From contig JASKKH010000010.1 of NCBI GenBank assembly GCA_030154265.1, positions 1-57,911 on the forward strand: DNA of 57,911 nt, read 5' to 3'. Numbering within the stretch: the stretch's first letter is position 1; each line of letters opens with the position of its first letter. The DNA comes from Clostridia bacterium. Lineage in GTDB: Bacteria; Bacillota; DSM-521; Neomoorellales; Neomoorellaceae. A model generated the notes under the pieces. That model was not told where the DNA came from. It was given only the letters and a program-made list of their open reading frames with translations, and ran no database searches. The translations under genes and the position numbers were made by a program. Shown here piece by piece: positions 1 to 57,911 of this stretch.

Positions 1-96
1 ACCCGCATAAATCCTGATCCGTGCCGGGGTAAAATATTTTTGCCACTGCCCTAAAACGGCCTATTCATCTCTACTTCCGAACATCGCAATTGGCTC
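1..96. other. Window edge downstream of rpoD, no gene recognised
   Basis: This stretch follows the rpoD stop codon on the minus strand. I see no terminator hairpin and no convincing gene start. A minus-strand GTG near position 45 opens a frame to the window edge, but it has no clear ribosome binding site and its few residues match nothing I know. Confidence 0.3.
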
Positions 97-1188
97 TTAT
101 TCAAGATAATCTTTTAATTTTTTACTTCTACTGGGGTGACGGAGCTTACGCAAAGCTTTAGCCTCAATCTGGCGAATACGCTCTCTTGTAACTCCAAATT
201 CCTGCCCTACTTCTTCTAGAGTACGTGCACGGCCATCATCAAGACCAAATCGCAAACGAAGGACTCGCTTTTCCCTGGGAGTAAGGGAATCTAATACATC
301 CTCTAATTGTTCACGAAGAAGCATAAATGAGGCTGCATCAGCTGGAGCTTGAGCTTCTTCATCTTCTATGAAATCCCCTAAATGGCTATCTTCTTCTTCA
401 CCTATTGGTGTTTCCAAAGAAACTGGCTCTTGTGCTATCTTCATTATCTCTCTGACTCGTTCAACAGAAATATCCATTTCTTTTGCAATTTCTTCAGGTG
501 TTGGTTCACGCCCTAATTGCTGCAGTAATTGGCGCGAAATCCGTATTAATTTATTAATGGTTTCGACCATATGCACTGGGATCCTGATAGTACGAGCTTG
601 ATCAGCTATAGCCCGTGTAATAGCCTGGCGTATCCACCAAGTGGCATAGGTACTAAATTTATATCCCTTTCGGTAATCAAACTTCTCTACAGCCTTGATT
701 AAACCTAGATTACCTTCTTGTATTAAATCTAAGAATAACATACCTCTACCAACGTAACGTTTAGCAATACTAACCACTAACCGTAGATTAGCTTCTGCTA
801 AACGCCGCTTGGCTTCTTCATCCCCGGCTTCCATTCGTTTGGCAAGTTCAATCTCTTCTTCTGGAGTAAGTAAAGGAACTCGCCCGATTTCTTTTAAATA
901 CATACGAACCGGGTCATCAATAGCTACATTCTCTGGTACAGATAAATCTATTTCGTTTTCTTCGGTTTCTTCGTTTTCTTTCTCTAAAGCCTCAATATCA
1001 GCCTGTTCAGGTATAACTTCAATACCCATACTACTCAATTGTTCATATATATCATCAATCTGCTCAGGGGAGAGTTCTATTCCTTGAAGGGCATCCATAA
1101 TCTCACGATAAGTTAAAGAACCCTGGTTCTTACCCTTGTCTATTAATGCTTTGACCATTTCCTCTTTACGTTTTAAATCTTTTTTCAC
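97..1188 (-). CDS. rpoD: RNA polymerase primary sigma factor SigA/RpoD
   Basis: Housekeeping sigma factor of 363 aa that directs RNA polymerase to -35/-10 promoters. Region 1.2 starts at [12 protein letters not shown] (about 91-102). Region 2, which binds the core enzyme and melts the -10 element, spans about 139-190 with [13 protein letters not shown]. The region 4.2 helix-turn-helix carries [18 protein letters not shown] (about 333-350). Region 1.1 is reduced to a short acidic stretch near 70-80, as in Gram-positive SigA. The start is GTG at 1186-1188 behind GGGGGAG, and it overlaps the dnaG stop as GTGA, so the two are translationally coupled. This is the classic dnaG-rpoD operon. Confidence 0.97.
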
Positions 1189-3023
1189 TGCGACTCCCCC
1201 CTTCCTAGTTTCAACAAATTTATCTTCTGCTGGAGGTCAAAAATTTGTTTTTGAATTTCTTTAACCTGTTGAATTGTTCCACTTGTTTCTAACTGTGACA
1301 ACTTTAACCGCAGTTCCTTCTCTTTTTTGTTTAGTTGCAAGAGTTTTAAAAAACGAATTGCCTTATTTACTGCCTTCTCTTCTATTGGACCTAAACCTTG
1401 TGTTAAACTTAGTTTAGCAATAAGGGCTTTCCTTTCAGGCTCAGCCTGATTCGATAATTCTCGGATTAAAGAACTACCGGCTAATTCAGGAATAGACTCT
1501 CGTTTTTCTTTTATTTCTGATATTAAACTATTAGTAGCGGGGTTTAGCCCCCAATTCACCCCTAGCTCTTTATCAATTCTATCAGCTAAAATGTGATTAT
1601 TTAAATAAGCTTGAAGTAAAAACAGTTCACTCTGATTATATGAGCTTTTATTATTGAAAACCTTATTAAAAATTCTACTATCTCTAGTATACCTGGTTTT
1701 ATCTTCCTTATCCTCACTATTAGATAAACGATTTATTTCATTAAAAATTGCTGTTTCCGATATCCCTGTACGACGACTAAGATATCTAACATAGGCTTCC
1801 TGCTCTACTAAATCATTAACATTTTTGAGGTATGGTAATACATATTCTATAACTGCTTTCTGCCCTGAAGGTGTCGTTATGTCATTTTCATTTACCGCTT
1901 TATCAATACAAAATTCAATTAATCCCTTACTATTCTCAATAAGTTGCTGGAAGGCTTCAGTACCTCTTAGGTTTAAATACTCATCTGGATCTTTGCCTTC
2001 TGGAAATTGAATAACCTTCACATTAAGCCCAGCCGACTTTAAAATTTCCATACCTCTTAATGTAGCTGTTGTTCCAGCAGTATCAGCGTCATAAGCTATA
2101 ATTACTTCAGTAGTAAGCTTCCGTAGTTGCCTAGCCTGGTCTATTGTTAAAGATGTACCAAGAGAAGCTACTACATTATCAATACCATGCTGCCAGGTTG
2201 TAATCATATCCATATAACCTTCAACAATTATAGCTTGATTTCTTTTTCTAATACCAGATAAAGCTAAATGCAAACCATATAGATGTTTACCTTTATGAAA
2301 CAAAGTGGTTTCTGGTGAATTCAAGTATTTAGGTTGACCTTGTGTTAGAATACGACCGCCAAAACCTATTACTCTGCCTGAACTATCTTTGATGGGAAAC
2401 ATAACACGATCTCTAAATCGGTCAACCATTCTAGAGGACCGTAATACACATATTCCCGACTTTTCTATTTCTACATTAGTAAAGCCTTGGCGACGTAAAA
2501 ACGAAACTATAGCTGTTCCAGTATTAGGGGCATAACCCAACTGAAATTGCCTGACTATTTCGCCTTTTAAGCCCCTTTTCTTTAAGTATTCTCTTGCCCT
2601 AGCTCCTGCAGGATGTCTAGTTAAGATACGGTAGTAGAAGTTGGCAGCCAATGCTCCTAACTGGTATAAACGCTCCCTGAACTCTCGCTGTTTCTTTAAT
2701 TGGGGTGTTTCCTTCTTTTCAACTAATTCCACACCTACACTAGCAGCTAAAGTAGATAGAGCTTCAGGAAAATTTATACCCCTTAATTTCATAATAAATG
2801 TTATAACGTCTCCACCTATTCCACACCCAAAACAGTAAAACATATTCTTTTCTGGGCTTACAGTAAAAGATGGTGTTTTTTCATTATGAAAAGGACAAAG
2901 ACCTACATAATTTTGGCCTCGTTTTTTTAATTGAACATAACTACTAATAAATCCAACTATATCTACTCTTTCCTTAACTTCATCAACCACATCCTGTGTA
3001 AAGGCGGTTACTATATATACCAC
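1185..3023 (-). CDS. dnaG: DNA primase DnaG
   Basis: Primase of 612 aa that lays RNA primers on the lagging strand. The N-terminal CHC2 zinc-binding domain shows C43, H46, C64 and C67 ([11 protein letters not shown] ... YCFGCG). The TOPRIM catalytic domain follows with [10 protein letters not shown] and AYDADTAGT. The C-terminal ~180 residues are charged and helical, as expected of the helicase-binding domain. The start is GTG at 3021-3023 behind a weak purine-rich AAGAAGTAAGAG. The gene is first in the dnaG-rpoD operon, and a sigma-H-like promoter lies about 45 bp upstream. Confidence 0.96.
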
Positions 3024-3067
3024 CTCTTACTTCTTTACCTAATTTTATAATTATTGTTCAAAGTAGA

Positions 3068-3094
3068 ATTCGCTATAAGAACAAAATTTCCTCT
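3068..3094 (-). promoter_or_regulatory. Sigma-H-like promoter of dnaG-rpoD
   Basis: Read on the minus strand, AGAGGAAAT (-35) is followed by TAGCGAAT (-10), with 16 nt between AGAGGA and CGAA. This fits the sigma-H pattern RNAGGAWWW ... RNNGAAT at both elements. It lies about 45 bp before the dnaG GTG. The B. subtilis dnaG-sigA operon is also known to use a sigma-H promoter, which supports the call. Confidence 0.5.
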
Positions 3095-3212
3095 TTTCTA
3101 GCCTTTTTTTTCGCCTTTTCCTATTATTTGTTCCCTTTTACCAGATTATACCTTGATTAGCCTGTATATAGCATCTTCTAAAGCGGTAAAATGCTTTAAG
3201 GAGGTGTAAAAA

Positions 3213-3329
3213 GTGGCTAAAACAACAGCTTTTATCTTACTTGCCCTTATCGGCGGTAGTACGCTTTATGTTCTTTATATAGGGGTCCTATTGCCTCTGT
3301 TTCAACCATATTTTAAAACCAAACAATAG
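3213..3329 (+). CDS. Small single-span membrane protein, 38 aa, unknown
   Basis: A short frame starts at GTG 3213 behind a strong AAGGAGGTG (3198-3206) with good spacing. The product is 38 aa: four polar residues (VAKT), about 25 hydrophobic residues (FILLALIGG, LYVLYIGVLLPLF) and a short basic tail ending KTKQ. It would be one transmembrane helix. The gene stands alone, oriented away from dnaG. I do not recognise a family. The support is the ribosome binding site and the clean membrane pattern rather than homology. Confidence 0.5.
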   Translation: MAKTTAFILLALIGGSTLYVLYIGVLLPLFQPYFKTKQ

Positions 3330-3344
3330 GGTACCCTTTTCCAG

Positions 3345-3373
3345 CTGACTTTAATTTTTTTATATGATATACT
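3345..3373 (+). promoter_or_regulatory. Extended -10 promoter for a short transcript
   Basis: CTGACT (3345-3350), a 17-nt spacer and TATACT (3368-3373). An upstream TG makes the -10 an extended TGATATACT. No coding frame follows before the terminator that ends near 3459, so it most likely drives a small RNA. Confidence 0.5.
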
Positions 3374-3379
3374 ATGCAA

Positions 3380-3459
3380 TGAAGGGCAATACCTTCATCT
3401 TTCTTAAAACCTCCCTTTTTAACTATTTTTTAAGGAGTACCTGAGGTACTCCTTTTTTT
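3380..3459 (+). ncRNA. Candidate small regulatory RNA, about 80 nt
   Basis: The segment is bounded by an extended -10 promoter and an intrinsic terminator and has no convincing coding frame. Its 5' end can form a small hairpin (GAAGG 3381-3385 with CCTTC 3392-3396). An A/T-rich stretch with CCTCCC (3410-3415) follows, and then the terminator hairpin. A single-stranded CCUCCC is complementary to Shine-Dalgarno sequences. C-rich loops of this kind are how several Gram-positive sRNAs pair with mRNA start regions. Function is inferred from layout only. Confidence 0.45.
3432..3459 (+). terminator. Intrinsic terminator of the candidate sRNA
   Basis: A 10-bp perfect stem, AAGGAGTACC (3432-3441) with GGTACTCCTT (3445-3454), loop TGA, followed by a T run. 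Confidence 0.8.
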
Positions 3460-3509
3460 GTTTTTATCCAGGTATAAGATACTCATTAAATGGTTATATT
3501 TATATAACG

Positions 3510-3590
3510 GAAGGTGTTGAAAGAAATCCTGCCGCTCGTTTTGTCAGCGAGCGGATAGCCTGACAAGCGAAGAGATTTCTTCTCACCTTC
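3510..3590. other. Pseudoknot-forming inverted-repeat element
   Basis: Nested complementary segments: an outer stem of GAAGGTG (3510-3516) with CACCTTC (3584-3590) and AAGAAATC (3521-3528) with GATTTCTT (3574-3581). Inside is a hairpin of CCGCTCG (3532-3538) with CGAGCGG (3548-3554). Its loop segment TTGTCAG (3541-3547) is complementary to CTGACAA (3560-3566). That is an H-type pseudoknot enclosed in a closing stem. It lies right after the dgt stop codon (3594) and lacks the T run of an intrinsic terminator. Either strand could be the functional RNA. I cannot match it to a known riboswitch or ribozyme class. Confidence 0.55.
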
Positions 3591-3593
3591 TAT

Positions 3594-4580
3594 TTATGTT
3601 GCAAAACCCGCCGGCACAAAAAGCTTTGTATATCGGAGTATCGCATAGCGGTCAGTCATACCAGCTATATAATCACATGCCCTTCTGTAAACATCATTTG
3701 TATCAACACCCTGAGGTAAGGCCTCAGGCTTATTTAAATAATATAAATATAGCTGTTTTAACATCTTTTTGGCTTTATCTTCTTCAACTTTGGCTTTAGA
3801 ACCTATATAAACATTTTCAAATAAGAAATCTCTTAAATCGTCAGTAGCTTGCTGAACTTCAGGACTCATACCGATAATACCCTGTTTCCAACTGAACCGT
3901 ATCATGTCGGTTACCATAGTATGAATTCGCTCACGGTGATTATAGCCTAATACTTCCAAGCAATTTTTAGGTAGTTGATTTAAGTTTATGATATTAGCCC
4001 TTAAAGCATCATCGATGTCATGGTTAATATATGCTATGCGATCAGCAATACGTATAATTTGCCCTTCCAATGTTTTTGGCTTTTTAGGTCCAGTATGATG
4101 GACAATACCATCTCTAACTTCCCAAGTAAGGTTTAACCCCCCGTTGCCTTCTAATACTTCAACAACTCTCAGACTCTGAAGATTATGTTTAAAACCTCCC
4201 CGTACTACTTCATTTAATGCTTCTTCCCCAGAGTGACCAAAAGGAGTATGACCTAAATCATGACCTAAAGCAATGGCCTCAGTTAGGTCTTCATTCAAAC
4301 ATAAGGCACGAGCTATGGTTCTGCTAATCTGAGCAACTTCTAAAGTATGAGTTAAACGAGTACGAAAATGATCCCCTTCAGGAGCAATAAATACCTGAGT
4401 TTTATGTTTTAAGCGCCTAAAAGCTTTACAGTGTATAATCCGATCTCGATCACGTTGGTATTCCGTACGAATGGGGCAGGGCTCCTCCGGTCTAACTCGA
4501 CCACGAGTTTCGCTACTTAAGCTTGCCCATGAACCTAGATTCTTTTTTTCCAGTTTTTCAGCCTCTAACCGCAGGAGCAT
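3594..4580 (-). CDS. dgt: dGTPase-like HD-domain deoxynucleotide triphosphohydrolase
   Basis: A 328-aa protein of the Dgt family, which hydrolyses dNTPs (classically dGTP) to deoxynucleoside and tripolyphosphate. The N-terminus has the signature DRDRIIHCKAFRRLKHKTQVF. The metal-binding HD residues are visible in RLTHTLEVAQI and ALGHDLGHTPFGHSGE, with a later D in RIADRIAYINHDIDDA. The length suits the shorter Gram-positive subfamily. The start is ATG behind GGGGGTAAGG. It is the last gene of its run, directly upstream of a structured element. Confidence 0.92.
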   Translation of the reverse strand: MLLRLEAEKLEKKNLGSWASLSSETRGRVRPEEPCPIRTEYQRDRDRIIHCKAFRRLKHKTQVFIAPEGDHFRTRLTHTLEVAQISRTIARALCLNEDLTEAIALGHDLGHTPFGHSGEEALNEVVRGGFKHNLQSLRVVEVLEGNGGLNLTWEVRDGIVHHTGPKKPKTLEGQIIRIADRIAYINHDIDDALRANIINLNQLPKNCLEVLGYNHRERIHTMVTDMIRFSWKQGIIGMSPEVQQATDDLRDFLFENVYIGSKAKVEEDKAKKMLKQLYLYYLNKPEALPQGVDTNDVYRRACDYIAGMTDRYAILRYTKLFVPAGFAT

Positions 4581-4594
4581 TTCCTTACCCCCTT

Positions 4595-5200
4595 TTAGCC
4601 ACGGTGCTTTCTTAATTCCATAGTAGCACCAGCAACCTCGGCCAAACGTTGGCCAATTATCCGGACTCGTTTAATGGCAAAATCATCATTAGCAGCTGGG
4701 GCCTGACTACAAACCCCTTGATGACCACAATCGGCATCTATAAATCCATCGCCAACAATGGTCATGCCTTGAACTAACATCATATCAAAAATGGCTTTTA
4801 GAGCTGTTTCTTGACCTCCAAAACGACTAGCACCTACGGTAACACCTGCCCCAACTACATTTAAAAGGGCTTTTTCTTTTCTTAAAAAGCGTGCTTTATC
4901 CCAGAAAGCCTTTAACTGAGCTGAAACGGTACCAAAATAAACCGGGCTGCCTATTAAAAGTGCATCTGCCCGCCGTAAAAGGTCATAAGCCTCACCTAGC
5001 CGATTATTACGCGAGCATGCTCCTACACAAGGATTACTACAGACATTACAATACGGAATTTTACAATCAGAAAGAACTTCAGAAACATTTATTAAATCTG
5101 TTTCTGCGCCAGCAGCTTTTGCTGAGACTAATCCTTCCTGAACTAGAAAAGCAGTATTACCATCCTTTTTCGGACTACCATTTAGACCTACTACTAACAT
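4595..5200 (-). CDS. Flavodoxin-fold FMN-dependent (iron-sulfur) flavoprotein
   Basis: A 201-aa NADPH-dependent FMN reductase-type protein. The phosphate-binding loop is at the N-terminus (GLNGSPKKDGNT), and the flavin contact motif is GSPVYFGTVSAQLKAFWD. Between them is a cysteine-rich insert (CKIPYCNVCSNPCVGAC) that could hold an Fe-S cluster, as in archaeal-type iron-sulfur flavoproteins, though the spacing is unusual. The physiological substrate is unknown. The ribosome binding site GAGGGTGA sits before ATG 5200. Two sigma-H-like promoters lie upstream (5237-5263 and 5361-5387), so expression may rise on entry into stationary phase or sporulation. Confidence 0.85.
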   Translation of the reverse strand: MLVVGLNGSPKKDGNTAFLVQEGLVSAKAAGAETDLINVSEVLSDCKIPYCNVCSNPCVGACSRNNRLGEAYDLLRRADALLIGSPVYFGTVSAQLKAFWDKARFLRKEKALLNVVGAGVTVGASRFGGQETALKAIFDMMLVQGMTIVGDGFIDADCGHQGVCSQAPAANDDFAIKRVRIIGQRLAEVAGATMELRKHRG

Positions 5201-5236
5201 TTTTAAACTGTCACCCTCTAGTCCTTAGTATTCATC

Positions 5237-5263
5237 GTTCGACATTCTAATACTTTTTCCTGC
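5237..5263 (-). promoter_or_regulatory. Sigma-H-like promoter, flavoprotein gene (proximal)
   Basis: Minus strand GCAGGAAAA, then GTCGAAC, with 16 nt between GCAGGA and CGAA. It lies about 37 bp before the ATG. It matches the AGGA ... GAA layout of sigma-H promoters, but the last -10 base is C rather than T. Confidence 0.4.
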
Positions 5264-5360
5264 ATAACAATTGGCAATAAATTCAATTTAGGCAATAGCT
5301 TTTTCTCACTCTTTATATATAGTTATTAAAGTAATTTTTATTATCATTTTTTGTGGGTAT

Positions 5361-5387
5361 ATTCGCTATTTTTATTAAATCTCCTGC
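5361..5387 (-). promoter_or_regulatory. Sigma-H-like promoter, flavoprotein gene (distal)
   Basis: Minus strand GCAGGAGAT followed by AGCGAAT, with 16 nt between GCAGGA and CGAA. The -35 overlaps the last codons of rnhA (CAG CAG GAG ATT TAA). It is the best -10 match of the set, together with the dnaG site. Confidence 0.4.
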
Positions 5388-5824
5388 TGTAATAGGTCGG
5401 AAACTGCCATTCTCGCCAATTTATCGCAACGGTTATTTTCAATATTATCACTATGGCCCTTAACTTTAATCCATTCAACCTTGTGCTTAGCTGTAAGCTT
5501 AAGCAGTTCTTTCCAAAGGTCCTGATTTTCCACCGGTTGCTTTTTTGATGTCTGCCATCCGTTCCTTTGCCATCGCTCTAACCAACCCTGACGAAAAGCA
5601 TTGACAAGATAAGCACTGTCGCTATGCAGTTTTACACTACAGGGTTCTTTTAATTTCTTTAAGGCCTTAATGGCTGCCGTAATCTCCATACGTTGGTTTG
5701 TTGTTAAAGCCTCAGCCCCAGATATTTCCTTACGATTGTTTCCATAGATTAAAACTGCCCCCCAACCTCCCGGGCCAGGGTTACCCGAGCAGGCTCCATC
5801 TGTATAAATAACTACTTCTTTCAT
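5375..5824 (-). CDS. rnhA: Ribonuclease HI
   Basis: A 149-aa RNase H type 1 that cleaves RNA in RNA:DNA hybrids. The four acidic catalytic positions can be followed: D9 in YTDGACSGNPGPGGWG, E in QRMEITAAI, D in LHSDSAYLV and D in NNRCDKLAR. The substrate-contact motif KGHSDNIENN precedes the last Asp. Full length for the family, with no N-terminal hybrid-binding domain. It overlaps nothing and lies 2 bp after the YbjQ-family gene. Confidence 0.96.
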   Translation of the reverse strand: MKEVVIYTDGACSGNPGPGGWGAVLIYGNNRKEISGAEALTTNQRMEITAAIKALKKLKEPCSVKLHSDSAYLVNAFRQGWLERWQRNGWQTSKKQPVENQDLWKELLKLTAKHKVEWIKVKGHSDNIENNRCDKLARMAVSDLLQQEI

Positions 5825-5826
5825 CT

Positions 5827-6141
5827 TTATTTCAAAACCACAGCCGTGCCAGCAGCCGTAACCATTAACATGCCTTCTCTAATAACTTCATAGTCTATAT
5901 CTACCCCAATAACGGCATTTCCGCCCATTCTTACTGCTTTGTCAGCCATCTCTCTAAGGGCTATTTCTCTAGCCTGAGCCAATTTCTCTTCATAAGCACC
6001 TGACCGACCACCAACAATATCTGTTATACTGGCAAAAAGATCCCTTATAACATTAGCCCCCATAATGGCTTCACCTGCTACCACGCCCAAGTATTTCTGT
6101 ATTTCCTTACCCTCAATAGTATTTGTAGTTGTAATAACCAT
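5827..6141 (-). CDS. YbjQ-family protein
   Basis: A 104-aa protein of the YbjQ (PF01906) family, small homopentameric proteins of unclear function sometimes called heavy-metal-binding. Typical motifs are [18 protein letters not shown] near the N-terminus, ARE(I)ALREMADKA in the middle and [13 protein letters not shown] toward the end. The start is ATG 6141, 9 nt after GGAGG (6151-6155). A longer frame reaching 6192 exists but lacks a ribosome binding site. Confidence 0.9.
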
Positions 6142-6249
6142 TATTTTCAACCTCCAATTTCCTATTTTCTTTATTTTACCATAAAAAAACATTTAAGATG
6201 TTTTGACCAGAAGGTAAGGTTTTGTTTAAAATTAAGCAAGGTGATAAAT

Positions 6250-6720
6250 ATGTGTAAAATTATGGTTAGTGCCTGTTTGGCTGGAATAAAATGTAAATAT
6301 AACGGTGGACATAACTTTATACCAGCTATAGCATCTCTTGTTAAAGAAGGTAAAGCAATACCCGTCTGTCCTGAAAGCCTGGGTAACCTTCCCATACCAA
6401 GACCACCAGCAGAAATTGAGAATGGTAACGGTTATGAGGTCTTAGAAGGTAAAACAAGGGTTATAAATAACCAAGGACAAGATGTTACTAATGCTTTTTG
6501 CGAAGGAGCCAAAGCTACCCTGTCTAAAGCCCTAAAAATAAAACCAAAAATAATTATCTTGAAAGAAAAAAGTCCTTCATGTGGTAGTAAATTTATTTAT
6601 AATGGTAAATTTAACAATACCATAAAACCTGGCCAGGGTGTTACAACCGCCCTACTAAGAAAACATGGGTTTAAGGTTATTAGTGAAAAAGATTTTGAAA
6701 GGGGTTACCCACTTGAGTAA
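6250..6720 (+). CDS. DUF523 family protein
   Basis: A 156-aa DUF523 (YbbK-like) protein, present in many anaerobes and without an assigned function. The family hallmarks are visible: the N-terminal MVSACLAGIKCKYNGG, PVCPESLGNLPIPRPPAE and the C-terminal ILKEKSPSCGS. The conserved cysteines suggest metal or thiol chemistry. ATG 6250 is preceded by AAGGTGA; an upstream GTG at 6241 is in frame but would overlap that site. The gene is convergent with ppdK and ends inside the shared terminator. Confidence 0.88.
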   Translation: MCKIMVSACLAGIKCKYNGGHNFIPAIASLVKEGKAIPVCPESLGNLPIPRPPAEIENGNGYEVLEGKTRVINNQGQDVTNAFCEGAKATLSKALKIKPKIIILKEKSPSCGSKFIYNGKFNNTIKPGQGVTTALLRKHGFKVISEKDFERGYPLE

Positions 6721-6728
6721 CCCCTTTT
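6698..6728. terminator. Bidirectional terminator between DUF523 gene and ppdK
   Basis: The stem AAAGGGGTTAC (6698-6708) pairs with GTAACCCCTTT (6717-6727) and is followed by T residues on the plus strand. The DUF523 stop codon lies within the 3' arm. On the minus strand the tail is shorter (TTTCAAAATC), so the plus direction is the stronger one. Confidence 0.75.
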
Positions 6729-6734
6729 TTGTAA

Positions 6735-9389
6735 CTAGTTTTTATTTTTATTCAATACAGCCTGGGCAGCAGCTAATCTTGCCACTGGAACACGGAAAGG
6801 CGAACAACTTACAAAATTCAATCCAATCTCATGACAGAATTTAACTGAACTAGATTCTCCTCCATGTTCCCCACAAATACCAATTTCTAGATTAGGATTG
6901 GTTTTACGCCCAAGCTCAATTGCCATTTTCATAAATTTACCTACACCATTTTGGTCAAGAACCACAAATGGATCTTCTTGCAAAATCTTTTCATCTATAT
7001 ATTGGTGCAAGAACTTACCTTCAGCATCATCCCGGCTAAAACCAAAAGTAGTCTGGGTTAAATCATTGGTACCAAATGAAAAGAACTCAGCTTCTTTAGC
7101 AATTTCATCCGCTGTAGCACAAGCTCGCGGCATTTCTATCATTGTTCCAACCTTATAATTAAAGTCAACCCCTGTTTTCTGTTTAACGTCATTAGCAACT
7201 TCATCCACCATCTGATGCAGACGTTTTAATTCATTCACATGAATAACTAGTGGAATTTCTACTTCTGGTAAAACATTCTTACCTTCATTAACCAACTCTG
7301 CCACTGCTTCGAAAATAGCTCTGACTTGCATGGCATAGATTTCTGGATAAGTTATACCTAAACGACAGCCCCTATGCCCTAACATTGGATTAAATTCATG
7401 TCTAGCTCTTACTTCACGCAAAAGGGTCTGTTTTTCTTCAAGTTCTTGAGAGTTATCCTTTGTAGCTTGGAGACGAATAACCTCAACTAGTAGCTCTTCA
7501 ATGTTGGGCAAAAATTCATGGAGCGGAGGATCTAATAAACGGATTGTTACGGGAGAACCTTCCATAACCTTTAAAATACCATAAAAATCTTCCCTCTGCA
7601 TTGGCAAAAGCTTTTCTAAGGCTGCTTCACGTTCTTCTTTTGTTTTAGCAAGGATCATGTCCTGAACAATAGGTAATCTGTCAACCTCCATAAACATATG
7701 CTCAGTACGTGTTAGGCCTATTCCTTCTGCACCAAATTCTCTTGCACGCCTGGCATCTTCTGGGGTATCTGCATTGGCTCGAATTTTCAAATGACGAATG
7801 TCATCGGCCCATTTTAAAATTTCTTCAAATTCTCCACTTAGCTTAGGGTCAATTAAAGGTACTTCTCCTTCAATTACATTACCGGTAGAACCGTCAATAG
7901 AAAGAATGTCACCCTCCTTAATAACCTTATCACCAATAGAGAAATGTTTGTTTTCCAAGTTAATCTTAATTTCATCACAACCAGTAACTGCAGGTTTACC
8001 AATACCACGAGCCACTACCGCAGCATGACTAGTCATACCACCCCGAGCTGTAAGAACGCCTTGGGCCTTTACGATACCATGAATATCATCAGGGGTTGTC
8101 TCATTACGTACCAAAATTACTTTTTGTCCATCTAGCCCCATTTTTTCGGCTTGATCGGCATTAAAAACTACTTGCCCTGAAGCGGCACCAGGAGAGGCAG
8201 GAAGCCCCTTGCCTATAACATTTAATTTAGCCTCAGGGTCAATACGTCTATGCATTAATTGTACCAGTTGGTCTGCTTCTACACGCATTACAGCTTCTTC
8301 TTTACTAATTAAACCTTCATTCACCATATCAACAGCAATTTTTATAGCTGCTGCTGCCGTGCGCTTACCAGTACGAGTCTGAAGAATAAAGAGTTTTCCT
8401 TTTTCAATTGTAAACTCTATATCCTGCATATCTCGGTAATGCTTTTCCAGTAACTCACATATATCTTCAAACTGCCTATAGATTTCCGGCATCTCATCTT
8501 TTAAAGTACTCATAGGCTTAGGAGTACGTATACCTGCTACAACATCTTCTCCTTGAGCATTAATAAGATATTCCCCATATACACCCTTTTCACCAGTAGA
8601 GGGATTACGAGTAAATGCTACACCTGTTCCACTGTCGGAACCCATATTGCCAAAAGCCATAGTCTGAACATTAACTGCTGTGCCATATTCATCGGGTATT
8701 TTATTAATCTTACGATAAACAATTGCCCTTTGATTATTCCATGAATTAAAAACGGCCCGAATAGCCATGAAAAGTTGTTCCTTAGGTTCCTGAGGAAATT
8801 CGGATCCACTTTGACTTGATACCACGTCCTTATATTCAGCTATAATCTCTTGTAAAACTTGAGGGGTTAGCTCTGAATCAAACTTAACCCCTAATCTTTG
8901 CTTATGTTTTTCCAATACAGCCTCAAAATTATCATGGTCAATTCCCAAAACTACATTACCAAACATTTGAATAAACCGGCGATAACAATCAAAGGCAAAC
9001 CGTTCATCATTAGTCTGAGTCGCTAAGCCTTTAACTGTTTCATCATTTAACCCAAGATTTAAAATGGTATCCATCATCCCTGGCATCGAAACTGGAGCAC
9101 CAGAACGTACAGATAGAAGTAATGGGTTTTCATTATCTCCTAATTTTTTACCATTAATAGCTTCTAAATCTTTTAGTCGTTCACTTACTTCTGCTTCAAG
9201 ACCTTCTGGAAATTTGTTTCCTTGACGAATAAATTCGTTACAAGCCTCACATGTAATAATAAACCCTTGGGGTACCGGTAAACCGATATTAGTCATTTCT
9301 GATAGGTTAGCTCCTTTACCACCAAGGAGCATTCGCATATTTCCGTTACCTTCTTTAAACAAATAAACAAATTTCTTATTTGCCGCCAT
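6735..9389 (-). CDS. ppdK: Pyruvate, phosphate dikinase
   Basis: An 884-aa PPDK that interconverts pyruvate + ATP + Pi with PEP + AMP + PPi, used in glycolysis or gluconeogenesis by anaerobes. An N-terminal ATP-grasp domain (starting [19 protein letters not shown]), the swivelling phosphohistidine domain ([19 protein letters not shown], with its catalytic His) and the C-terminal PEP/pyruvate barrel ([12 protein letters not shown] with its Cys) are all intact. The length is normal. It overlaps the start region of the upstream ppsR gene by 14 bp. This fits control of PPDK by the PpsR kinase/pyrophosphorylase next door. Confidence 0.98.
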
Positions 9390-10200
9390 TCCTTTCCCTC
9401 CGATAGTAGAGCTGAATTATCCTACTAGCCGTATCTTCGACAGCTTTATTTGTAACATCAATAACAGGACAACCCAGTTTGGCCATTACTTTAGAGGCAT
9501 AGGCTAGTTCTTCTTCAATGCGACTTTTTGTCGCATATCCAGCCTGGCCTGGAAGGCCCAAAGTTTTTAAACGTTCCTGTCTAATTTGATAAAGCTGTCC
9601 GGCATCAACTGTTAGCCCTACTATTTTTTCCGGAGGAAGGGAAAGCAATTCTTGAGGCAAAGGAATTTCTGGAACCAAGGCAAAATTTGCAGCCCTTAAT
9701 CGTTTATGAGCTAAATACATACACACCGGTGTTTTTGAAGTCCTGGAAACACCAATTAAAACTATATCAGCATGAATTAAACCTCTTGTATCCTTACCGT
9801 TATCATACTTTACAGCAAAATCAATAGCCTCAATTTTACGGAAATAATCTTCATCGAGGCGACGCATTAAACCCGGTTCTAGTCTAGGGGAAAACCCGGT
9901 TTTCCTAGTAATAGCATCAACTAAGTCCCCCAATAAGTCTACAACTTCTAACCCCTTTTCTGAAGCTAATTCTAATAATCTTTTTTTTAATTCAGGTATA
10001 ACTAAGGTAAATGCAATAAGCCCTTTTTCTTGGGCAGCTTCTTCGACTATCTCCTCTAAATAATCTATCTCGGTTACATATGGTACCCGGCGAATATCCA
10101 TCTCTACATCTTCAAACTGGCTGACTGCAGCTCTAGCAACATATTCTGCTGTTTCTCCCAGGGAATCTGAAATAACATATATAACACCGATGTTAACCAC
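9376..10200 (-). CDS. ppsR: PPDK regulatory protein (kinase/pyrophosphorylase, DUF299)
   Basis: A 274-aa bifunctional regulator of the DUF299 family (YqfL in Bacillus). It inactivates PPDK by ADP-dependent phosphorylation of a Thr and reactivates it by Pi-dependent dephosphorylation. The N-terminus is [19 protein letters not shown], and the P-loop-like motif is [13 protein letters not shown]. The best start is GTG 10200, very close behind TTAGGAAGGA. Position between ccpN and ppdK is the expected regulatory module. Confidence 0.93.
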
Positions 10201-10206
10201 TCCTTC

Positions 10207-10842
10207 CTAACAGCGACCCTCACCTAATTCAACAAAAACCCTGGTAACTGTTGTCTTGGTTAATCGTCCGATTACTTCTAATTTTGGGGGCGATCCTGAA
10301 GATGCCCTTACAACTGGCAAAGCATCAACCTCATGTTCTATAATCTTACGAGCTGCCGCTAATAACTTCTCTTCTGGCACGGTATAAATCACATTAGGTA
10401 CTCTTGTCATAACAATTGATACTGGCATCTTATGTAAATCACTACCGCCAATGGACACCTTTAATAAATCTTTACGAGAAATTATGCCTTCTAAACCACC
10501 TTCATCATCGACAACCATAAGAGTACCCACATCCTCAAGAAACATAGTAACAACAGCATCATAAACAGATACTTCAGAACGAATTACTTTTGGTAACCCT
10601 TTAACGTCATCAACTTTTATTTTTTTGATTTCCTCTGCTATTAGAGCATGAGATGGTTTTGAGCTTAAAAAGTAACCTACTCGTGGACGTGCTTCTAAAA
10701 TACCAGACATAGTTAATATAGCCAAATCCGGTCGTAAAGCAGCCCGAGTAAGGTTTAACTTTTCAGCAATCTCTTGGCTAGTAATTGGACCTGAATGTTT
10801 AACTATAGAAATAATTTTTTCCTGCCTAGGAGAAAGTTTCAT
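10207..10842 (-). CDS. ccpN: CcpN-type repressor, HTH plus two CBS domains
   Basis: A 211-aa transcriptional regulator. An N-terminal winged HTH (LSPRQEKIISIVKHSGPITSQEIAEKL) is followed by two CBS repeats (about 80-140 and 145-205). These are the domains that sense nucleotides in CcpN/YqzB, the repressor of gluconeogenic genes in Bacillus. Here it lies 6 bp upstream of ppsR and in front of ppdK, so control of PEP synthesis is the likely job. In B. subtilis ccpN and yqfL are also neighbours. Confidence 0.9.
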   Translation of the reverse strand: MKLSPRQEKIISIVKHSGPITSQEIAEKLNLTRAALRPDLAILTMSGILEARPRVGYFLSSKPSHALIAEEIKKIKVDDVKGLPKVIRSEVSVYDAVVTMFLEDVGTLMVVDDEGGLEGIISRKDLLKVSIGGSDLHKMPVSIVMTRVPNVIYTVPEEKLLAAARKIIEHEVDALPVVRASSGSPPKLEVIGRLTKTTVTRVFVELGEGRC

Positions 10843-10871
10843 AAATTAAACACCACGCCTATACTGGCTTT

Positions 10872-12962
10872 TTATGATACTAAACGAGAAAAATCAGCTA
10901 CTTTAAAAACAAGTTCTACAACCTTTTGTAATAATGCTAAACGATTATTTCGTACATTAATGTCAGGGACCATTACCATAACACCATCAAAAAATGAGTC
11001 TATAGGTTTTTGGAGGGTAGTAAACTCTTTAAGGGCACCAAGATAATTACCTGCTTCAAGAAGAGGCTCTGCCTTTTCTTTAACTTGTTCCAAAGCCTTA
11101 AACAAATCAATTTCCACTTTTTCTTTTAAATTGTTGGGTTCAAGCTCATAGTTTTCTTCTGCTTGACGGGCTAAATTAAAAGCTCGAGTAAAGGCTGTTT
11201 GAAGGGCCTCAAAACCTTCTTCTTTTTTGAAGGAATTTAGATCTTTAGCACGTCGATATGCAGACGCCAAATCATCACTACCGGCTTCTAGCACAGCCTG
11301 AATTACATCGAAACTTATTCCTTTTTCATTTAAAATATATTCTAACCTCTGTCGGTAAAATCGAATTAATTGTTCTTCAACATCTACCAATGGTTGTTTT
11401 AATGTAATACCACTGGAAGTATAACCTTCATAAGCATGTCTAATAACCTGAGAAAGGGAAAATTTTAAGTCAAATTCTACAGCCATACTTACAACACCTA
11501 TAGCTTGACGCCTCAATGCATAGGGATCCTGGGAACCTGTTGGTATTAAACCAGCACCAAAACACCCTACCAAAGTATCAAACCGATCAGCAAGACCAAC
11601 TACCATACCTGTAAGAGAATTTGGCAAACGATCACCGGCGAAACGGGGCCAATAATGTTGGTTAATACCCTCACAAACTAATTCTTCTTCGCCGTCGTTA
11701 GCAGCATAATATGAACCCATTATCCCCTGGAGCTCAGGAAACTCATAAACCATTAGAGTGACTAAATCGGCTTTAGCAAGCTGAGCAGTACGCTCTACAC
11801 TTTTTACCAACTTTGCTGGCAAATCTAATGCATGGACTAAATAAGTCCCCAGTCGCTGTAAACGCTTACTTTTATCGAGAACTGTCCCTAAACTTTCCTG
11901 AAAAATTATTTTGTCAAGTTTTTGAATTTTGGAGGCTAAAGATGTTTTTTGATCCTCTCTATAAAAAAACGCAGCATCTGCAAGCCTTGCTTCTAAGACC
12001 TTTTCATTACCCCTGCTGATATTCTCCACAAAATCCTTAGTACCATTATGAACAGTAATAAAAATAGGCATTAAATTATCTTGTTCATCCCAAACAGGAA
12101 AATAACGCTGGTGGTCTACCATAGGCGTAATTACAACTTCTGTGGGTAATCGTAGATAGTCAGAATTAAAACGACCAGTTAGAGCTGTAGGATATTCCAA
12201 AAGATATGTAATCTCTTCAAGTAAATCTGGATCTTCTTTTACCTTACCTCCTTCTTTAGATGCGAGAGAGGTAATTTGCTCCCAAATTAACCGACGTCGG
12301 TAATTTTGATCTACTATTACATAATTCTCTTCGAGCACTTGAAAGTATTCCCTAGCCGAAGGTACTTTATGGGGACCTGGAGACAAAAAACGATGTCCAT
12401 AGGTATTATCACTTGACTTTAAACCAGCCAATTCTAAAGAAATGACCTCATTTCCAAACAGAGATAAAATCCAGCGAATTGGTCTGGCAAAACGCATATT
12501 ATAAGAACCCCAGCGCATAGGTTTGGGGAAATTTAAATTATTAACAAGAGAGGTAAGTAAATCTGGTAAAACCTCTGTAGCCGGGTGTCCAGCTTCTCTT
12601 TTTAAAGCAAAGACATACTCTCCCCCGCCATGTTCACGAATTACTAAATTCTCTACTTTCACTCCTTGGTTTTTAGCAAAACCAAGAGCTGCTTTAGTTG
12701 GCTCACCTTCAGGAGTAAACGCTATTTTTTTGGGTGGACCCTTTATTTCTTCAACAATTTCCTCCTGTTCCTCAGCTAAGCCTGTAATGTATATGGTAAG
12801 ACGTCGAGGAGTACCATAAGTAGTTACCTTTTCATAAGGTAATCTATATTCTTTTAAAAGCTTGTCAGCTACGTTTGCCATTTGCTTTAGGGCCGGGGAC
12901 ATAAAACGAGCAGGAATTTCTTCAGTTCCAATTTCAAATACCAAATCATGAGCCAAGGTCAT
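10872..12962 (-). CDS. glyS: Glycyl-tRNA synthetase beta subunit
   Basis: The 696-aa beta subunit of the bacterial alpha2-beta2 glycyl-tRNA synthetase, which provides tRNA recognition. The N-terminus is typical (FEIGTEEIPARFMSPALKQM), with RRLTIYITGL and YAIRQAIGV-like segments later (here DPYALRRQAIGVVSM). A DALR-type anticodon-binding region forms the last ~120 residues (FFDGVMVMVPDINVRNNRL). Full length. It follows glyQ by 55 bp. Confidence 0.97.
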   Translation of the reverse strand: MTLAHDLVFEIGTEEIPARFMSPALKQMANVADKLLKEYRLPYEKVTTYGTPRRLTIYITGLAEEQEEIVEEIKGPPKKIAFTPEGEPTKAALGFAKNQGVKVENLVIREHGGGEYVFALKREAGHPATEVLPDLLTSLVNNLNFPKPMRWGSYNMRFARPIRWILSLFGNEVISLELAGLKSSDNTYGHRFLSPGPHKVPSAREYFQVLEENYVIVDQNYRRRLIWEQITSLASKEGGKVKEDPDLLEEITYLLEYPTALTGRFNSDYLRLPTEVVITPMVDHQRYFPVWDEQDNLMPIFITVHNGTKDFVENISRGNEKVLEARLADAAFFYREDQKTSLASKIQKLDKIIFQESLGTVLDKSKRLQRLGTYLVHALDLPAKLVKSVERTAQLAKADLVTLMVYEFPELQGIMGSYYAANDGEEELVCEGINQHYWPRFAGDRLPNSLTGMVVGLADRFDTLVGCFGAGLIPTGSQDPYALRRQAIGVVSMAVEFDLKFSLSQVIRHAYEGYTSSGITLKQPLVDVEEQLIRFYRQRLEYILNEKGISFDVIQAVLEAGSDDLASAYRRAKDLNSFKKEEGFEALQTAFTRAFNLARQAEENYELEPNNLKEKVEIDLFKALEQVKEKAEPLLEAGNYLGALKEFTTLQKPIDSFFDGVMVMVPDINVRNNRLALLQKVVELVFKVADFSRLVS

Positions 12963-13017
12963 CTTTCCTCCTTTAAGTTATTAGCAAGCTTGGCCCTGCC
13001 AATAATTAAACTTGATG

Positions 13018-13896
13018 TCAGTTAGCTTTATTTTTAAGTAAGGGATAATCTAATTTTTCTCTCTGTTCAAGGTAAGCAGCAGCACAAAGACGAGCTAAAT
13101 TACGTACACGCCCTATATAAACTGTCCTTTCAGTTACACTTATGGCACCCCTTGCATCAAGAAGGTTAAAGGTATGGGAACATTTGAGGGTATAATCATA
13201 TGCAGGTTGTACTAACCCTTTCTCTAACACCCGTTTAGCTTCTTCTTCATAAGTATTAAAAAGGGATAAAAGCATAGATGTATCTGCAACCGTAAAATTA
13301 TAGTGAGAATAATCTACTTCGTTCTGGTGATAAACATCACCATAGGTAATTCCATTTACCCATTCAATATCATAAACACTATTTACCTGCTGAATATACA
13401 TCGCAAGACGCTCAAGTCCATAAGTTATTTCAACGCTGACAGGATGACAATCAAAGCCACCACATTGTTGAAAATAAGTGAATTGAGTAATTTCCATCCC
13501 ATCCAACCATACTTCCCATCCTAGACCCCAAGCACCTAAGGTAGGTGACTCCCAATTATCTTCAACAAAACGAATATCATGTTCCCGGGGATTAATTCCA
13601 ATAGCTTCTAAACTTTTTAAATATAAGTCCTGAACATCCTCTGGTGAGGGTTTCAATATTACCTGATACTGAAAATAATGCTGCAAACGATTAGGATTTT
13701 CCCCATAACGGCCGTCTGTTGGACGACGAGAGGGTTCGACATATGCCACTCGCCAGGGCTCTGGCCCCAAAACACGTAAAAAAGTAGCCGGATTCATAGT
13801 GCCAGCTCCTTTTTCAACATCATAAGGCTGTAATATAATGCAATTCTGGCTCGCCCAAAAACGCTGTAATGTTATTATAAGTTCTTGAAAATTCAA
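13018..13896 (-). CDS. glyQ: Glycyl-tRNA synthetase alpha subunit
   Basis: The 292-aa catalytic alpha subunit that activates glycine. Diagnostic stretches are [19 protein letters not shown] near the N-terminus and [20 protein letters not shown] around the active site. It also has [16 protein letters not shown] 13896 follows AGAGGAGGAG. The leader carries a hairpin and an intrinsic terminator but no T-box consensus. Confidence 0.98.
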
Positions 13897-13944
13897 CTAA
13901 TTGTTCTCCTCCTCTGTAACGTATGTATTAAAATAAAAGTAAAT

Positions 13945-13989
13945 AAAAAAGAGGCTCATGCCCTGCCAGGGATTAGAGCCTCTTTTTTT
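13945..13989. terminator. Terminator/attenuator ahead of glyQ
   Basis: GAGGCTC (13951-13957) pairs with GAGCCTC (13976-13982), flanked by A and T runs on either side. An inner CCCT/AGGG extension lies in the loop. It works on both strands. On the minus strand it lies between the upstream gene and glyQ, so it either ends the upstream operon or attenuates glyQS. Confidence 0.75.
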
Positions 13990-13998
13990 ACATACATG

Positions 13999-14017
13999 GT
14001 GGCCGTTCCCTGGCCAC
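13999..14017 (-). promoter_or_regulatory. Hairpin with loop complementary to the glyQ terminator loop
   Basis: GTGGCC (13999-14004) pairs with GGCCAC (14012-14017). On the minus strand the loop side reads CCAGGGA, which is complementary to TCCCTGG inside the terminator loop that follows. A kissing or switching structure is therefore possible before glyQ. Confidence 0.4.
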
Positions 14018-14041
14018 GACAATAATTTAACAGAGTGGTAT

Positions 14042-14485
14042 CTAATTGTCAACTTGGTTAACTAAATCCAACGAATGTTCTTCAACTTGTCCGTCTTGAT
14101 GTTCTAGCTCTAAGGTGTATTTATTAAAAAGAGCAGCCACACTACTTATTCCGGCTAAAATAGCTAACTCACTACTTGCTAGTACTCCTAAAACACCTAA
14201 TGCACCGACAGTTGCCGGTATTTCGGCTACAGATTTACCATCCTTTTTAATTTTTATGCGAGTTATATTTCCTTTTCGCATAACATTTCTTATTCGATCT
14301 ACTATCTTATTACTCCAGGAACCTAATTGATTTTGAAGTTCATCTTCTTTTTCTTTTAGTCCTTCCTCAAATTCTACCAATGCTTGTAAAACATCTCCAT
14401 TAGCTCTTTCTAAAGCCTCTTGTGCTTCCCGATAGGTAAGCCCAAGACGCTCACGTAACTGGTCAATTTTTTCTAGCTCCGTCAT
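14042..14485 (-). CDS. UBA-like domain, DUF4342 protein
   Basis: A 147-aa protein whose N-terminus is a UBA/TS-N-like three-helix domain (LGLTYREAQEALERANGDVL). A charged linker, a basic strand-rich segment (GNITRIKIKKDGKSVAEIP) and a hydrophobic stretch (ALGVLGVLASSELAILAGI) likely to contact the membrane follow. This matches the DUF4342 arrangement; the function is unknown. ATG 14485 sits 7 nt after GGGGG. A longer frame reaching 14518 would overlap recO and has no ribosome binding site. Last gene of the era-recO run. Confidence 0.85.
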   Translation of the reverse strand: MTELEKIDQLRERLGLTYREAQEALERANGDVLQALVEFEEGLKEKEDELQNQLGSWSNKIVDRIRNVMRKGNITRIKIKKDGKSVAEIPATVGALGVLGVLASSELAILAGISSVAALFNKYTLELEHQDGQVEEHSLDLVNQVDN

Positions 14486-14501
14486 TTTAATGCCCCCTAT
14501 T

Positions 14502-15251
14502 TTATTTAGATATTTCATGAATAAAATTGCGAGATTGGAGCCTCTTTTCTAGATAGTATTCCAAAAATGCCGGAATAACTTCCCCTAATTCCTGTCGGAA
14601 GTAATTACTAATATGTAATCTTTTTATATTAACCCAGTTCATACGAGTTAATTGCTGCCATATTTTTATACTGCCTGGTGTTACCAAATAATATTTACCA
14701 TGATTATTCTGGCATTTGGAACAAAAGGCTCCACCAATATTGGGAGCTAGAGCTATCCTTTTATTATTTTCTAAAGAGGAACCACAAACAACACAAACCT
14801 CAAGACAAGGTTCTAACCCTAAAATCTTTAGTGCCCGAGCCTCGAAAGCTCGGGCAACAATAACAGGTTCTGTTTCTGTTAGCATTTCCAGTCCATTTTT
14901 TAGTAAAAAAAATATGGAACGGGTAACTTGCCCAGGCATTACAATACTGTCAGTGATTTCTAAAAAATAATAGGCATAGGCTAAAAGCGTTAAATCCTGG
15001 CGTAAAGGGGCAAAAATTGACTTTACTTCACACTGAGTAATAGTCATTAAACTTTTACCGGCATACATTAAAAAACGAGAAAGGCATAATTGTTGAGTAC
15101 CACTTCTTAACTTACTCCGAGGCTTACGTACACCCTTAACGATGGCATCTACTTTGCCATGAGTAGGAGTCAAAATTGTTAATAATTGATCTGCTTCTTG
15201 GTAATCTTTCTTTTTTATAACAATACCTTCAGTCTGGAAAAGGCCCGACAC
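14502..15251 (-). CDS. recO: DNA repair protein RecO
   Basis: A 249-aa RecO, which helps load RecA onto SSB-coated DNA. The N-terminal OB fold starts TEGIVIKKKDYQEADQLLTI and contains KVDAIVKGVRKPRSKL. A four-cysteine zinc motif follows: CLEVCVVCGSSL and later CSKCQ. Normal length. It lies 11 bp after yqzL in the era-yqzL-recO order. Confidence 0.93.
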   Translation of the reverse strand: MSGLFQTEGIVIKKKDYQEADQLLTILTPTHGKVDAIVKGVRKPRSKLRSGTQQLCLSRFLMYAGKSLMTITQCEVKSIFAPLRQDLTLLAYAYYFLEITDSIVMPGQVTRSIFFLLKNGLEMLTETEPVIVARAFEARALKILGLEPCLEVCVVCGSSLENNKRIALAPNIGGAFCSKCQNNHGKYYLVTPGSIKIWQQLTRMNWVNIKRLHISNYFRQELGEVIPAFLEYYLEKRLQSRNFIHEISK

Positions 15252-15262
15252 ATTTGCCCCTC

Positions 15263-15391
15263 CTAATTTTGACCTTCTGAAGCTATAAGATTATTCTCTT
15301 CTCGGAGGACATCACGATAAAGAAGATAAGCTTCAATATTTCCTGTAAGGCTAAATAATTGCCAATAGGCTTCGCTTCCTACTATGTTCAT
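15263..15391 (-). CDS. YqzL-like small protein, 42 aa
   Basis: A short frame beginning at ATG 15391 behind a strong GGAGGAAATCC. It encodes 42 aa including WQLFSLTGNIEAYLLYRDVL, which fits the YqzL family (SQTGNIDTYLLFKE type). That family regularly lies between era and recO in Bacilli and Clostridia. The function is unknown. Recognition rests on the motif plus the position. Confidence 0.8.
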   Translation of the reverse strand: MNIVGSEAYWQLFSLTGNIEAYLLYRDVLREENNLIASEGQN

Positions 15392-15492
15392 GGATTTCCT
15401 CCTTTTCCTTTCCCACATTCCTCCAATATTCTGTTGCTATGTATTTAATAGATTGACCCAAAAGCAAAGCCCTATACTAGTTTTTATTGGTT

Positions 15493-16404
15493 TTAACGAC
15501 TATCATAACCCATCTGCCGCAGATAAATTTCTTGATGGCGCCAATTTTTTTTAACTCGTACTCGTAAATCTAGAAAGATTTTACTTCCCAATAAATTCTC
15601 AATCTCCTGACGCGCTTGAGTACCAATACTTTTTAACCGTTGTCCCCCTTGGCCAATAATAATCCCTTTTTGGGAATTTCTTTCAACATAAATAATCGCT
15701 TCTACGTAAAGAAGGTCATCGAAACGTTTGCTTATTGTTTCCACCACAACAGCAACTGAGTGAGGAACTTCATCTCTAGTAAACTTTAGTACTTGTTCTC
15801 TAATTAATTCAGCCATAATAAATTTTTCCGGTTGATCAGTAACAGTATCCGGTGGATAATATTGAGGTCCGAAAGGCAGATATGTACTAATCAGTTCTGG
15901 TAAAACATCTAAATTTGTTCCCTCTAATGCTGATACTGCGCGAACGGCCTCAAGCTCTAAACGTTCACGAAAGAATTCTTCTCGCTTAATAAGTTCTTCT
16001 GGTTTTACTAAATCCATTTTATTAAGAATTAAAACTATTGGAGTTGATAACTGCTTTAATTGTTTAATAATGTATTCCTCACCAGCACCAGGTTCAACAG
16101 AGGAATCAACTACATACATAATTACATCAACTTCATGTAAAATACCATGTGCCAAGTTAACCATGTATTTACCTAAGTTGTGTTTAGGCTTATGAATACC
16201 TGGAGTATCTAGAAAAACAATCTGAAATTTTGGGTTAGTTAGCACTCCTAAAATTTTATTTCGAGTTGTCTGAGGTTTATCAGACATAATAGCAACTTTT
16301 TGCCCTACCAGTCTATTAAGCAAAGTAGATTTGCCAGCATTAGGTCGCCCTATCAAACCGACAAAACCTGAACGATACTTCTCTTCTACCAAAAATTTAC
16401 ACAC
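15493..16404 (-). CDS. era: GTPase Era
   Basis: A 303-aa Era GTPase that binds the 3' end of 16S rRNA during 30S maturation. G-motifs: GRPNAGKST (G1), DTPGIHK (G3), NKMDLV (G4) and SALEG (G5). The C-terminal KH domain has the RNA-binding loop GIIIGQGGQRLKSIG. The first possible start, GTG 16404, overlaps its own GAGGTG. A TTG four codons later has better spacing, so the exact N-terminus is uncertain. It follows cdd directly. Confidence 0.97.
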   Translation of the reverse strand: MCKFLVEEKYRSGFVGLIGRPNAGKSTLLNRLVGQKVAIMSDKPQTTRNKILGVLTNPKFQIVFLDTPGIHKPKHNLGKYMVNLAHGILHEVDVIMYVVDSSVEPGAGEEYIIKQLKQLSTPIVLILNKMDLVKPEELIKREEFFRERLELEAVRAVSALEGTNLDVLPELISTYLPFGPQYYPPDTVTDQPEKFIMAELIREQVLKFTRDEVPHSVAVVVETISKRFDDLLYVEAIIYVERNSQKGIIIGQGGQRLKSIGTQARQEIENLLGSKIFLDLRVRVKKNWRHQEIYLRQMGYDSR

Positions 16405-16405
16405 C

Positions 16406-16798
16406 TCATTTCAGCCTGAAGTTTTCAGGTAAAAGTTCACTCAATTTATGTTTTTTAATCTTTCCTTCAGGTTGCCCTGTAATGATTTCTAACTCAGGTG
16501 AAAACTCAGCTAAAACTTGGCGACAAGCACCACAAGGATAACAAAATTCTTTGTTATCTCCCACTATAGCTATAGCTAAGAATTCCCTTTCACCCTCAGA
16601 AAGTGCCTTAAATAAAGCCACCCTCTCGGCACAAACAGATAAGCCATAAGAGGCATTTTCAATATTACAACCTGAGTAAATATTACCCCCAGTAGTAAGA
16701 AGAGATGCACCAACCTTAAACTCAGAATACGGTGCATAGGCTTTTTCTTTAGCTTTAGCTGCTATTTCAATTAATATTTGAGGATTATTATCACTCAT
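16406..16798 (-). CDS. cdd: Cytidine deaminase
   Basis: A 130-aa zinc-dependent cytidine/deoxycytidine deaminase of the pyrimidine salvage pathway. The zinc ligands and catalytic Glu are visible in LSVCAERVALFKA and CYPCGACRQVL. In place of the canonical His-Ala-Glu the motif is Cys-Ala-Glu, as in the tetrameric Gram-positive enzyme. It starts a run into era. A palindrome and a TATAAT-like sequence lie in its upstream gap. Confidence 0.95.
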   Translation of the reverse strand: MSDNNPQILIEIAAKAKEKAYAPYSEFKVGASLLTTGGNIYSGCNIENASYGLSVCAERVALFKALSEGEREFLAIAIVGDNKEFCYPCGACRQVLAEFSPELEIITGQPEGKIKKHKLSELLPENFRLK

Positions 16799-16890
16799 TA
16801 GAAGACCGAACCGCCCTTCAATAACATTTTAGCATTTTAAATATAACCCGGTAAAATCTAATTTATTATTTTTATTGGCACTCATATTAT

Positions 16891-16910
16891 ATTTTCATAA
16901 TTATGAAAAT
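16891..16910. repeat. Perfect 20-bp palindrome upstream of cdd
   Basis: ATTTTCATAA joined to TTATGAAAAT with no spacer. On the minus strand it sits immediately before TATAAT, where the spacer of a promoter would be. An operator role is possible, but no good -35 is seen. Confidence 0.4.
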
Positions 16911-16931
16911 TATGCATAAATATAAGCTTAA

Positions 16932-17609
16932 CTAGTTTGTATCCATTTCTTTCCTCTTTTTATTCTCTCTGGAAAATCCTTTCATTAATTCATTCCAACT
17001 ATAACCTGTGCGAACCGTTTGGTTTATTCCCGGGTTTACAACTCCAGCGGAAATGATAAGTTTAATTCCCTCTTCTAACGACATATCAAGTGGAATAACT
17101 TCCTCCCTTGGCACAAGGAGTAAAAAACCTGAAGTAGGATTTGGTGATGTTGGGACAAAAACATTAACCAAATCAGTATTTGTCCGCATACTTACTTCAG
17201 CAACTGCTGGGCCTGTAAGATATCCTAAAGAGTAAATACCTCGGCGAGGATATTCTATTAGTACTAATTGTTTAAATGCTTTTTTGTCATCATTTTTCCA
17301 TACAGCTTCTACAACTTGTTTAACTGTACGATAAACAGAATTAACTAAGGGAATATGATACATAATCTCATCCCATAAATTCAGGAAAAACCGCCCAACA
17401 TAGTTAGTAGTCAAAAATCCTGCAATTAAAACCACAACCACTGTAATTACCAGACCTAAACCCGGAATATGACGTCCAATTAATAAGTTAACCGCTCGCC
17501 CAGCTAAAACATCAAGAAAACTAAAAACCATCCATAGGAAATATAGAGTTGCCGCTGCCGGTAATATTACAAGAATACCCGTAAGAAAAAAACGCCGAAA
17601 ACGACGCAA
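16932..17609 (-). CDS. DUF502 membrane protein
   Basis: A 225-aa DUF502 protein. Two N-terminal membrane segments (FFLTGILVILPAAATLYFLW and GLVITVVVVLIAGFLT) flank a short polar loop. A soluble part with the family motif IPLVNSVYRTVKQVVEAV and FVPTSPNPTSGFLLLV follows. The function is unknown; in plants the relatives are COV-like proteins. It lies 11 bp after dgkA and probably shares its transcript. Confidence 0.9.
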   Translation of the reverse strand: MRRFRRFFLTGILVILPAAATLYFLWMVFSFLDVLAGRAVNLLIGRHIPGLGLVITVVVVLIAGFLTTNYVGRFFLNLWDEIMYHIPLVNSVYRTVKQVVEAVWKNDDKKAFKQLVLIEYPRRGIYSLGYLTGPAVAEVSMRTNTDLVNVFVPTSPNPTSGFLLLVPREEVIPLDMSLEEGIKLIISAGVVNPGINQTVRTGYSWNELMKGFSRENKKRKEMDTN

Positions 17610-17620
17610 AGACCTTCCCC

Positions 17621-17965
17621 CTAAAACCCTAAGCGTGGTCCAAAGACAAGCCAGCCAACTGCTACTGCCCCTAAAGCTGTAATTAATACAGCGCCTGCTG
17701 CGACATCTTTGGCAATTTTCGCCAGGGGATGATATTTATCAGTATAAAGGTTAACAGTTACTTCAAGGGCTGTATTAAAAGTTTCAGCAGCCAAAACCAT
17801 AGTAATAACTATAATAACAGATATCCATTCCCATGTTTTAAGTTTAAAATACCATCCTAACCCTATAACCACCATCATAGCCAACAAATGAACTTTCATA
17901 TTAACCTGAGTACGCACAGTATAAAAAATACCTTCCATGGCAACTCGGAATTTAGCTACTACCAT
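17621..17965 (-). CDS. dgkA: Undecaprenol/diacylglycerol kinase
   Basis: A 114-aa integral membrane kinase of the DgkA family. In Gram-positive bacteria it phosphorylates undecaprenol to recycle the wall-building lipid carrier. The catalytic motif is AAETFNTALE, followed by AKDVAAGAVLI. Three membrane helices are evident. The start overlaps the ybeY stop by one base. Confidence 0.93.
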   Translation of the reverse strand: MVVAKFRVAMEGIFYTVRTQVNMKVHLLAMMVVIGLGWYFKLKTWEWISVIIVITMVLAAETFNTALEVTVNLYTDKYHPLAKIAKDVAAGAVLITALGAVAVGWLVFGPRLGF

Positions 17966-18435
17966 TAACGCTTCAATCCTACCTCAGATAAAACTTTTTC
18001 CTGAATAGTTTCCATCTCTCTAGCTTCAGCCTCGGTTTCATGGTCATAACCTAGAAGATGTAAAAAACCGTGAACCGCCAAAAAAGCCAACTCTCTTTTT
18101 GGAGAATGTCCATATTCTTTAGCCTGATTAATTGCAGTAGGTACTGAAATAAAGATATCCCCTAAGAGCCTCTCTCCTATGTCTTCTTGAATAATTATTT
18201 CTTCAGGTCCAGTTTCTTCAAGAGCAAAAGAGAGAACATCTGTTGGCTTATCTATATTACGGTAAACTCGGTTAAGTTCTCTAATAAAATTATCATCTAC
18301 TAAAGTTAAGCTTACTTCAGTTCGCTCCTCAACATTTTCATAATTACCAGCAATTCGTAAAACTTCTTCCAGTACTGCAATTAAATCATCACCAACAGAA
18401 AAATCATCCTGCTGATTGTTTATGGAGCATTCCAT
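17965..18435 (-). CDS. ybeY: Endoribonuclease YbeY
   Basis: A 156-aa zinc-dependent single-strand endoribonuclease involved in 16S rRNA 3'-end maturation and ribosome quality control. The three-His metal site is in HGFLHLLGYDHE, and the preceding RNIDKPTDVLSFAL is typical. The start region overlaps the end of the pgpH gene by 32 bp, indicating tight coupling. Confidence 0.96.
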   Translation of the reverse strand: MECSINNQQDDFSVGDDLIAVLEEVLRIAGNYENVEERTEVSLTLVDDNFIRELNRVYRNIDKPTDVLSFALEETGPEEIIIQEDIGERLLGDIFISVPTAINQAKEYGHSPKRELAFLAVHGFLHLLGYDHETEAEAREMETIQEKVLSEVGLKR

Positions 18436-20563
18436 TACGGTTTTTTCTCCCTTCCATTTCCTTGATAATCGTTTCTGGGTATTCTACTCTTGTATGAAAA
18501 ATCCCATTTAAAACGTGCATAAAAGCTTCCGCTATTATGCCCAGTTCGCGGAAAGTAAGATCACTATCCTCAAGTTGATTATCTTCTAGTTTTTCTTTTA
18601 TAATCTTCCTTACAAAACCTTCCATTCGCCCCCGGCTCGGATCTGAAAGTGACCGAATTCCGGCTTCAACACTATCTGCAATCATGACAATAGCTGCTTC
18701 TTTAGTCTGGGGCTTAGGACCCTCATATCTAAAGACATTTTCATTAACATTTTCGCCTTGTTCATTTTCAAGTGCCTTATGATAAAAAAATGATATTAGT
18801 GTTGTTCCATGGTGCTGAACAATTATATCTTGTATTACCTCTGGCAAATGGAAATCCTTAGCCATCTCCAAACCATCCCTGACATGAGACGAAATAATAA
18901 GTGTACTTAAAGTCGGTGCCAACTTATCATGAGGATTTTCTGCTCCAACTTGGTTCTCGATAAAAAAGTAAGGTCTATTTAGCTTACCGATATCATGATA
19001 ATATGCGCCCACTCTAGCTAATAGGGAATCAGCACCAACAGCATCAGCTGCAGCTTCAGCCAAATTGCCTACTAAAATACTGTGGTGATAAGTTCCCGGT
19101 GCCTCCAAAAGCAACCGTTTTAACAGCGGATGGTTTGGATCAGACAACTCTAAAAGTTTAACTGCTGTCGTAATTCCAAAGCTATTTTCTAAGAAAGGTA
19201 AAGAACCAATGGTTAATACAGCCGAAAGTAATCCATTTGCTATAGCCAATCCCATTGCTATACTAAGTTGAAAAAGAGAATAATTTAGTATTAAGCCCAA
19301 AGCTATAACAGTCAATAAATTGGCTAGAATTAAATATAAACTCGAACGCACTAAATCAGAACGATGTCGTAGATTTGTAACACAATAGATACCTACTAAA
19401 CCACTGATTATTCCTGCAGCTGTAAATTCGTAAAAAGCTCCACCAATAATGCCTGCTTCTAAGCCAAGAAAAACTGTAAATACTATGGCAAGTTGGATAT
19501 CTAATAAAATGGCAACAAGCATGGACCCAGCTGCCACCGGCATTAGATAACCTACCAAACGGGCAAACTCTGCCCTTCCTCCTATGCTAATAGCTTCTAC
19601 ACCACGTAAAAAAATCAGAAAGATTAGCCACAGAAGTCCAAGTAATAACAATAAATGATTACTAGAATAAATATCGCGTTTATAAAAACGTATATATAAA
19701 ACTATAAGAACCACTAAAATTACCTGTAGAAAAACAAAACCTATAAACTTTCCCCAAGAAGCTTCAGTACGTAAAAGGCCTAATTTTTGTAAAGCCTCAA
19801 TATCTTCTGCTGTAACTATTTCACCATCACTAATAATTTTCTCCCCTTGGCGAATAGTAACCTGTACTGGAACTACCTGGGCCATGGCCTCATTCCGCTT
19901 CTGCATGGTAGCCTTAACATCATAGACTAAGTTAGACTTTAGATTTAAATTTTTTATTACAGCTGAAACAAAAGGTTTATATTCCTCTTTAACGTCTTCC
20001 GTTTGGACTAAAGACAGCATTCTTTCACGAGCACTTGTTAAGGCATCTTGAGATACTGCCTCACCCATAACTTGATTGACAATATCTTTTGTTACATCAG
20101 CTAAGTTCCTAAGAGTACTTGAATCAGCATTAGCTATAGCTTTAATAGTAGCTGTATCTAACTTTAAATCTTTTAATTGATCATTTAAACGCTTAAGGCG
20201 TTCATCGCCTCCATAACGATTAGCTTCTTCTATTGATTTAAATATATCCTCTATATGATTTATTAAATCTATTGAAACTTTACTATCTATTCTGTAAACA
20301 GGCTCTACCTGTTGTGCTGCCTCTTCCCTTGCCTTTTGAGTCAAAACCTCACTTTCATAAACAATACCTTGGCGAGCTTTAAAATCACGAGGGCTAGGTT
20401 GATTAACACTTAGGGTTATTCTTTGGGGTAAAAAATCCAATGACATAATTGCTACAGCAATAATAAACAAGGCCATCCCCCAGATAACCCGCCGAGTTAA
20501 GAAATCGGAACGAAGCCGGGCTAGTAATGGGCTAAGTAACCCTCCTAGCCGCTGCCATGGCAC
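18404..20563 (-). CDS. pgpH: Cyclic-di-AMP phosphodiesterase PgpH (7TMR-HD)
   Basis: A 719-aa membrane phosphodiesterase. A first transmembrane helix (ALFIIAVAIMSL) precedes a ~200-aa outside domain (7TMR-HDED). A block of seven membrane helices (about 270-465) and a cytosolic HD domain follow. Metal ligands appear in TYHHSILVGNLAEAAA, YYHDIGKLNRPYF, ISSHVRDGLE and VQHHGTTLI. PgpH enzymes hydrolyse c-di-AMP. Overlaps with phoH upstream (19 bp) and ybeY downstream mark one operon. Confidence 0.95.
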   Translation of the reverse strand: MPWQRLGGLLSPLLARLRSDFLTRRVIWGMALFIIAVAIMSLDFLPQRITLSVNQPSPRDFKARQGIVYESEVLTQKAREEAAQQVEPVYRIDSKVSIDLINHIEDIFKSIEEANRYGGDERLKRLNDQLKDLKLDTATIKAIANADSSTLRNLADVTKDIVNQVMGEAVSQDALTSARERMLSLVQTEDVKEEYKPFVSAVIKNLNLKSNLVYDVKATMQKRNEAMAQVVPVQVTIRQGEKIISDGEIVTAEDIEALQKLGLLRTEASWGKFIGFVFLQVILVVLIVLYIRFYKRDIYSSNHLLLLLGLLWLIFLIFLRGVEAISIGGRAEFARLVGYLMPVAAGSMLVAILLDIQLAIVFTVFLGLEAGIIGGAFYEFTAAGIISGLVGIYCVTNLRHRSDLVRSSLYLILANLLTVIALGLILNYSLFQLSIAMGLAIANGLLSAVLTIGSLPFLENSFGITTAVKLLELSDPNHPLLKRLLLEAPGTYHHSILVGNLAEAAADAVGADSLLARVGAYYHDIGKLNRPYFFIENQVGAENPHDKLAPTLSTLIISSHVRDGLEMAKDFHLPEVIQDIIVQHHGTTLISFFYHKALENEQGENVNENVFRYEGPKPQTKEAAIVMIADSVEAGIRSLSDPSRGRMEGFVRKIIKEKLEDNQLEDSDLTFRELGIIAEAFMHVLNGIFHTRVEYPETIIKEMEGRKNRNGMLHKQSAG

Positions 20564-21534
20564 ATCTGGTCACTCCTCTCGTAGGCCTTGATAATCTCCT
20601 GAACCAAAGGATGTCTTACAACATCGTTTTCCGTTAGATATTCAATAGCAATACCCTTAATTCCGCTTAGGACACGTTGTACCTCTACCAAACCAGAAGC
20701 TGTGTTACGAGGTAAATCGACCTGAGTTATATCACCAGTTATTACTGCTTTGGATCCAAAACCCATACGAGTTAAAAACATCTTCATCTGCTCGGAAGTA
20801 GTATTTTGAGCCTCATCCAGAATTATAAAGGCATTATCTAAAGTTCGTCCACGCATATAAGCCAAAGGAGCTACTTCTATAATATTTTTAGACATATATT
20901 TTTGTGCAGTTTCTAATCCTAAAACATCATATAGACCGTCATAAAGGGGCCTTAAATAAGGATTGACCTTTTCTTGTAAATCACCAGGTAGAAATCCTAA
21001 CTTTTCACCAGCCTCTACAGCTGGCCGAGCCAAAATAATCCTTTCCACGCTGCGAGACCTTAAGGCATTGACTGCCATAACTACTGCTAAATAAGTCTTT
21101 CCAGTACCAGCTGGCCCAACGCCAAAGACAATATCATAGCGACGCATAGCCTCTATATAACGTAACTGCCCCAAAGTTTTTGGACGAATTTGCTTACCCC
21201 TAGGGGTGACGTAAATTACCTCTCCTAAAGCCTGGGCCAAATCCTTATTACCAGGAATATCCTTTTGGTGTCGAATCAAATTCCAAGTATAATTAATTGT
21301 TGCTATATTAATGTTGGTTCCTGATTTACTTAACTTTATTAATTGATTAAATAGCTCTGATAAAACCTTAACTTCCTGACAATCACCAGTTATAGTCAAA
21401 TCATTACCCCGAGCAATGATTCGGGCAGAACTATTACTTTCAATAAACTTAAGATTTTCATCTTGTTTACCGAAAAGATTAGCTGCTTCACCGTTGTTAT
21501 TTACAGTTATTTTAACTTCGCAAATATCTGGCAA
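20545..21534 (-). CDS. phoH: PhoH-family ATPase
   Basis: A 329-aa PhoH/YbeZ-type ATPase, usually paired with YbeY in RNA metabolism. An N-terminal KH-like ~100 residues precede the P-loop (GVGPAGTGKTYLAVVMA), Walker B (AFIILDEAQN) and the sensor segment (SKAVITGDITQVDLP). ATG 21534 lies behind GGAGGTAATCG. First gene of the phoH-pgpH-ybeY-dgkA block. Confidence 0.96.
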   Translation of the reverse strand: MPDICEVKITVNNNGEAANLFGKQDENLKFIESNSSARIIARGNDLTITGDCQEVKVLSELFNQLIKLSKSGTNINIATINYTWNLIRHQKDIPGNKDLAQALGEVIYVTPRGKQIRPKTLGQLRYIEAMRRYDIVFGVGPAGTGKTYLAVVMAVNALRSRSVERIILARPAVEAGEKLGFLPGDLQEKVNPYLRPLYDGLYDVLGLETAQKYMSKNIIEVAPLAYMRGRTLDNAFIILDEAQNTTSEQMKMFLTRMGFGSKAVITGDITQVDLPRNTASGLVEVQRVLSGIKGIAIEYLTENDVVRHPLVQEIIKAYERSDQMCHGSG

Positions 21535-21621
21535 GTCTTTTTCGATTACCTCCTAACATATTATCACTATATTATAATCCTTTGAATTCCTTACGTAAAG
21601 ACTATAATAGCTTTTTATAGT

Positions 21622-22938
21622 CTATTTATTTTTATTATCTTTCTCTCCCTGATCGATTTTTCCCTTAAGGGGAACGGATTTTCCTATTTCTTCTTCAGTT
21701 TCAAGTAAAACCCGTATTCTAACCAGTTTATCTTCTGGCTTACTTAGAGGGATTATTTTTCTAGCTATAACTTTTGCACCTTTGGGTAAATCTTTTTTAA
21801 TTAAGTCAAGAGCCTTTTTAGTACCTATACTTACTGCTTGTTCATATTTTAAATCATTCCGTTTAATTTTCACTTCAGAATATGTAGTAACGACTAGTTC
21901 AACAGGTATTGAAAATTTTCCCCAGGAAGGTAATTTTATAACTTTATTGTCCTGCTGATAATTTTTATAGAGATGACGGGCCGACCCCTTTATAAAAAAC
22001 TGCCCTTTAGAAGTTATAACCTTTATTGCCGTTTGCTGTCTACCTGTAGGTATTTCTTGAACCTGTTGACGATTAATTTCACACTTCTTTCCATACCAGA
22101 CCCTAGCCCGAACTATACCCTTAGCTCTAACAAGTCGAGGTTTTAATACCTTTTTTGGCTTATCCTTTTCCTCTTCTTTATCTTTAGGCTCAGAAGGTAA
22201 AATTAACCCTGAAATTAAAACTTCCCCCCGGCGAACAGTATCTCCTACAGCTACACGTCCTTCACCGTTAATTACTAATAATTGCTTAATAACTCCGTCT
22301 TTAACTGCGATAATACTTGCTGGACGATCGAAAGTATCCTCTTTCGGTGGTATTGCCTTTTCGACCAAATTAATGTTGGCTTTGGTTCCAGAAAAACTAA
22401 TACCTACCCAGGCGACTTGAGGCAAACGCTGTTCTAGCTGGTGTTCTAAAGCCCGTATATCCAGAGAATTCTTTCTAACACCTGGTTTTAAACCTTCTTG
22501 CCTAGCCACGGAAATAACCTTGTCCACTGTAACTTGTCTTAAAGGCCCATTTTCAGGTTTAACGTCTACTACCCATATAAAGGTTGATAAAAAATAAATC
22601 GTTATAAAAAAGGTGGCGAATCCTACAACCATAAACTTTCTTCCACGTAAACGATTAATAAAAAAGGGTAGCCCTCGCTTGTCCATAATATGAACTCGAC
22701 AATTGCTTTCGCGTGCCAAAGGTCGAATTAACCGATAATCTTTAACAGGCATTTTAAACCGAATGTTACCATCTGGGTTACGTAGGATATCCCATAATCT
22801 AATTCGACGTTCCAAAGCTAAATTTAAAAAATTCTCAGGATTATCACCTTTTATATCAAGTATAATATAACCTTCAATATAAGATAGTAAATTTTCTATA
22901 AACACAGTCCTTCCCCACTCCCCTAGAAAATTTAACAA
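21622..22938 (-). CDS. yqfD: Sporulation protein YqfD
   Basis: A 438-aa YqfD-family protein (SpoIV-related, required for sporulation in Bacillus). An N-terminal cytosolic ~90 residues are followed by a basic patch and one membrane helix (FMVVGFATFFITIYFLSTFI). A large POTRA-like extracytosolic part follows, with VGISFSGTKANINLVEK and a Lys-rich insert (about 250-275). The final ~20 residues are highly charged. It follows yqfC by 52 bp. Confidence 0.92.
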   Translation of the reverse strand: MLNFLGEWGRTVFIENLLSYIEGYIILDIKGDNPENFLNLALERRIRLWDILRNPDGNIRFKMPVKDYRLIRPLARESNCRVHIMDKRGLPFFINRLRGRKFMVVGFATFFITIYFLSTFIWVVDVKPENGPLRQVTVDKVISVARQEGLKPGVRKNSLDIRALEHQLEQRLPQVAWVGISFSGTKANINLVEKAIPPKEDTFDRPASIIAVKDGVIKQLLVINGEGRVAVGDTVRRGEVLISGLILPSEPKDKEEEKDKPKKVLKPRLVRAKGIVRARVWYGKKCEINRQQVQEIPTGRQQTAIKVITSKGQFFIKGSARHLYKNYQQDNKVIKLPSWGKFSIPVELVVTTYSEVKIKRNDLKYEQAVSIGTKKALDLIKKDLPKGAKVIARKIIPLSKPEDKLVRIRVLLETEEEIGKSVPLKGKIDQGEKDNKNK

Positions 22939-22990
22939 ACTAAATAAAATGTTAAATATTTTTAGTATTTTGTTTCCTAGAGTTCAAGGA

Positions 22991-23311
22991 CTAACGGAAT
23001 TCAAGAGACTGAATTTCTCCCTCAAGGGCTATTGCATCAGGTTTTATTTCCCGCAAAAGCATCCCGGCCCCCTTTATTCTGAGCTCTCCTATAGTCAATT
23101 TAAGACGTATTAAGTTGGATTGGTATTCTTTGATACCTCGGTGGTTTTCTAAAACTAAACGATTTCTACCGACAAGAGTTAGACGTGGCAAGTCTAACAC
23201 AGCATCCTGCGGCAAATCTAAAAAATCTGTTAAAACCTTTTCCATACGTTTTGCTTTGTCTGACCAACCAAAAAGAAAATGAGATTTTTCCATCCTGCCC
23301 CCTCCTGCCAA
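22991..23311 (-). CDS. yqfC: Sporulation protein YqfC
   Basis: A 106-aa YqfC-family protein, a sigma-E regulon member in Bacillus and always paired with yqfD. The typical segments are FLDLPQDAVLDLPRLTLVGRN and ENHRGIKEY. ATG at the third to sixth codon is also possible; the region GGCAGGAGGGGG holds the ribosome binding site, so a start at MEKSHF (23296) is plausible. A CATAAATT sequence upstream resembles a sigma-E -10 but no clear -35 is seen. Confidence 0.9.
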   Translation of the reverse strand: MAGGGRMEKSHFLFGWSDKAKRMEKVLTDFLDLPQDAVLDLPRLTLVGRNRLVLENHRGIKEYQSNLIRLKLTIGELRIKGAGMLLREIKPDAIALEGEIQSLEFR

Positions 23312-23344
23312 TAATTTATGCTTTTTAAACGTAAAAAAGACCGC

Positions 23345-23378
23345 AAAAAAGCCCAGTCCCTAAGGACTGGGCTTTTTT
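23345..23378. terminator. Terminator downstream of rpsU
   Basis: GCCCAGTCC (23351-23359) and GGACTGGGC (23364-23372) form a perfect 9-bp stem with loop CTAA. It is flanked by A6 and T6, so it can stop transcription in both directions. On the minus strand it separates rpsU from yqfC. Confidence 0.9.
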
Positions 23379-23441
23379 CCCCAATATTACTGTTCCACCG
23401 GAAAATTTTTCAGTTACCAGGGGTTGGTAGTATTTTTTATT

Positions 23442-23621
23442 CTAATAGAAACGACGTTTTTTACGTGCTGCTTCTGACTTCTTCTTGCGTTTTACACTTG
23501 GTTTTTCATAATGCTCCCTTCGTCTAGCTTCAGAGAGAATACCAGACTTTTGGCAAACCCGCTTAAAGCGTCTTAGAGCAGCATCAAGTGATTCGTTTTT
23601 GCCAATTCTAACCTCGCTCAA
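23442..23621 (-). CDS. rpsU: 30S ribosomal protein bS21
   Basis: A 59-aa bS21 read from TTG 23621, behind GGAGGGAAATAGG. The sequence has the family features: [18 protein letters not shown] at the N-terminus, [12 protein letters not shown] in the middle and a very basic end. The TTG start is unusual for a ribosomal protein but is the only start with a proper ribosome binding site. Position between hinT and yqfC is conserved. Confidence 0.95.
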
Positions 23622-23705
23622 ACCTATTTCCCTCCCCCCGCCATCCGGTGGCTTTAACTATAAAATCCGCATATGGCTTAATTATACTTGATACATTTTT
23701 TTGCG

Positions 23706-24050
23706 TCAACCTAAAGCGGTAAGCTGTCTTCCACCTAAGAGATGGAAATGAAGATGGTAAATAACCTGTCCCCCATCTTTTTTGCAGTTATTTACTAAAC
23801 GAAACCCCCTATCAGCTAAGCCCTTCTCTTTAGCTATTTTTATAGCTACTGAATGAATGTGGCCTATAAGATTAGTGTCTTCTGGGCCAATTTCAGTTAA
23901 ATCTGAGATATGTTTTCTTGGTATAATTAAAATATGAACTGGTGCCACTGGGTTAATATCTTTAAAAGCTACCACTTTATCATCCTGGTAAACAATATCA
24001 GATGGAACTTCTCCAGCAACTATTTGGCAGAAAAGACAATCCTTAGCCAT
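23706..24050 (-). CDS. hinT: HIT-family nucleotide hydrolase (HinT-like)
   Basis: A 114-aa histidine triad protein that hydrolyses adenosine phosphoramidates. The N-terminus is CLFCQIVAGEVPSDIVYQDD, and the catalytic triad motif is IYHLHFHLLGGRQ. The two N-terminal cysteines of a zinc-type HIT are present (C5, C8). It lies between mtaB and rpsU as in related genomes. Confidence 0.95.
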   Translation of the reverse strand: MAKDCLFCQIVAGEVPSDIVYQDDKVVAFKDINPVAPVHILIIPRKHISDLTEIGPEDTNLIGHIHSVAIKIAKEKGLADRGFRLVNNCKKDGGQVIYHLHFHLLGGRQLTALG

Positions 24051-24107
24051 AGCTTGCTCCTTTCCTTTAACTATTATATGTATCTTCTTTAATAAATTTC
24101 TCTATTT

Positions 24108-25445
24108 CTAAAGTTTTACCTTCTTTAAACTAACATTTTTTTCTATTCTTCCCGATATTAAACTTTGTTTAAATTCTTCTAACTTAACTGGAACTAATTG
24201 TCCAGTTAAATCCTTTTCGGCTGGGAAAATTACCCTTAGGTAATTGCTTGTGTAACCTTCATAAAAACCTGGTTTATTATTTACCGGCTTTTCTACCAGA
24301 ACTTTAAGGACTTCATTTAAAAACCCTTGGGCATATTCCCTGGCTAAACGGTTCCCAAGTTTTAATAAATTCCGTTCGCGCTCCTTTTTTATTTCATGAG
24401 GTACTTGATTAGACATTTCTGCAGCCTTAGTCCCTTGACGGGGAGAATAAGGGAAAACATGAATTCCAGCCAACGATGCTTGTTTAACTATATTCATCGT
24501 ATTTTCAAATTGAGTTTCGGTTTCCCCCGGAAAACCAACCATAACGTCACTGGTAATAGCTGCACGCGGTCGACGAAAGCGTAAGCTATTAACTAGTTCT
24601 AAATAATCTTCTCCAGTATAGTGACGCCCCATCTTCTCAAGTATTGTATTATCCCCACTTTGAAGTGGAATATGAAAATGTGGGCAAATTACTTCTTCTC
24701 TTGTTAGAACTGATTTTAGTTCTGAAGTAAAATCTAAAGGTTCAATAGAACTAATACGCAAACGCTTCAAACCATCTACCTTAACAAGTTTTTTAAGTAA
24801 ACCAGCCAAATTTATATCGGTTGTTAAGTCACGACCATAAGCTCCTGTATGAACACCGGTGAGAACAACTTCTAAAAAACCCTTCCCAACAAGATGTTTA
24901 ACCTCAGTCAGTATCTGTTCGGGTTCTCTACTGCGCAAAGGACCTCGAGCATAGGGAATAATGCAATAACTACAGTATTGTTCACAACCTTCCTGAATTT
25001 TTATAAATGCTCTAGCTCTAGTTACTTCTACTAAAGGTAACTCTTCAAATCTCTCATAATCATTATGGGAACGGACTGCATTAATGGGGGTCTCTTTTTC
25101 ACGTGCAAGGGTAACTAGTTCTACTAACTTATGTCTGTCCTGTGTGCCTATTACTACATCTACTCCAGGAATATTAGAAACTTCATCCGGGGACACCTGA
25201 GCATAACAACCAGTAACCGCTATAACTGCCTCAGGATTAGTTTTTATAGCTCTCCGAATAAACTGACGTGACTTGCGATCACTTATATGAGTTACTGTAC
25301 AAGTATGTATTACATAAACATCAGCTTTTTCAGTAAAAGGAACTACCTCATAACCTTCTTGTCTAAAAAGCTCTTTAAAAGCCTCTAATTCATTTTGATT
25401 TACTTTACAACCCAAACTTACCATAGCAACACGGGGTAATGCCAC
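24108..25445 (-). CDS. mtaB: tRNA (t6A37) methylthiotransferase MtaB
   Basis: A 445-aa radical SAM methylthiotransferase that makes ms2t6A at position 37 of tRNAs. The N-terminal domain has three conserved cysteines (SLGCKVNQNE, HTCTVTH, TGCYAQ) for one Fe-S cluster. The radical SAM motif is EGCEQYCSYCIIPYARG. A TRAM domain closes the protein (about 380-440). Normal length. Confidence 0.95.
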   Translation of the reverse strand: MALPRVAMVSLGCKVNQNELEAFKELFRQEGYEVVPFTEKADVYVIHTCTVTHISDRKSRQFIRRAIKTNPEAVIAVTGCYAQVSPDEVSNIPGVDVVIGTQDRHKLVELVTLAREKETPINAVRSHNDYERFEELPLVEVTRARAFIKIQEGCEQYCSYCIIPYARGPLRSREPEQILTEVKHLVGKGFLEVVLTGVHTGAYGRDLTTDINLAGLLKKLVKVDGLKRLRISSIEPLDFTSELKSVLTREEVICPHFHIPLQSGDNTILEKMGRHYTGEDYLELVNSLRFRRPRAAITSDVMVGFPGETETQFENTMNIVKQASLAGIHVFPYSPRQGTKAAEMSNQVPHEIKKERERNLLKLGNRLAREYAQGFLNEVLKVLVEKPVNNKPGFYEGYTSNYLRVIFPAEKDLTGQLVPVKLEEFKQSLISGRIEKNVSLKKVKL

Positions 25446-25500
25446 CTGTATGCACCTTCTTATTAACTTAATGATTTATAACCAATAATATAAGTACCAG

Positions 25501-26241
25501 TTACCCCAAATCACCCCAGCTATACATTATTGCCGATAAACAAGCAATTCCCGCTGTTTCCGTTCTTAAAATCCTGGGACCTAGGGTAACTACTTTACCG
25601 CCATAGCTCCTAGCTAGTTCTACTTCTTCCGTGGTTAATCCCCCTTCTGGCCCAACTAAAATGCCTATCTCTAAAGGTTTGTTCTGATTATGGAGAATCG
25701 TTTTAAGACTTTGAGAGGATTCCTTTTCCCAAGGTACTATTAATAAACAATTAGGATTAATCCCTGCCAAAGCTGTTGACAAATTCATCGGTCCTTTTAC
25801 TATTGGTATATGATGACGACGGCTTTGGCGGGCAGCTGCCAAAGCCTTCTGCTGCCAACGTTCTCTACGTCGATTAATACTTTTCGGGTTAGGCCTAGGA
25901 ATTGAACGTTCAGTGGATACTACAACGACACTATCTATCCCTAATTCTGTACATTTCTCAACAATTAAATCCATTTTGTCACCCTTGGGCCAACCCTGAT
26001 AAAGAACCACCTTAATGGGGGGTTCTGGATTGGGTAAAGTAGATATAACTTCTGCTAAAAGCTGCTTTTTGGTAATTGATTTAATCTCAGCAACATAGCC
26101 TTTACCTTCACTATCAGCGACAGTTATCTTCTCGCCTTCCCTTAGCCGTAACACATTAATGGCATGGTGAGCATTTTCCTCTTCTAAGACAACGGGTTTA
26201 TTGGCTTCAACTTTATAAGAAAGAAAAAAATGGTGGGCCAT
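25501..26241 (-). CDS. rsmE: 16S rRNA m3U1498 methyltransferase RsmE
   Basis: A 246-aa SPOUT-class methyltransferase. The N-terminal PUA-like domain (HHAINVLRLREGEKITVADSE) is followed by the knotted SAM-binding region ILVGPEGGLTTEEVELAR and LGPRILRTETA. It lies 24 bp after dnaJ. The prmA gene that usually sits between dnaJ and rsmE is missing here. Confidence 0.95.
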   Translation of the reverse strand: MAHHFFLSYKVEANKPVVLEEENAHHAINVLRLREGEKITVADSEGKGYVAEIKSITKKQLLAEVISTLPNPEPPIKVVLYQGWPKGDKMDLIVEKCTELGIDSVVVVSTERSIPRPNPKSINRRRERWQQKALAAARQSRRHHIPIVKGPMNLSTALAGINPNCLLIVPWEKESSQSLKTILHNQNKPLEIGILVGPEGGLTTEEVELARSYGGKVVTLGPRILRTETAGIACLSAIMYSWGDLG

Positions 26242-26265
26242 AACGGCTCACCCTCCTTCGCTTTA

Positions 26266-27411
<1,146 letters not shown>

Positions 27412-27418
27412 TCACCAG

Positions 27419-29257
27419 CTACTCTTTTTTATCGTCATCATCTACAACTTTATAATCGGCATCATAAACATTTTCGTCCTTAGCGTTTTCTCCACCTTCA
27501 TTAGTCTGCCCAGCCTGATTATTTTGTTGCTGCTGGTACATTTTTGTGGTCAAGGCATATAGAGCTTGTGAAAGCGCTTCTGATTTTTCTTTAATCTTAT
27601 CAACATCTTCACTATCTAAAACACCCTGTAGCTCTTTTTTGGCCTTTTCAATACGTTCTACTTCCTCTTTATCAGCTTTATCTTTTAATTCCTTAAGGGT
27701 ACGATCTGTTTGATAAATAAGTGAGTCAGCCTGATTCTTAGCCTCAATTTGCTCTTTACGCTTTTTATCAGCCTCTGCAGCAGCTTCAGCCTCTTTGACC
27801 ATACGTTCAATTTCCTCTTCAGACAATCCGCTGGAAGAAGTTATTGTTATTTCCTGTTGTTTGCCGGTGCCTAAGTCTTTAGCCGATACGTTAACTATAC
27901 CATTAGCATCAATATTAAACTTAACTTCTATTTGAGGAACACCTCTTGGGGCTGGAGGAATACCTGTTAGCTGGAACCTGCCTAAAGTCTTATTGTCCGC
28001 AGCCATAGCCCGTTCACCTTGAAGAACATGTATATCTACAGATGTTTGATTGTCTGCTGCTGTAGAAAATACTTGGCTTTTACTGGTAGGTATAGTAGTA
28101 TTACGTTCAATTAATTTGGTAAAGACTCCACCTAAAGTCTCAATACCTAATGATAATGGTGTAACATCTAACAGAAGAACATCTTTAACCTCACCTGCTA
28201 GAACTCCTGCTTGGATAGCTGCTCCTAAAGCAACACATTCATCGGGATTAATGCCTTTATGTGGTTCTTTCCCTAAAATCTTACGTACTGTTTCTTGTAC
28301 CAAAGGTACTCTAGTAGAACCACCAACTAGTATTACTTTGTCAATATCACTAGGTTTTAGACCTGCATCTGATAAAGCCTGTTGAGTAGGCTCAACAGTT
28401 TTTTGTACCAAATCAGAAATAAGTTCTTCAAATTTAGCTCGAGAAAGGTTGGTATCTAAATGAACAGGTCCATTTGGTGTAGCTGAAATAAATGGTAGAT
28501 TAATATTGGTACTGGTCATTCCAGATAGCTCAATTTTGGCCTTTTCTGCAGCCTCCTTTAAACGCTGTAAAGCCATCTTATCGTTTCTTAGGTCAATACC
28601 ATGCTCTCGCTTACATGTATCTATAAGAAAATCAATAATCCTCTCATCAAAGTCATCGCCACCCAAACGATTATTACCACTTGTGGCCTTAACTTCGAAG
28701 ACACCATCACCGAGTTCTAGAATAGAAACATCAAAAGTACCGCCACCAAGGTCATAAACCAAAATTGTTTGATTATCACCTTTATCTAAACCATATGCTA
28801 AAGAAGCTGCTGTTGGTTCGTTAATTATACGTAAAACTTCTAAGCCTGCAATGCGACCGGCATCTTTGGTAGCCTGACGTTGGCTATCTGTAAAATATGC
28901 AGGAACCGTAATAACAGCTTGTGTGACTTTTTCACCTAAATAGGACTCCGCATCAGCTTTTAGTTTCTGAAGAATCATTGCTGAAATTTCCTGAGGAGTA
29001 TATTCTTTATCGTCAATCTTTACAGTATGTTTTGTACCCATATGGCGCTTAATAGAAATAATAGTCCGATCTGGATTGGTAATTGCCTGGCGTTTAGCTG
29101 CCTGACCGACAATCCTTTCTCCATCCTTTTTAAAAGCAACTACTGAAGGAGTAGTTCTACCCCCCTCACTATTGGGAATAACTACTGCTTCGCCACCTTC
29201 CATAACTGCTACACAAGAATTAGTTGTACCTAAGTCAATACCAATTACTTTTCCCAT
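27419..29257 (-). CDS. dnaK: Chaperone DnaK (Hsp70)
   Basis: A 612-aa Hsp70. The ATPase domain starts [17 protein letters not shown] and contains [15 protein letters not shown] and the [17 protein letters not shown] linker region. The substrate-binding domain and an acidic C-terminal tail ([14 protein letters not shown]) follow. The Gly/Gln-rich segment [10 protein letters not shown] lies before the tail. It is co-transcribed with grpE and dnaJ. Confidence 0.98.
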
Positions 29258-29290
29258 CTTTATCTACCCCCTACTAACATTACTGAAAGC

Positions 29291-29962
29291 TTAATTTCCA
29301 GTTCCTTCTGCAACAGCCACCTTAACCATGGCTGGCCTTAACAATTTACCTTTTAGAGTGTAGCCTTGGCGAAATTCTTCTACCACCATATTTACTTTTT
29401 CCTCATCGTTTGTTTCTTCACGAGCTATTGCTTCATGTAAATCCGGGTTAAAGGGTTGCCCCAATGCTTCAATAGGCGTTAACCCTTCCTTGCCAAGTAT
29501 GTCCTTAAATTGACGCAAGGTCATTTCAACACCTGTTGCCAAATTATCGTTTTCTACGTTACCATTTACAGCCGCTAAGGCTCTCTCCAGGTTATCTAAT
29601 ACTGTTAATAGATTACTAACCAAGTCAATTGTAGCTCTATTAGTTATTTCTTGTTGCTCACGCCGAACACGTTTACGATAATTATCAAAATCTGCCTGTA
29701 GGCGTATATATCGTTGTTGTAAATCAGCTAACTCTGACGTTTTCTTTTCTAACTCATTTTTAATATCGTTTAATTCCTTATTAGGATCTTTTTCTTCGTC
29801 AACATCTTTTTCTTCGTTAGAATTTATTTCCTCAGAATTTATTTTCTCACTGCACTCGGCTGTGGTGTCATTTTCGTCCTTTATTGAATCCTCTGTTTCC
29901 TTTAAAGCCTCCATTTCCTCTCCGTCTAACCCTTCATTTGTTTTATTTTCCTTGGTATCCAT
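29291..29962 (-). CDS. grpE: Nucleotide exchange factor GrpE
   Basis: A 223-aa GrpE. A long, acidic, low-complexity N-terminus (about 1-75) is followed by a coiled coil (ELADLQQRYIRLQADFDNYRKR) and the C-terminal beta domain (FNPDLHEAIAREE). ATG 29962 is 13 nt after AAGGAG. The longer open frame to 30082 would overlap hrcA and include the terminator sequence, so I reject that extension. Confidence 0.95.
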   Translation of the reverse strand: MDTKENKTNEGLDGEEMEALKETEDSIKDENDTTAECSEKINSEEINSNEEKDVDEEKDPNKELNDIKNELEKKTSELADLQQRYIRLQADFDNYRKRVRREQQEITNRATIDLVSNLLTVLDNLERALAAVNGNVENDNLATGVEMTLRQFKDILGKEGLTPIEALGQPFNPDLHEAIAREETNDEEKVNMVVEEFRQGYTLKGKLLRPAMVKVAVAEGTGN

Positions 29963-29985
29963 TAAATATCGATCACTCCTTTCGC

Positions 29986-30013
29986 AAAAAAAGCCAGCAC
30001 CAAAGGCACCGGC
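29986..30013 (-). terminator. Intrinsic terminator between hrcA and grpE
   Basis: Minus strand GCCGGTGCC pairs with GGTGCTGGC (G-U pairs included) around a TTT loop, followed by seven T residues. Read-through would be needed for hrcA transcripts to reach grpE-dnaK, so this may set a lower or higher ratio of repressor to chaperones. Confidence 0.65.
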
Positions 30014-30035
30014 CTCATCAGGTAACCTTTTAATA

Positions 30036-31070
30036 CTAGCAGTAAATCTTTTGTAAAACCCGGGATAAGCTATCAGCAACACACTGTAGAACCGATACAG
30101 CCCGAGAGTATTGCATACGTGTTGGTCCTAAAAGACCTACTTTACCCATTAATTTTCCTTCAACAGAATAGCTGATAGTTAATACGCTACATTTATCTAT
30201 ACATTCTTCTTTATTTTCCTGGCCAATTTTTATAGTAAGACCCTTTGAAGATGTTGTTCCAAAAATACGGCGTAAAGCTGCATCTTGTTCTAAAAATGTC
30301 AAAATCCTTTTGAGACTTTCATGGTCTTTAAACTCAGGTTGACTTAAAATGTTTAAAGTACCATCAAGATAAATTTTTTCGTAACCATCAATTAAAATAG
30401 TTTGTCTTAAAAGCTCAATTATCCCTTTGAAAAACTCTCTATGCCCTTCTAACTCTTGATAGATATCACTTAAAACTTCTTGACATAACTCTTCTATAGC
30501 AATACCTTGCAAACGAGCATTTAGAAATTTAGATATTCTTTTTAAATCTTCCGATGTTACGTCCTGAGGCACGTTAAAAGTCTTGTGCTCTACCATACCA
30601 GTACTGGTAATAGCAACAAGTAAAGCTTTACTTTTTAAAGGTATTGGTACAATCTCAACCTGCTCCAAAAAGCCCTGATTTTGGTTAGGTGCTAAGGCTA
30701 TAGCTGTATATGAGGTCATCTGAGAGATTATTTTGGCTGTTTCTTCTAATACTTGCTCTATCTCCATCATCTTCTTGTTGTAACGTAACCGGACATACTC
30801 TTGCTCTTCCGGCGTTAACTCCTCTGGAGCCATTAAACAATCAACAAAATAGCGGTAGCCATAATCCGATGGAATACGGCCGGCCGAGGTATGAGGTTGT
30901 TCCAATAATCCCAGTTCCTCCAGATCGGCCATTTCATTCCGGATGGTAGCTGGACTTACTCCTAGATTATAACGTCGAGCAACAGTACGTGACCCTACCG
31001 GTTCGCCTGTACGAATATAATCTTGAATAACAGCTGCAAGGATTCTTTTTTTCCTTTCATCCATCCGCAT
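30036..31070 (-). CDS. hrcA: Heat-inducible repressor HrcA
   Basis: A 344-aa HrcA, which binds CIRCE to repress chaperone operons. The winged helix N-terminus (DYIRTGEPVGSRTVARRYNL, SPATIRNEMADLEELGLLEQPH) is intact. The GAF-like dimerisation part and C-terminal VGLLGPTRMQYSRAVS are present. ATG 31070 lies behind GAAGGTGA. A CIRCE operator sits 19 bp upstream, so the operon is autoregulated. Confidence 0.97.
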   Translation of the reverse strand: MRMDERKKRILAAVIQDYIRTGEPVGSRTVARRYNLGVSPATIRNEMADLEELGLLEQPHTSAGRIPSDYGYRYFVDCLMAPEELTPEEQEYVRLRYNKKMMEIEQVLEETAKIISQMTSYTAIALAPNQNQGFLEQVEIVPIPLKSKALLVAITSTGMVEHKTFNVPQDVTSEDLKRISKFLNARLQGIAIEELCQEVLSDIYQELEGHREFFKGIIELLRQTILIDGYEKIYLDGTLNILSQPEFKDHESLKRILTFLEQDAALRRIFGTTSSKGLTIKIGQENKEECIDKCSVLTISYSVEGKLMGKVGLLGPTRMQYSRAVSVLQCVADSLSRVLQKIYC

Positions 31071-31088
31071 GATTATTTCACCTTCTTG

Positions 31089-31115
31089 TTAGCACTCCTA
31101 TAATTCGAGTGCTAA
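31089..31115. promoter_or_regulatory. CIRCE operator
   Basis: A perfect TTAGCACTC (31089-31097), 9-nt spacer, GAGTGCTAA (31107-31115). This is the exact consensus for HrcA binding, located just after the predicted transcription start of hrcA. Confidence 0.97.
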
Positions 31116-31126
31116 CTTTTATCTAA

Positions 31127-31155
31127 AACATACCACTGACCCTGCAATTTGTCAA
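31127..31155 (-). promoter_or_regulatory. Sigma-A promoter of the hrcA-grpE-dnaK-dnaJ operon
   Basis: Minus strand TTGACA (31150-31155), 17-nt spacer, TATGTT (31127-31132). Transcription would begin near 31120, so the CIRCE element overlaps the first bases of the transcript, as in other Firmicutes. Confidence 0.8.
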
Positions 31156-31167
31156 GTATAAGTACCT

Positions 31168-32301
31168 TTATACGAAATGGATAAATACTTCATTGGCTAA
31201 TGGTAATCCCTTGGAAGTTAACCTGAGATGGTTATTAACTATTTCTATAAGTCCTGTTTTAAGTAAGTAGTCAATTTCCTCATGATAAACATCAATAACA
31301 TCCAAGTTAAAGCGCTGTCTAAAATTTTCTAAACAAATACCTTTGATTAAACGCAAACCCATAAACATGGTTTCAGCCATTTGTTGCTTTAAAGTTAAAA
31401 TTTCAATTTCACCTCTGGGTAAACTACCTTTGGTCAGAACCTGATTGTATTGTTTCAAGTCAGTATAATTACGCCAACGCTCATCCTGCCAAAAAGAAGC
31501 TGCTGCTGCACCAATACCTATATAATATTGGTTATACCAATAAGTAAGATTATGGCGACATTTATATCCTGGCTTAGCGAAATTAGATATTTCATAATGT
31601 TCAAATCCAGCAGCTGAAAGTTTAGACTGTGCTTCTTGATACATAGCTAACTCAAGGTCCTCACCAGGTAATATTAATTTACCATTAGCAGCTAAATTAC
31701 CCCAATAAGTTCCTTCTTCTATTTGTAAGCTATAGACAGAAATGTGTTCAGGCTGTAAAGCAATTGCCTCTTTTAGAGTATTCTGCCAATTAGTTAAAGT
31801 CTGACCCGGAAGACCAAATATTAAATCTAAGTTTATGTTATCAAACCCTGCTTTCCTAGCTAAATTGTAAGATTCATAGATATCCTGCTTACAGTGAATA
31901 CGTCCCATTGTTTTAAGCAGGTTATCATCAAAAGACTGGATACCCAAAGAAAGACGATTTACTCTACCTTTCAATAAAATTTTGTATTTATCTAAATCTA
32001 CCGTACCGGGATTAGCCTCTATTGAAATCTCTACCAAAGGTTTTATATTAAAAAAGTCATAAATACTTTCCAGTAAACCTTCTAATTGATTAGTAGGAAG
32101 AACGGTTGGAGTACCACCCCCTAAAAAAATGGTAGAAACCGAACCCCACCATCTTTTAGATACCAATTCCATTTCCCGCTTTAAAGCCTCACAATAGGAA
32201 TTCATTACCTCTAAATCTCGGGAAGAATATGATATAAAACCACAATAATTACACTTTCGTACACAAAAAGGTATATGCATGTACAAAGCAAAATCTGTCA
32301 T
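31168..32301 (-). CDS. hemW: Heme chaperone HemW (radical SAM)
   Basis: A 377-aa HemW. The radical SAM cluster motif is CVRKCNYCGF, the SAM-binding glycines are in IFLGGGTPTVLP, and the HemW-specific HNLTYWYNQYYIGIG is present. HemW delivers heme to respiratory proteins and, unlike HemN, is not a coproporphyrinogen oxidase. The conserved position between lepA and hrcA supports the call. Confidence 0.94.
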   Translation of the reverse strand: MTDFALYMHIPFCVRKCNYCGFISYSSRDLEVMNSYCEALKREMELVSKRWWGSVSTIFLGGGTPTVLPTNQLEGLLESIYDFFNIKPLVEISIEANPGTVDLDKYKILLKGRVNRLSLGIQSFDDNLLKTMGRIHCKQDIYESYNLARKAGFDNINLDLIFGLPGQTLTNWQNTLKEAIALQPEHISVYSLQIEEGTYWGNLAANGKLILPGEDLELAMYQEAQSKLSAAGFEHYEISNFAKPGYKCRHNLTYWYNQYYIGIGAAAASFWQDERWRNYTDLKQYNQVLTKGSLPRGEIEILTLKQQMAETMFMGLRLIKGICLENFRQRFNLDVIDVYHEEIDYLLKTGLIEIVNNHLRLTSKGLPLANEVFIHFV

Positions 32302-32336
32302 TAAATCTATCCCTCGACAAACTTTTTTAAATAATG

Positions 32337-34142
32337 TTACTTCCCTGCCTTCAATACTGCCATAAAAGCTTCCTGTGGAATTTCTACCGATCCTACTTGT
32401 TTCATGCGTTTTTTACCTTCTTTTTGTTTTTCGAGTAATTTTCTCTTTCGGGTAATGTCACCGCCATAGCACTTAGCCAAGACATTTTTACGAATAGCCG
32501 AGATAGTTTCTCTAGCAATAACTTTACTACCAATAGCAGCCTGAATTGGTACATCAAAAAGTTGACGAGGAATTAATTTTTTCAAACGTTCAACTAAAAC
32601 ACGCCCACGATGATAAGCCTGATCTCTATGGGTAATTATTGAAAGAGCATCAACCACTTCATTATTAATTAAGATATCCAGTTTAACTAGTTTGGATGGT
32701 TTGTACCCCTTCAAAGCATAATCAAAAGAAGCATATCCCCTGGTACGACTCTTTAATTGATCAAAAAAGTCATAAACTATTTCTGCTAAAGGTAATTCAT
32801 ATTTTATAGAAACCCTTTTTTCCGATAAGTACTCCATATTTAAGAAATTACCGCGTTTTTCTTGACAAAGTTCCATAACCTGACCTACATAATCTTTGGG
32901 GGTCATTATAGTAGCTTCAACATAAGGTTCTTCTATATGATCTATAACAGTTTGAGGTGGTAATGCAGTAGGGTTATCAACCATATCAACTTGGCCGTCA
33001 GTACAAACCACACGATATACAACGCTCGGTGCAGTTGTTATTAGCTCCAGACCATATTCCCTTTCTAATCTTTCCTGGATAATCTCCATGTGTAAGAGGC
33101 CTAAAAATCCACAACGGAAACCAAAACCTAATGCTACTGAAGTTTCTTTTTCAAAATTTAAAGAAGCATCATTTAATTGAAGTTTCTCTAAGGCATCTCT
33201 TAAATCGTCATACCGATCTGACTCTACAGGAAACAAACCACAATACACCATGGGCATAACTTTTCGGTAACCTGGTAAAGGTTCTTTAGCCGAATTATCA
33301 GCATTGGTGATTGTATCACCTACACGAGTATACTTTACGTCTTTGATACTTGCTGCAAGGAAACCTACTTCACCAGCAGCAAGGGACGAAACTGGCCGAG
33401 GTGCTGGTGTAAAAACACCAAGTTCATTAACTTCAAATTTGGCCCCGGTAGCCATAAAACGAATATTATCGCCCTTTTTTATCGTGCCTTCTACAACACG
33501 GAAATAAGGAATGGCTCCCCGATAACTATCAAAGTTAGAATCAAAAATCAATGCCTTTAATGGTTTATCACGGCTACCTTCAGGTGCAGGTATACGCTTT
33601 ACAATGGCTTCTAATATTTCTTCAATACCAACACCTGTTTTGGCCGAAGCAAAAATAACGTCATCAGTATCTATACCTATTACTTCTTCAATTTCCCTTT
33701 GAACTCGTTCGGGTTCAGCATTGGGTAAATCTATCTTATTAATAACCGGAATAATTTCCAAGTTGTGTTCTAGTGCTAAATAAACATTAGCAATGGTCTG
33801 AGCCTCAATCCCTTGAGCAGCATCAACAACTAATAAAGCTCCCTCACAAGCTGCAAGGCTTCGAGATACTTCATAAGTAAAATCAACATGTCCTGGTGTA
33901 TCAATCAAATTCAAAAGATATTGATGTCCATCCTGAGACTTATAATTCAAGCGTACCGCTTGTAGCTTGATAGTAATACCTCGCTCCCGTTCTAAATCTA
34001 AAGTATCTAGAACCTGATCTACCATCTCACGTTTACTCAAAGCACCAGTATATTCTAATAAACGATCAGCTAATGTCGATTTACCATGATCAATATGAGC
34101 AATGATGCAAAAATTACGAATATATTTCTGTTCTGTGCTCAA
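32337..34142 (-). CDS. lepA: Elongation factor 4 (LepA)
   Basis: A 601-aa translational GTPase. G-motifs: [34 protein letters not shown] and SAKTG. The C-terminal LepA-specific domain has RPKGYASFDY-like sequence (here [18 protein letters not shown]) and [19 protein letters not shown]. Normal length. It lies 35 bp before hemW. Confidence 0.98.
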
Positions 34143-34177
34143 TTTTTTTCCTCCCCCACAATTGGCTTTATTATAAC

Positions 34178-34210
34178 AAAAAACGGACCTGGCTAAAAGC
34201 CCGGCCCGTT
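34178..34210 (-). terminator. Intrinsic terminator between the holin-like gene and lepA
   Basis: Minus strand ACGGGCCGGGCT pairs with AGCCAGGTCCGT (one bulge on each side) around a short T loop, followed by T6. Confidence 0.75.
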
Positions 34211-34221
34211 GGGCTCTCTAA

Positions 34222-34560
34222 CTACCTCAATTCCGTTGGAACAAAAGCATCAATTAGGCCAATTACAAAGGCCGAAAGCAACGCACCTAAAATACTGACA
34301 TCTAAATAAGAAGGAATTATAAATTGAGCCAGGTATATCACTGCTGCTGCTACAATAAAGCCAACAATACCTCGCCCGCGTGGAGAAATGTGCTCACCTA
34401 ATATGGCTTCGGCTGCCCAACCCAATATAGCAATGACAATCGCAGCCAAAATAGCCCCTGTAAAGCCTGCCACCCTGATACCAGGAAGGATGAAACCTAC
34501 TAACATCAGTACCAAGGCAGAAACCACAAAACGTACTACAGTACCTACCCAATTAGTCAT
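34222..34560 (-). CDS. Small four-helix membrane protein, phage-holin superfamily IV
   Basis: A 112-aa protein that is almost entirely hydrophobic, with four predicted membrane helices (VRFVVSALVLMLVGFIL, ILAAIVIAILGWAAEAILG, IVGFIVAAAVIYLAQFI and ILGALLSAFVIGLIDAF). It belongs to the YvlD/holin-like superfamily IV. These are common in Clostridia and are not proof of a prophage. It ends at a strong terminator and so is transcribed alone. Confidence 0.8.
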   Translation of the reverse strand: MTNWVGTVVRFVVSALVLMLVGFILPGIRVAGFTGAILAAIVIAILGWAAEAILGEHISPRGRGIVGFIVAAAVIYLAQFIIPSYLDVSILGALLSAFVIGLIDAFVPTELR

Positions 34561-34621
34561 TCTGCCACCCTCCTTTTAGGTTTTGATATAGCAATACCCA
34601 AAAAAGAAGGTGATTATACAG

Positions 34622-35392
34622 TTATTGGTTCTTATTGTTTTTTTTTAAATTAATAATTTTTGTTGCCAAAGCTGCTGCCCCAAAGCCATTATCGATATTT
34701 ACTACACCAATACCAGTAGCACAACTATTTAACATAGCTAAAAGTGCTGCTAAACCACCAAAATTAGCCCCATAGCCAATACTAGTCGGTACAGCAATAA
34801 CTGGTTTATCTATCAAACCAGCTGTGACACTGGCCAAAGCTCCTTCCATTCCCGCCACTGCAATCACCACATCAGCTTTACATATCTGATCTAACCGATT
34901 GAACAGCCGATGAATACCAGCTACACCTACATCATAAATCTTTTCTACCTGGTTACCCATGACTTCAGCAGTAACTGATGCTTCTTCGGCCACAGGAAGA
35001 TCCGCAGTTCCAGCACTTAACACTGCCACCTTGCCACCAGTGGGTTTTATTTCACCAGCTGGTAGTACAATAGTTTTAGCCAGTTCATTAAATTCGCAAT
35101 TAGGGTACTTTGAAGATAGTACTTTATAGACATCCTCGCTTGTCCTTGTAACTAAGACTGTGGAACCGACTGAAACAAGGCTTGCTACAATGGAAACAAC
35201 CTGTTTTGTAGATTTGCCCTGCCCAAAAATAACTTCAGGAAAACCGTTTCGTAAAGTTCGTTGATGATCTATTTTAGCAAAGCCTAAATCTTCTTCCTTT
35301 AACTTATTTTTGATACCAGTAATAGTCATCTCTAAATTCATACGGCCTTCCTTGTATGCTTTTAACAGTTGTTCTAACTGTTGGCTAATCAT
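34622..35392 (-). CDS. larB: LarB-like nickel-pincer cofactor carboxylase
   Basis: A 256-aa LarB-family protein. LarB carboxylates and hydrolyses nicotinic acid adenine dinucleotide in making the nickel pincer cofactor of lactate racemase and related enzymes. The C-terminal half is PurE-like, with GMEGALASVTAGLIDKPVIA, VPTSIGYGANFGG and INIDNGFGAA-like text (VVNIDNGFGAAALA). larC and larE are not in the window, so the pathway here is incomplete as seen. Confidence 0.9.
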   Translation of the reverse strand: MISQQLEQLLKAYKEGRMNLEMTITGIKNKLKEEDLGFAKIDHQRTLRNGFPEVIFGQGKSTKQVVSIVASLVSVGSTVLVTRTSEDVYKVLSSKYPNCEFNELAKTIVLPAGEIKPTGGKVAVLSAGTADLPVAEEASVTAEVMGNQVEKIYDVGVAGIHRLFNRLDQICKADVVIAVAGMEGALASVTAGLIDKPVIAVPTSIGYGANFGGLAALLAMLNSCATGIGVVNIDNGFGAAALATKIINLKKNNKNQ

Positions 35393-35500
35393 AAAATAAT
35401 CACCCTTATTAAATTTCTTCCTAAAAAAGATAATTTTACTCTTTAGTGGTCTAAATTTTTTCCAATAGGAATAAAATGGCTAAACAAGGAGGATATACTT

Positions 35501-36550
35501 ATGCGTATCCATATTATTAGTCATTGGCAATTTAGAAATATAGGCATAAATTTAATAAAAACTATCTTAACCGTATTGGTTATTGTTTCTTTAACTGCTT
35601 TTGGTTTTCGCTTTATTCGCACTACCCAAATTATACCTAATTGTTCTTCATTTCTACCATTAGCAATATTTGAAGGATTTTTAAGTGAAGGCCTGCCCAC
35701 CCTATCTTTACAGGTAATAAACAGTCCTAAAAAAAACTCACAGCAAGCTCTCACAAATGCCGTTCAGGTTCTTGCTTCACCACTGGTGAATTTTCCTGGA
35801 GCCAGTGGAATTAACCAATTAATAACTGCTGAAGAAAACTACGAATTACCACAACCACTTATAGTAGAAAGTCGTCCACCAACACTTCCAAAAAACAATA
35901 AGAATAAAATAGTAACCGATAAAAATCCCTTAATTGCTATATATAATACTCATAATGCGGAGTGTTATAAACCAAGTGAAGGTTCATCTAAAGTACCAGG
36001 TAAAAATGGTGGTGTTAGCAAAGTAGCTAAAACACTTGCTGACACTTTGTATAAAGATTATGGAATAGCAGTTGTCCATTCAACTACTATCCATGACTAT
36101 CCCGACTTTACCAAGTCTTATACCAACTCAAAAGAAACCTTAAAACATATACTGGCCGAAAATCCTTCTGTTATAGTTGCTTTGGATATCCACCGTGATG
36201 CAGGATTACCAAAGCCGCCAGTAGTAGAAATAAATAATCAAAAAGTGGCTCAAGTATTAATTGTTGTCGGAAGCAATGCCCGACTGGAACATCCCAACTG
36301 GCGACAGAATGAAGAATTTGCTCATAAGTTAGCAAAAAAAATGGAAGAACTATATCCTGGACTATGTAGAGGTGTAAGAGTTTTAAAAGGCCGCTATAAC
36401 CAACACCTTTTACCTAAAGCATTATTATTAGAATTTGGCAGCGATAATAATACCCTTGAAGAAGCTAAAAATTCCGCTCGCCTGATGGCCCACGTTTTAG
36501 CTGTTGTAGTTAAAGATTTAATAAAAGAGGACCCAACAAAACAAAACTAA
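35501..36550 (+). CDS. spoIIP: Stage II sporulation protein P
   Basis: A 349-aa SpoIIP, an amidase/endopeptidase of the engulfment machinery. An N-terminal membrane anchor (about residues 16-36) is followed by a variable linker. The catalytic domain contains YNTHNAECYKPS, GGVSKVAKTL, VALDIHRDAG and a late LLLEFGSDNNTLEEA. The zinc ligands His and Glu are recognisable. ATG 35501 is behind AAGGAGG. The gpr protease gene that often precedes spoIIP is absent here. Confidence 0.95.
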   Translation: MRIHIISHWQFRNIGINLIKTILTVLVIVSLTAFGFRFIRTTQIIPNCSSFLPLAIFEGFLSEGLPTLSLQVINSPKKNSQQALTNAVQVLASPLVNFPGASGINQLITAEENYELPQPLIVESRPPTLPKNNKNKIVTDKNPLIAIYNTHNAECYKPSEGSSKVPGKNGGVSKVAKTLADTLYKDYGIAVVHSTTIHDYPDFTKSYTNSKETLKHILAENPSVIVALDIHRDAGLPKPPVVEINNQKVAQVLIVVGSNARLEHPNWRQNEEFAHKLAKKMEELYPGLCRGVRVLKGRYNQHLLPKALLLEFGSDNNTLEEAKNSARLMAHVLAVVVKDLIKEDPTKQN

Positions 36551-36557
36551 CCCCTGG

Positions 36558-36586
36558 TTGCTTTTGGCGAAATGCCATGATAAAAT
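36558..36586 (+). promoter_or_regulatory. Possible promoter of rpsT
   Basis: TTGCTT (36558-36563), 17-nt spacer, TAAAAT (36581-36586). The predicted start lies just before AGGAGGTG of rpsT, giving a very short leader. Read-through from spoIIP is an alternative. Confidence 0.4.
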
Positions 36587-36607
36587 AATCCAGGAGGTGA
36601 AAAAAGG

Positions 36608-36871
36608 ATGCCTAATATTAAATCAGCCATTAAACGGGTTGAAAAAGCTCAACGTCGCACTAAGCGCAACAAGGCTATTAAATCAACCGTTAAAACGGCT
36701 ATTAAAAAATTCCAAGCTTCCCTGGAGCAAGGTGATACATCAACAGCTGCCGTCAATTTACGCAATGCCATCAAGACTATTGATAAAGCCGTTACAAAAG
36801 GTGTCTTGCATCGTAATACAGCTGCTCGAAAAAAATCTATCCTACAACGTAAATTCAATCAAGCGGTTTAA
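36608..36871 (+). CDS. rpsT: 30S ribosomal protein bS20
   Basis: An 87-aa bS20 that binds 16S rRNA early in 30S assembly. The Lys/Arg-rich sequence begins PNIKSAIKRVEKAQRRTKRN and ends KKSILQRKFNQAV, matching the family end to end. ATG 36608 follows AGGAGGTGAAAAAAGG. Divergent from holA, as in most Firmicutes. Confidence 0.98.
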   Translation: MPNIKSAIKRVEKAQRRTKRNKAIKSTVKTAIKKFQASLEQGDTSTAAVNLRNAIKTIDKAVTKGVLHRNTAARKKSILQRKFNQAV

Positions 36872-36956
36872 AAATATTCCATTTTTATATTGTAATTATC
36901 CCCCGTTTATTTTGCCATAATAAAAGCAGGCATTAGGAAAGGGGGATTTCTATTTT

Positions 36957-37133
36957 ATGGCAGGAAAAGAGAAATTTGAAGCTCAGGTAGAACTGGCTCG
37001 TAAAAATGCTAAAGCAAATCTACAATTTAAAGATAAAGGAACGTTTTTCGAAGTTGCTTCCGACTTATTAGACCCGGAAGCCGTCGGGAACCCAAATGAA
37101 GTACGAAATAAAAAACAACAAGAAAAACAATAA
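36957..37133 (+). CDS. Small conserved-looking protein, 58 aa, unknown
   Basis: A 58-aa frame behind AAAGGGGGATTT. The protein starts MAGKEKFEAQVELARKNAKA, has a middle FKDKGTFFEVASDLLDPEAV and ends in a very polar, Lys/Gln-rich tail. It has neither a membrane segment nor the spore protease site of an alpha/beta SASP. It is closed by its own terminator, which supports a real gene. I cannot name a family. Being between rpsT and holA in a sporeformer, a spore or sporulation role is possible but unproven. Confidence 0.65.
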   Translation: MAGKEKFEAQVELARKNAKANLQFKDKGTFFEVASDLLDPEAVGNPNEVRNKKQQEKQ

Positions 37134-37154
37134 TAAAAATCGTAACTGCTATTT

Positions 37155-37181
37155 AAAGGGAGCATCTAATGCTCCCTTTTT
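37155..37181. terminator. Bidirectional terminator between 58-aa gene and holA
   Basis: GGGAGCAT (37158-37165) pairs with ATGCTCCC (37169-37176) around loop CTA, flanked by AAA and TTTTT. The holA stop codon lies in the loop. It serves both convergent transcripts. Confidence 0.85.
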
Positions 37182-38155
37182 AAGCTAATGGTCCAAAGTG
37201 CTTGTTCTAAAAGAGACTCAGGACTTCCCTGACCCGTTTTAAGCCTAAGATCGACTTTTAATAATTCGTTTAATGCCCTTTCTACTGTTACCATGGTAAA
37301 ATTATTGGCCTGAGCAAGTACTTTTTTAGCAACAAAAGGTTTTACTCCAAGCCTTGACGCTAATTCTTTTTTATCTTTTACCAAATATACCTGATAAATT
37401 AACCGTAACTGTCTGGCAAGCATAGCTACAATCCTTAAAGGTGCTTCCCCTTTAGCAAGTAAATAACGCAGAATAGTTATAGCTAAAGTAGGTTTTCGGT
37501 TCCCCAATGCATCAACTAGTTGAAATATGTTTTTTTCTGTACTTGTGTCTGATACTAATTTATGAACAACAGAGGAGGTAATAGGACCATCACCGACATA
37601 TGTTATTATCTTATCTAATTCCTCATTAGCTAACTTTAAATCGTTATTACTAGCGTTGGCCAATAGTTGAGCTTCAGTTAAAGGTAGATTATATCCTTTC
37701 TCCTTAGCAATTCGTTGTAAAGATTTTGCAAAATTAAGCCCTTTAGGAGAAGTAAAATAAACCATTTCACCCTGCTGGGATATTTTCTTAATAGCCTTTT
37801 TACGTTTATCAATTTCTCCATCAATTACTAGTACTAAACAAGTATCGGGTGCCGGATCATCTAAATAATTTAAAAATGTATCATTTTTAAATATTTCTTC
37901 ACTAGGATTTTCAATAATCAATAAGCGATGTTCTGAAAGAGCAGGTAAAACATTAGCCTTAAGGACTATAGACTCTGCTGTTAAATCTTGGCCATTAAGC
38001 TGTTGATAATCAAAAGCTTCGGCACCATCTGTGATTAATTTATTTTTTAAACTCTCTATGGCCTTCTCCATAAGGTAGGTCTCATTACCATAAAAAAGAT
38101 ATATCTTAGCAACCTTACCCTGCTTTAATTGCTTTTTAAATCCGCTCCAATCCAA
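37166..38155 (-). CDS. holA: DNA polymerase III delta subunit
   Basis: A 329-aa clamp-loader subunit that opens the sliding clamp. The N-terminal segment KIYLFYGNETYLMEKAIESL, LIIENPSEE and VLVIDGEIDKRKKAIK are typical of HolA. The C-terminal helical domain includes LVDALGNRKPTLAITILRYL and PESLLEQALWTI. Full length, with a start at ATG 38155. Usually adjacent to comEC; here 1.3 kb of other sequence separates them. Confidence 0.94.
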   Translation of the reverse strand: MDWSGFKKQLKQGKVAKIYLFYGNETYLMEKAIESLKNKLITDGAEAFDYQQLNGQDLTAESIVLKANVLPALSEHRLLIIENPSEEIFKNDTFLNYLDDPAPDTCLVLVIDGEIDKRKKAIKKISQQGEMVYFTSPKGLNFAKSLQRIAKEKGYNLPLTEAQLLANASNNDLKLANEELDKIITYVGDGPITSSVVHKLVSDTSTEKNIFQLVDALGNRKPTLAITILRYLLAKGEAPLRIVAMLARQLRLIYQVYLVKDKKELASRLGVKPFVAKKVLAQANNFTMVTVERALNELLKVDLRLKTGQGSPESLLEQALWTISLKREH

Positions 38156-38281
38156 AATTAATCCCCCAAGGTCATGATGTGTTAAACAATTACCTTTCTT
38201 ATATTAATAACGATTATATCATATTGTAAATTTTCTTTCCCTTTGTGGGGAATTTGTCTTACCTTATAATTTGGCTTTATA

Positions 38282-38683
38282 ATGAAATATAAAACGATTG
38301 GGATTTACCCGCTGCCGAAAATTGTAGGCGATTTAAAAAAAAGAGTAACTCTTATCTTCCGGGAAAAAGGAAGCGGTACCAGGGACGTCGCTTGAAGCAG
38401 TAATGGCAAAATACAATATTTCATATCAACCGTCATATGTATTAAACAGCATAGAAACAATAAAAAAGCAGTAGAAATGGATATTGGGATTGCTTTTCTA
38501 CCAATGATGGCTGTTGAGAAAGAAATTAAATCGGGAAAGCTCGTTAATATCCGGATTAATGATATGCATGTTACCAGGCGATTCAATATTATTTCCCATA
38601 AGGATAGATACCAACCACCGTTATTTGAAGCATTTATTAAGCACCTCGATCTCTATAAGAACAGCAGCGAAAAATTAGTATAA
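38282..38683 (+). pseudogene. Remnant of a LysR-family regulator
   Basis: Pieces of the C-terminal effector-binding domain of a LysR-type regulator lie in three frames. The first is LIFREKGSGTRDV, ended by TGA. The second is EAVMAKYNISYQPSYVLNS ... TIKK, ended by TAG. The third is KAVEMDIGIAFLPMMAVEKE ... FEAFIKHLDLYKN. The N-terminal HTH is missing. At least two frameshifts plus the deletion make it non-functional. Similar decay is not seen in the core genes on each side, so it came with the insertion between holA and comEC. Confidence 0.8.
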
Positions 38684-38761
38684 AAATACCAGAGCCCGGT
38701 TTTTATTACTTGCCTTTTGCCTTCTCCACTATAAATACCTGAAGATAGAATGAAATTAATT

Positions 38762-38790
38762 TTGACAAAGGTAAATCTTATAGTTATCTT
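38762..38790 (+). promoter_or_regulatory. Promoter of the thiamine-binding protein gene
   Basis: TTGACA (38762-38767), 17-nt spacer, TATCTT (38785-38790). The leader of about 35 nt holds only the ribosome binding site GGAGG; no TPP riboswitch fits there. Confidence 0.6.
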
Positions 38791-38830
38791 TATAAGAAGA
38801 TCATTTATTTTTGGAATCGGAGGTTAAGAA

Positions 38831-39136
38831 ATGGCTATAGTAGAAGCAACAATCGTTCCGATTGGAACCAGTACAACAAGTGTCAGCAAATATGTGGCAG
38901 ACTGTCATAAAGTCTTGCAAGATGTAAAAGACATCAAGTATATGTTGACACCCATGGGAACCATTTTTGAAGGAGAGTTAGACGCTATCCTTGAAGTAAT
39001 CCGCAAAATGCATGAAATCCCTTTTAAAGAGGGAGCTATGAGGGTATCAACTATGATAAAGATTGATGACCGTAGAGATAAAAAAGGAACAATGGAACAA
39101 AAATTAAACTCTGTCAAGGAAAAACTTGATATGTAG
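38831..39136 (+). CDS. MTH1187-type thiamine-binding protein
   Basis: A 101-aa protein of the MTH1187/YkoF-like thiamine-binding family (PF01910, formerly DUF77). Signature parts are EATIVPIGTSTTSVSKYVA, MLTPMGTIFEGELDAILEVI and VSTMIKIDDRRDK. Members bind thiamine or related pyrimidines and often go with transport or regulation. ATG 38831 is behind GGAGG with 7-nt spacing. The gene is alone, in an insertion between holA and comEC, beside a regulator pseudogene and a repeat. Confidence 0.88.
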   Translation: MAIVEATIVPIGTSTTSVSKYVADCHKVLQDVKDIKYMLTPMGTIFEGELDAILEVIRKMHEIPFKEGAMRVSTMIKIDDRRDKKGTMEQKLNSVKEKLDM

Positions 39137-39477
39137 AAACTGTAGCAATATAGTACATAACATGGACTTCTATAGTCTTACAAATATAGCTATTTAACCA
39201 ATTTAAAACATCGTTAACTTTTTTAGATTGTTAAATTAATTTCAGATGTTACAAGTATTATAAGGTCTGTTTTAGTAAGGAGCTATCCCAGGAAGGTATA
39301 AATAGATGATTTAATCCCAAAAATATCCCGTATCATTATAAAAGTGGTACGGGATTAATTTATGACGCGATTTCAATGCAAAAGTAGGGCTAAAAATTTC
39401 AGAAAAAGACTTTTGAGCCAGCCCTTTTTTATGTAAGATATGGTTAACAAATTTGTAGATATCACATCCTTCAAAGA
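39137..39477. other. Non-coding gap with repeat copy L
   Basis: No gene is seen. The left part is A/T-rich without recognisable signals. The right part, 39323-39424, is the repeat described separately, preceded at 39280 by GAGCTATCCCAGGAAG. That sequence loosely resembles the inverted complement of the repeat's other end (CTTTTGAGCCAGCCC). Confidence 0.5.
39323..39424 (+). repeat. Dispersed ~100-bp repeat, copy L (MITE or IS-end remnant)
   Basis: This segment matches the reverse complement of 47437-47541 at roughly 85 percent by eye. It contains the hairpin ATCCCGTA/TACGGGAT (39325-39332, 39348-39355), then TTATGACGCGATTTCA, GGGCTAAAAATTT and GAAAAAGACTTTTG. No coding sequence is present. 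Ends of the type GAGCTGTCCCAAAAG suggest an insertion-sequence terminus or a MITE. Confidence 0.75.
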
Positions 39478-41889
39478 TTAAAAGTGAAAATTTGAATCGT
39501 TAATAGTAGTGTCTACTCTTAAATGTTCACCATCACTCATCAAAGAAATTGCTCCCTGTCTATCCGTACGATAAATTAAAACATCCTGTTCTTGCCAATA
39601 TTTAATAACTTCTGGTGCCGGGTGACCAAAATTATTCTTTTCCCCAACTGAAATTACTACCATTTGTGGTAAAACCTTTTCTAAAAACTCTTTTTCCATA
39701 CTATAACAACTACCATGATGAGGTATCTTAAAAACGTCGCTATGAACATTAACATTTGCGTTCATCATATCTTCCATAGCTTCAGCTTCAATATCACCAC
39801 TCAACAACAAACTGGTTTCCCCATAAGTAACCTTCATTACTAATGAATTGTTATTAATATCTGATTTTGTCCCATCTATTTCCGTACCAGGGTGTAGTAC
39901 TTTTATATTAACCTCCGGGTCTAAAGCAAGTAAAGAACCTCGCTTTGCTTCCTGCCAACGAATACCTTTGTTTTTAAGTTCCTTTAAAAAGGGTTGGTAT
40001 TCACTGGCCATTGAATCATAAAGTGGTGGTATAACTACTAATGATACCCTCATCTTCTTAACAACAGTCATTAAACCGCCAAGATGATCTACATCCGGGT
40101 GAGTACTAACCACAACATCCAAATGTCGAACCCCATGACGGTGTAGAAATGGAAGTATAACTTTTTTCCCAATATCAAAACCATCACTGCGGAAGCTACC
40201 TCCACCATCAACTAAAATACGTTTCCCACTTGGTGTCTCTAAGTAAATAGCATCCCCCTGTCCGACATCAAGAAAAGTAGCTTTTAGTTTTCCATGATGA
40301 CCAGGAATAAAAATGTAAGCCAAAATTGAAGCCAAAACTATTAATCCAACTAACAAGAGCCTTTGGCAATGCCAGTACCACAAAGCCAACCAACGGGGTT
40401 CATGGCGCCGCAACCAAAGTTCGCGAAAGCACATCAAAATTAGATAATAAGCTAATATAGTTAGAGGTTGAGGTTTAGCAAGGGAATAGGTTATACCAGG
40501 TATGCTTGCTAAGTGTGAAAGAAAAGACGTTAATAAATTAATTAGCGGCCCAATGGCTATTGCTAAAATACTGGCCAAATATGGCCAGACAAAAACTAAA
40601 CAGAAAACAGCCAAACCTAGTATAACAATAAGCCCTACTAAACCAACTGCAATCAGGTTAGCTGGTAAACTTAGAAAAGGAAGATAATTAAAATAATAAG
40701 CAACCAAGGGTAAAGTACCCAACTGAGCTACTATTGGAACTATTAAATATTGCCGCCATGAAGGTAAAAAAGAAAGTAAATCATCCAACAAAGGATAAAA
40801 GTAAACAATACCCCAAGCCGCTGTAAAAGACAACTGAAAACCGCTTTCATATAGATAACGAGGTTGAATAATTAAAATTATCAAGGCCGCCAAGGCCCAG
40901 GCAGTATAAAAATCCTTATTCTTTTGATGTAGATAAGTTATTAACCCTATTCCTCCCATAATGCTAGCCCGATTAATAGAGGGAGTAAAACCAGCTACAG
41001 TTGCATAGAAAAATAAACCCACCAGCCCCAGGTACACAGCCTGCTTCTTGCTCAGGCCAAGCAATCCGGCTATCGCCATTAAAAAAAGAATTACAAAGCT
41101 AACATGTAGTCCACTGGTGGCAAATACATGCATAACTCCTAAATCTTTAAATACGGCTATATCATTTTCTTCAAGCTGCTCTTTGTCACCAAAGAGTAAT
41201 GCCTGTAAAATCCCAGCCTCCCTTTGAGTCAAAGCCAATGAAAATACTTTTATCGCTTTACCTTTAGCTGCCAAAGCTAAACGTATCAGTGGATTACCTA
41301 ATTCTTCTCCTACTTTTGTTACTACCTCCCGATTACTAATAAGCATACAATTATAAATATAACGTCTAGCTAGGTAGGCACTGTAATCAAACTCACCAGG
41401 ATTACGAGCCTTTGGTGGTGTAGTTAACTGTCCATGAACCCTTAGTACATCACCATAACCGTATTTAGCTTCTTTAACGTCTACATTTTGCCGGTAAAGA
41501 ACTAACTGAACCTTTTCTTTTACCTGTTTATGATAGGAATTTTGATGAACTTCCCGGGCTAAAAGGGTATAAACGACTCGATTTGGGTAGACCTTTGGAT
41601 CTTCAACTACCATGCCAGTAAGGTTTAAAAATGTATTACGATCACTATTTAACTGACTTTGATAATGAACACAGTCCCAGGTACCAATTCCTGCGCCAAG
41701 AGCAATAAAGCCCGCCAAAAGAAATACCTGCCAAATATCTTTTCGCGGTTCTTGCCAAAAAAGATAGGTAAAAAAGAGTAAAGAGGCAGCTATCGCTAAG
41801 TACCAGCCCCATCCTATCAGCTTAAAACGAACAATTATTAAGCCGCAAATATAGGCTAAAGTAACCCCAACTAATGGCCTGTTTTCCAT
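39478..41889 (-). CDS. comEC: DNA uptake channel ComEC/Rec2
   Basis: An 803-aa competence membrane protein that forms the channel for transforming DNA. N-terminal DUF4131 domain, a central multi-helix Competence domain (about 215-480) and a C-terminal metallo-beta-lactamase-like domain. That last has [29 protein letters not shown] and [11 protein letters not shown]. All parts are intact. No Shine-Dalgarno is visible before ATG 41889, and the sigma-H-like promoter at 41898-41925 would start transcription almost at the ATG. Confidence 0.96.
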
Positions 41890-41897
41890 ATGTCAGT

Positions 41898-41925
41898 TTT
41901 CGTCAAATTTAGTAGAATTTCCTGC
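41898..41925 (-). promoter_or_regulatory. Sigma-H-like promoter of comEC
   Basis: Minus strand GCAGGAAAT, then GACGAAAA, with 17 nt between GCAGGA and CGAA. The -10 ends about 9 bp before the comEC ATG, which implies a leaderless or nearly leaderless mRNA. Confidence 0.4.
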
Positions 41926-42025
41926 ATAAAAAAATGTTAGAGTTGCTCTTATATAAATAAAATTCCATCCATTGCTAAAATATTTCTGCTCTTTAAAATA
42001 ATACATTAGAGGCTTTATTCATAGA

Positions 42026-42060
42026 AAAGGGTTGTACCCTCCTAACGGATACAACCCTTT
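42026..42060 (-). terminator. Hairpin downstream of the TusA-like gene
   Basis: AAAGGGTTGTA (42026-42036) and TACAACCCTTT (42050-42060) form an 11-bp perfect stem. On the minus strand it is followed by TTTTCTAT, a short U tract, 24 nt after the stop codon. Confidence 0.65.
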
Positions 42061-42083
42061 AAACGTATTTTTCTATTTTTTAT

Positions 42084-42293
42084 TTAAGGTACCAATAACA
42101 AACGGTAAGTTTCATCTTCTCTATTTATTTGTACCTTGTATCCTTGGCTCTCACCCAAACGAGAAACATTTTCTTTTGAAGTTTCACTATCAGTTAAAAC
42201 AGTAATCTGTTGACCAGGATTTTGTTCCATGGCTTTTTTCGTTCTTACTACCGGTATGGGACAAGATAACCCCCGAACATCAACTTCTATCAT
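42084..42293 (-). CDS. TusA/SirA-family sulfur (selenium) carrier
   Basis: A 69-aa protein of the TusA family. The active-site motif is DVRGLSCPIPVVRTKKAM, with the Cys in the usual CPxP setting (CPIP). TusA proteins carry persulfide sulfur. Related YedF proteins appear in selenium-using organisms but have an extra C-terminal domain that is missing here. Last gene of the yedE cluster. Confidence 0.9.
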   Translation of the reverse strand: MIEVDVRGLSCPIPVVRTKKAMEQNPGQQITVLTDSETSKENVSRLGESQGYKVQINREDETYRLLLVP

Positions 42294-42326
42294 AATTTGT
42301 TCTCACCTCTTCTTTTAATAATACAG

Positions 42327-43205
42327 TTATCTGATGCATACCCCACTCCATTGACAAATATTTTCCTTAAACACCGAAGGTAGATAATCTATAACTTCGC
42401 CAACTTTAGTAGCTGGTGTTGCTTTTGACATCTGTCCAGCTACCCGATTGGCTTTTGCGCTTATTATTGCTGCATCCTCTAATTCGAGTTCAGCATAGGC
42501 TAGAGCGGTTACTATTCCTGTAATTGTATCCCCAGTTCCACCTATACACTCTAGTTCAGGTATATTTGGCTCTTCTACAGTTTCAATAATTTCACCTGAT
42601 TTGGCTATATAATCTACTGCACCTTTTACTAAAAGCACTTTGGCTGCTGCTTTATTGGAATAAGCCTTTTTAATCAATTCGGGAATACGTTTACTGTCAT
42701 TTGAAAATAAGTGGTGGCTTATGTACGCCGGATGTACTGCTTCGGGGTCTGCCAAAAAAGAAATTTCACTAAGATCAGGTGTAAAGATATCAAATCCCGA
42801 TGCCACACCTGCCGCTTTGGCCGCATACATTGAACCAGCATCAGCAATTAATAAAGGCTTCTTCTTACACTTTTCTACACTTGAATAAAACTTTTGCATT
42901 AATCTGACTATCGGTAAGCAATAGTGCAGAGCTAAAACCCTTGGGCTTAAATCAGTTATACGGTCTATTAAATATTGATATAGTTCTCGACTACCTTTTC
43001 CTTTACCGATATCACCTACTAGTAAAACTCGAGGCGGTTCAAGGCCTAAATAGGAGGTAGTAGTCAGGGCAGCACTAACCATTGCTGAAGTTCCCTGTGT
43101 GCATGGCAACGCATAGTCATTTACTTTTAAAACATCACCTTCACGTCTGACTGTCCCTTTAATTAAAGGCAAATCTTCTTGGGGAACAGTACCCGCAATA
43201 AGCAT
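42327..43205 (-). CDS. Sugar-kinase-like protein related to NAD(P)HX dehydratase
   Basis: A ~292-aa protein of the ribokinase-like superfamily. The ATP-site motif IGGTGDTITGIVTALAYAEL resembles the GTGDxLxG motif of the NAD(P)H-hydrate dehydratase (YjeF C-terminal) branch. LLIADAGSMYAAKAAG and FDIFTPDLSEISFLAD are further matches to that fold. Start ATG 43205 (a GTG one codon earlier is in frame), overlapping the stop of the DUF3343 gene. The substrate is unknown. Its fixed place between DUF3343 and TusA genes suggests a role in selenium or sulfur metabolism. Confidence 0.75.
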   Translation of the reverse strand: MLIAGTVPQEDLPLIKGTVRREGDVLKVNDYALPCTQGTSAMVSAALTTTSYLGLEPPRVLLVGDIGKGKGSRELYQYLIDRITDLSPRVLALHYCLPIVRLMQKFYSSVEKCKKKPLLIADAGSMYAAKAAGVASGFDIFTPDLSEISFLADPEAVHPAYISHHLFSNDSKRIPELIKKAYSNKAAAKVLLVKGAVDYIAKSGEIIETVEEPNIPELECIGGTGDTITGIVTALAYAELELEDAAIISAKANRVAGQMSKATPATKVGEVIDYLPSVFKENICQWSGVCIR

Positions 43206-43786
43206 CACTTAAATCGCCCTTCTTTCCAAAGAGACAAACATTCTTCTTGAGCTCTACTTAACATCAGGGCACAAAGGGTATAACCTAAATCCCTTGGTTC
43301 AGGGGCATCCATAACATTACAACCCACTAATTTGGTATACAGATATGGGATATCGGGGCATCCACCACCAGATATATTAACGATAATACCTGACTCATTG
43401 TCAAAAACAAGTTTCATATTCGCTGATTTTACCATGGTATGCTTTTCATAATAAGTCACTTTAACAACCTCTAACAACTCTTTCATTCCTGTAAGAGGGT
43501 GGATACCATTATACTCAACCTTATCTGTTAACAACCTATCGATTACCGGTTGTTCAACTAATTCAATTTCTAATGCCAGGTCACAGCCCTTACGTAAATG
43601 TGGCGGGGGAGCAACTAACTTACAATAGCAACCATCTTTTTTAAGTATTTTTTCAGCTTTCATGGCTTCTTCAACATTATTAAAGGTTATAATTCCCGTC
43701 CCTTTATGAGCACCTTTTGCACTTTTATTTTTATCCTTATCACCAACTATAGTAGAAGCTTTCTTTTTTATCCAATTTAAAACCAC
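43205..43786 (-). CDS. DUF3343-domain protein with C-terminal extension
   Basis: A 193-aa protein. Residues about 30-100 form the DUF3343 fold (GIITFNNVEEAMKAEKILKK, then VAPPPHLRKGCDLALEI), a putative sulfur/selenium carrier-related domain. The C-terminal ~90 residues include GGGCPDIPYLYTKLVGCNV and EPRDLGYTLCALMLSRAQEE; I do not recognise this part. Several cysteines (GCYCKL, RKGCDL, GGGCPD) could take part in chalcogen transfer. Located between yedE and the kinase-like gene. Confidence 0.75.
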   Translation of the reverse strand: MVLNWIKKKASTIVGDKDKNKSAKGAHKGTGIITFNNVEEAMKAEKILKKDGCYCKLVAPPPHLRKGCDLALEIELVEQPVIDRLLTDKVEYNGIHPLTGMKELLEVVKVTYYEKHTMVKSANMKLVFDNESGIIVNISGGGCPDIPYLYTKLVGCNVMDAPEPRDLGYTLCALMLSRAQEECLSLWKEGRFK

Positions 43787-43817
43787 TTTGGCTATTCCCC
43801 CTGCCTACCAAACTCAA

Positions 43818-44879
43818 TTATTCAATCCTTTCTCTCATAAAGAAACCTACTGCTAAAGCAAAAATTAACCCAACTATCACCGCAATAGGGCCATACAAAC
43901 CTGGCCCCTTAGGACTAGATGCAAGTGCAAAATTGTGAGCAAAAGCAGCACCTACTATGAGCCCAAGAATTGTTACACCTGCATCTGTATCACCTTCTGC
44001 AGCCAAAATAGTTTGACGTAAAGGACAGCCTCCTAATAAAGTCGCAGTAAGACCAGCCAAAACCATACCCAAGAAACTCCATAATTGATTTGTATGGGCA
44101 ATAGGTTGATTAACAAAGCCTGGATTAAAATTTCCGTTCATGATGTTGATAACTAATGCACCAACGAAGAAGGCAATAATTCCGCTAAAAAGATAAGTAT
44201 CTCTTACAAGGAAAAGGTCACGCCATCCACCAACAAAACACATCCTGGTCCTTTGGGCTAAGACGCCAATTATTATTCCGACAATTAATGAAACCCAAAG
44301 CAAAGCATGGGTAGCGCCAGGTCCTTTCTGGCTAATAAAAATAACCTGAGGCTTAAAGATAGCTAAGCTAAGCAAGCCCAACATTATTAGAAGCACTACT
44401 AATCCTGCAAAAGAGTACATATTTTTAGCCCTACCCAAGTTAAAACCTCTTTTTAGAAAATAAATCCCTATTAAAGCCCCTACTACTATCCCTAATAGAG
44501 CTGCTATTGAATTCAAATCACCACCAGCAAGTCTTAGAACAGCACGCACCGGACAACCTAAAAACACTAATGCACCGATCATAAAAAAAGCACTTAGAAA
44601 AAACCTGACTAAAGGTGAAGAACCGCCACGTGAACGAAACTCCCCAAATATTAACGCTGAGATAAATCCACCAAAAACTATACCCATTATTTCAGGACGT
44701 AAATATTGTACAACTCCTGCACGATGTAAACCCAGGGCTCCTGTGATATCACGATAGAAACAAGCAATACAAACACCCATATTAGCCGGATTCCCCCAAA
44801 CTGACATTAAGGCTGCTAAAGCACCAAAAACTAACCCCGCAATAATCATACGAACTCGAGAAGAAAAAATACTATTCAT
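43818..44879 (-). CDS. yedE: YedE-family selenium/sulfur transporter
   Basis: A 353-aa inner-membrane protein of the YeeE/YedE family with about ten membrane helices. Two inverted halves each keep conserved Cys-containing loops: CIACFYRDITGALGLHRAG and GCPVRAVLRLAGGD in the first, TRMCFVGGWRDLFLVRD and GGCPLRQTILAAEGD in the second. Relatives import thiosulfate (TsuA) or are linked to selenium (seleno-YedE). The GCP(V/L)R and AGVVQYLRPE motifs favour the selenium-associated branch. ATG 44879 follows GGGGGAGG. Confidence 0.88.
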   Translation of the reverse strand: MNSIFSSRVRMIIAGLVFGALAALMSVWGNPANMGVCIACFYRDITGALGLHRAGVVQYLRPEIMGIVFGGFISALIFGEFRSRGGSSPLVRFFLSAFFMIGALVFLGCPVRAVLRLAGGDLNSIAALLGIVVGALIGIYFLKRGFNLGRAKNMYSFAGLVVLLIMLGLLSLAIFKPQVIFISQKGPGATHALLWVSLIVGIIIGVLAQRTRMCFVGGWRDLFLVRDTYLFSGIIAFFVGALVINIMNGNFNPGFVNQPIAHTNQLWSFLGMVLAGLTATLLGGCPLRQTILAAEGDTDAGVTILGLIVGAAFAHNFALASSPKGPGLYGPIAVIVGLIFALAVGFFMRERIE

Positions 44880-44907
44880 AAAACCTCCCCCAAATCTGTT
44901 TATGTAC

Positions 44908-44933
44908 TTTAAATTTATATTTTAAATTTATAT
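44908..44933. repeat. Tandem 13-bp direct repeat upstream of yedE
   Basis: TTTAAATTTATAT occurs twice without gap (44908-44920 and 44921-44933). It lies 29 bp upstream of the yedE ATG and is a candidate operator or a simple A/T-rich duplication. Confidence 0.6.
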
Positions 44934-45024
44934 GATAATTTGACTTTTTTATGAACTTTCCTTTATATTTTGTATTCCATTTAGTTATATTAGATAACCG
45001 TAATGATAACTGCTTAATAAAAAA

Positions 45025-45067
45025 TTAAGGCTGCTAGCTCTAATATTTACTAGCAACCTCAATTTTT
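45025..45067. terminator. Terminator after the SLH-protein gene
   Basis: TTAAGGCTGCTAG (45025-45037) pairs with CTAGCAACCTCAA (45050-45062), including two G-T pairs, with A5 before and T6 after. Works on both strands; on the minus strand it separates the SLH gene from yedE. Confidence 0.8.
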
Positions 45068-45139
45068 TAAGAAAATAATTTTTAAAACGAATCTTATATA
45101 TACTTATGGAATAAAAACTTTATAGACAACTAAAAATTA

Positions 45140-47332
45140 TTATTCTAAAACCTCAACTTTTAAGAGATCAAAACCCATGTAAGTAACTTTAATTTTATCT
45201 CCTTCCTCTAAATTTCCAATATATGGATAGTCAATACCAGGGATAATTAGCTCCACTTTATCACGAATATAGAAACTCTTTTCATCACCATCTTCATCTT
45301 CAGCATAAACTTTATCCCAATCTTCTTTAATGGTTTTTACCCAAAGGATTTGTTCGGTCTTTAATTTTATTTCAGAAATAACATCGTTATCAGTAGTTAT
45401 CTCTACATAATCGCCTCTTTTAACCTCATCAAGATCATTACGCCCATCTTCACTGTCTACATCAACATCTCTATCAATTACATAAGTATTTTTGTATCCG
45501 TTATCATCTTGAAGAACAAGTAATAATCCTTCTTCATCTAAATCTAATACTGTTCCGGTAATGCTATTACTAGCCTCTAGAAATATTATCTCATTGTCTA
45601 CTAATTTGAGAGATACTTTTCTATCCTTTTTAACTTTACTTAAGGAACAATCTTCTCCGTCCACTATTATACGAGCATTATCTTTTACTTTATAAGCATA
45701 GAAATTACCTTCTCCATCCTTAATCGTTAAAATATCATTAGTTGTATCTACGCCTATTACCGTACCAGTTAAATTATTAGCAACTTGCCGCCCTTTAACT
45801 TCCAGTGAAACTACTACCCCATTTTCTATCTGACACTCAACCTCATCACCTATAAGCACATCATCTAGTACGGCGATCTGTAACCCAGAAATTTTTATAT
45901 CTGCATCAACATTTACGTGATAAGCCTTTAATTCTCCTTCAGCATCTATAGTTACAACCCTTTTTTCAGGCGAAATTGCAACTACCGATCCATTTAGATT
46001 AAGACGGTAAGATGCCTCAATCATTTCTATTTGAGTAACACAGTTATTATCAACTGAAACCCTTACTTTATCCCCGGGGTGAATATCCTTAATAGCCGGA
46101 AAACGTTGTCCTTCAATTAGTACATTTACTTCATCAGATAATTTATAAGAAGCTAATTTACCATTTTCAGCTTGCAGCGTAATTAAAGCTTCTAAGACAT
46201 CTAAATCGTAAACAACTCCTTCATCAACAGCTTTCTGGGAACGACCGTTTAAAACAAGTTTGACTATATTACCAGCTTCATTAAGAAAGACCTCAACATT
46301 ATCCCCAGGCCTTAAAGCTTCTAAGCCCTCATCAACTAAATCAACAGGTAAGATTATATCAGACGTCGGGTAATAAGTTCGGTATTCACCCATTGTGTCT
46401 TCAAGTACCAAAGCTTTTTGTTCGGGATAAACCTGTATTATTTCTCCAATTATTGTGGAGGCAATCGGTTCTTCAGGCAACCTTTCTATATACTTCACTT
46501 CGTTTCCATCTGTAACCAAAAATACCCTTTCATCTGGCTTCAAGTCTAGTAAAGATATTGGCCCTTCCTCATCATAAGCAGGAACATTATAAGCTACTTT
46601 AAAAGTAAGATTTTCGCCTTCTTCCCCTTTTATTTCCAATTCTTTAAGGCCAACGTTAACTATTCTACCGTTAATTGTTGATAAATTGCCCTTCAAGACA
46701 TCTTTAAAGTTATCCTGTACTCTACCAAGCATTACAGCTAACTCAGCCCGAGTAACTTGTTTATTAGGTTGAAATGAGTTGTCTGCATATCCTCCAATAA
46801 TATTATTATCTTGAGCAACCTTAACATAACCCTTAGCCCAATCAGGGATTAAATGATTATCAGTAAAAGTGGGCAATCCTTCATTACTTATAGCTTCACT
46901 TTCCTTATCAATCAGCCTAACAAGCAACCTGGTTACCCAAGCACGAGTAGAAGTTTCCTTAGGAATAAAAACTTCACTATCCTTAATTAACCCTAAATCT
47001 AAAGCATTAGCTACTTCTTTTTTAGCCCAAAGAGGCACATAAAAAGGAACTTCTCGTGCGCTGGAACTATCTCCACCCTTACACCGTACAGCCATTATAA
47101 CAGCCTCTACATGGTTTACGGGTTTATTAGGTTGAAAAGAGCCATCGGCGTACCCTTTTATAACCCCCATTGCACTCATTTTACTAATGTACTTTGCTGC
47201 CCAGTGACCATCAGGCACATCAGTAAAACCTGTAGCGGCTAAAGCAGGATTACAAAATACACACAACAATGATAAAATCAGAAGTATATATGAGCATTTT
47301 ATTTGCTTAAAAAACCTCATCTTATAAAGCAC
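45140..47332 (-). CDS. Secreted S-layer-homology (SLH) protein with beta-repeat tail
   Basis: A 730-aa surface protein. A signal peptide (hydrophobic core YILLILSLLCVFC, likely cut after NPALA) leads into three SLH repeats. They lie at about 35-78 (FTDVPDGHWAAKYIS), 95-145 (VPLWAKKEVANALDLG) and 155-205 (FTDNHLIPDWAKGY), and would anchor it to wall polymers. The remaining ~520 residues are about seven repeats of 70-80 aa with the pattern INGxV ... xIxLxDxxG ... GDxVxV. They are probably small beta-barrels and very acidic. GTG 47332 or ATG 47320 may be the start. A sigma-H-like promoter lies upstream. Confidence 0.9.
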   Translation of the reverse strand: MLYKMRFFKQIKCSYILLILSLLCVFCNPALAATGFTDVPDGHWAAKYISKMSAMGVIKGYADGSFQPNKPVNHVEAVIMAVRCKGGDSSSAREVPFYVPLWAKKEVANALDLGLIKDSEVFIPKETSTRAWVTRLLVRLIDKESEAISNEGLPTFTDNHLIPDWAKGYVKVAQDNNIIGGYADNSFQPNKQVTRAELAVMLGRVQDNFKDVLKGNLSTINGRIVNVGLKELEIKGEEGENLTFKVAYNVPAYDEEGPISLLDLKPDERVFLVTDGNEVKYIERLPEEPIASTIIGEIIQVYPEQKALVLEDTMGEYRTYYPTSDIILPVDLVDEGLEALRPGDNVEVFLNEAGNIVKLVLNGRSQKAVDEGVVYDLDVLEALITLQAENGKLASYKLSDEVNVLIEGQRFPAIKDIHPGDKVRVSVDNNCVTQIEMIEASYRLNLNGSVVAISPEKRVVTIDAEGELKAYHVNVDADIKISGLQIAVLDDVLIGDEVECQIENGVVVSLEVKGRQVANNLTGTVIGVDTTNDILTIKDGEGNFYAYKVKDNARIIVDGEDCSLSKVKKDRKVSLKLVDNEIIFLEASNSITGTVLDLDEEGLLLVLQDDNGYKNTYVIDRDVDVDSEDGRNDLDEVKRGDYVEITTDNDVISEIKLKTEQILWVKTIKEDWDKVYAEDEDGDEKSFYIRDKVELIIPGIDYPYIGNLEEGDKIKVTYMGFDLLKVEVLE

Positions 47333-47368
47333 TTCTCCTTTTGGTAATTTTTCCTAGTTAAAATTAAA

Positions 47369-47395
47369 CTTCGACATCCAGTAAGTAAATCCTGC
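47369..47395 (-). promoter_or_regulatory. Sigma-H-like promoter of the SLH-protein gene
   Basis: Minus strand GCAGGATTT, then GTCGAAG, with 16 nt between GCAGGA and CGAA. The leader would be about 30-40 nt and holds the AAAAGGAGAA ribosome binding site. Confidence 0.45.
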
Positions 47396-47436
47396 CTTTT
47401 ACTTATCAAAACTTTATTGAAATTAAATCAAAAAGT

Positions 47437-47541
47437 GAGCTGTCCCAAAAGTCTTTTTCAAAAATTTTTAGCCCCACTTTTAAACTGAAATCGCGTCATA
47501 AATAGTTAATCCCGTACCACTTTTATAGTAATACGGGATAT
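47437..47541 (-). repeat. Dispersed ~100-bp repeat, copy R
   Basis: Inverted relative to 39323-39424. It begins GAGCTGTCCCAAAAGTC and ends with the ATCCCGTA/TACGGGAT hairpin, which lies right behind the IscU remnant stop codon (47545). In that position the hairpin could also act as a terminator for that remnant. Confidence 0.75.
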
Positions 47542-47544
47542 TAT

Positions 47545-47772
47545 TTATGATATTTGTTGTTTTTTTACTTTATTTTGATAGTCATAGATGGCCTTATGAA
47601 AAGCATTAGCTGCCAAGTTAGAACAATGAATTTTAAACTCAGGTAATCCTCCTATAGCTTCAGTAACATCCTCATCAGTAATCTTTAACGCTTCATCTAA
47701 TGTCTTTCCTTTAGCCATTTCTGTTAAAATACTACCTGTAGCTATAGCTGCAGGACATCGGTACTTTACCAA
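47545..47772 (-). pseudogene. IscU/NifU-like Fe-S scaffold, 5'-truncated
   Basis: The last ~75 residues of an IscU/NifU-type scaffold: CPAAIATGSILTEMAKGKTL, DEALKITDEDVTEAIGGLPE and IHCSNLAANAFHKAIYDYQ. The N-terminal ~45-60 residues, including the first conserved Cys (as in GNPVCGD), are missing. The frame instead joins transposase-derived sequence near 47773. The normal GCGAAIA is RCPAAIA here, possibly altered at the junction. Two of the three usual Cys ligands remain, so it should not work as a scaffold. Confidence 0.75.
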
Positions 47773-47980
47773 ATAGTTCGAAACCGCAGATGTATCTTAG
47801 TAAGGGTCACGTTTAAGCCGTTCTACAGGCTGGCTAAAACCACTTATGTTTTCGATACGTATGGCAATCAAGGCGTTTAGCATAGCATTAGCCGGATACG
47901 GTTTAGGCCCTCGCCGATAAAGATCAGGTTTACATAACCAGTAAGGGCCGAATTTAAGTCGGAATAGTTCAACTTTACTG
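47773..47980 (-). mobile_element. Transposase N-terminal fragment (IS5-type, DUF772)
   Basis: Minus-strand reading gives KVELFRLKFGPYWL, then RRGPKPYPANAMLNALIAIR and QPVERLKRDPY before a stop. After a frameshift, RYICGFE follows. This matches the DUF772 N-terminal domain of IS5/IS1182-like transposases (GRPPYPxxxLLRALL ... LRDDPxLRYxxGF). The catalytic part is absent. It is fused to the broken IscU-like gene. Confidence 0.7.
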
Positions 47981-48061
47981 TGGGTTATTCATTCAACAAG
48001 CTAATAAAAAAATAAAAGTCCCGCATTATAAGAACTTCTATACAAAATTCCCAATAATTAT

Positions 48062-48922
48062 TTATGCAATTTCATTAACATCTGCTTCATATACGATACT
48101 CAATTCACTTCTTGTCTTTTTAGCTTTAGCAGAAGCTAAACTTGCTATATTTATTAAATTTGAAACAGTTTTATATACTTCGGTTATTCTTCTGTTATAT
48201 CTTCTGCCTCCAACAATACCTGCCGACATAGTAACTTTAATTTCATTCAAAAACGGGTATTCCGAAACTGCATCTAACAGCCTTTTTGCTGCGTCTTTGG
48301 CTTGCTCCATATAATAAGGCGTAAGCACTATGAATTCGTCCCCACCAAATCGGCATAAGTATGTATCTTTAGGTTTATGCCTATCCAACAACACTGCAAC
48401 TTGTTTTAAAATCTTATCTCCACAAATATGTCCGTACTCTTTGTCAATACAGCTGAAATTGTCAACATCTATAAATATAATCGATATCTCATTACCGTTT
48501 TTAATTAATTTTGCGGCATTGTAAAATATATAATCGCTTTTATAAAGTCCTGTAAGCAAATCTATATGTTTTCCCAACTCGATATCTAAAACAGACTCTG
48601 TAATCAAGCCGACTACTTCATTATTCTGCTCTACCAAAAGAATATCTACATTTTTCTTCTCAAATAATTCTTTTGCCTCCCATATGGATGTATTAATATT
48701 TATATTAACATAACTGTCTGTCATGGCATCGGCTGCAATTCTATTCGGATGGGCTTTTATTAATTCTTTATTGGTTATTACGCCTATAACCCTATCATTT
48801 TCCATAACAGGAAAATAACTTATTCCTTTTTCTAATGCTATATCCTTTATAGTTTTAACACCGTCAAGTGAATTTACTGTTATAAAATCCTTCACCATTA
48901 TATTCGAAACTTTCCTAATCAT
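48062..48922 (-). CDS. CBS-pair GGDEF diguanylate cyclase
   Basis: A 286-aa signalling protein. Two CBS motifs fill residues 1-115 (IMVKDFITVNSLDGVKTIK ... AADAMTDSYVNININTS). A GGDEF domain (about 118-275) follows, starting DLLTGLYKSD, with FIDVDNFSCIDKEYG and CRFGGDEFIVL. The active-site sequence is complete, so c-di-GMP synthesis is expected. No RxxD product-inhibition site is clear before it. The CBS pair would sense a nucleotide. Start ATG overlaps the stop of the gene at 48919 by 4 bp, so the two are coupled. Confidence 0.9.
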   Translation of the reverse strand: MIRKVSNIMVKDFITVNSLDGVKTIKDIALEKGISYFPVMENDRVIGVITNKELIKAHPNRIAADAMTDSYVNININTSIWEAKELFEKKNVDILLVEQNNEVVGLITESVLDIELGKHIDLLTGLYKSDYIFYNAAKLIKNGNEISIIFIDVDNFSCIDKEYGHICGDKILKQVAVLLDRHKPKDTYLCRFGGDEFIVLTPYYMEQAKDAAKRLLDAVSEYPFLNEIKVTMSAGIVGGRRYNRRITEVYKTVSNLINIASLASAKAKKTRSELSIVYEADVNEIA

Positions 48923-49269
48923 AGTTCTATAGACTTGCTAACTTCAAGGGTGATATTTAATTGAGCCTTAATAATCATAGATTCGTTAGCAACCTTACCT
49001 CCTTCCTCAATTATTAATTCGACAAGTTTCTGTTGCGGTAAAATATTCAACAGCGCTTTTCTTATTACAACGGCTTCAATGACCAGGTGTTCTACCTTTA
49101 TAATTTCATATTGTTCTGGTGACAAAACATCCACCATTCTTCTTGCTGCTTCCGGTCCAATAGGCGCTCTTTTTCCTACAATTAGCACATCCTGCATTGG
49201 AGGCATTTCAAATTCAGATAACCGCATAGTTATATCGGCTTTTTTTATACTTTCCTTATATGTATCCAT
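48919..49269 (-). CDS. Unknown 116-aa protein coupled to the GGDEF gene
   Basis: A 116-aa soluble protein with no membrane segment. It starts MDTYKESIKKADITMRLSEF and has VLIVGKRAPIGPEAARRMVD and IRKALLNILPQQKLVELIIE. The alternation suggests a small alpha/beta domain. I do not recognise a family. It overlaps the CBS-GGDEF gene in the ATGA manner, so the two are probably partners. ATG 49269 is preceded by AGGTGGATTAAA. Confidence 0.7.
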   Translation of the reverse strand: MDTYKESIKKADITMRLSEFEMPPMQDVLIVGKRAPIGPEAARRMVDVLSPEQYEIIKVEHLVIEAVVIRKALLNILPQQKLVELIIEEGGKVANESMIIKAQLNITLEVSKSIEL

Positions 49270-49299
49270 TTTAATCCACCTTTCAGGTAATTCAAAATT

Positions 49300-49620
49300 A
49301 TTTTACCACCTTTAAGGCACTGCAAAACCAGGTCGGTAAATAATTTTGGGGCAACATCTTTTTCCGTTAGAGCTTTAAACACCCGGTATACCGACCCCAT
49401 AAAAACACCAGGCAATCGGCATGGTAGAATGTGAGTAGCTTGTAAAGGAGAAAACCCCCATGCCGAGACGTCATTAGACAACCGAAGAAAAACTAGACCA
49501 GCTTGTCTTTGTGTCATAACCATGATTGCTGCAGTAATAGCTGTAAATAAAGACAAAAACAAGTTAACATCGGCAGCCTGATTCAGTTGTCAAAGAGTTT
49601 AAAAAAAATTTGACTATTAA
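49300..49620. mobile_element. Probable mobile-element debris
   Basis: No intact gene. On the plus strand, ATG 49460 is preceded by GGAG and begins MPRRH then a stop, with TTEEKLDQLVF in the same frame, resembling a transposase start full of stops. An 8-bp inverted repeat CGGCATGG/CCATGCCG (49417-49424, 49458-49465) flanks its leader. A minus-strand frame (49245-49562) is open but has no ribosome binding site and no recognisable domain. Confidence 0.3.
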
Positions 49621-49682
49621 CAGGATTAGTATGCCCTTTTCTAAGAAAACACCAATCAAAGAATTATGCAAAACTCTCACTT

Positions 49683-50519
49683 CTATATACAAAAAGAACG
49701 GCCGACATAATTAAAACAAAACTTATCTCCCAATGTTTGATAAAGTTTTGCACTTGCCAGGAAACCGGTACAATGACAGGCTATTATATGTTCAATTCCA
49801 AATTTTGGTAATAAAGTCATTGTTTTTTCTAATCTCGAAAGACTAGCATCTTTTAAATGTGTACCACCTATTACAGCATAAATATGATTATATTTACCCA
49901 ATGATAATACATATTGGAGTGTATTAATTAAACCTGAATGGGAACATCCCAATACAACAATGGGACCTTTAGGTGTATCAATTATTAATGATTGGTCATC
50001 TAATAGTCGATCAACAACATAGCCACTTCCAGATTTTACACATAATACCTCGTTTAAATCCTCAAAATCACAATCACGAGGAATTTGACCTGTTAATTTA
50101 ACCCCATCTGTAAGTTCCACTGGCCCACAATTCAGATTGAAAATACCCCCAATTTTTTCTATTTCTTCTTTAGTCCAAGGTGTACCAATATATATTGGCT
50201 TTTTATTTTTATCAACACGATACTTGAGGGAAAATGTCTCAGGATGGCAATATATGGGCAATGATTTATTAACAACCTCGCATACCTTTTTCAATCCACC
50301 TGCATGGTCATAATGTCCGTGACTTAAAACCACTTTTTTAATTTGACTCAAATCAATGCCCATTTCCCGGGCGTTATGTACAACTGTATTTCCAGCTCCA
50401 GTATCAAAAAGAATTACTTCACCATTAACCCTTATTAAAAAGGATAGCCCATGTTCGGCCAACAAACCATGTTTAGTAGCAGTGTTGTCAACCAGGTTAA
50501 TTATCTCTACTCGCCCCAT
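49683..50519 (-). CDS. MBL-fold metallo-hydrolase (methanopterin-synthase-like)
   Basis: A 278-aa metallo-beta-lactamase-fold protein. The metal motif is VVLSHGHYDHAGGL, with later ligands in VLGCSHSGLINTLQ and the C-terminal HIIACHCTGF. The layout fits the COG1237 group, related to the beta-RFAP synthase-like hydrolases (7,8-dihydropterin type). ATG 50519 is behind GAGGG; a longer frame to 50606 would run into the promoter. It is often found with ferredoxin-MinD ATPases in anaerobes. Its promoter resembles those of the nearby Fe-S genes. Confidence 0.85.
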   Translation of the reverse strand: MGRVEIINLVDNTATKHGLLAEHGLSFLIRVNGEVILFDTGAGNTVVHNAREMGIDLSQIKKVVLSHGHYDHAGGLKKVCEVVNKSLPIYCHPETFSLKYRVDKNKKPIYIGTPWTKEEIEKIGGIFNLNCGPVELTDGVKLTGQIPRDCDFEDLNEVLCVKSGSGYVVDRLLDDQSLIIDTPKGPIVVLGCSHSGLINTLQYVLSLGKYNHIYAVIGGTHLKDASLSRLEKTMTLLPKFGIEHIIACHCTGFLASAKLYQTLGDKFCFNYVGRSFCI

Positions 50520-50577
50520 CTTTATTCTTCCCTCTTTCAAGGTACAAAAAGTATAAAAGTAATCCCCAATATGTATA

Positions 50578-50606
50578 ATTATGGAATATACATGAATACA
50601 TGTCAA
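50578..50606 (-). promoter_or_regulatory. Promoter of the MBL-hydrolase gene, with shared motif
   Basis: Minus strand TTGACA (50601-50606), 17-nt spacer, CATAAT (50578-50583). The spacer reads TGTATTCATGTATATTC and shares T-x-T-x-x-TCAT with the spacers at 51805-51833 and 54624-54652. Confidence 0.6.
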
Positions 50607-50659
50607 TTATCATATTTTTCTAAATTTATTTATAACTTGTTGAATAATTATTTTAGGTA

Positions 50660-51385
50660 TTAAAGAAAGAAAAAATCTATCGCAATCCGGTAATTCTGGT
50701 AATAGTGAAAGTACAGCTAACACCAAGCCAGAAAGGATAGATTTGAACTTAATTTTAGCACTAAACATTACTCGTGAAAACCCTCTATTTCAGTTATTTT
50801 CAAAAATCGATTTTCTTTTGCAAGGATTTGAGGAGAATTTTCCTAAGCCTACTTCTCGCTGAGGCAAACCCCAACTTTTTAGTGATGTACAAATTTTGAA
50901 ATGTCCAGTATATCAAGCATTTCATCAAATTGTCAGCTTTCGAGAACTCGAGTGGAGGTTACATCACGACCCGATAGCAAAAGCCTTGATCCAACTTGAT
51001 AAAACGCCTGATCATACTACACTCTTCCTTCGGACCTAACAATTAGAAACAACTGTTTATGAATCTCTATACCAGCTTGCTATTAAGTTTTTATAACCTG
51101 GGACATGACCACAGCAAATGTTTATGATAATCAGATGACCCACCTGCTTGATGAATTCAGACAACTGGATATTTTTATGATCCTGCCGATGGAGCCTATG
51201 ATAATAACAAGTTATTAGAAAAAGCTGAGTCCGCTAATATCCACCTTATAGCCTGTGTCAATAAACGAAAGGCTAAAGGTTTAAGTCCAAATAATATCAA
51301 ACACCCGTTGCGTCGTAAGAATTTAATTTACCTTCAAGGAACACCGGGTGCCCGGACTATGAGAAATCGGGTAGAAATATATATA
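50660..51385 (+). pseudogene. Degenerate DDE transposase (IS4-like)
   Basis: Several stop-broken frames of one transposase run on the plus strand. They include PLFQLFSKIDFLLQGFEENF, YQAFHQIVSFRELEWRLHHD, then after frameshifts DPADGAYDNNKLLEKAES and IHLIACVNKRKAKGLS. DGAYDN is consistent with the second catalytic Asp region of an IS4-type DDE transposase. Stops after PTSR and FLRT and frame changes near 51100 make it inactive. No clear terminal repeats could be placed. Confidence 0.65.
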
Positions 51386-51397
51386 AAAAATATACAC

Positions 51398-51424
51398 AAA
51401 AAAGTCGGGACTATCGTCCCGAGC
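51398..51424 (-). terminator. Terminator after the DUF5320 gene
   Basis: Minus strand TCGGGAC (51416-51422) pairs with GTCCCGA (51405-51411) around GATA and is followed by TTTTTT. It is 20 bp after the stop codon. Confidence 0.85.
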
Positions 51425-51443
51425 TATTTTTAAGCTACATTTA

Positions 51444-51782
51444 CTATTGATCTTCTTCATTTTCCATCTCTTTTAGTTGTTGTTTGATGCCATTTAACTG
51501 TTTTTCCAACATATCCGCCTGCTGCTTTAACACTTCTAAATCTACGTTCTGTTTCCCTTGGCCCTGCGGCGGTACGGCACCGGGAAAGGGTATTCCCCAC
51601 CAGCCTGCAGGAAGCATGTTGCCAAACCCAAACATACGACGGCCCATACCTCTACCTCGGCCAAAACCCGGACCAAAGCCGGGATTCGCATAACCTGGTG
51701 TTGGAAACCCGTTACAAAAGCCGGCACCTCTGCCTGTTCTTGGACCTAATCCCCAAGGACCTGTTCTATCTCCACGCGGCAT
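51444..51782 (-). CDS. DUF5320 small Gly/Pro/Arg-rich protein
   Basis: A 112-aa protein. The first ~65 residues are rich in Gly, Arg, Pro and Phe (MPRGDRTGPWGLGPRTGRG, GFGRGRGMGRRMFGFGN), and the C-terminal ~35 residues form a coiled coil (LKQQADMLEKQLNGIKQQLK). This is the DUF5320 arrangement, frequent beside NifX-like proteins and ferredoxin-MinD ATPases. Function unknown. ATG 51782 lies behind AAAGGAGGG; a longer frame to 51833 would run into the promoter. Confidence 0.88.
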   Translation of the reverse strand: MPRGDRTGPWGLGPRTGRGAGFCNGFPTPGYANPGFGPGFGRGRGMGRRMFGFGNMLPAGWWGIPFPGAVPPQGQGKQNVDLEVLKQQADMLEKQLNGIKQQLKEMENEEDQ

Positions 51783-51804
51783 CCTTATCCCTCCTTTCAA
51801 TTTT

Positions 51805-51833
51805 ATTATATGTTTATTATGAACATATGTCAA
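51805..51833 (-). promoter_or_regulatory. Promoter of DUF5320 gene with palindromic spacer
   Basis: Minus strand TTGACA (51828-51833), 17-nt spacer, TATAAT (51805-51810). A 7-7-7 inverted repeat, ATATGTT-CATAATA-AACATAT, overlaps the spacer and both hexamer edges. Such ATATGTTCAT half-sites recall ArsR/SmtB-type operators. Confidence 0.75.
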
Positions 51834-51894
51834 TAATAAATATATATTTTTACTTTTTATTTTTGAATTTTAATTTGTAATTATTATTAATAGA

Positions 51895-51917
51895 CCCTTT
51901 CCAAAGATCGGAAAGGG
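51895..51917 (-). terminator. Hairpin after the second ferredoxin-MinD gene
   Basis: CCCTTTCC (51895-51902) pairs with GGAAAGGG (51910-51917). On the minus strand no long U tract follows, so termination may be partial. Confidence 0.5.
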
Positions 51918-51930
51918 CAATATCTTTAGT

Positions 51931-52812
51931 TTAATTTGTTTTGTTTTTTAGACGAGCATACAAATTGGACCAAATAGATTTAATTGCCTTAGCTGCTTTT
52001 CCATTAGAAGCAACTGTAATAGGTTTAGCACCAGCCAAAGCCTGGGCTACTCCTTCATCAAAAGGTATTTTGCCAACCACTTCAATACCTTGTTTTAAAC
52101 AATACTCCTCTATTTGTTGACTCTTTTGCATATCAAGATCATATTTATTGATGCAGACAGTTACAGGAACATTAAAGTGTTTTGCTAGTTGGATCACTCG
52201 TTCCATATCATGCCAACCAGCAACTGTTGGCTCCGTCACAACTAAAGCAAGGGAAACCGCCGTCATTGATGAAATAACTGGACAACCTATACCAGGAGGC
52301 CCATCTGCAATAATTAATTCTAGCCCTTCTTGTTCAGCCAATTCACGAGCCGCTTGGCGAACCACAGTAACTAATTTGCCGGAATTATCTTCAGCAATAC
52401 CTAACTGAGCATGAACCATAGGACCATAAGTACTTTTAGAAATATACCAGTATCCAGAAAGATTGGGTTTCATATTTATAGCATTAACAGGACAGCTGAA
52501 CTCGCAGACCCCGCAGCCTTCACAATAAATAGGGTTAACTCGATAACTATTTTCATTATTTTTAATAGCATCAAAACGGCAAAGTCGTAGACAACGTCCA
52601 CAATTAATACATTTATCAGAGTTAATGACTGCCTTTTTTGAGCCGTAAAATTTGTTAATTTTCTCTTTTTGGGGTTCTAGTAGGAGGTGCAAATCAGCAG
52701 CATCAACATCACAATCAGCCAAGACTTTGTTCTGTGCTAAAGCTGCAAAACTGGCTACTAATGAAGTTTTGCCAGTTCCACCCTTACCACTAATTACTAG
52801 TAGCTCCTGCAT
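51931..52812 (-). CDS. MinD-type ATPase with inserted ferredoxin (second copy)
   Basis: A 293-aa P-loop ATPase of the MinD/Mrp superfamily. Deviant Walker A is SGKGGTGKTSLVASF. An inserted two-cluster ferredoxin occupies about 60-115: CINCGRCLRLCRFDAI and CEGCGVCEFSCPVNAI. LIIADGPPGIGCPVISSM is the Walker B/switch region. Such proteins are predicted Fe-S or metallocofactor carriers. The gene overlaps the first copy by 23 bp and is the last in the NifX-NifX-ferredoxin-MinD-MinD operon. Confidence 0.9.
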   Translation of the reverse strand: MQELLVISGKGGTGKTSLVASFAALAQNKVLADCDVDAADLHLLLEPQKEKINKFYGSKKAVINSDKCINCGRCLRLCRFDAIKNNENSYRVNPIYCEGCGVCEFSCPVNAINMKPNLSGYWYISKSTYGPMVHAQLGIAEDNSGKLVTVVRQAARELAEQEGLELIIADGPPGIGCPVISSMTAVSLALVVTEPTVAGWHDMERVIQLAKHFNVPVTVCINKYDLDMQKSQQIEEYCLKQGIEVVGKIPFDEGVAQALAGAKPITVASNGKAAKAIKSIWSNLYARLKNKTN

Positions 52813-53656
52813 GCTGTTGCACCCTCCTTTCTATTTCCTTCCATAAATTAATAAAAGCCTCATTCCATTCAGGATAATCCTGTATTAAACACCTGCCGCT
52901 AGCATATGTAGCAGCAAATTTTTTGTCGAAAGGAATTTTTAGGAGGACAGGTATTCCTTCTTCCTGACAATACCTTTCTACTCTTGTATCTCCCAAGGTA
53001 GAGCGATTGATAACAACAGCAAATGGTATCCCTAACTCTCTTACCATTCCTACCGCGAGTTTTAAGTCATTAAGACCAAAAGGTGTAGGCTCGGTAACCA
53101 GTAAACAAAAATCACTATCTTTTACAGCTGCAACAACCGGGCAGGAAGTCCCTGGAGGAGCATCTATAAGAGTTAAACAGTCATTTTCATTTAACTCTTT
53201 GACCGCTTCTATCAATGGTGGAGCCAGGGGTACTCCAACATCAATTTTTCCATAAGAAACATCTAATTTCCCTGCATTGCCACTAAACACCACACCAATA
53301 CGGTTTTCTTTTTCTGTAATTGCCCCAGAGGGGCATACAATGGTGCAACCGCCACAACCGTGACACATTTCTGGAAAAGTTATAACCTTATCCCCAACAA
53401 CAGCTATAGCATTAAATGCACAAAAATCCCCACATTTACCACAATTATTGCATTTTGTTTCATCAACCAAAGGAACCGGAATACTTACTTCTTTTTCATT
53501 ATTTATTTTCGGATTTAAAAAAAGGTGAACATTAGGTTCTTCCACATCACAGTCCAAAACTTGTACCGACATAAAATCTTGTAAAGCTAGAGCTAAATTG
53601 GTAGTTATGGTAGTCTTACCTGTTCCACCTTTGCCACTGGCTACCGTTACAATCAT
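52790..53656 (-). CDS. MinD-type ATPase with inserted ferredoxin (first copy)
   Basis: A 288-aa relative of the gene at 51931. Walker A is ASGKGGTGKTTITTNLAL. Two [4Fe-4S] motifs: CNNCGKCGDFCAFNAI and CHGCGGCTIVCPSGAI. Switch region LIDAPPGTSCPVVAAV. The two copies have the same layout and could form a heterodimer. It is 13 bp downstream of the small ferredoxin gene. Confidence 0.9.
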   Translation of the reverse strand: MIVTVASGKGGTGKTTITTNLALALQDFMSVQVLDCDVEEPNVHLFLNPKINNEKEVSIPVPLVDETKCNNCGKCGDFCAFNAIAVVGDKVITFPEMCHGCGGCTIVCPSGAITEKENRIGVVFSGNAGKLDVSYGKIDVGVPLAPPLIEAVKELNENDCLTLIDAPPGTSCPVVAAVKDSDFCLLVTEPTPFGLNDLKLAVGMVRELGIPFAVVINRSTLGDTRVERYCQEEGIPVLLKIPFDKKFAATYASGRCLIQDYPEWNEAFINLWKEIERRVQQHAGATSN

Positions 53657-53669
53657 TTAATCACCACTC

Positions 53670-53834
53670 TTAATCACGAATAATAGCTTCATTGGGGCAT
53701 TCACTTACACATGCGCCACAACCCATGCACTTTTCATTATCAATCGTTGCAACTTCATCAACTGTAATTGCTTCCATGGGACAAATTTCACTACAAGCAC
53801 CACAACCAACACATTTTTCTTTAATAACTTTCAT
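53670..53834 (-). CDS. 2[4Fe-4S] ferredoxin, 54 aa
   Basis: A short frame from ATG 53834 behind GAGAGGGG. It encodes a 54-aa clostridial-type ferredoxin with two cysteine motifs, CVGCGACSEICP and CMGCGACVSECP, each ligating one [4Fe-4S] cluster. It sits between the NifX-like genes and the ferredoxin-MinD genes and is probably their electron or cluster donor. Confidence 0.95.
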   Translation of the reverse strand: MKVIKEKCVGCGACSEICPMEAITVDEVATIDNEKCMGCGACVSECPNEAIIRD

Positions 53835-53872
53835 TGATATAACCCCTCTCCCTATATTGTAAAAACTAAGTT

Positions 53873-54202
53873 TTAATGATCACACATATTATCATTATCA
53901 AAAAGTTTTCCATCTAAATAAGTATCTATAACTGCATCTATCGAACCATTAGCACCTCGTATCACTTCAATCCCCCGTTCAGCAAAGAGCTGAACTGCAC
54001 GTGATCCAATGCCTCCTACAATAACACATTTAACACCAAGGTTACCAAGATATACTGGTAAGAAACCGGGTTTATGGCCGGGATTATCAATATCTTCTCT
54101 ACTAATCACCTTACCATTTTCAATATCAAACAAACTAAATTTGGAACAATGACCAAAGTGTTCAGCAACCATATTCCCTTCATTGGCTACAGCAATCTTC
54201 AC
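53873..54202 (-). CDS. NifX/NifB-domain (dinitrogenase Fe-Mo cofactor) protein A
   Basis: A 109-aa protein of the dinitrogenase iron-molybdenum cofactor family (PF02579). MKIAVANEGNMVAEHFGHC at the N-terminus and KCVIVGGIGSRAVQLFAERG are typical. The Cys in HFGHCSKF and a C-terminal NMCDH may bind metal. No nif structural genes are near, so it is one of the many NifX-like proteins of anaerobes that bind Fe-S or Mo-type cofactors. The start overlaps the upstream paralogue by one base. Confidence 0.9.
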   Translation of the reverse strand: MKIAVANEGNMVAEHFGHCSKFSLFDIENGKVISREDIDNPGHKPGFLPVYLGNLGVKCVIVGGIGSRAVQLFAERGIEVIRGANGSIDAVIDTYLDGKLFDNDNMCDH

Positions 54203-54582
54203 TACCTGTTACCTCCTTTTCCCCTGCCAAAATGAGATTTAGCTGTTGCTTGAGATAAAGGTTCCAAATTCCCCTCCTGGAACTGTTTTAACGCTTCCCA
54301 AACAGTTGGCGCGTTAGTCGTATAGACTGATATTCCTGCCCCTTGTAAAACCCTAATAGCATTTGGGCCAACGTTTCCAGTCAGAACCGCTTCTACGCCA
54401 TGTTTTATTAACATTTGGGCTGTTGCGATTCCTGCACCACCACCAACGCCTATATTGTCATTGGATAATACTTCAAAGTCTTCGGAATCACTATCGACAA
54501 TCATAAAGTATTGACAACGGCCAAAACGAGGATCAGTTGCTGCCTCAAAATCTTTACCCTGGGACGTTATAGCTACCTTCAT
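54202..54582 (-). CDS. NifX/NifB-domain protein B, first gene of the Fe-S operon
   Basis: A 126-aa paralogue of the previous gene: MKVAITSQGKDFEAATDPRF, GRCQYFMIVD, and AVLTGNVGPNAIRVLQGAGI. It keeps the DxRFGRC motif of the MTH1175-like subgroup. ATG 54582 follows AAGGGAGGTATATT. First gene of the operon, transcribed from the promoter at 54624-54652. Confidence 0.9.
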   Translation of the reverse strand: MKVAITSQGKDFEAATDPRFGRCQYFMIVDSDSEDFEVLSNDNIGVGGGAGIATAQMLIKHGVEAVLTGNVGPNAIRVLQGAGISVYTTNAPTVWEALKQFQEGNLEPLSQATAKSHFGRGKGGNR

Positions 54583-54602
54583 AATATACCTCCCTTTGCA
54601 GT

Positions 54603-54652
54603 TATGGTCATGTGTTAAAATTGATTATACAAATATTATGACCATATGTCAA
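54603..54652 (-). promoter_or_regulatory. Promoter and inverted repeat of the NifX-ferredoxin-MinD operon
   Basis: Minus strand TTGACA (54647-54652), 17-nt spacer, TATAAT (54624-54629). TATGGTCAT inside the spacer is repeated inverted in the leader (plus strand TATGGTCAT 54603-54611, ATGACCATA 54638-54646). TTGACATATGNTCATAATA is shared with the DUF5320 promoter. Confidence 0.75.
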
Positions 54653-54727
54653 TAAATAATACAGAGTGTTTAATATATATGTTAAAATATACTAATTAAG
54701 ATTAAGATAAATGAAGGTGCTTCATAA

Positions 54728-55861
54728 ATGATTAAAAAAAATAGAATAAGCCCACTTTTAAAGTGGGCTGGTGGTAAAGAAAGAGAACTTCCATATATCT
54801 TTCCTTTTTTTACTAATTCTGTACGATATTATTATGAGCCCTTTGTCGGCGGTGGTGCCGTTTTTTTAGCAGTTGACAGTCCTGTTATGTATATTAATGA
54901 CAAGTCAAAAGAATTAATAAATGTATACAAAATGGTCCAGGAAAACAATCAGAAATTTTTCCAATGTTTAGGTAAAATTAACCTAAGCTGGTTAACATTA
55001 ACTCAGACTGTTAGAAAAAATGCAGACACCTTAAAAAATATGTACAAAATGTATTCTAATGATTTATATTCAGATTTTAATATGAACAATAAGATAAATG
55101 AATTTGTACTTAATCATACTAACCAATTTAAAAGTATAATTTCTTCTCCTATCGATTTGGATGCAGATAAATTTATTGATGAGATAAAAAAGAATTTAAA
55201 TAGTAAAACAGCACGCATGAAAAAACTTGAAATAGCAAGAGGGAAATTAAACGATAAAGATATTATTAATAACCTTGAATGCGCCTTTAAAAGTGCATTT
55301 TATATGTATCTTCGTTATCTTTATAATAATAAATTAAAATTAAACATAAACACCCCTGTTCTAACAGGATTATTTTATTTTATCCGTGAATACTGTTACT
55401 CATCAATGTTTAGATATAATCAAAAAGGAGAATTCAATGTCCCTTATGGTGGGATATCTTATAATGATAAAGACTTTAGTAAAAAAATAGCCCACCTTAA
55501 ATCAAAAGAAATACAAAAACATTTAAGTAAAGCTAAAATTTTCTGTATGGATTTTGAAGAATTCTTGAAAACAACAGCACCTGGACATGAGGACTTTATT
55601 TTTCTTGATCCACCTTATGATACTAACTTCAATACCTATGCCCAAAATTCTTTCGATCAGTCAGATCAGAAAAGATTGGCCAATTATTTAATAAATAAAT
55701 GCCATGCAAAGTTTATGTTAATAATTAAAAATACCAAATTCATTTTTAATCTATACAAAGATAAAGGCTTCAAAATTCGTGCATTTAATAAAAAATACCT
55801 TGTTAGTTTCCAAAATAGAAATGACAAGTCTGCTGAACATCTTATAATCACAAATTACTAA
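54728..55861 (+). CDS. Lone D12-class DNA adenine-N6 methyltransferase
   Basis: A 377-aa Dam-type methyltransferase. SAM site PLLKWAGGKERELP and YEPFVGGGAVFLAV; catalytic DPPY in DFIFLDPPYDTNFNTYA. It is about 100 aa longer than classical Dam because of a Lys/Asn-rich middle part (about 95-200). Codon use is more A/T-rich than the core genes. No restriction endonuclease is next to it. It is divergent from the Fe-S operon and ends in a strong terminator. Likely horizontally acquired. Target sequence unknown. Confidence 0.9.
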   Translation: MIKKNRISPLLKWAGGKERELPYIFPFFTNSVRYYYEPFVGGGAVFLAVDSPVMYINDKSKELINVYKMVQENNQKFFQCLGKINLSWLTLTQTVRKNADTLKNMYKMYSNDLYSDFNMNNKINEFVLNHTNQFKSIISSPIDLDADKFIDEIKKNLNSKTARMKKLEIARGKLNDKDIINNLECAFKSAFYMYLRYLYNNKLKLNINTPVLTGLFYFIREYCYSSMFRYNQKGEFNVPYGGISYNDKDFSKKIAHLKSKEIQKHLSKAKIFCMDFEEFLKTTAPGHEDFIFLDPPYDTNFNTYAQNSFDQSDQKRLANYLINKCHAKFMLIIKNTKFIFNLYKDKGFKIRAFNKKYLVSFQNRNDKSAEHLIITNY

Positions 55862-55887
55862 GCAATCACAGAAAATAATATAAACCA

Positions 55888-55923
55888 AACCCCGGTAACT
55901 TAAAAATTACCGGGGTTACTTTT
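55888..55923 (+). terminator. Terminator after the adenine methyltransferase
   Basis: AACCCCGGTAA (55888-55898) and TTACCGGGGTT (55907-55917) form an 11-bp perfect stem, followed by ACTTTT. Confidence 0.75.
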
Positions 55924-55991
55924 AAATCAACTCTAAAACGTTGTTCTAATTAAGTTATTATATAAAGAAGAACAATAATAAATATTAATAA

Positions 55992-56564
55992 TTATCGGAG
56001 CAAAATTCCGCCTAATACTAATGAAAAAATTACTCCCCATACAGGATTAAATTTAAGATATTCAACTGAGATAAAGAAAGCAGCAGCAATACCAAAAGGA
56101 ACCCAGTTAAGCGGACCATTACCTCGAGGCTCGAAAGCATACTTAGCAAAATCCCTGGCTAACATGGCTAACATAACAAAGACTACTGGCCTAATTCCTG
56201 TAATCATACCTTTTAAAATTGGACTATCTTTAAACTTTGCTATCAATGAAAATAAACCTATAATTGCTAAACCGACTGGCAAAGTAACTGCCAATAAAGC
56301 CACAAAAGCTCCCGGCCAACCTGCTACTTTATAGGCGATGGCCATAGTAAGTTTGGTGGCAATAGGGCCTGGTAGAGCATTACCAAATGCTAAGGTCTGC
56401 CCAAATTCTTCTTGAGTTACCCATTTATAGACTTCAACTGCTTCATGTTCATAAAGCGGTACAATAGCAGGCCCGCCCCCAAAACCTAGGAGAGTAGCTC
56501 GCCCAAAACCAATAAAAATGTCAATTAATGTTTTAATCATATTGTGGCTTGACCACCCTTTCAC
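55992..56564 (-). CDS. Chromate transporter, single CHR domain
   Basis: A 190-aa member of the CHR family. FGRATLLGFGGGPAIVPLYEHE and FGQTLAFGNALPGPIATKL are the family signatures, and about six membrane helices follow. This is half the size of two-domain ChrA. Single-domain forms are normally encoded as adjacent pairs, but no partner is present in the window. GTG 56564 or ATG 56540 may be the start; the latter has AAGGGTGG upstream. A sigma-H-like promoter lies at 56609-56636. Confidence 0.88.
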   Translation of the reverse strand: MKGWSSHNMIKTLIDIFIGFGRATLLGFGGGPAIVPLYEHEAVEVYKWVTQEEFGQTLAFGNALPGPIATKLTMAIAYKVAGWPGAFVALLAVTLPVGLAIIGLFSLIAKFKDSPILKGMITGIRPVVFVMLAMLARDFAKYAFEPRGNGPLNWVPFGIAAAFFISVEYLKFNPVWGVIFSLVLGGILLR

Positions 56565-56608
56565 GTTAATAAATAATGGCTATGTAATGAAATATATTTA
56601 AACAAAAT

Positions 56609-56636
56609 TTTCGCTATTAAAAAATAAAATTCCTGC
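56609..56636 (-). promoter_or_regulatory. Sigma-H-like promoter of the chromate-transporter gene
   Basis: Minus strand GCAGGAATT, then AGCGAAA, with 17 nt between GCAGGA and CGAA. It lies between the MFS stop codon and the CHR start. Confidence 0.4.
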
Positions 56637-56658
56637 TAACCTTTTCAATGTATTGATT

Positions 56659-57849
56659 TTACTTCGCACATTCATACGCCTTTTCATTATGTATGTTAGG
56701 AATAGCCCAAAGCAACAAAGCTGCCAAGAGCATTAAAATCCCACCGCCATAAAAGGGACTTGACAAACCTAAATGGCTCCCTAAAAATCCACCTATCAAA
56801 GGCCCACCAATAAAGCCCATAGCCGTGAAAGTATTCAGAACTCCGAAAACCCTACCTCTGATTTCTTCAGATACACTCTGAGCTAATAAAACATTATTGC
56901 CCACAGTTACTGCTGCATTAGCAAACCCCATCACAAAACGTTCAATTCCTAACCATGAAACATTACTAGTGGTACCCTGCATAAAACTAAGTAAAGCTGC
57001 AACCCAAAGGCCATTTATATATATCTTTTTAGCATTGATATTAGCCATGCGGCCGATTAATGGGGCACCTACAGCAGTTGAAATACCAAACGCAGAAAAA
57101 ATTACACCTGTGATAACTTCAATATTTTTAGTAGTTATTTCGGAGATATATAACGGCAATGTCGGCTGAATAGTAAATAACCCTGCCTGGACTATAACCT
57201 TAATTAAAAAAATTCGTCGTAAAACTGGATAAGATATTACCTCTTTAATATCTGCTAAAATACTCTGCTTAGATTTAGTTTTCTTAATATGTTCTCTGGT
57301 ACCAAAAAAACCGAGTATTACTGCTAAAGCAATTAACGTAGCTGCAAAGAAAAAGGAATAACGAATGCCTAGAATTTTAGCACTGAAACCACCTACAAGA
57401 GGACCCATTATGTTTCCAACTGCTACTGAAGTTTGTATAACCCCGAGGGCAAAACCCAAATATAGTTCTGGAGTATTAGTAGCAACCAACATAATAGAAG
57501 CTGGAATATAACCTGATAACAACCCATTAAGTAAACGTAAATAAAGTAATTGATAATGATTTTGTACTAGTCCCATTAGGCTATAACTAATTATCATGCC
57601 TAACCCCGAACGGACCAACATAATACGTTTTCCATAACGGTCAGCCAAGGAACCCCAGATGGGAGACATCAATCCGTTCGTAAGAAAACTACTAGATGCA
57701 ATTATCCCTGTCCATATTGGCAAACTTTTTTCTTCTAAACCTAATTCAGTGAGATACATCGGCAAAAAAGGTATTACCATTGAAAAACCAATTGCAGAAA
57801 TAACAACACCGGTTGATAAAAAAATTAAATTTCTTTTCCATAAATCCAA
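56659..57849 (-). CDS. MFS transporter, drug-efflux type
   Basis: A 396-aa major facilitator with 12 predicted helices. The loop 2-3 motif is SPIWGSLADRYGKRIML, the helix 5 motif C-like GNIMGPLVGGFSAKI favours an exporter, and a second RV-type loop (IRGRVFGVLNTFTAMG) is present. The start is TTG 57849 behind GGAGG with 6-nt spacing. The nearest families are multidrug efflux (YfkF/MdtG-like). Substrate unknown. It is followed by the CHR gene. Confidence 0.9.
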   Translation of the reverse strand: MDLWKRNLIFLSTGVVISAIGFSMVIPFLPMYLTELGLEEKSLPIWTGIIASSSFLTNGLMSPIWGSLADRYGKRIMLVRSGLGMIISYSLMGLVQNHYQLLYLRLLNGLLSGYIPASIMLVATNTPELYLGFALGVIQTSVAVGNIMGPLVGGFSAKILGIRYSFFFAATLIALAVILGFFGTREHIKKTKSKQSILADIKEVISYPVLRRIFLIKVIVQAGLFTIQPTLPLYISEITTKNIEVITGVIFSAFGISTAVGAPLIGRMANINAKKIYINGLWVAALLSFMQGTTSNVSWLGIERFVMGFANAAVTVGNNVLLAQSVSEEIRGRVFGVLNTFTAMGFIGGPLIGGFLGSHLGLSSPFYGGGILMLLAALLLWAIPNIHNEKAYECAK

Positions 57850-57911
57850 GAAAATTCCTCCAGATAGATTAAAAAACCTTCCTACAATAATAAATTAATT
57901 ATATATAAAAA

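Follow-up and report, generated by a model that had tools for sequence, protein, structure and literature searches.

The window analysed here is a stretch of 57,911 nucleotides from a Clostridia bacterium of the Neomoorellaceae (contig JASKKH010000010.1). A compact structured element at 3510-3590 lies on its plus strand, converging with the dNTPase gene dgt and preceded by promoter-like signals. The features of the locus are listed below by their positions in the window; fractions refer to 66 aligned homologues.

3472-3476, plus strand: putative -35 element GTATA of the sigmaF/sigmaG type, with no mismatches to the sigmaF consensus at 15-nt spacing and found at the same place in homologues
3492-3501, plus strand: putative -10 element GGTTATATTT, ending about 8 nt before the stem
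3509-3598, plus strand: RNA gene of about 88 nt, both ends predicted from the promoter position, the covariance-model match and the position of the U-run in homologues
3510-3528, plus strand: 5' strand of the closing stem P1 (outer 3510-3516, inner 3521-3528), 7 of 7 modelled pairs covarying
3529-3531, plus strand: junction J1/2, CUG (C 65/66, U 66/66, G 66/66)
3532-3538, plus strand: 5' strand of hairpin P2, 7 of 7 pairs covarying
3541-3547, plus strand: 5' strand of the pseudoknot in the P2 loop, with its core GUCA at 3543-3546, supported by covariation
3548-3554, plus strand: 3' strand of P2, supported by covariation
3555-3557, plus strand: junction J2/3, AUA (A 59/66, U 66/66, A 66/66)
3558-3568, plus strand: 2-bp helix P3, formed on either side of the pseudoknot's 3' strand (CUGACAA, 3560-3566), supported by covariation
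3569-3573, plus strand: junction J3/1, GAAGA (57-66 of 66 per position)
3574-3590, plus strand: 3' strand of P1 (inner 3574-3581, outer 3584-3590), supported by covariation
3590-3600, plus strand: weak U-tract after P1, the presumed terminator, placed by the U-run of homologues
3594-4580, minus strand: dgt (dNTPase), convergent neighbour, an open reading frame

The first-pass annotation had described three sets of complementary arms in this element, arranged as an H-type pseudoknot inside a closing stem, and all of them are present. On the plus strand the outer part of P1 pairs GAAGGUG (3510-3516) with CACCUUC (3584-3590) over 7 bp and its inner part pairs 3521-3528 with 3574-3581 over 8 bp, the hairpin P2 is made of 7 bp between 3532-3538 and 3548-3554, and in the window copy UUGUCAG (3541-3547) pairs with CUGACAA (3560-3566) over 7 bp as the pseudoknot. 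This arrangement is equivalent to a three-way junction with pairing between loops 2 and 3. The arms also exceed chance as had been claimed, with a folding z of about -4: the plus strand reaches a minimum free energy of -38.5 kcal/mol, whereas shuffled sequences average -23.9 +/- 3.7 (z -3.95; none of 200 shuffles as good). The opposite strand of the element folds well too (z -4.41).

The element had been called unclassified, and a comparison with the 4,227 families of Rfam agreed. The window copy gave no match at the gathering score and only three chance-level matches (10-13 bits) at E values up to 10, eight divergent homologous loci gave none at the element at E up to 1, and no Rfam ribozyme family matched the window copy or these eight homologues. 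A literature search of open-licence papers found no description of the pseudoknot RNA.

A DNA search of relatives located the element beside dgt across the family and into the order. A covariance model (R1) built without the pseudoknot matched the window copy at 3516-3586 (E 3e-22) and found one strong copy in each of 21 of the 22 genomes of the order; in the exception (G005) dgt is a fragment at a contig end, so the RNA may sit in an assembly gap. With the successor model (R2), 61 genomes of an even phylum sample of 398 each showed a single strong copy (E no higher than 4e-11), a lower bound because of the strict search filters; these carriers span 17 families, and R1 recovered 60 of them. 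Named records with the RNA include Moorella thermoacetica, M. mulderi, M. stamsii, M. sulfitireducens and Thermanaeromonas, as well as Syntrophomonadaceae, Peptococcaceae and Desulfitobacteriaceae genomes. Eight weak matches in the phylum that had no P2 (L143-L144 and L146-L151, at most 27 bits) were excluded as likely chance. An exact-motif scan, the one search that covered Bacilli and Clostridium proper, returned 27 matches, of which 18 were strong and all clostridial; the other nine (16-27 bits), eight of them from Actinobacteria, Proteobacteria, Bacteroidota and a cyanobacterium and the ninth from the genome of an uncultured member of the Clostridia, were taken as chance. No second copy turned up in the window's genome or in any carrier of the order or the phylum sample, and this single copy per genome speaks strongly against a mobile repeat, the check on which the earlier proposal depended. 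To judge from these searches, the element is one copy of a single-copy RNA family absent from Rfam.

For covariation, 66 homologues (alignment A4; 64 distinct sequences) were aligned with a covariance model from which the pseudoknot had been left out; in an earlier alignment of 21 sequences (A2) all three helices already showed covariation. The compensatory changes expected of a structured RNA were found. Paired cells amounted to 90.0% in the 66 homologues, compared with 67.2% in shuffles and no more than 40% once the structure was slid, double-change cells numbered 396 against 125 in shuffles, and every pair of P1 and P2 had changes on both sides. After APC correction of the mutual information, the 18 highest-ranking of the 2485 column pairs all fell in P1 (three as outward extensions), P2 or P3. 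The last of these helices, G3558-C3568 and C3559-G3567, flanks the 3' strand of the pseudoknot, and its column pair 49/58 (rank 18 of 2485) is CG in 59 sequences and UA in 5 with no violations. Within the pseudoknot, pair 33/53 is CG in 57 and UA in 5 with 2 unpaired, pair 29/56 is GC in 22, CG in 12, AU in 8 and UA in 2 with 19 of 63 unpaired, the two central pairs are invariant in the alignment, and pair 36/50 had no support, 45 of 64 sequences not pairing there. On this comparative evidence the pseudoknot is real, with 4-6 of its 7 bp conserved, and the fold is a three-way junction made of P1, P2 and the 2-bp P3, with loops 2 and 3 paired to each other. The unpaired CUG, AUA and GAAGA are nearly invariant across the 66 homologues. 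A miniature homologue (L091, G002:C1:3656-3717) is 9 nt shorter and has a P2 of about 3-4 bp, with GUCA/UGAC and the junctions kept.

The putative promoter of the window copy reads GTATA-N15-GGTTATATTT and is followed by P1 from 3509/3510. The same signal recurs in homologues amid diverged sequence as G(T/C/A)ATA, 15-18 nt, GGNNANAATA or CATAATA, and then P1. Promoters were scored against the sigma consensus sequences of Bacillus subtilis, a limit of the comparison. By this measure, 19 of the 66 homologues have no mismatch to the sigmaF consensus, compared with 0.1 in shuffles that keep two-base blocks, and 53 of 66 are within one mismatch of the sigmaF or the sigmaG consensus, compared with 2 of 66 on the reverse strand. 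Upstream matches to sigmaE, sigmaK and sigmaH stayed at background level in the 66 homologues; those to sigmaA were slightly raised, probably because the TATAAT-like -10 is shared. A 15-nt spacer is the common one for sigmaF (PMC5942855), and in clostridia the promoters of both sigma factors are similar to the Bacillus ones, those of sigmaF having a G ahead of the -10 (PMC3789822). Two internal controls are in keeping with this: a SASP gene of the window's genome has GCATA-N17-CATACTA, and homologues of the small RNA CsfG in the same genera have GTATA-N16-18-CATAATA. The exact form GTATA-N15-16-GGNNANAATA has only three matches in the genome, one of which (G000:C66:1171-1200) precedes a gene for a LysM/M23 peptidase-like protein that could plausibly belong to the forespore.

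From the promoter position, the RNA would start at about 3509, 7-8 nt after the -10 element. As to its end, the first-pass annotation had seen no U run. That is nearly so for the window copy, whose U-tract (CUAUUUAU) is weak, but most homologues have a U-run directly after P1: a T-run of at least four follows the core in 49 of 66, compared with 22 of 66 on the opposite side. These runs were counted in a fixed 25-nt window, a duplex-fitted stem end being confounded by A/U pairing.

In most families the RNA is located between dgt and dnaG and is convergent with dgt. This conserved neighbour of most loci is missing from others: the genes close to the RNA are galT and an MgtC-like one in one family (f30) and pssA in another (f52), as named from translations. 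In four loci (L104, L118, L119 and L125) the RNA and its promoter are inverted together between dgt and dnaG, whose own orientation is unchanged. No constant downstream gene was found in sense; the downstream gene is antisense and changes between families. The variable neighbours and the four flipped loci point to a stand-alone RNA gene, and with its own predicted promoter and U-run end the RNA has the make-up of a forespore sRNA gene.

Two other features lie just upstream on the same strand. A second sRNA-like gene (3345-3465) has a sigmaA-like promoter (CTGACT...TATACT), a small 5' hairpin TGAAGGGCAATACCTTCA, a C/U-rich anti-Shine-Dalgarno stretch AAAACCTCCCTTTTT and a strong terminator AAGGAGTACCTGAGGTACTCCTTTTTTT; it is conserved in 7 relatives, has no Rfam match and resembles the FsrA/RoxS-type sRNA layout. 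At 3213-3329 there is a conserved 38-aa open reading frame with a single membrane helix (VAKTTAFILLALIGGSTLYVLYIGVLLPLFQPYFKTKQ), found in many dgt-linked relatives and preceded by a GTATA...GGTAAAAT-like signal.

By the presence of sigG, the RNA is restricted to endospore formers. The sigmaG gene was found in 60 of the 61 carriers and in 273 of the 337 non-carriers of the phylum sample, the single exception among carriers being an 81% complete genome. Conversely, 60 of 333 genomes with sigmaG carry the RNA compared with 1 of 65 others (Fisher p 2e-4, ignoring phylogeny and with few non-spore-formers within the carrier families).

The known RNA that most invites comparison is CsfG (Rfam RF00516 'ylbH'), a forespore sRNA of endospore formers, which is likewise a stand-alone small RNA gene with the same sigmaF/sigmaG promoter type in the same genera. 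The window's genome has a CsfG homologue of its own at G000:C54:26277-26409 (E 8.7e-7, below Rfam's cut-off), and many genomes with the pseudoknot RNA have CsfG at another locus, all matches again below the cut-off; the Rfam threshold for RF00516 misses clostridial CsfG in nearly all relatives. Identity of the two RNAs was excluded, as they occupy separate loci on different contigs and the element has no match to RF00516 at E up to 10. They are unrelated in sequence and differ in structure as well, CsfG having C/U-rich unpaired stretches and the new RNA a pseudoknotted junction, and the pseudoknot RNA is the more tightly structured. A possible GAAGAG/CUCUUC pairing between the two is a candidate interaction. 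Bvs196 (S547) of Bacillus is also a forespore sRNA controlled by sigmaF and sigmaG (PMC9147052), but it measures 294 nt, is limited to Bacillus and is placed at hinT-ecsA. Kissing-loop three-way junction RNAs, such as those of the purine riboswitch architecture, share the closing stem, two hairpins, loop-loop pairing and conserved junctions, whereas the new RNA has a P3 of only 2 bp, an unrelated sequence, no downstream sense gene and no Rfam match to them. Type III antitoxin (ToxI-like) RNAs are also small H-type pseudoknot RNAs, yet the new RNA has no repeats, adjacent toxin gene or Rfam match.

One rival reading is an antisense forespore sRNA of the kind proposed for CsfG or Bvs196, in which the unpaired CUG and GAAGA or a transiently opened P2 loop would bind mRNAs. 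Such a role would suit a stand-alone gene with a predicted promoter and terminator-like end, and Bvs196 binds mRNAs in vitro (PMC9147052). We regard it as rather unlikely, however, given that the invariant bases cluster in a compact junction and not in an exposed seed, and that the P2 loop is engaged in the pseudoknot.

A self-cleaving ribozyme, perhaps one of the pseudoknotted classes such as pistol in rearranged form, appears very improbable. About 20 nearly invariant core bases surround the pseudoknot, as is typical of small ribozymes, and AUAG and AGCG are reminiscent of pistol. Beyond such resemblances, sequence comparison gave this early suggestion nothing in its favour: the Rfam ribozyme models do not match, no conserved cleavage-site flank lies outside the closed structure, and the RNA is single-copy with its own predicted promoter. 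It is at least as improbable that the element acts in cis in the dgt-dnaG-rpoD region as a dgt mRNA 3'-end structure, a dnaG leader or a riboswitch. Its usual place between dgt and dnaG and the good fold of the minus strand would speak for it, but the promoter and the U-run are on the other strand from dgt, the element is flipped in four genomes and its neighbours are unrelated in two other genome groups. The 3'-end structure proposed at first thus gives way to an RNA that reads against dgt from its own predicted forespore-type promoter amid variable neighbours, and the riboswitch-like element fails for want of a consistent sense gene downstream. A DNA palindrome or mobile repeat (a REP-like element, bidirectional terminator or protein-binding site, the last of these apparently with nothing to support it) is extremely unlikely despite the long inverted repeat between convergent genes, as there is one copy per genome, the promoter is oriented and covariation of the pseudoknot and the 2-bp helix can be explained only if a single strand folds.

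We conclude that the element is probably a stand-alone plus-strand RNA gene of an unregistered family, with a forespore sigma promoter and a transcript of about 88 nt. The RNA polymerase with sigmaF and/or sigmaG would start the transcript at about 3509, and P1 with the U-tract would end it at about 88 nt, so that the RNA would accumulate in the developing spore. There it may act in trans by way of its invariant junction, a trans-acting structured forespore RNA being suggested by the single copy, the predicted promoter of its own, the trans position and the invariant junction. Since the likely antisense loop sits in the pseudoknot and the invariant bases in the junction, a structured RNA on which a conserved forespore protein, the ribosome or an RNA polymerase component docks would be likelier than an ordinary antisense sRNA.

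To our knowledge, very few conserved RNAs have been described for spore development, and little has been established about what they do. More tentatively, the RNA could represent a previously unknown compact pseudoknotted class, shared by spore-forming anaerobes of no fewer than 17 families. Produced in the forespore, it would use its invariant three-way junction to bind a dedicated partner, be it a protein, the ribosome, the polymerase or a metabolite. The single copy, tight structure and retention across deep lineages suggest that it is probably under strong selection, and it illustrates that Rfam can still lack a bacterial RNA family that is well conserved. With the consensus, strand, predicted ends and promoter in hand, its expression and function are directly testable in sporulating carriers, for example Moorella. 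If the more tentative reading is true, endospore development would have a structured RNA component that belongs to none of the known families.
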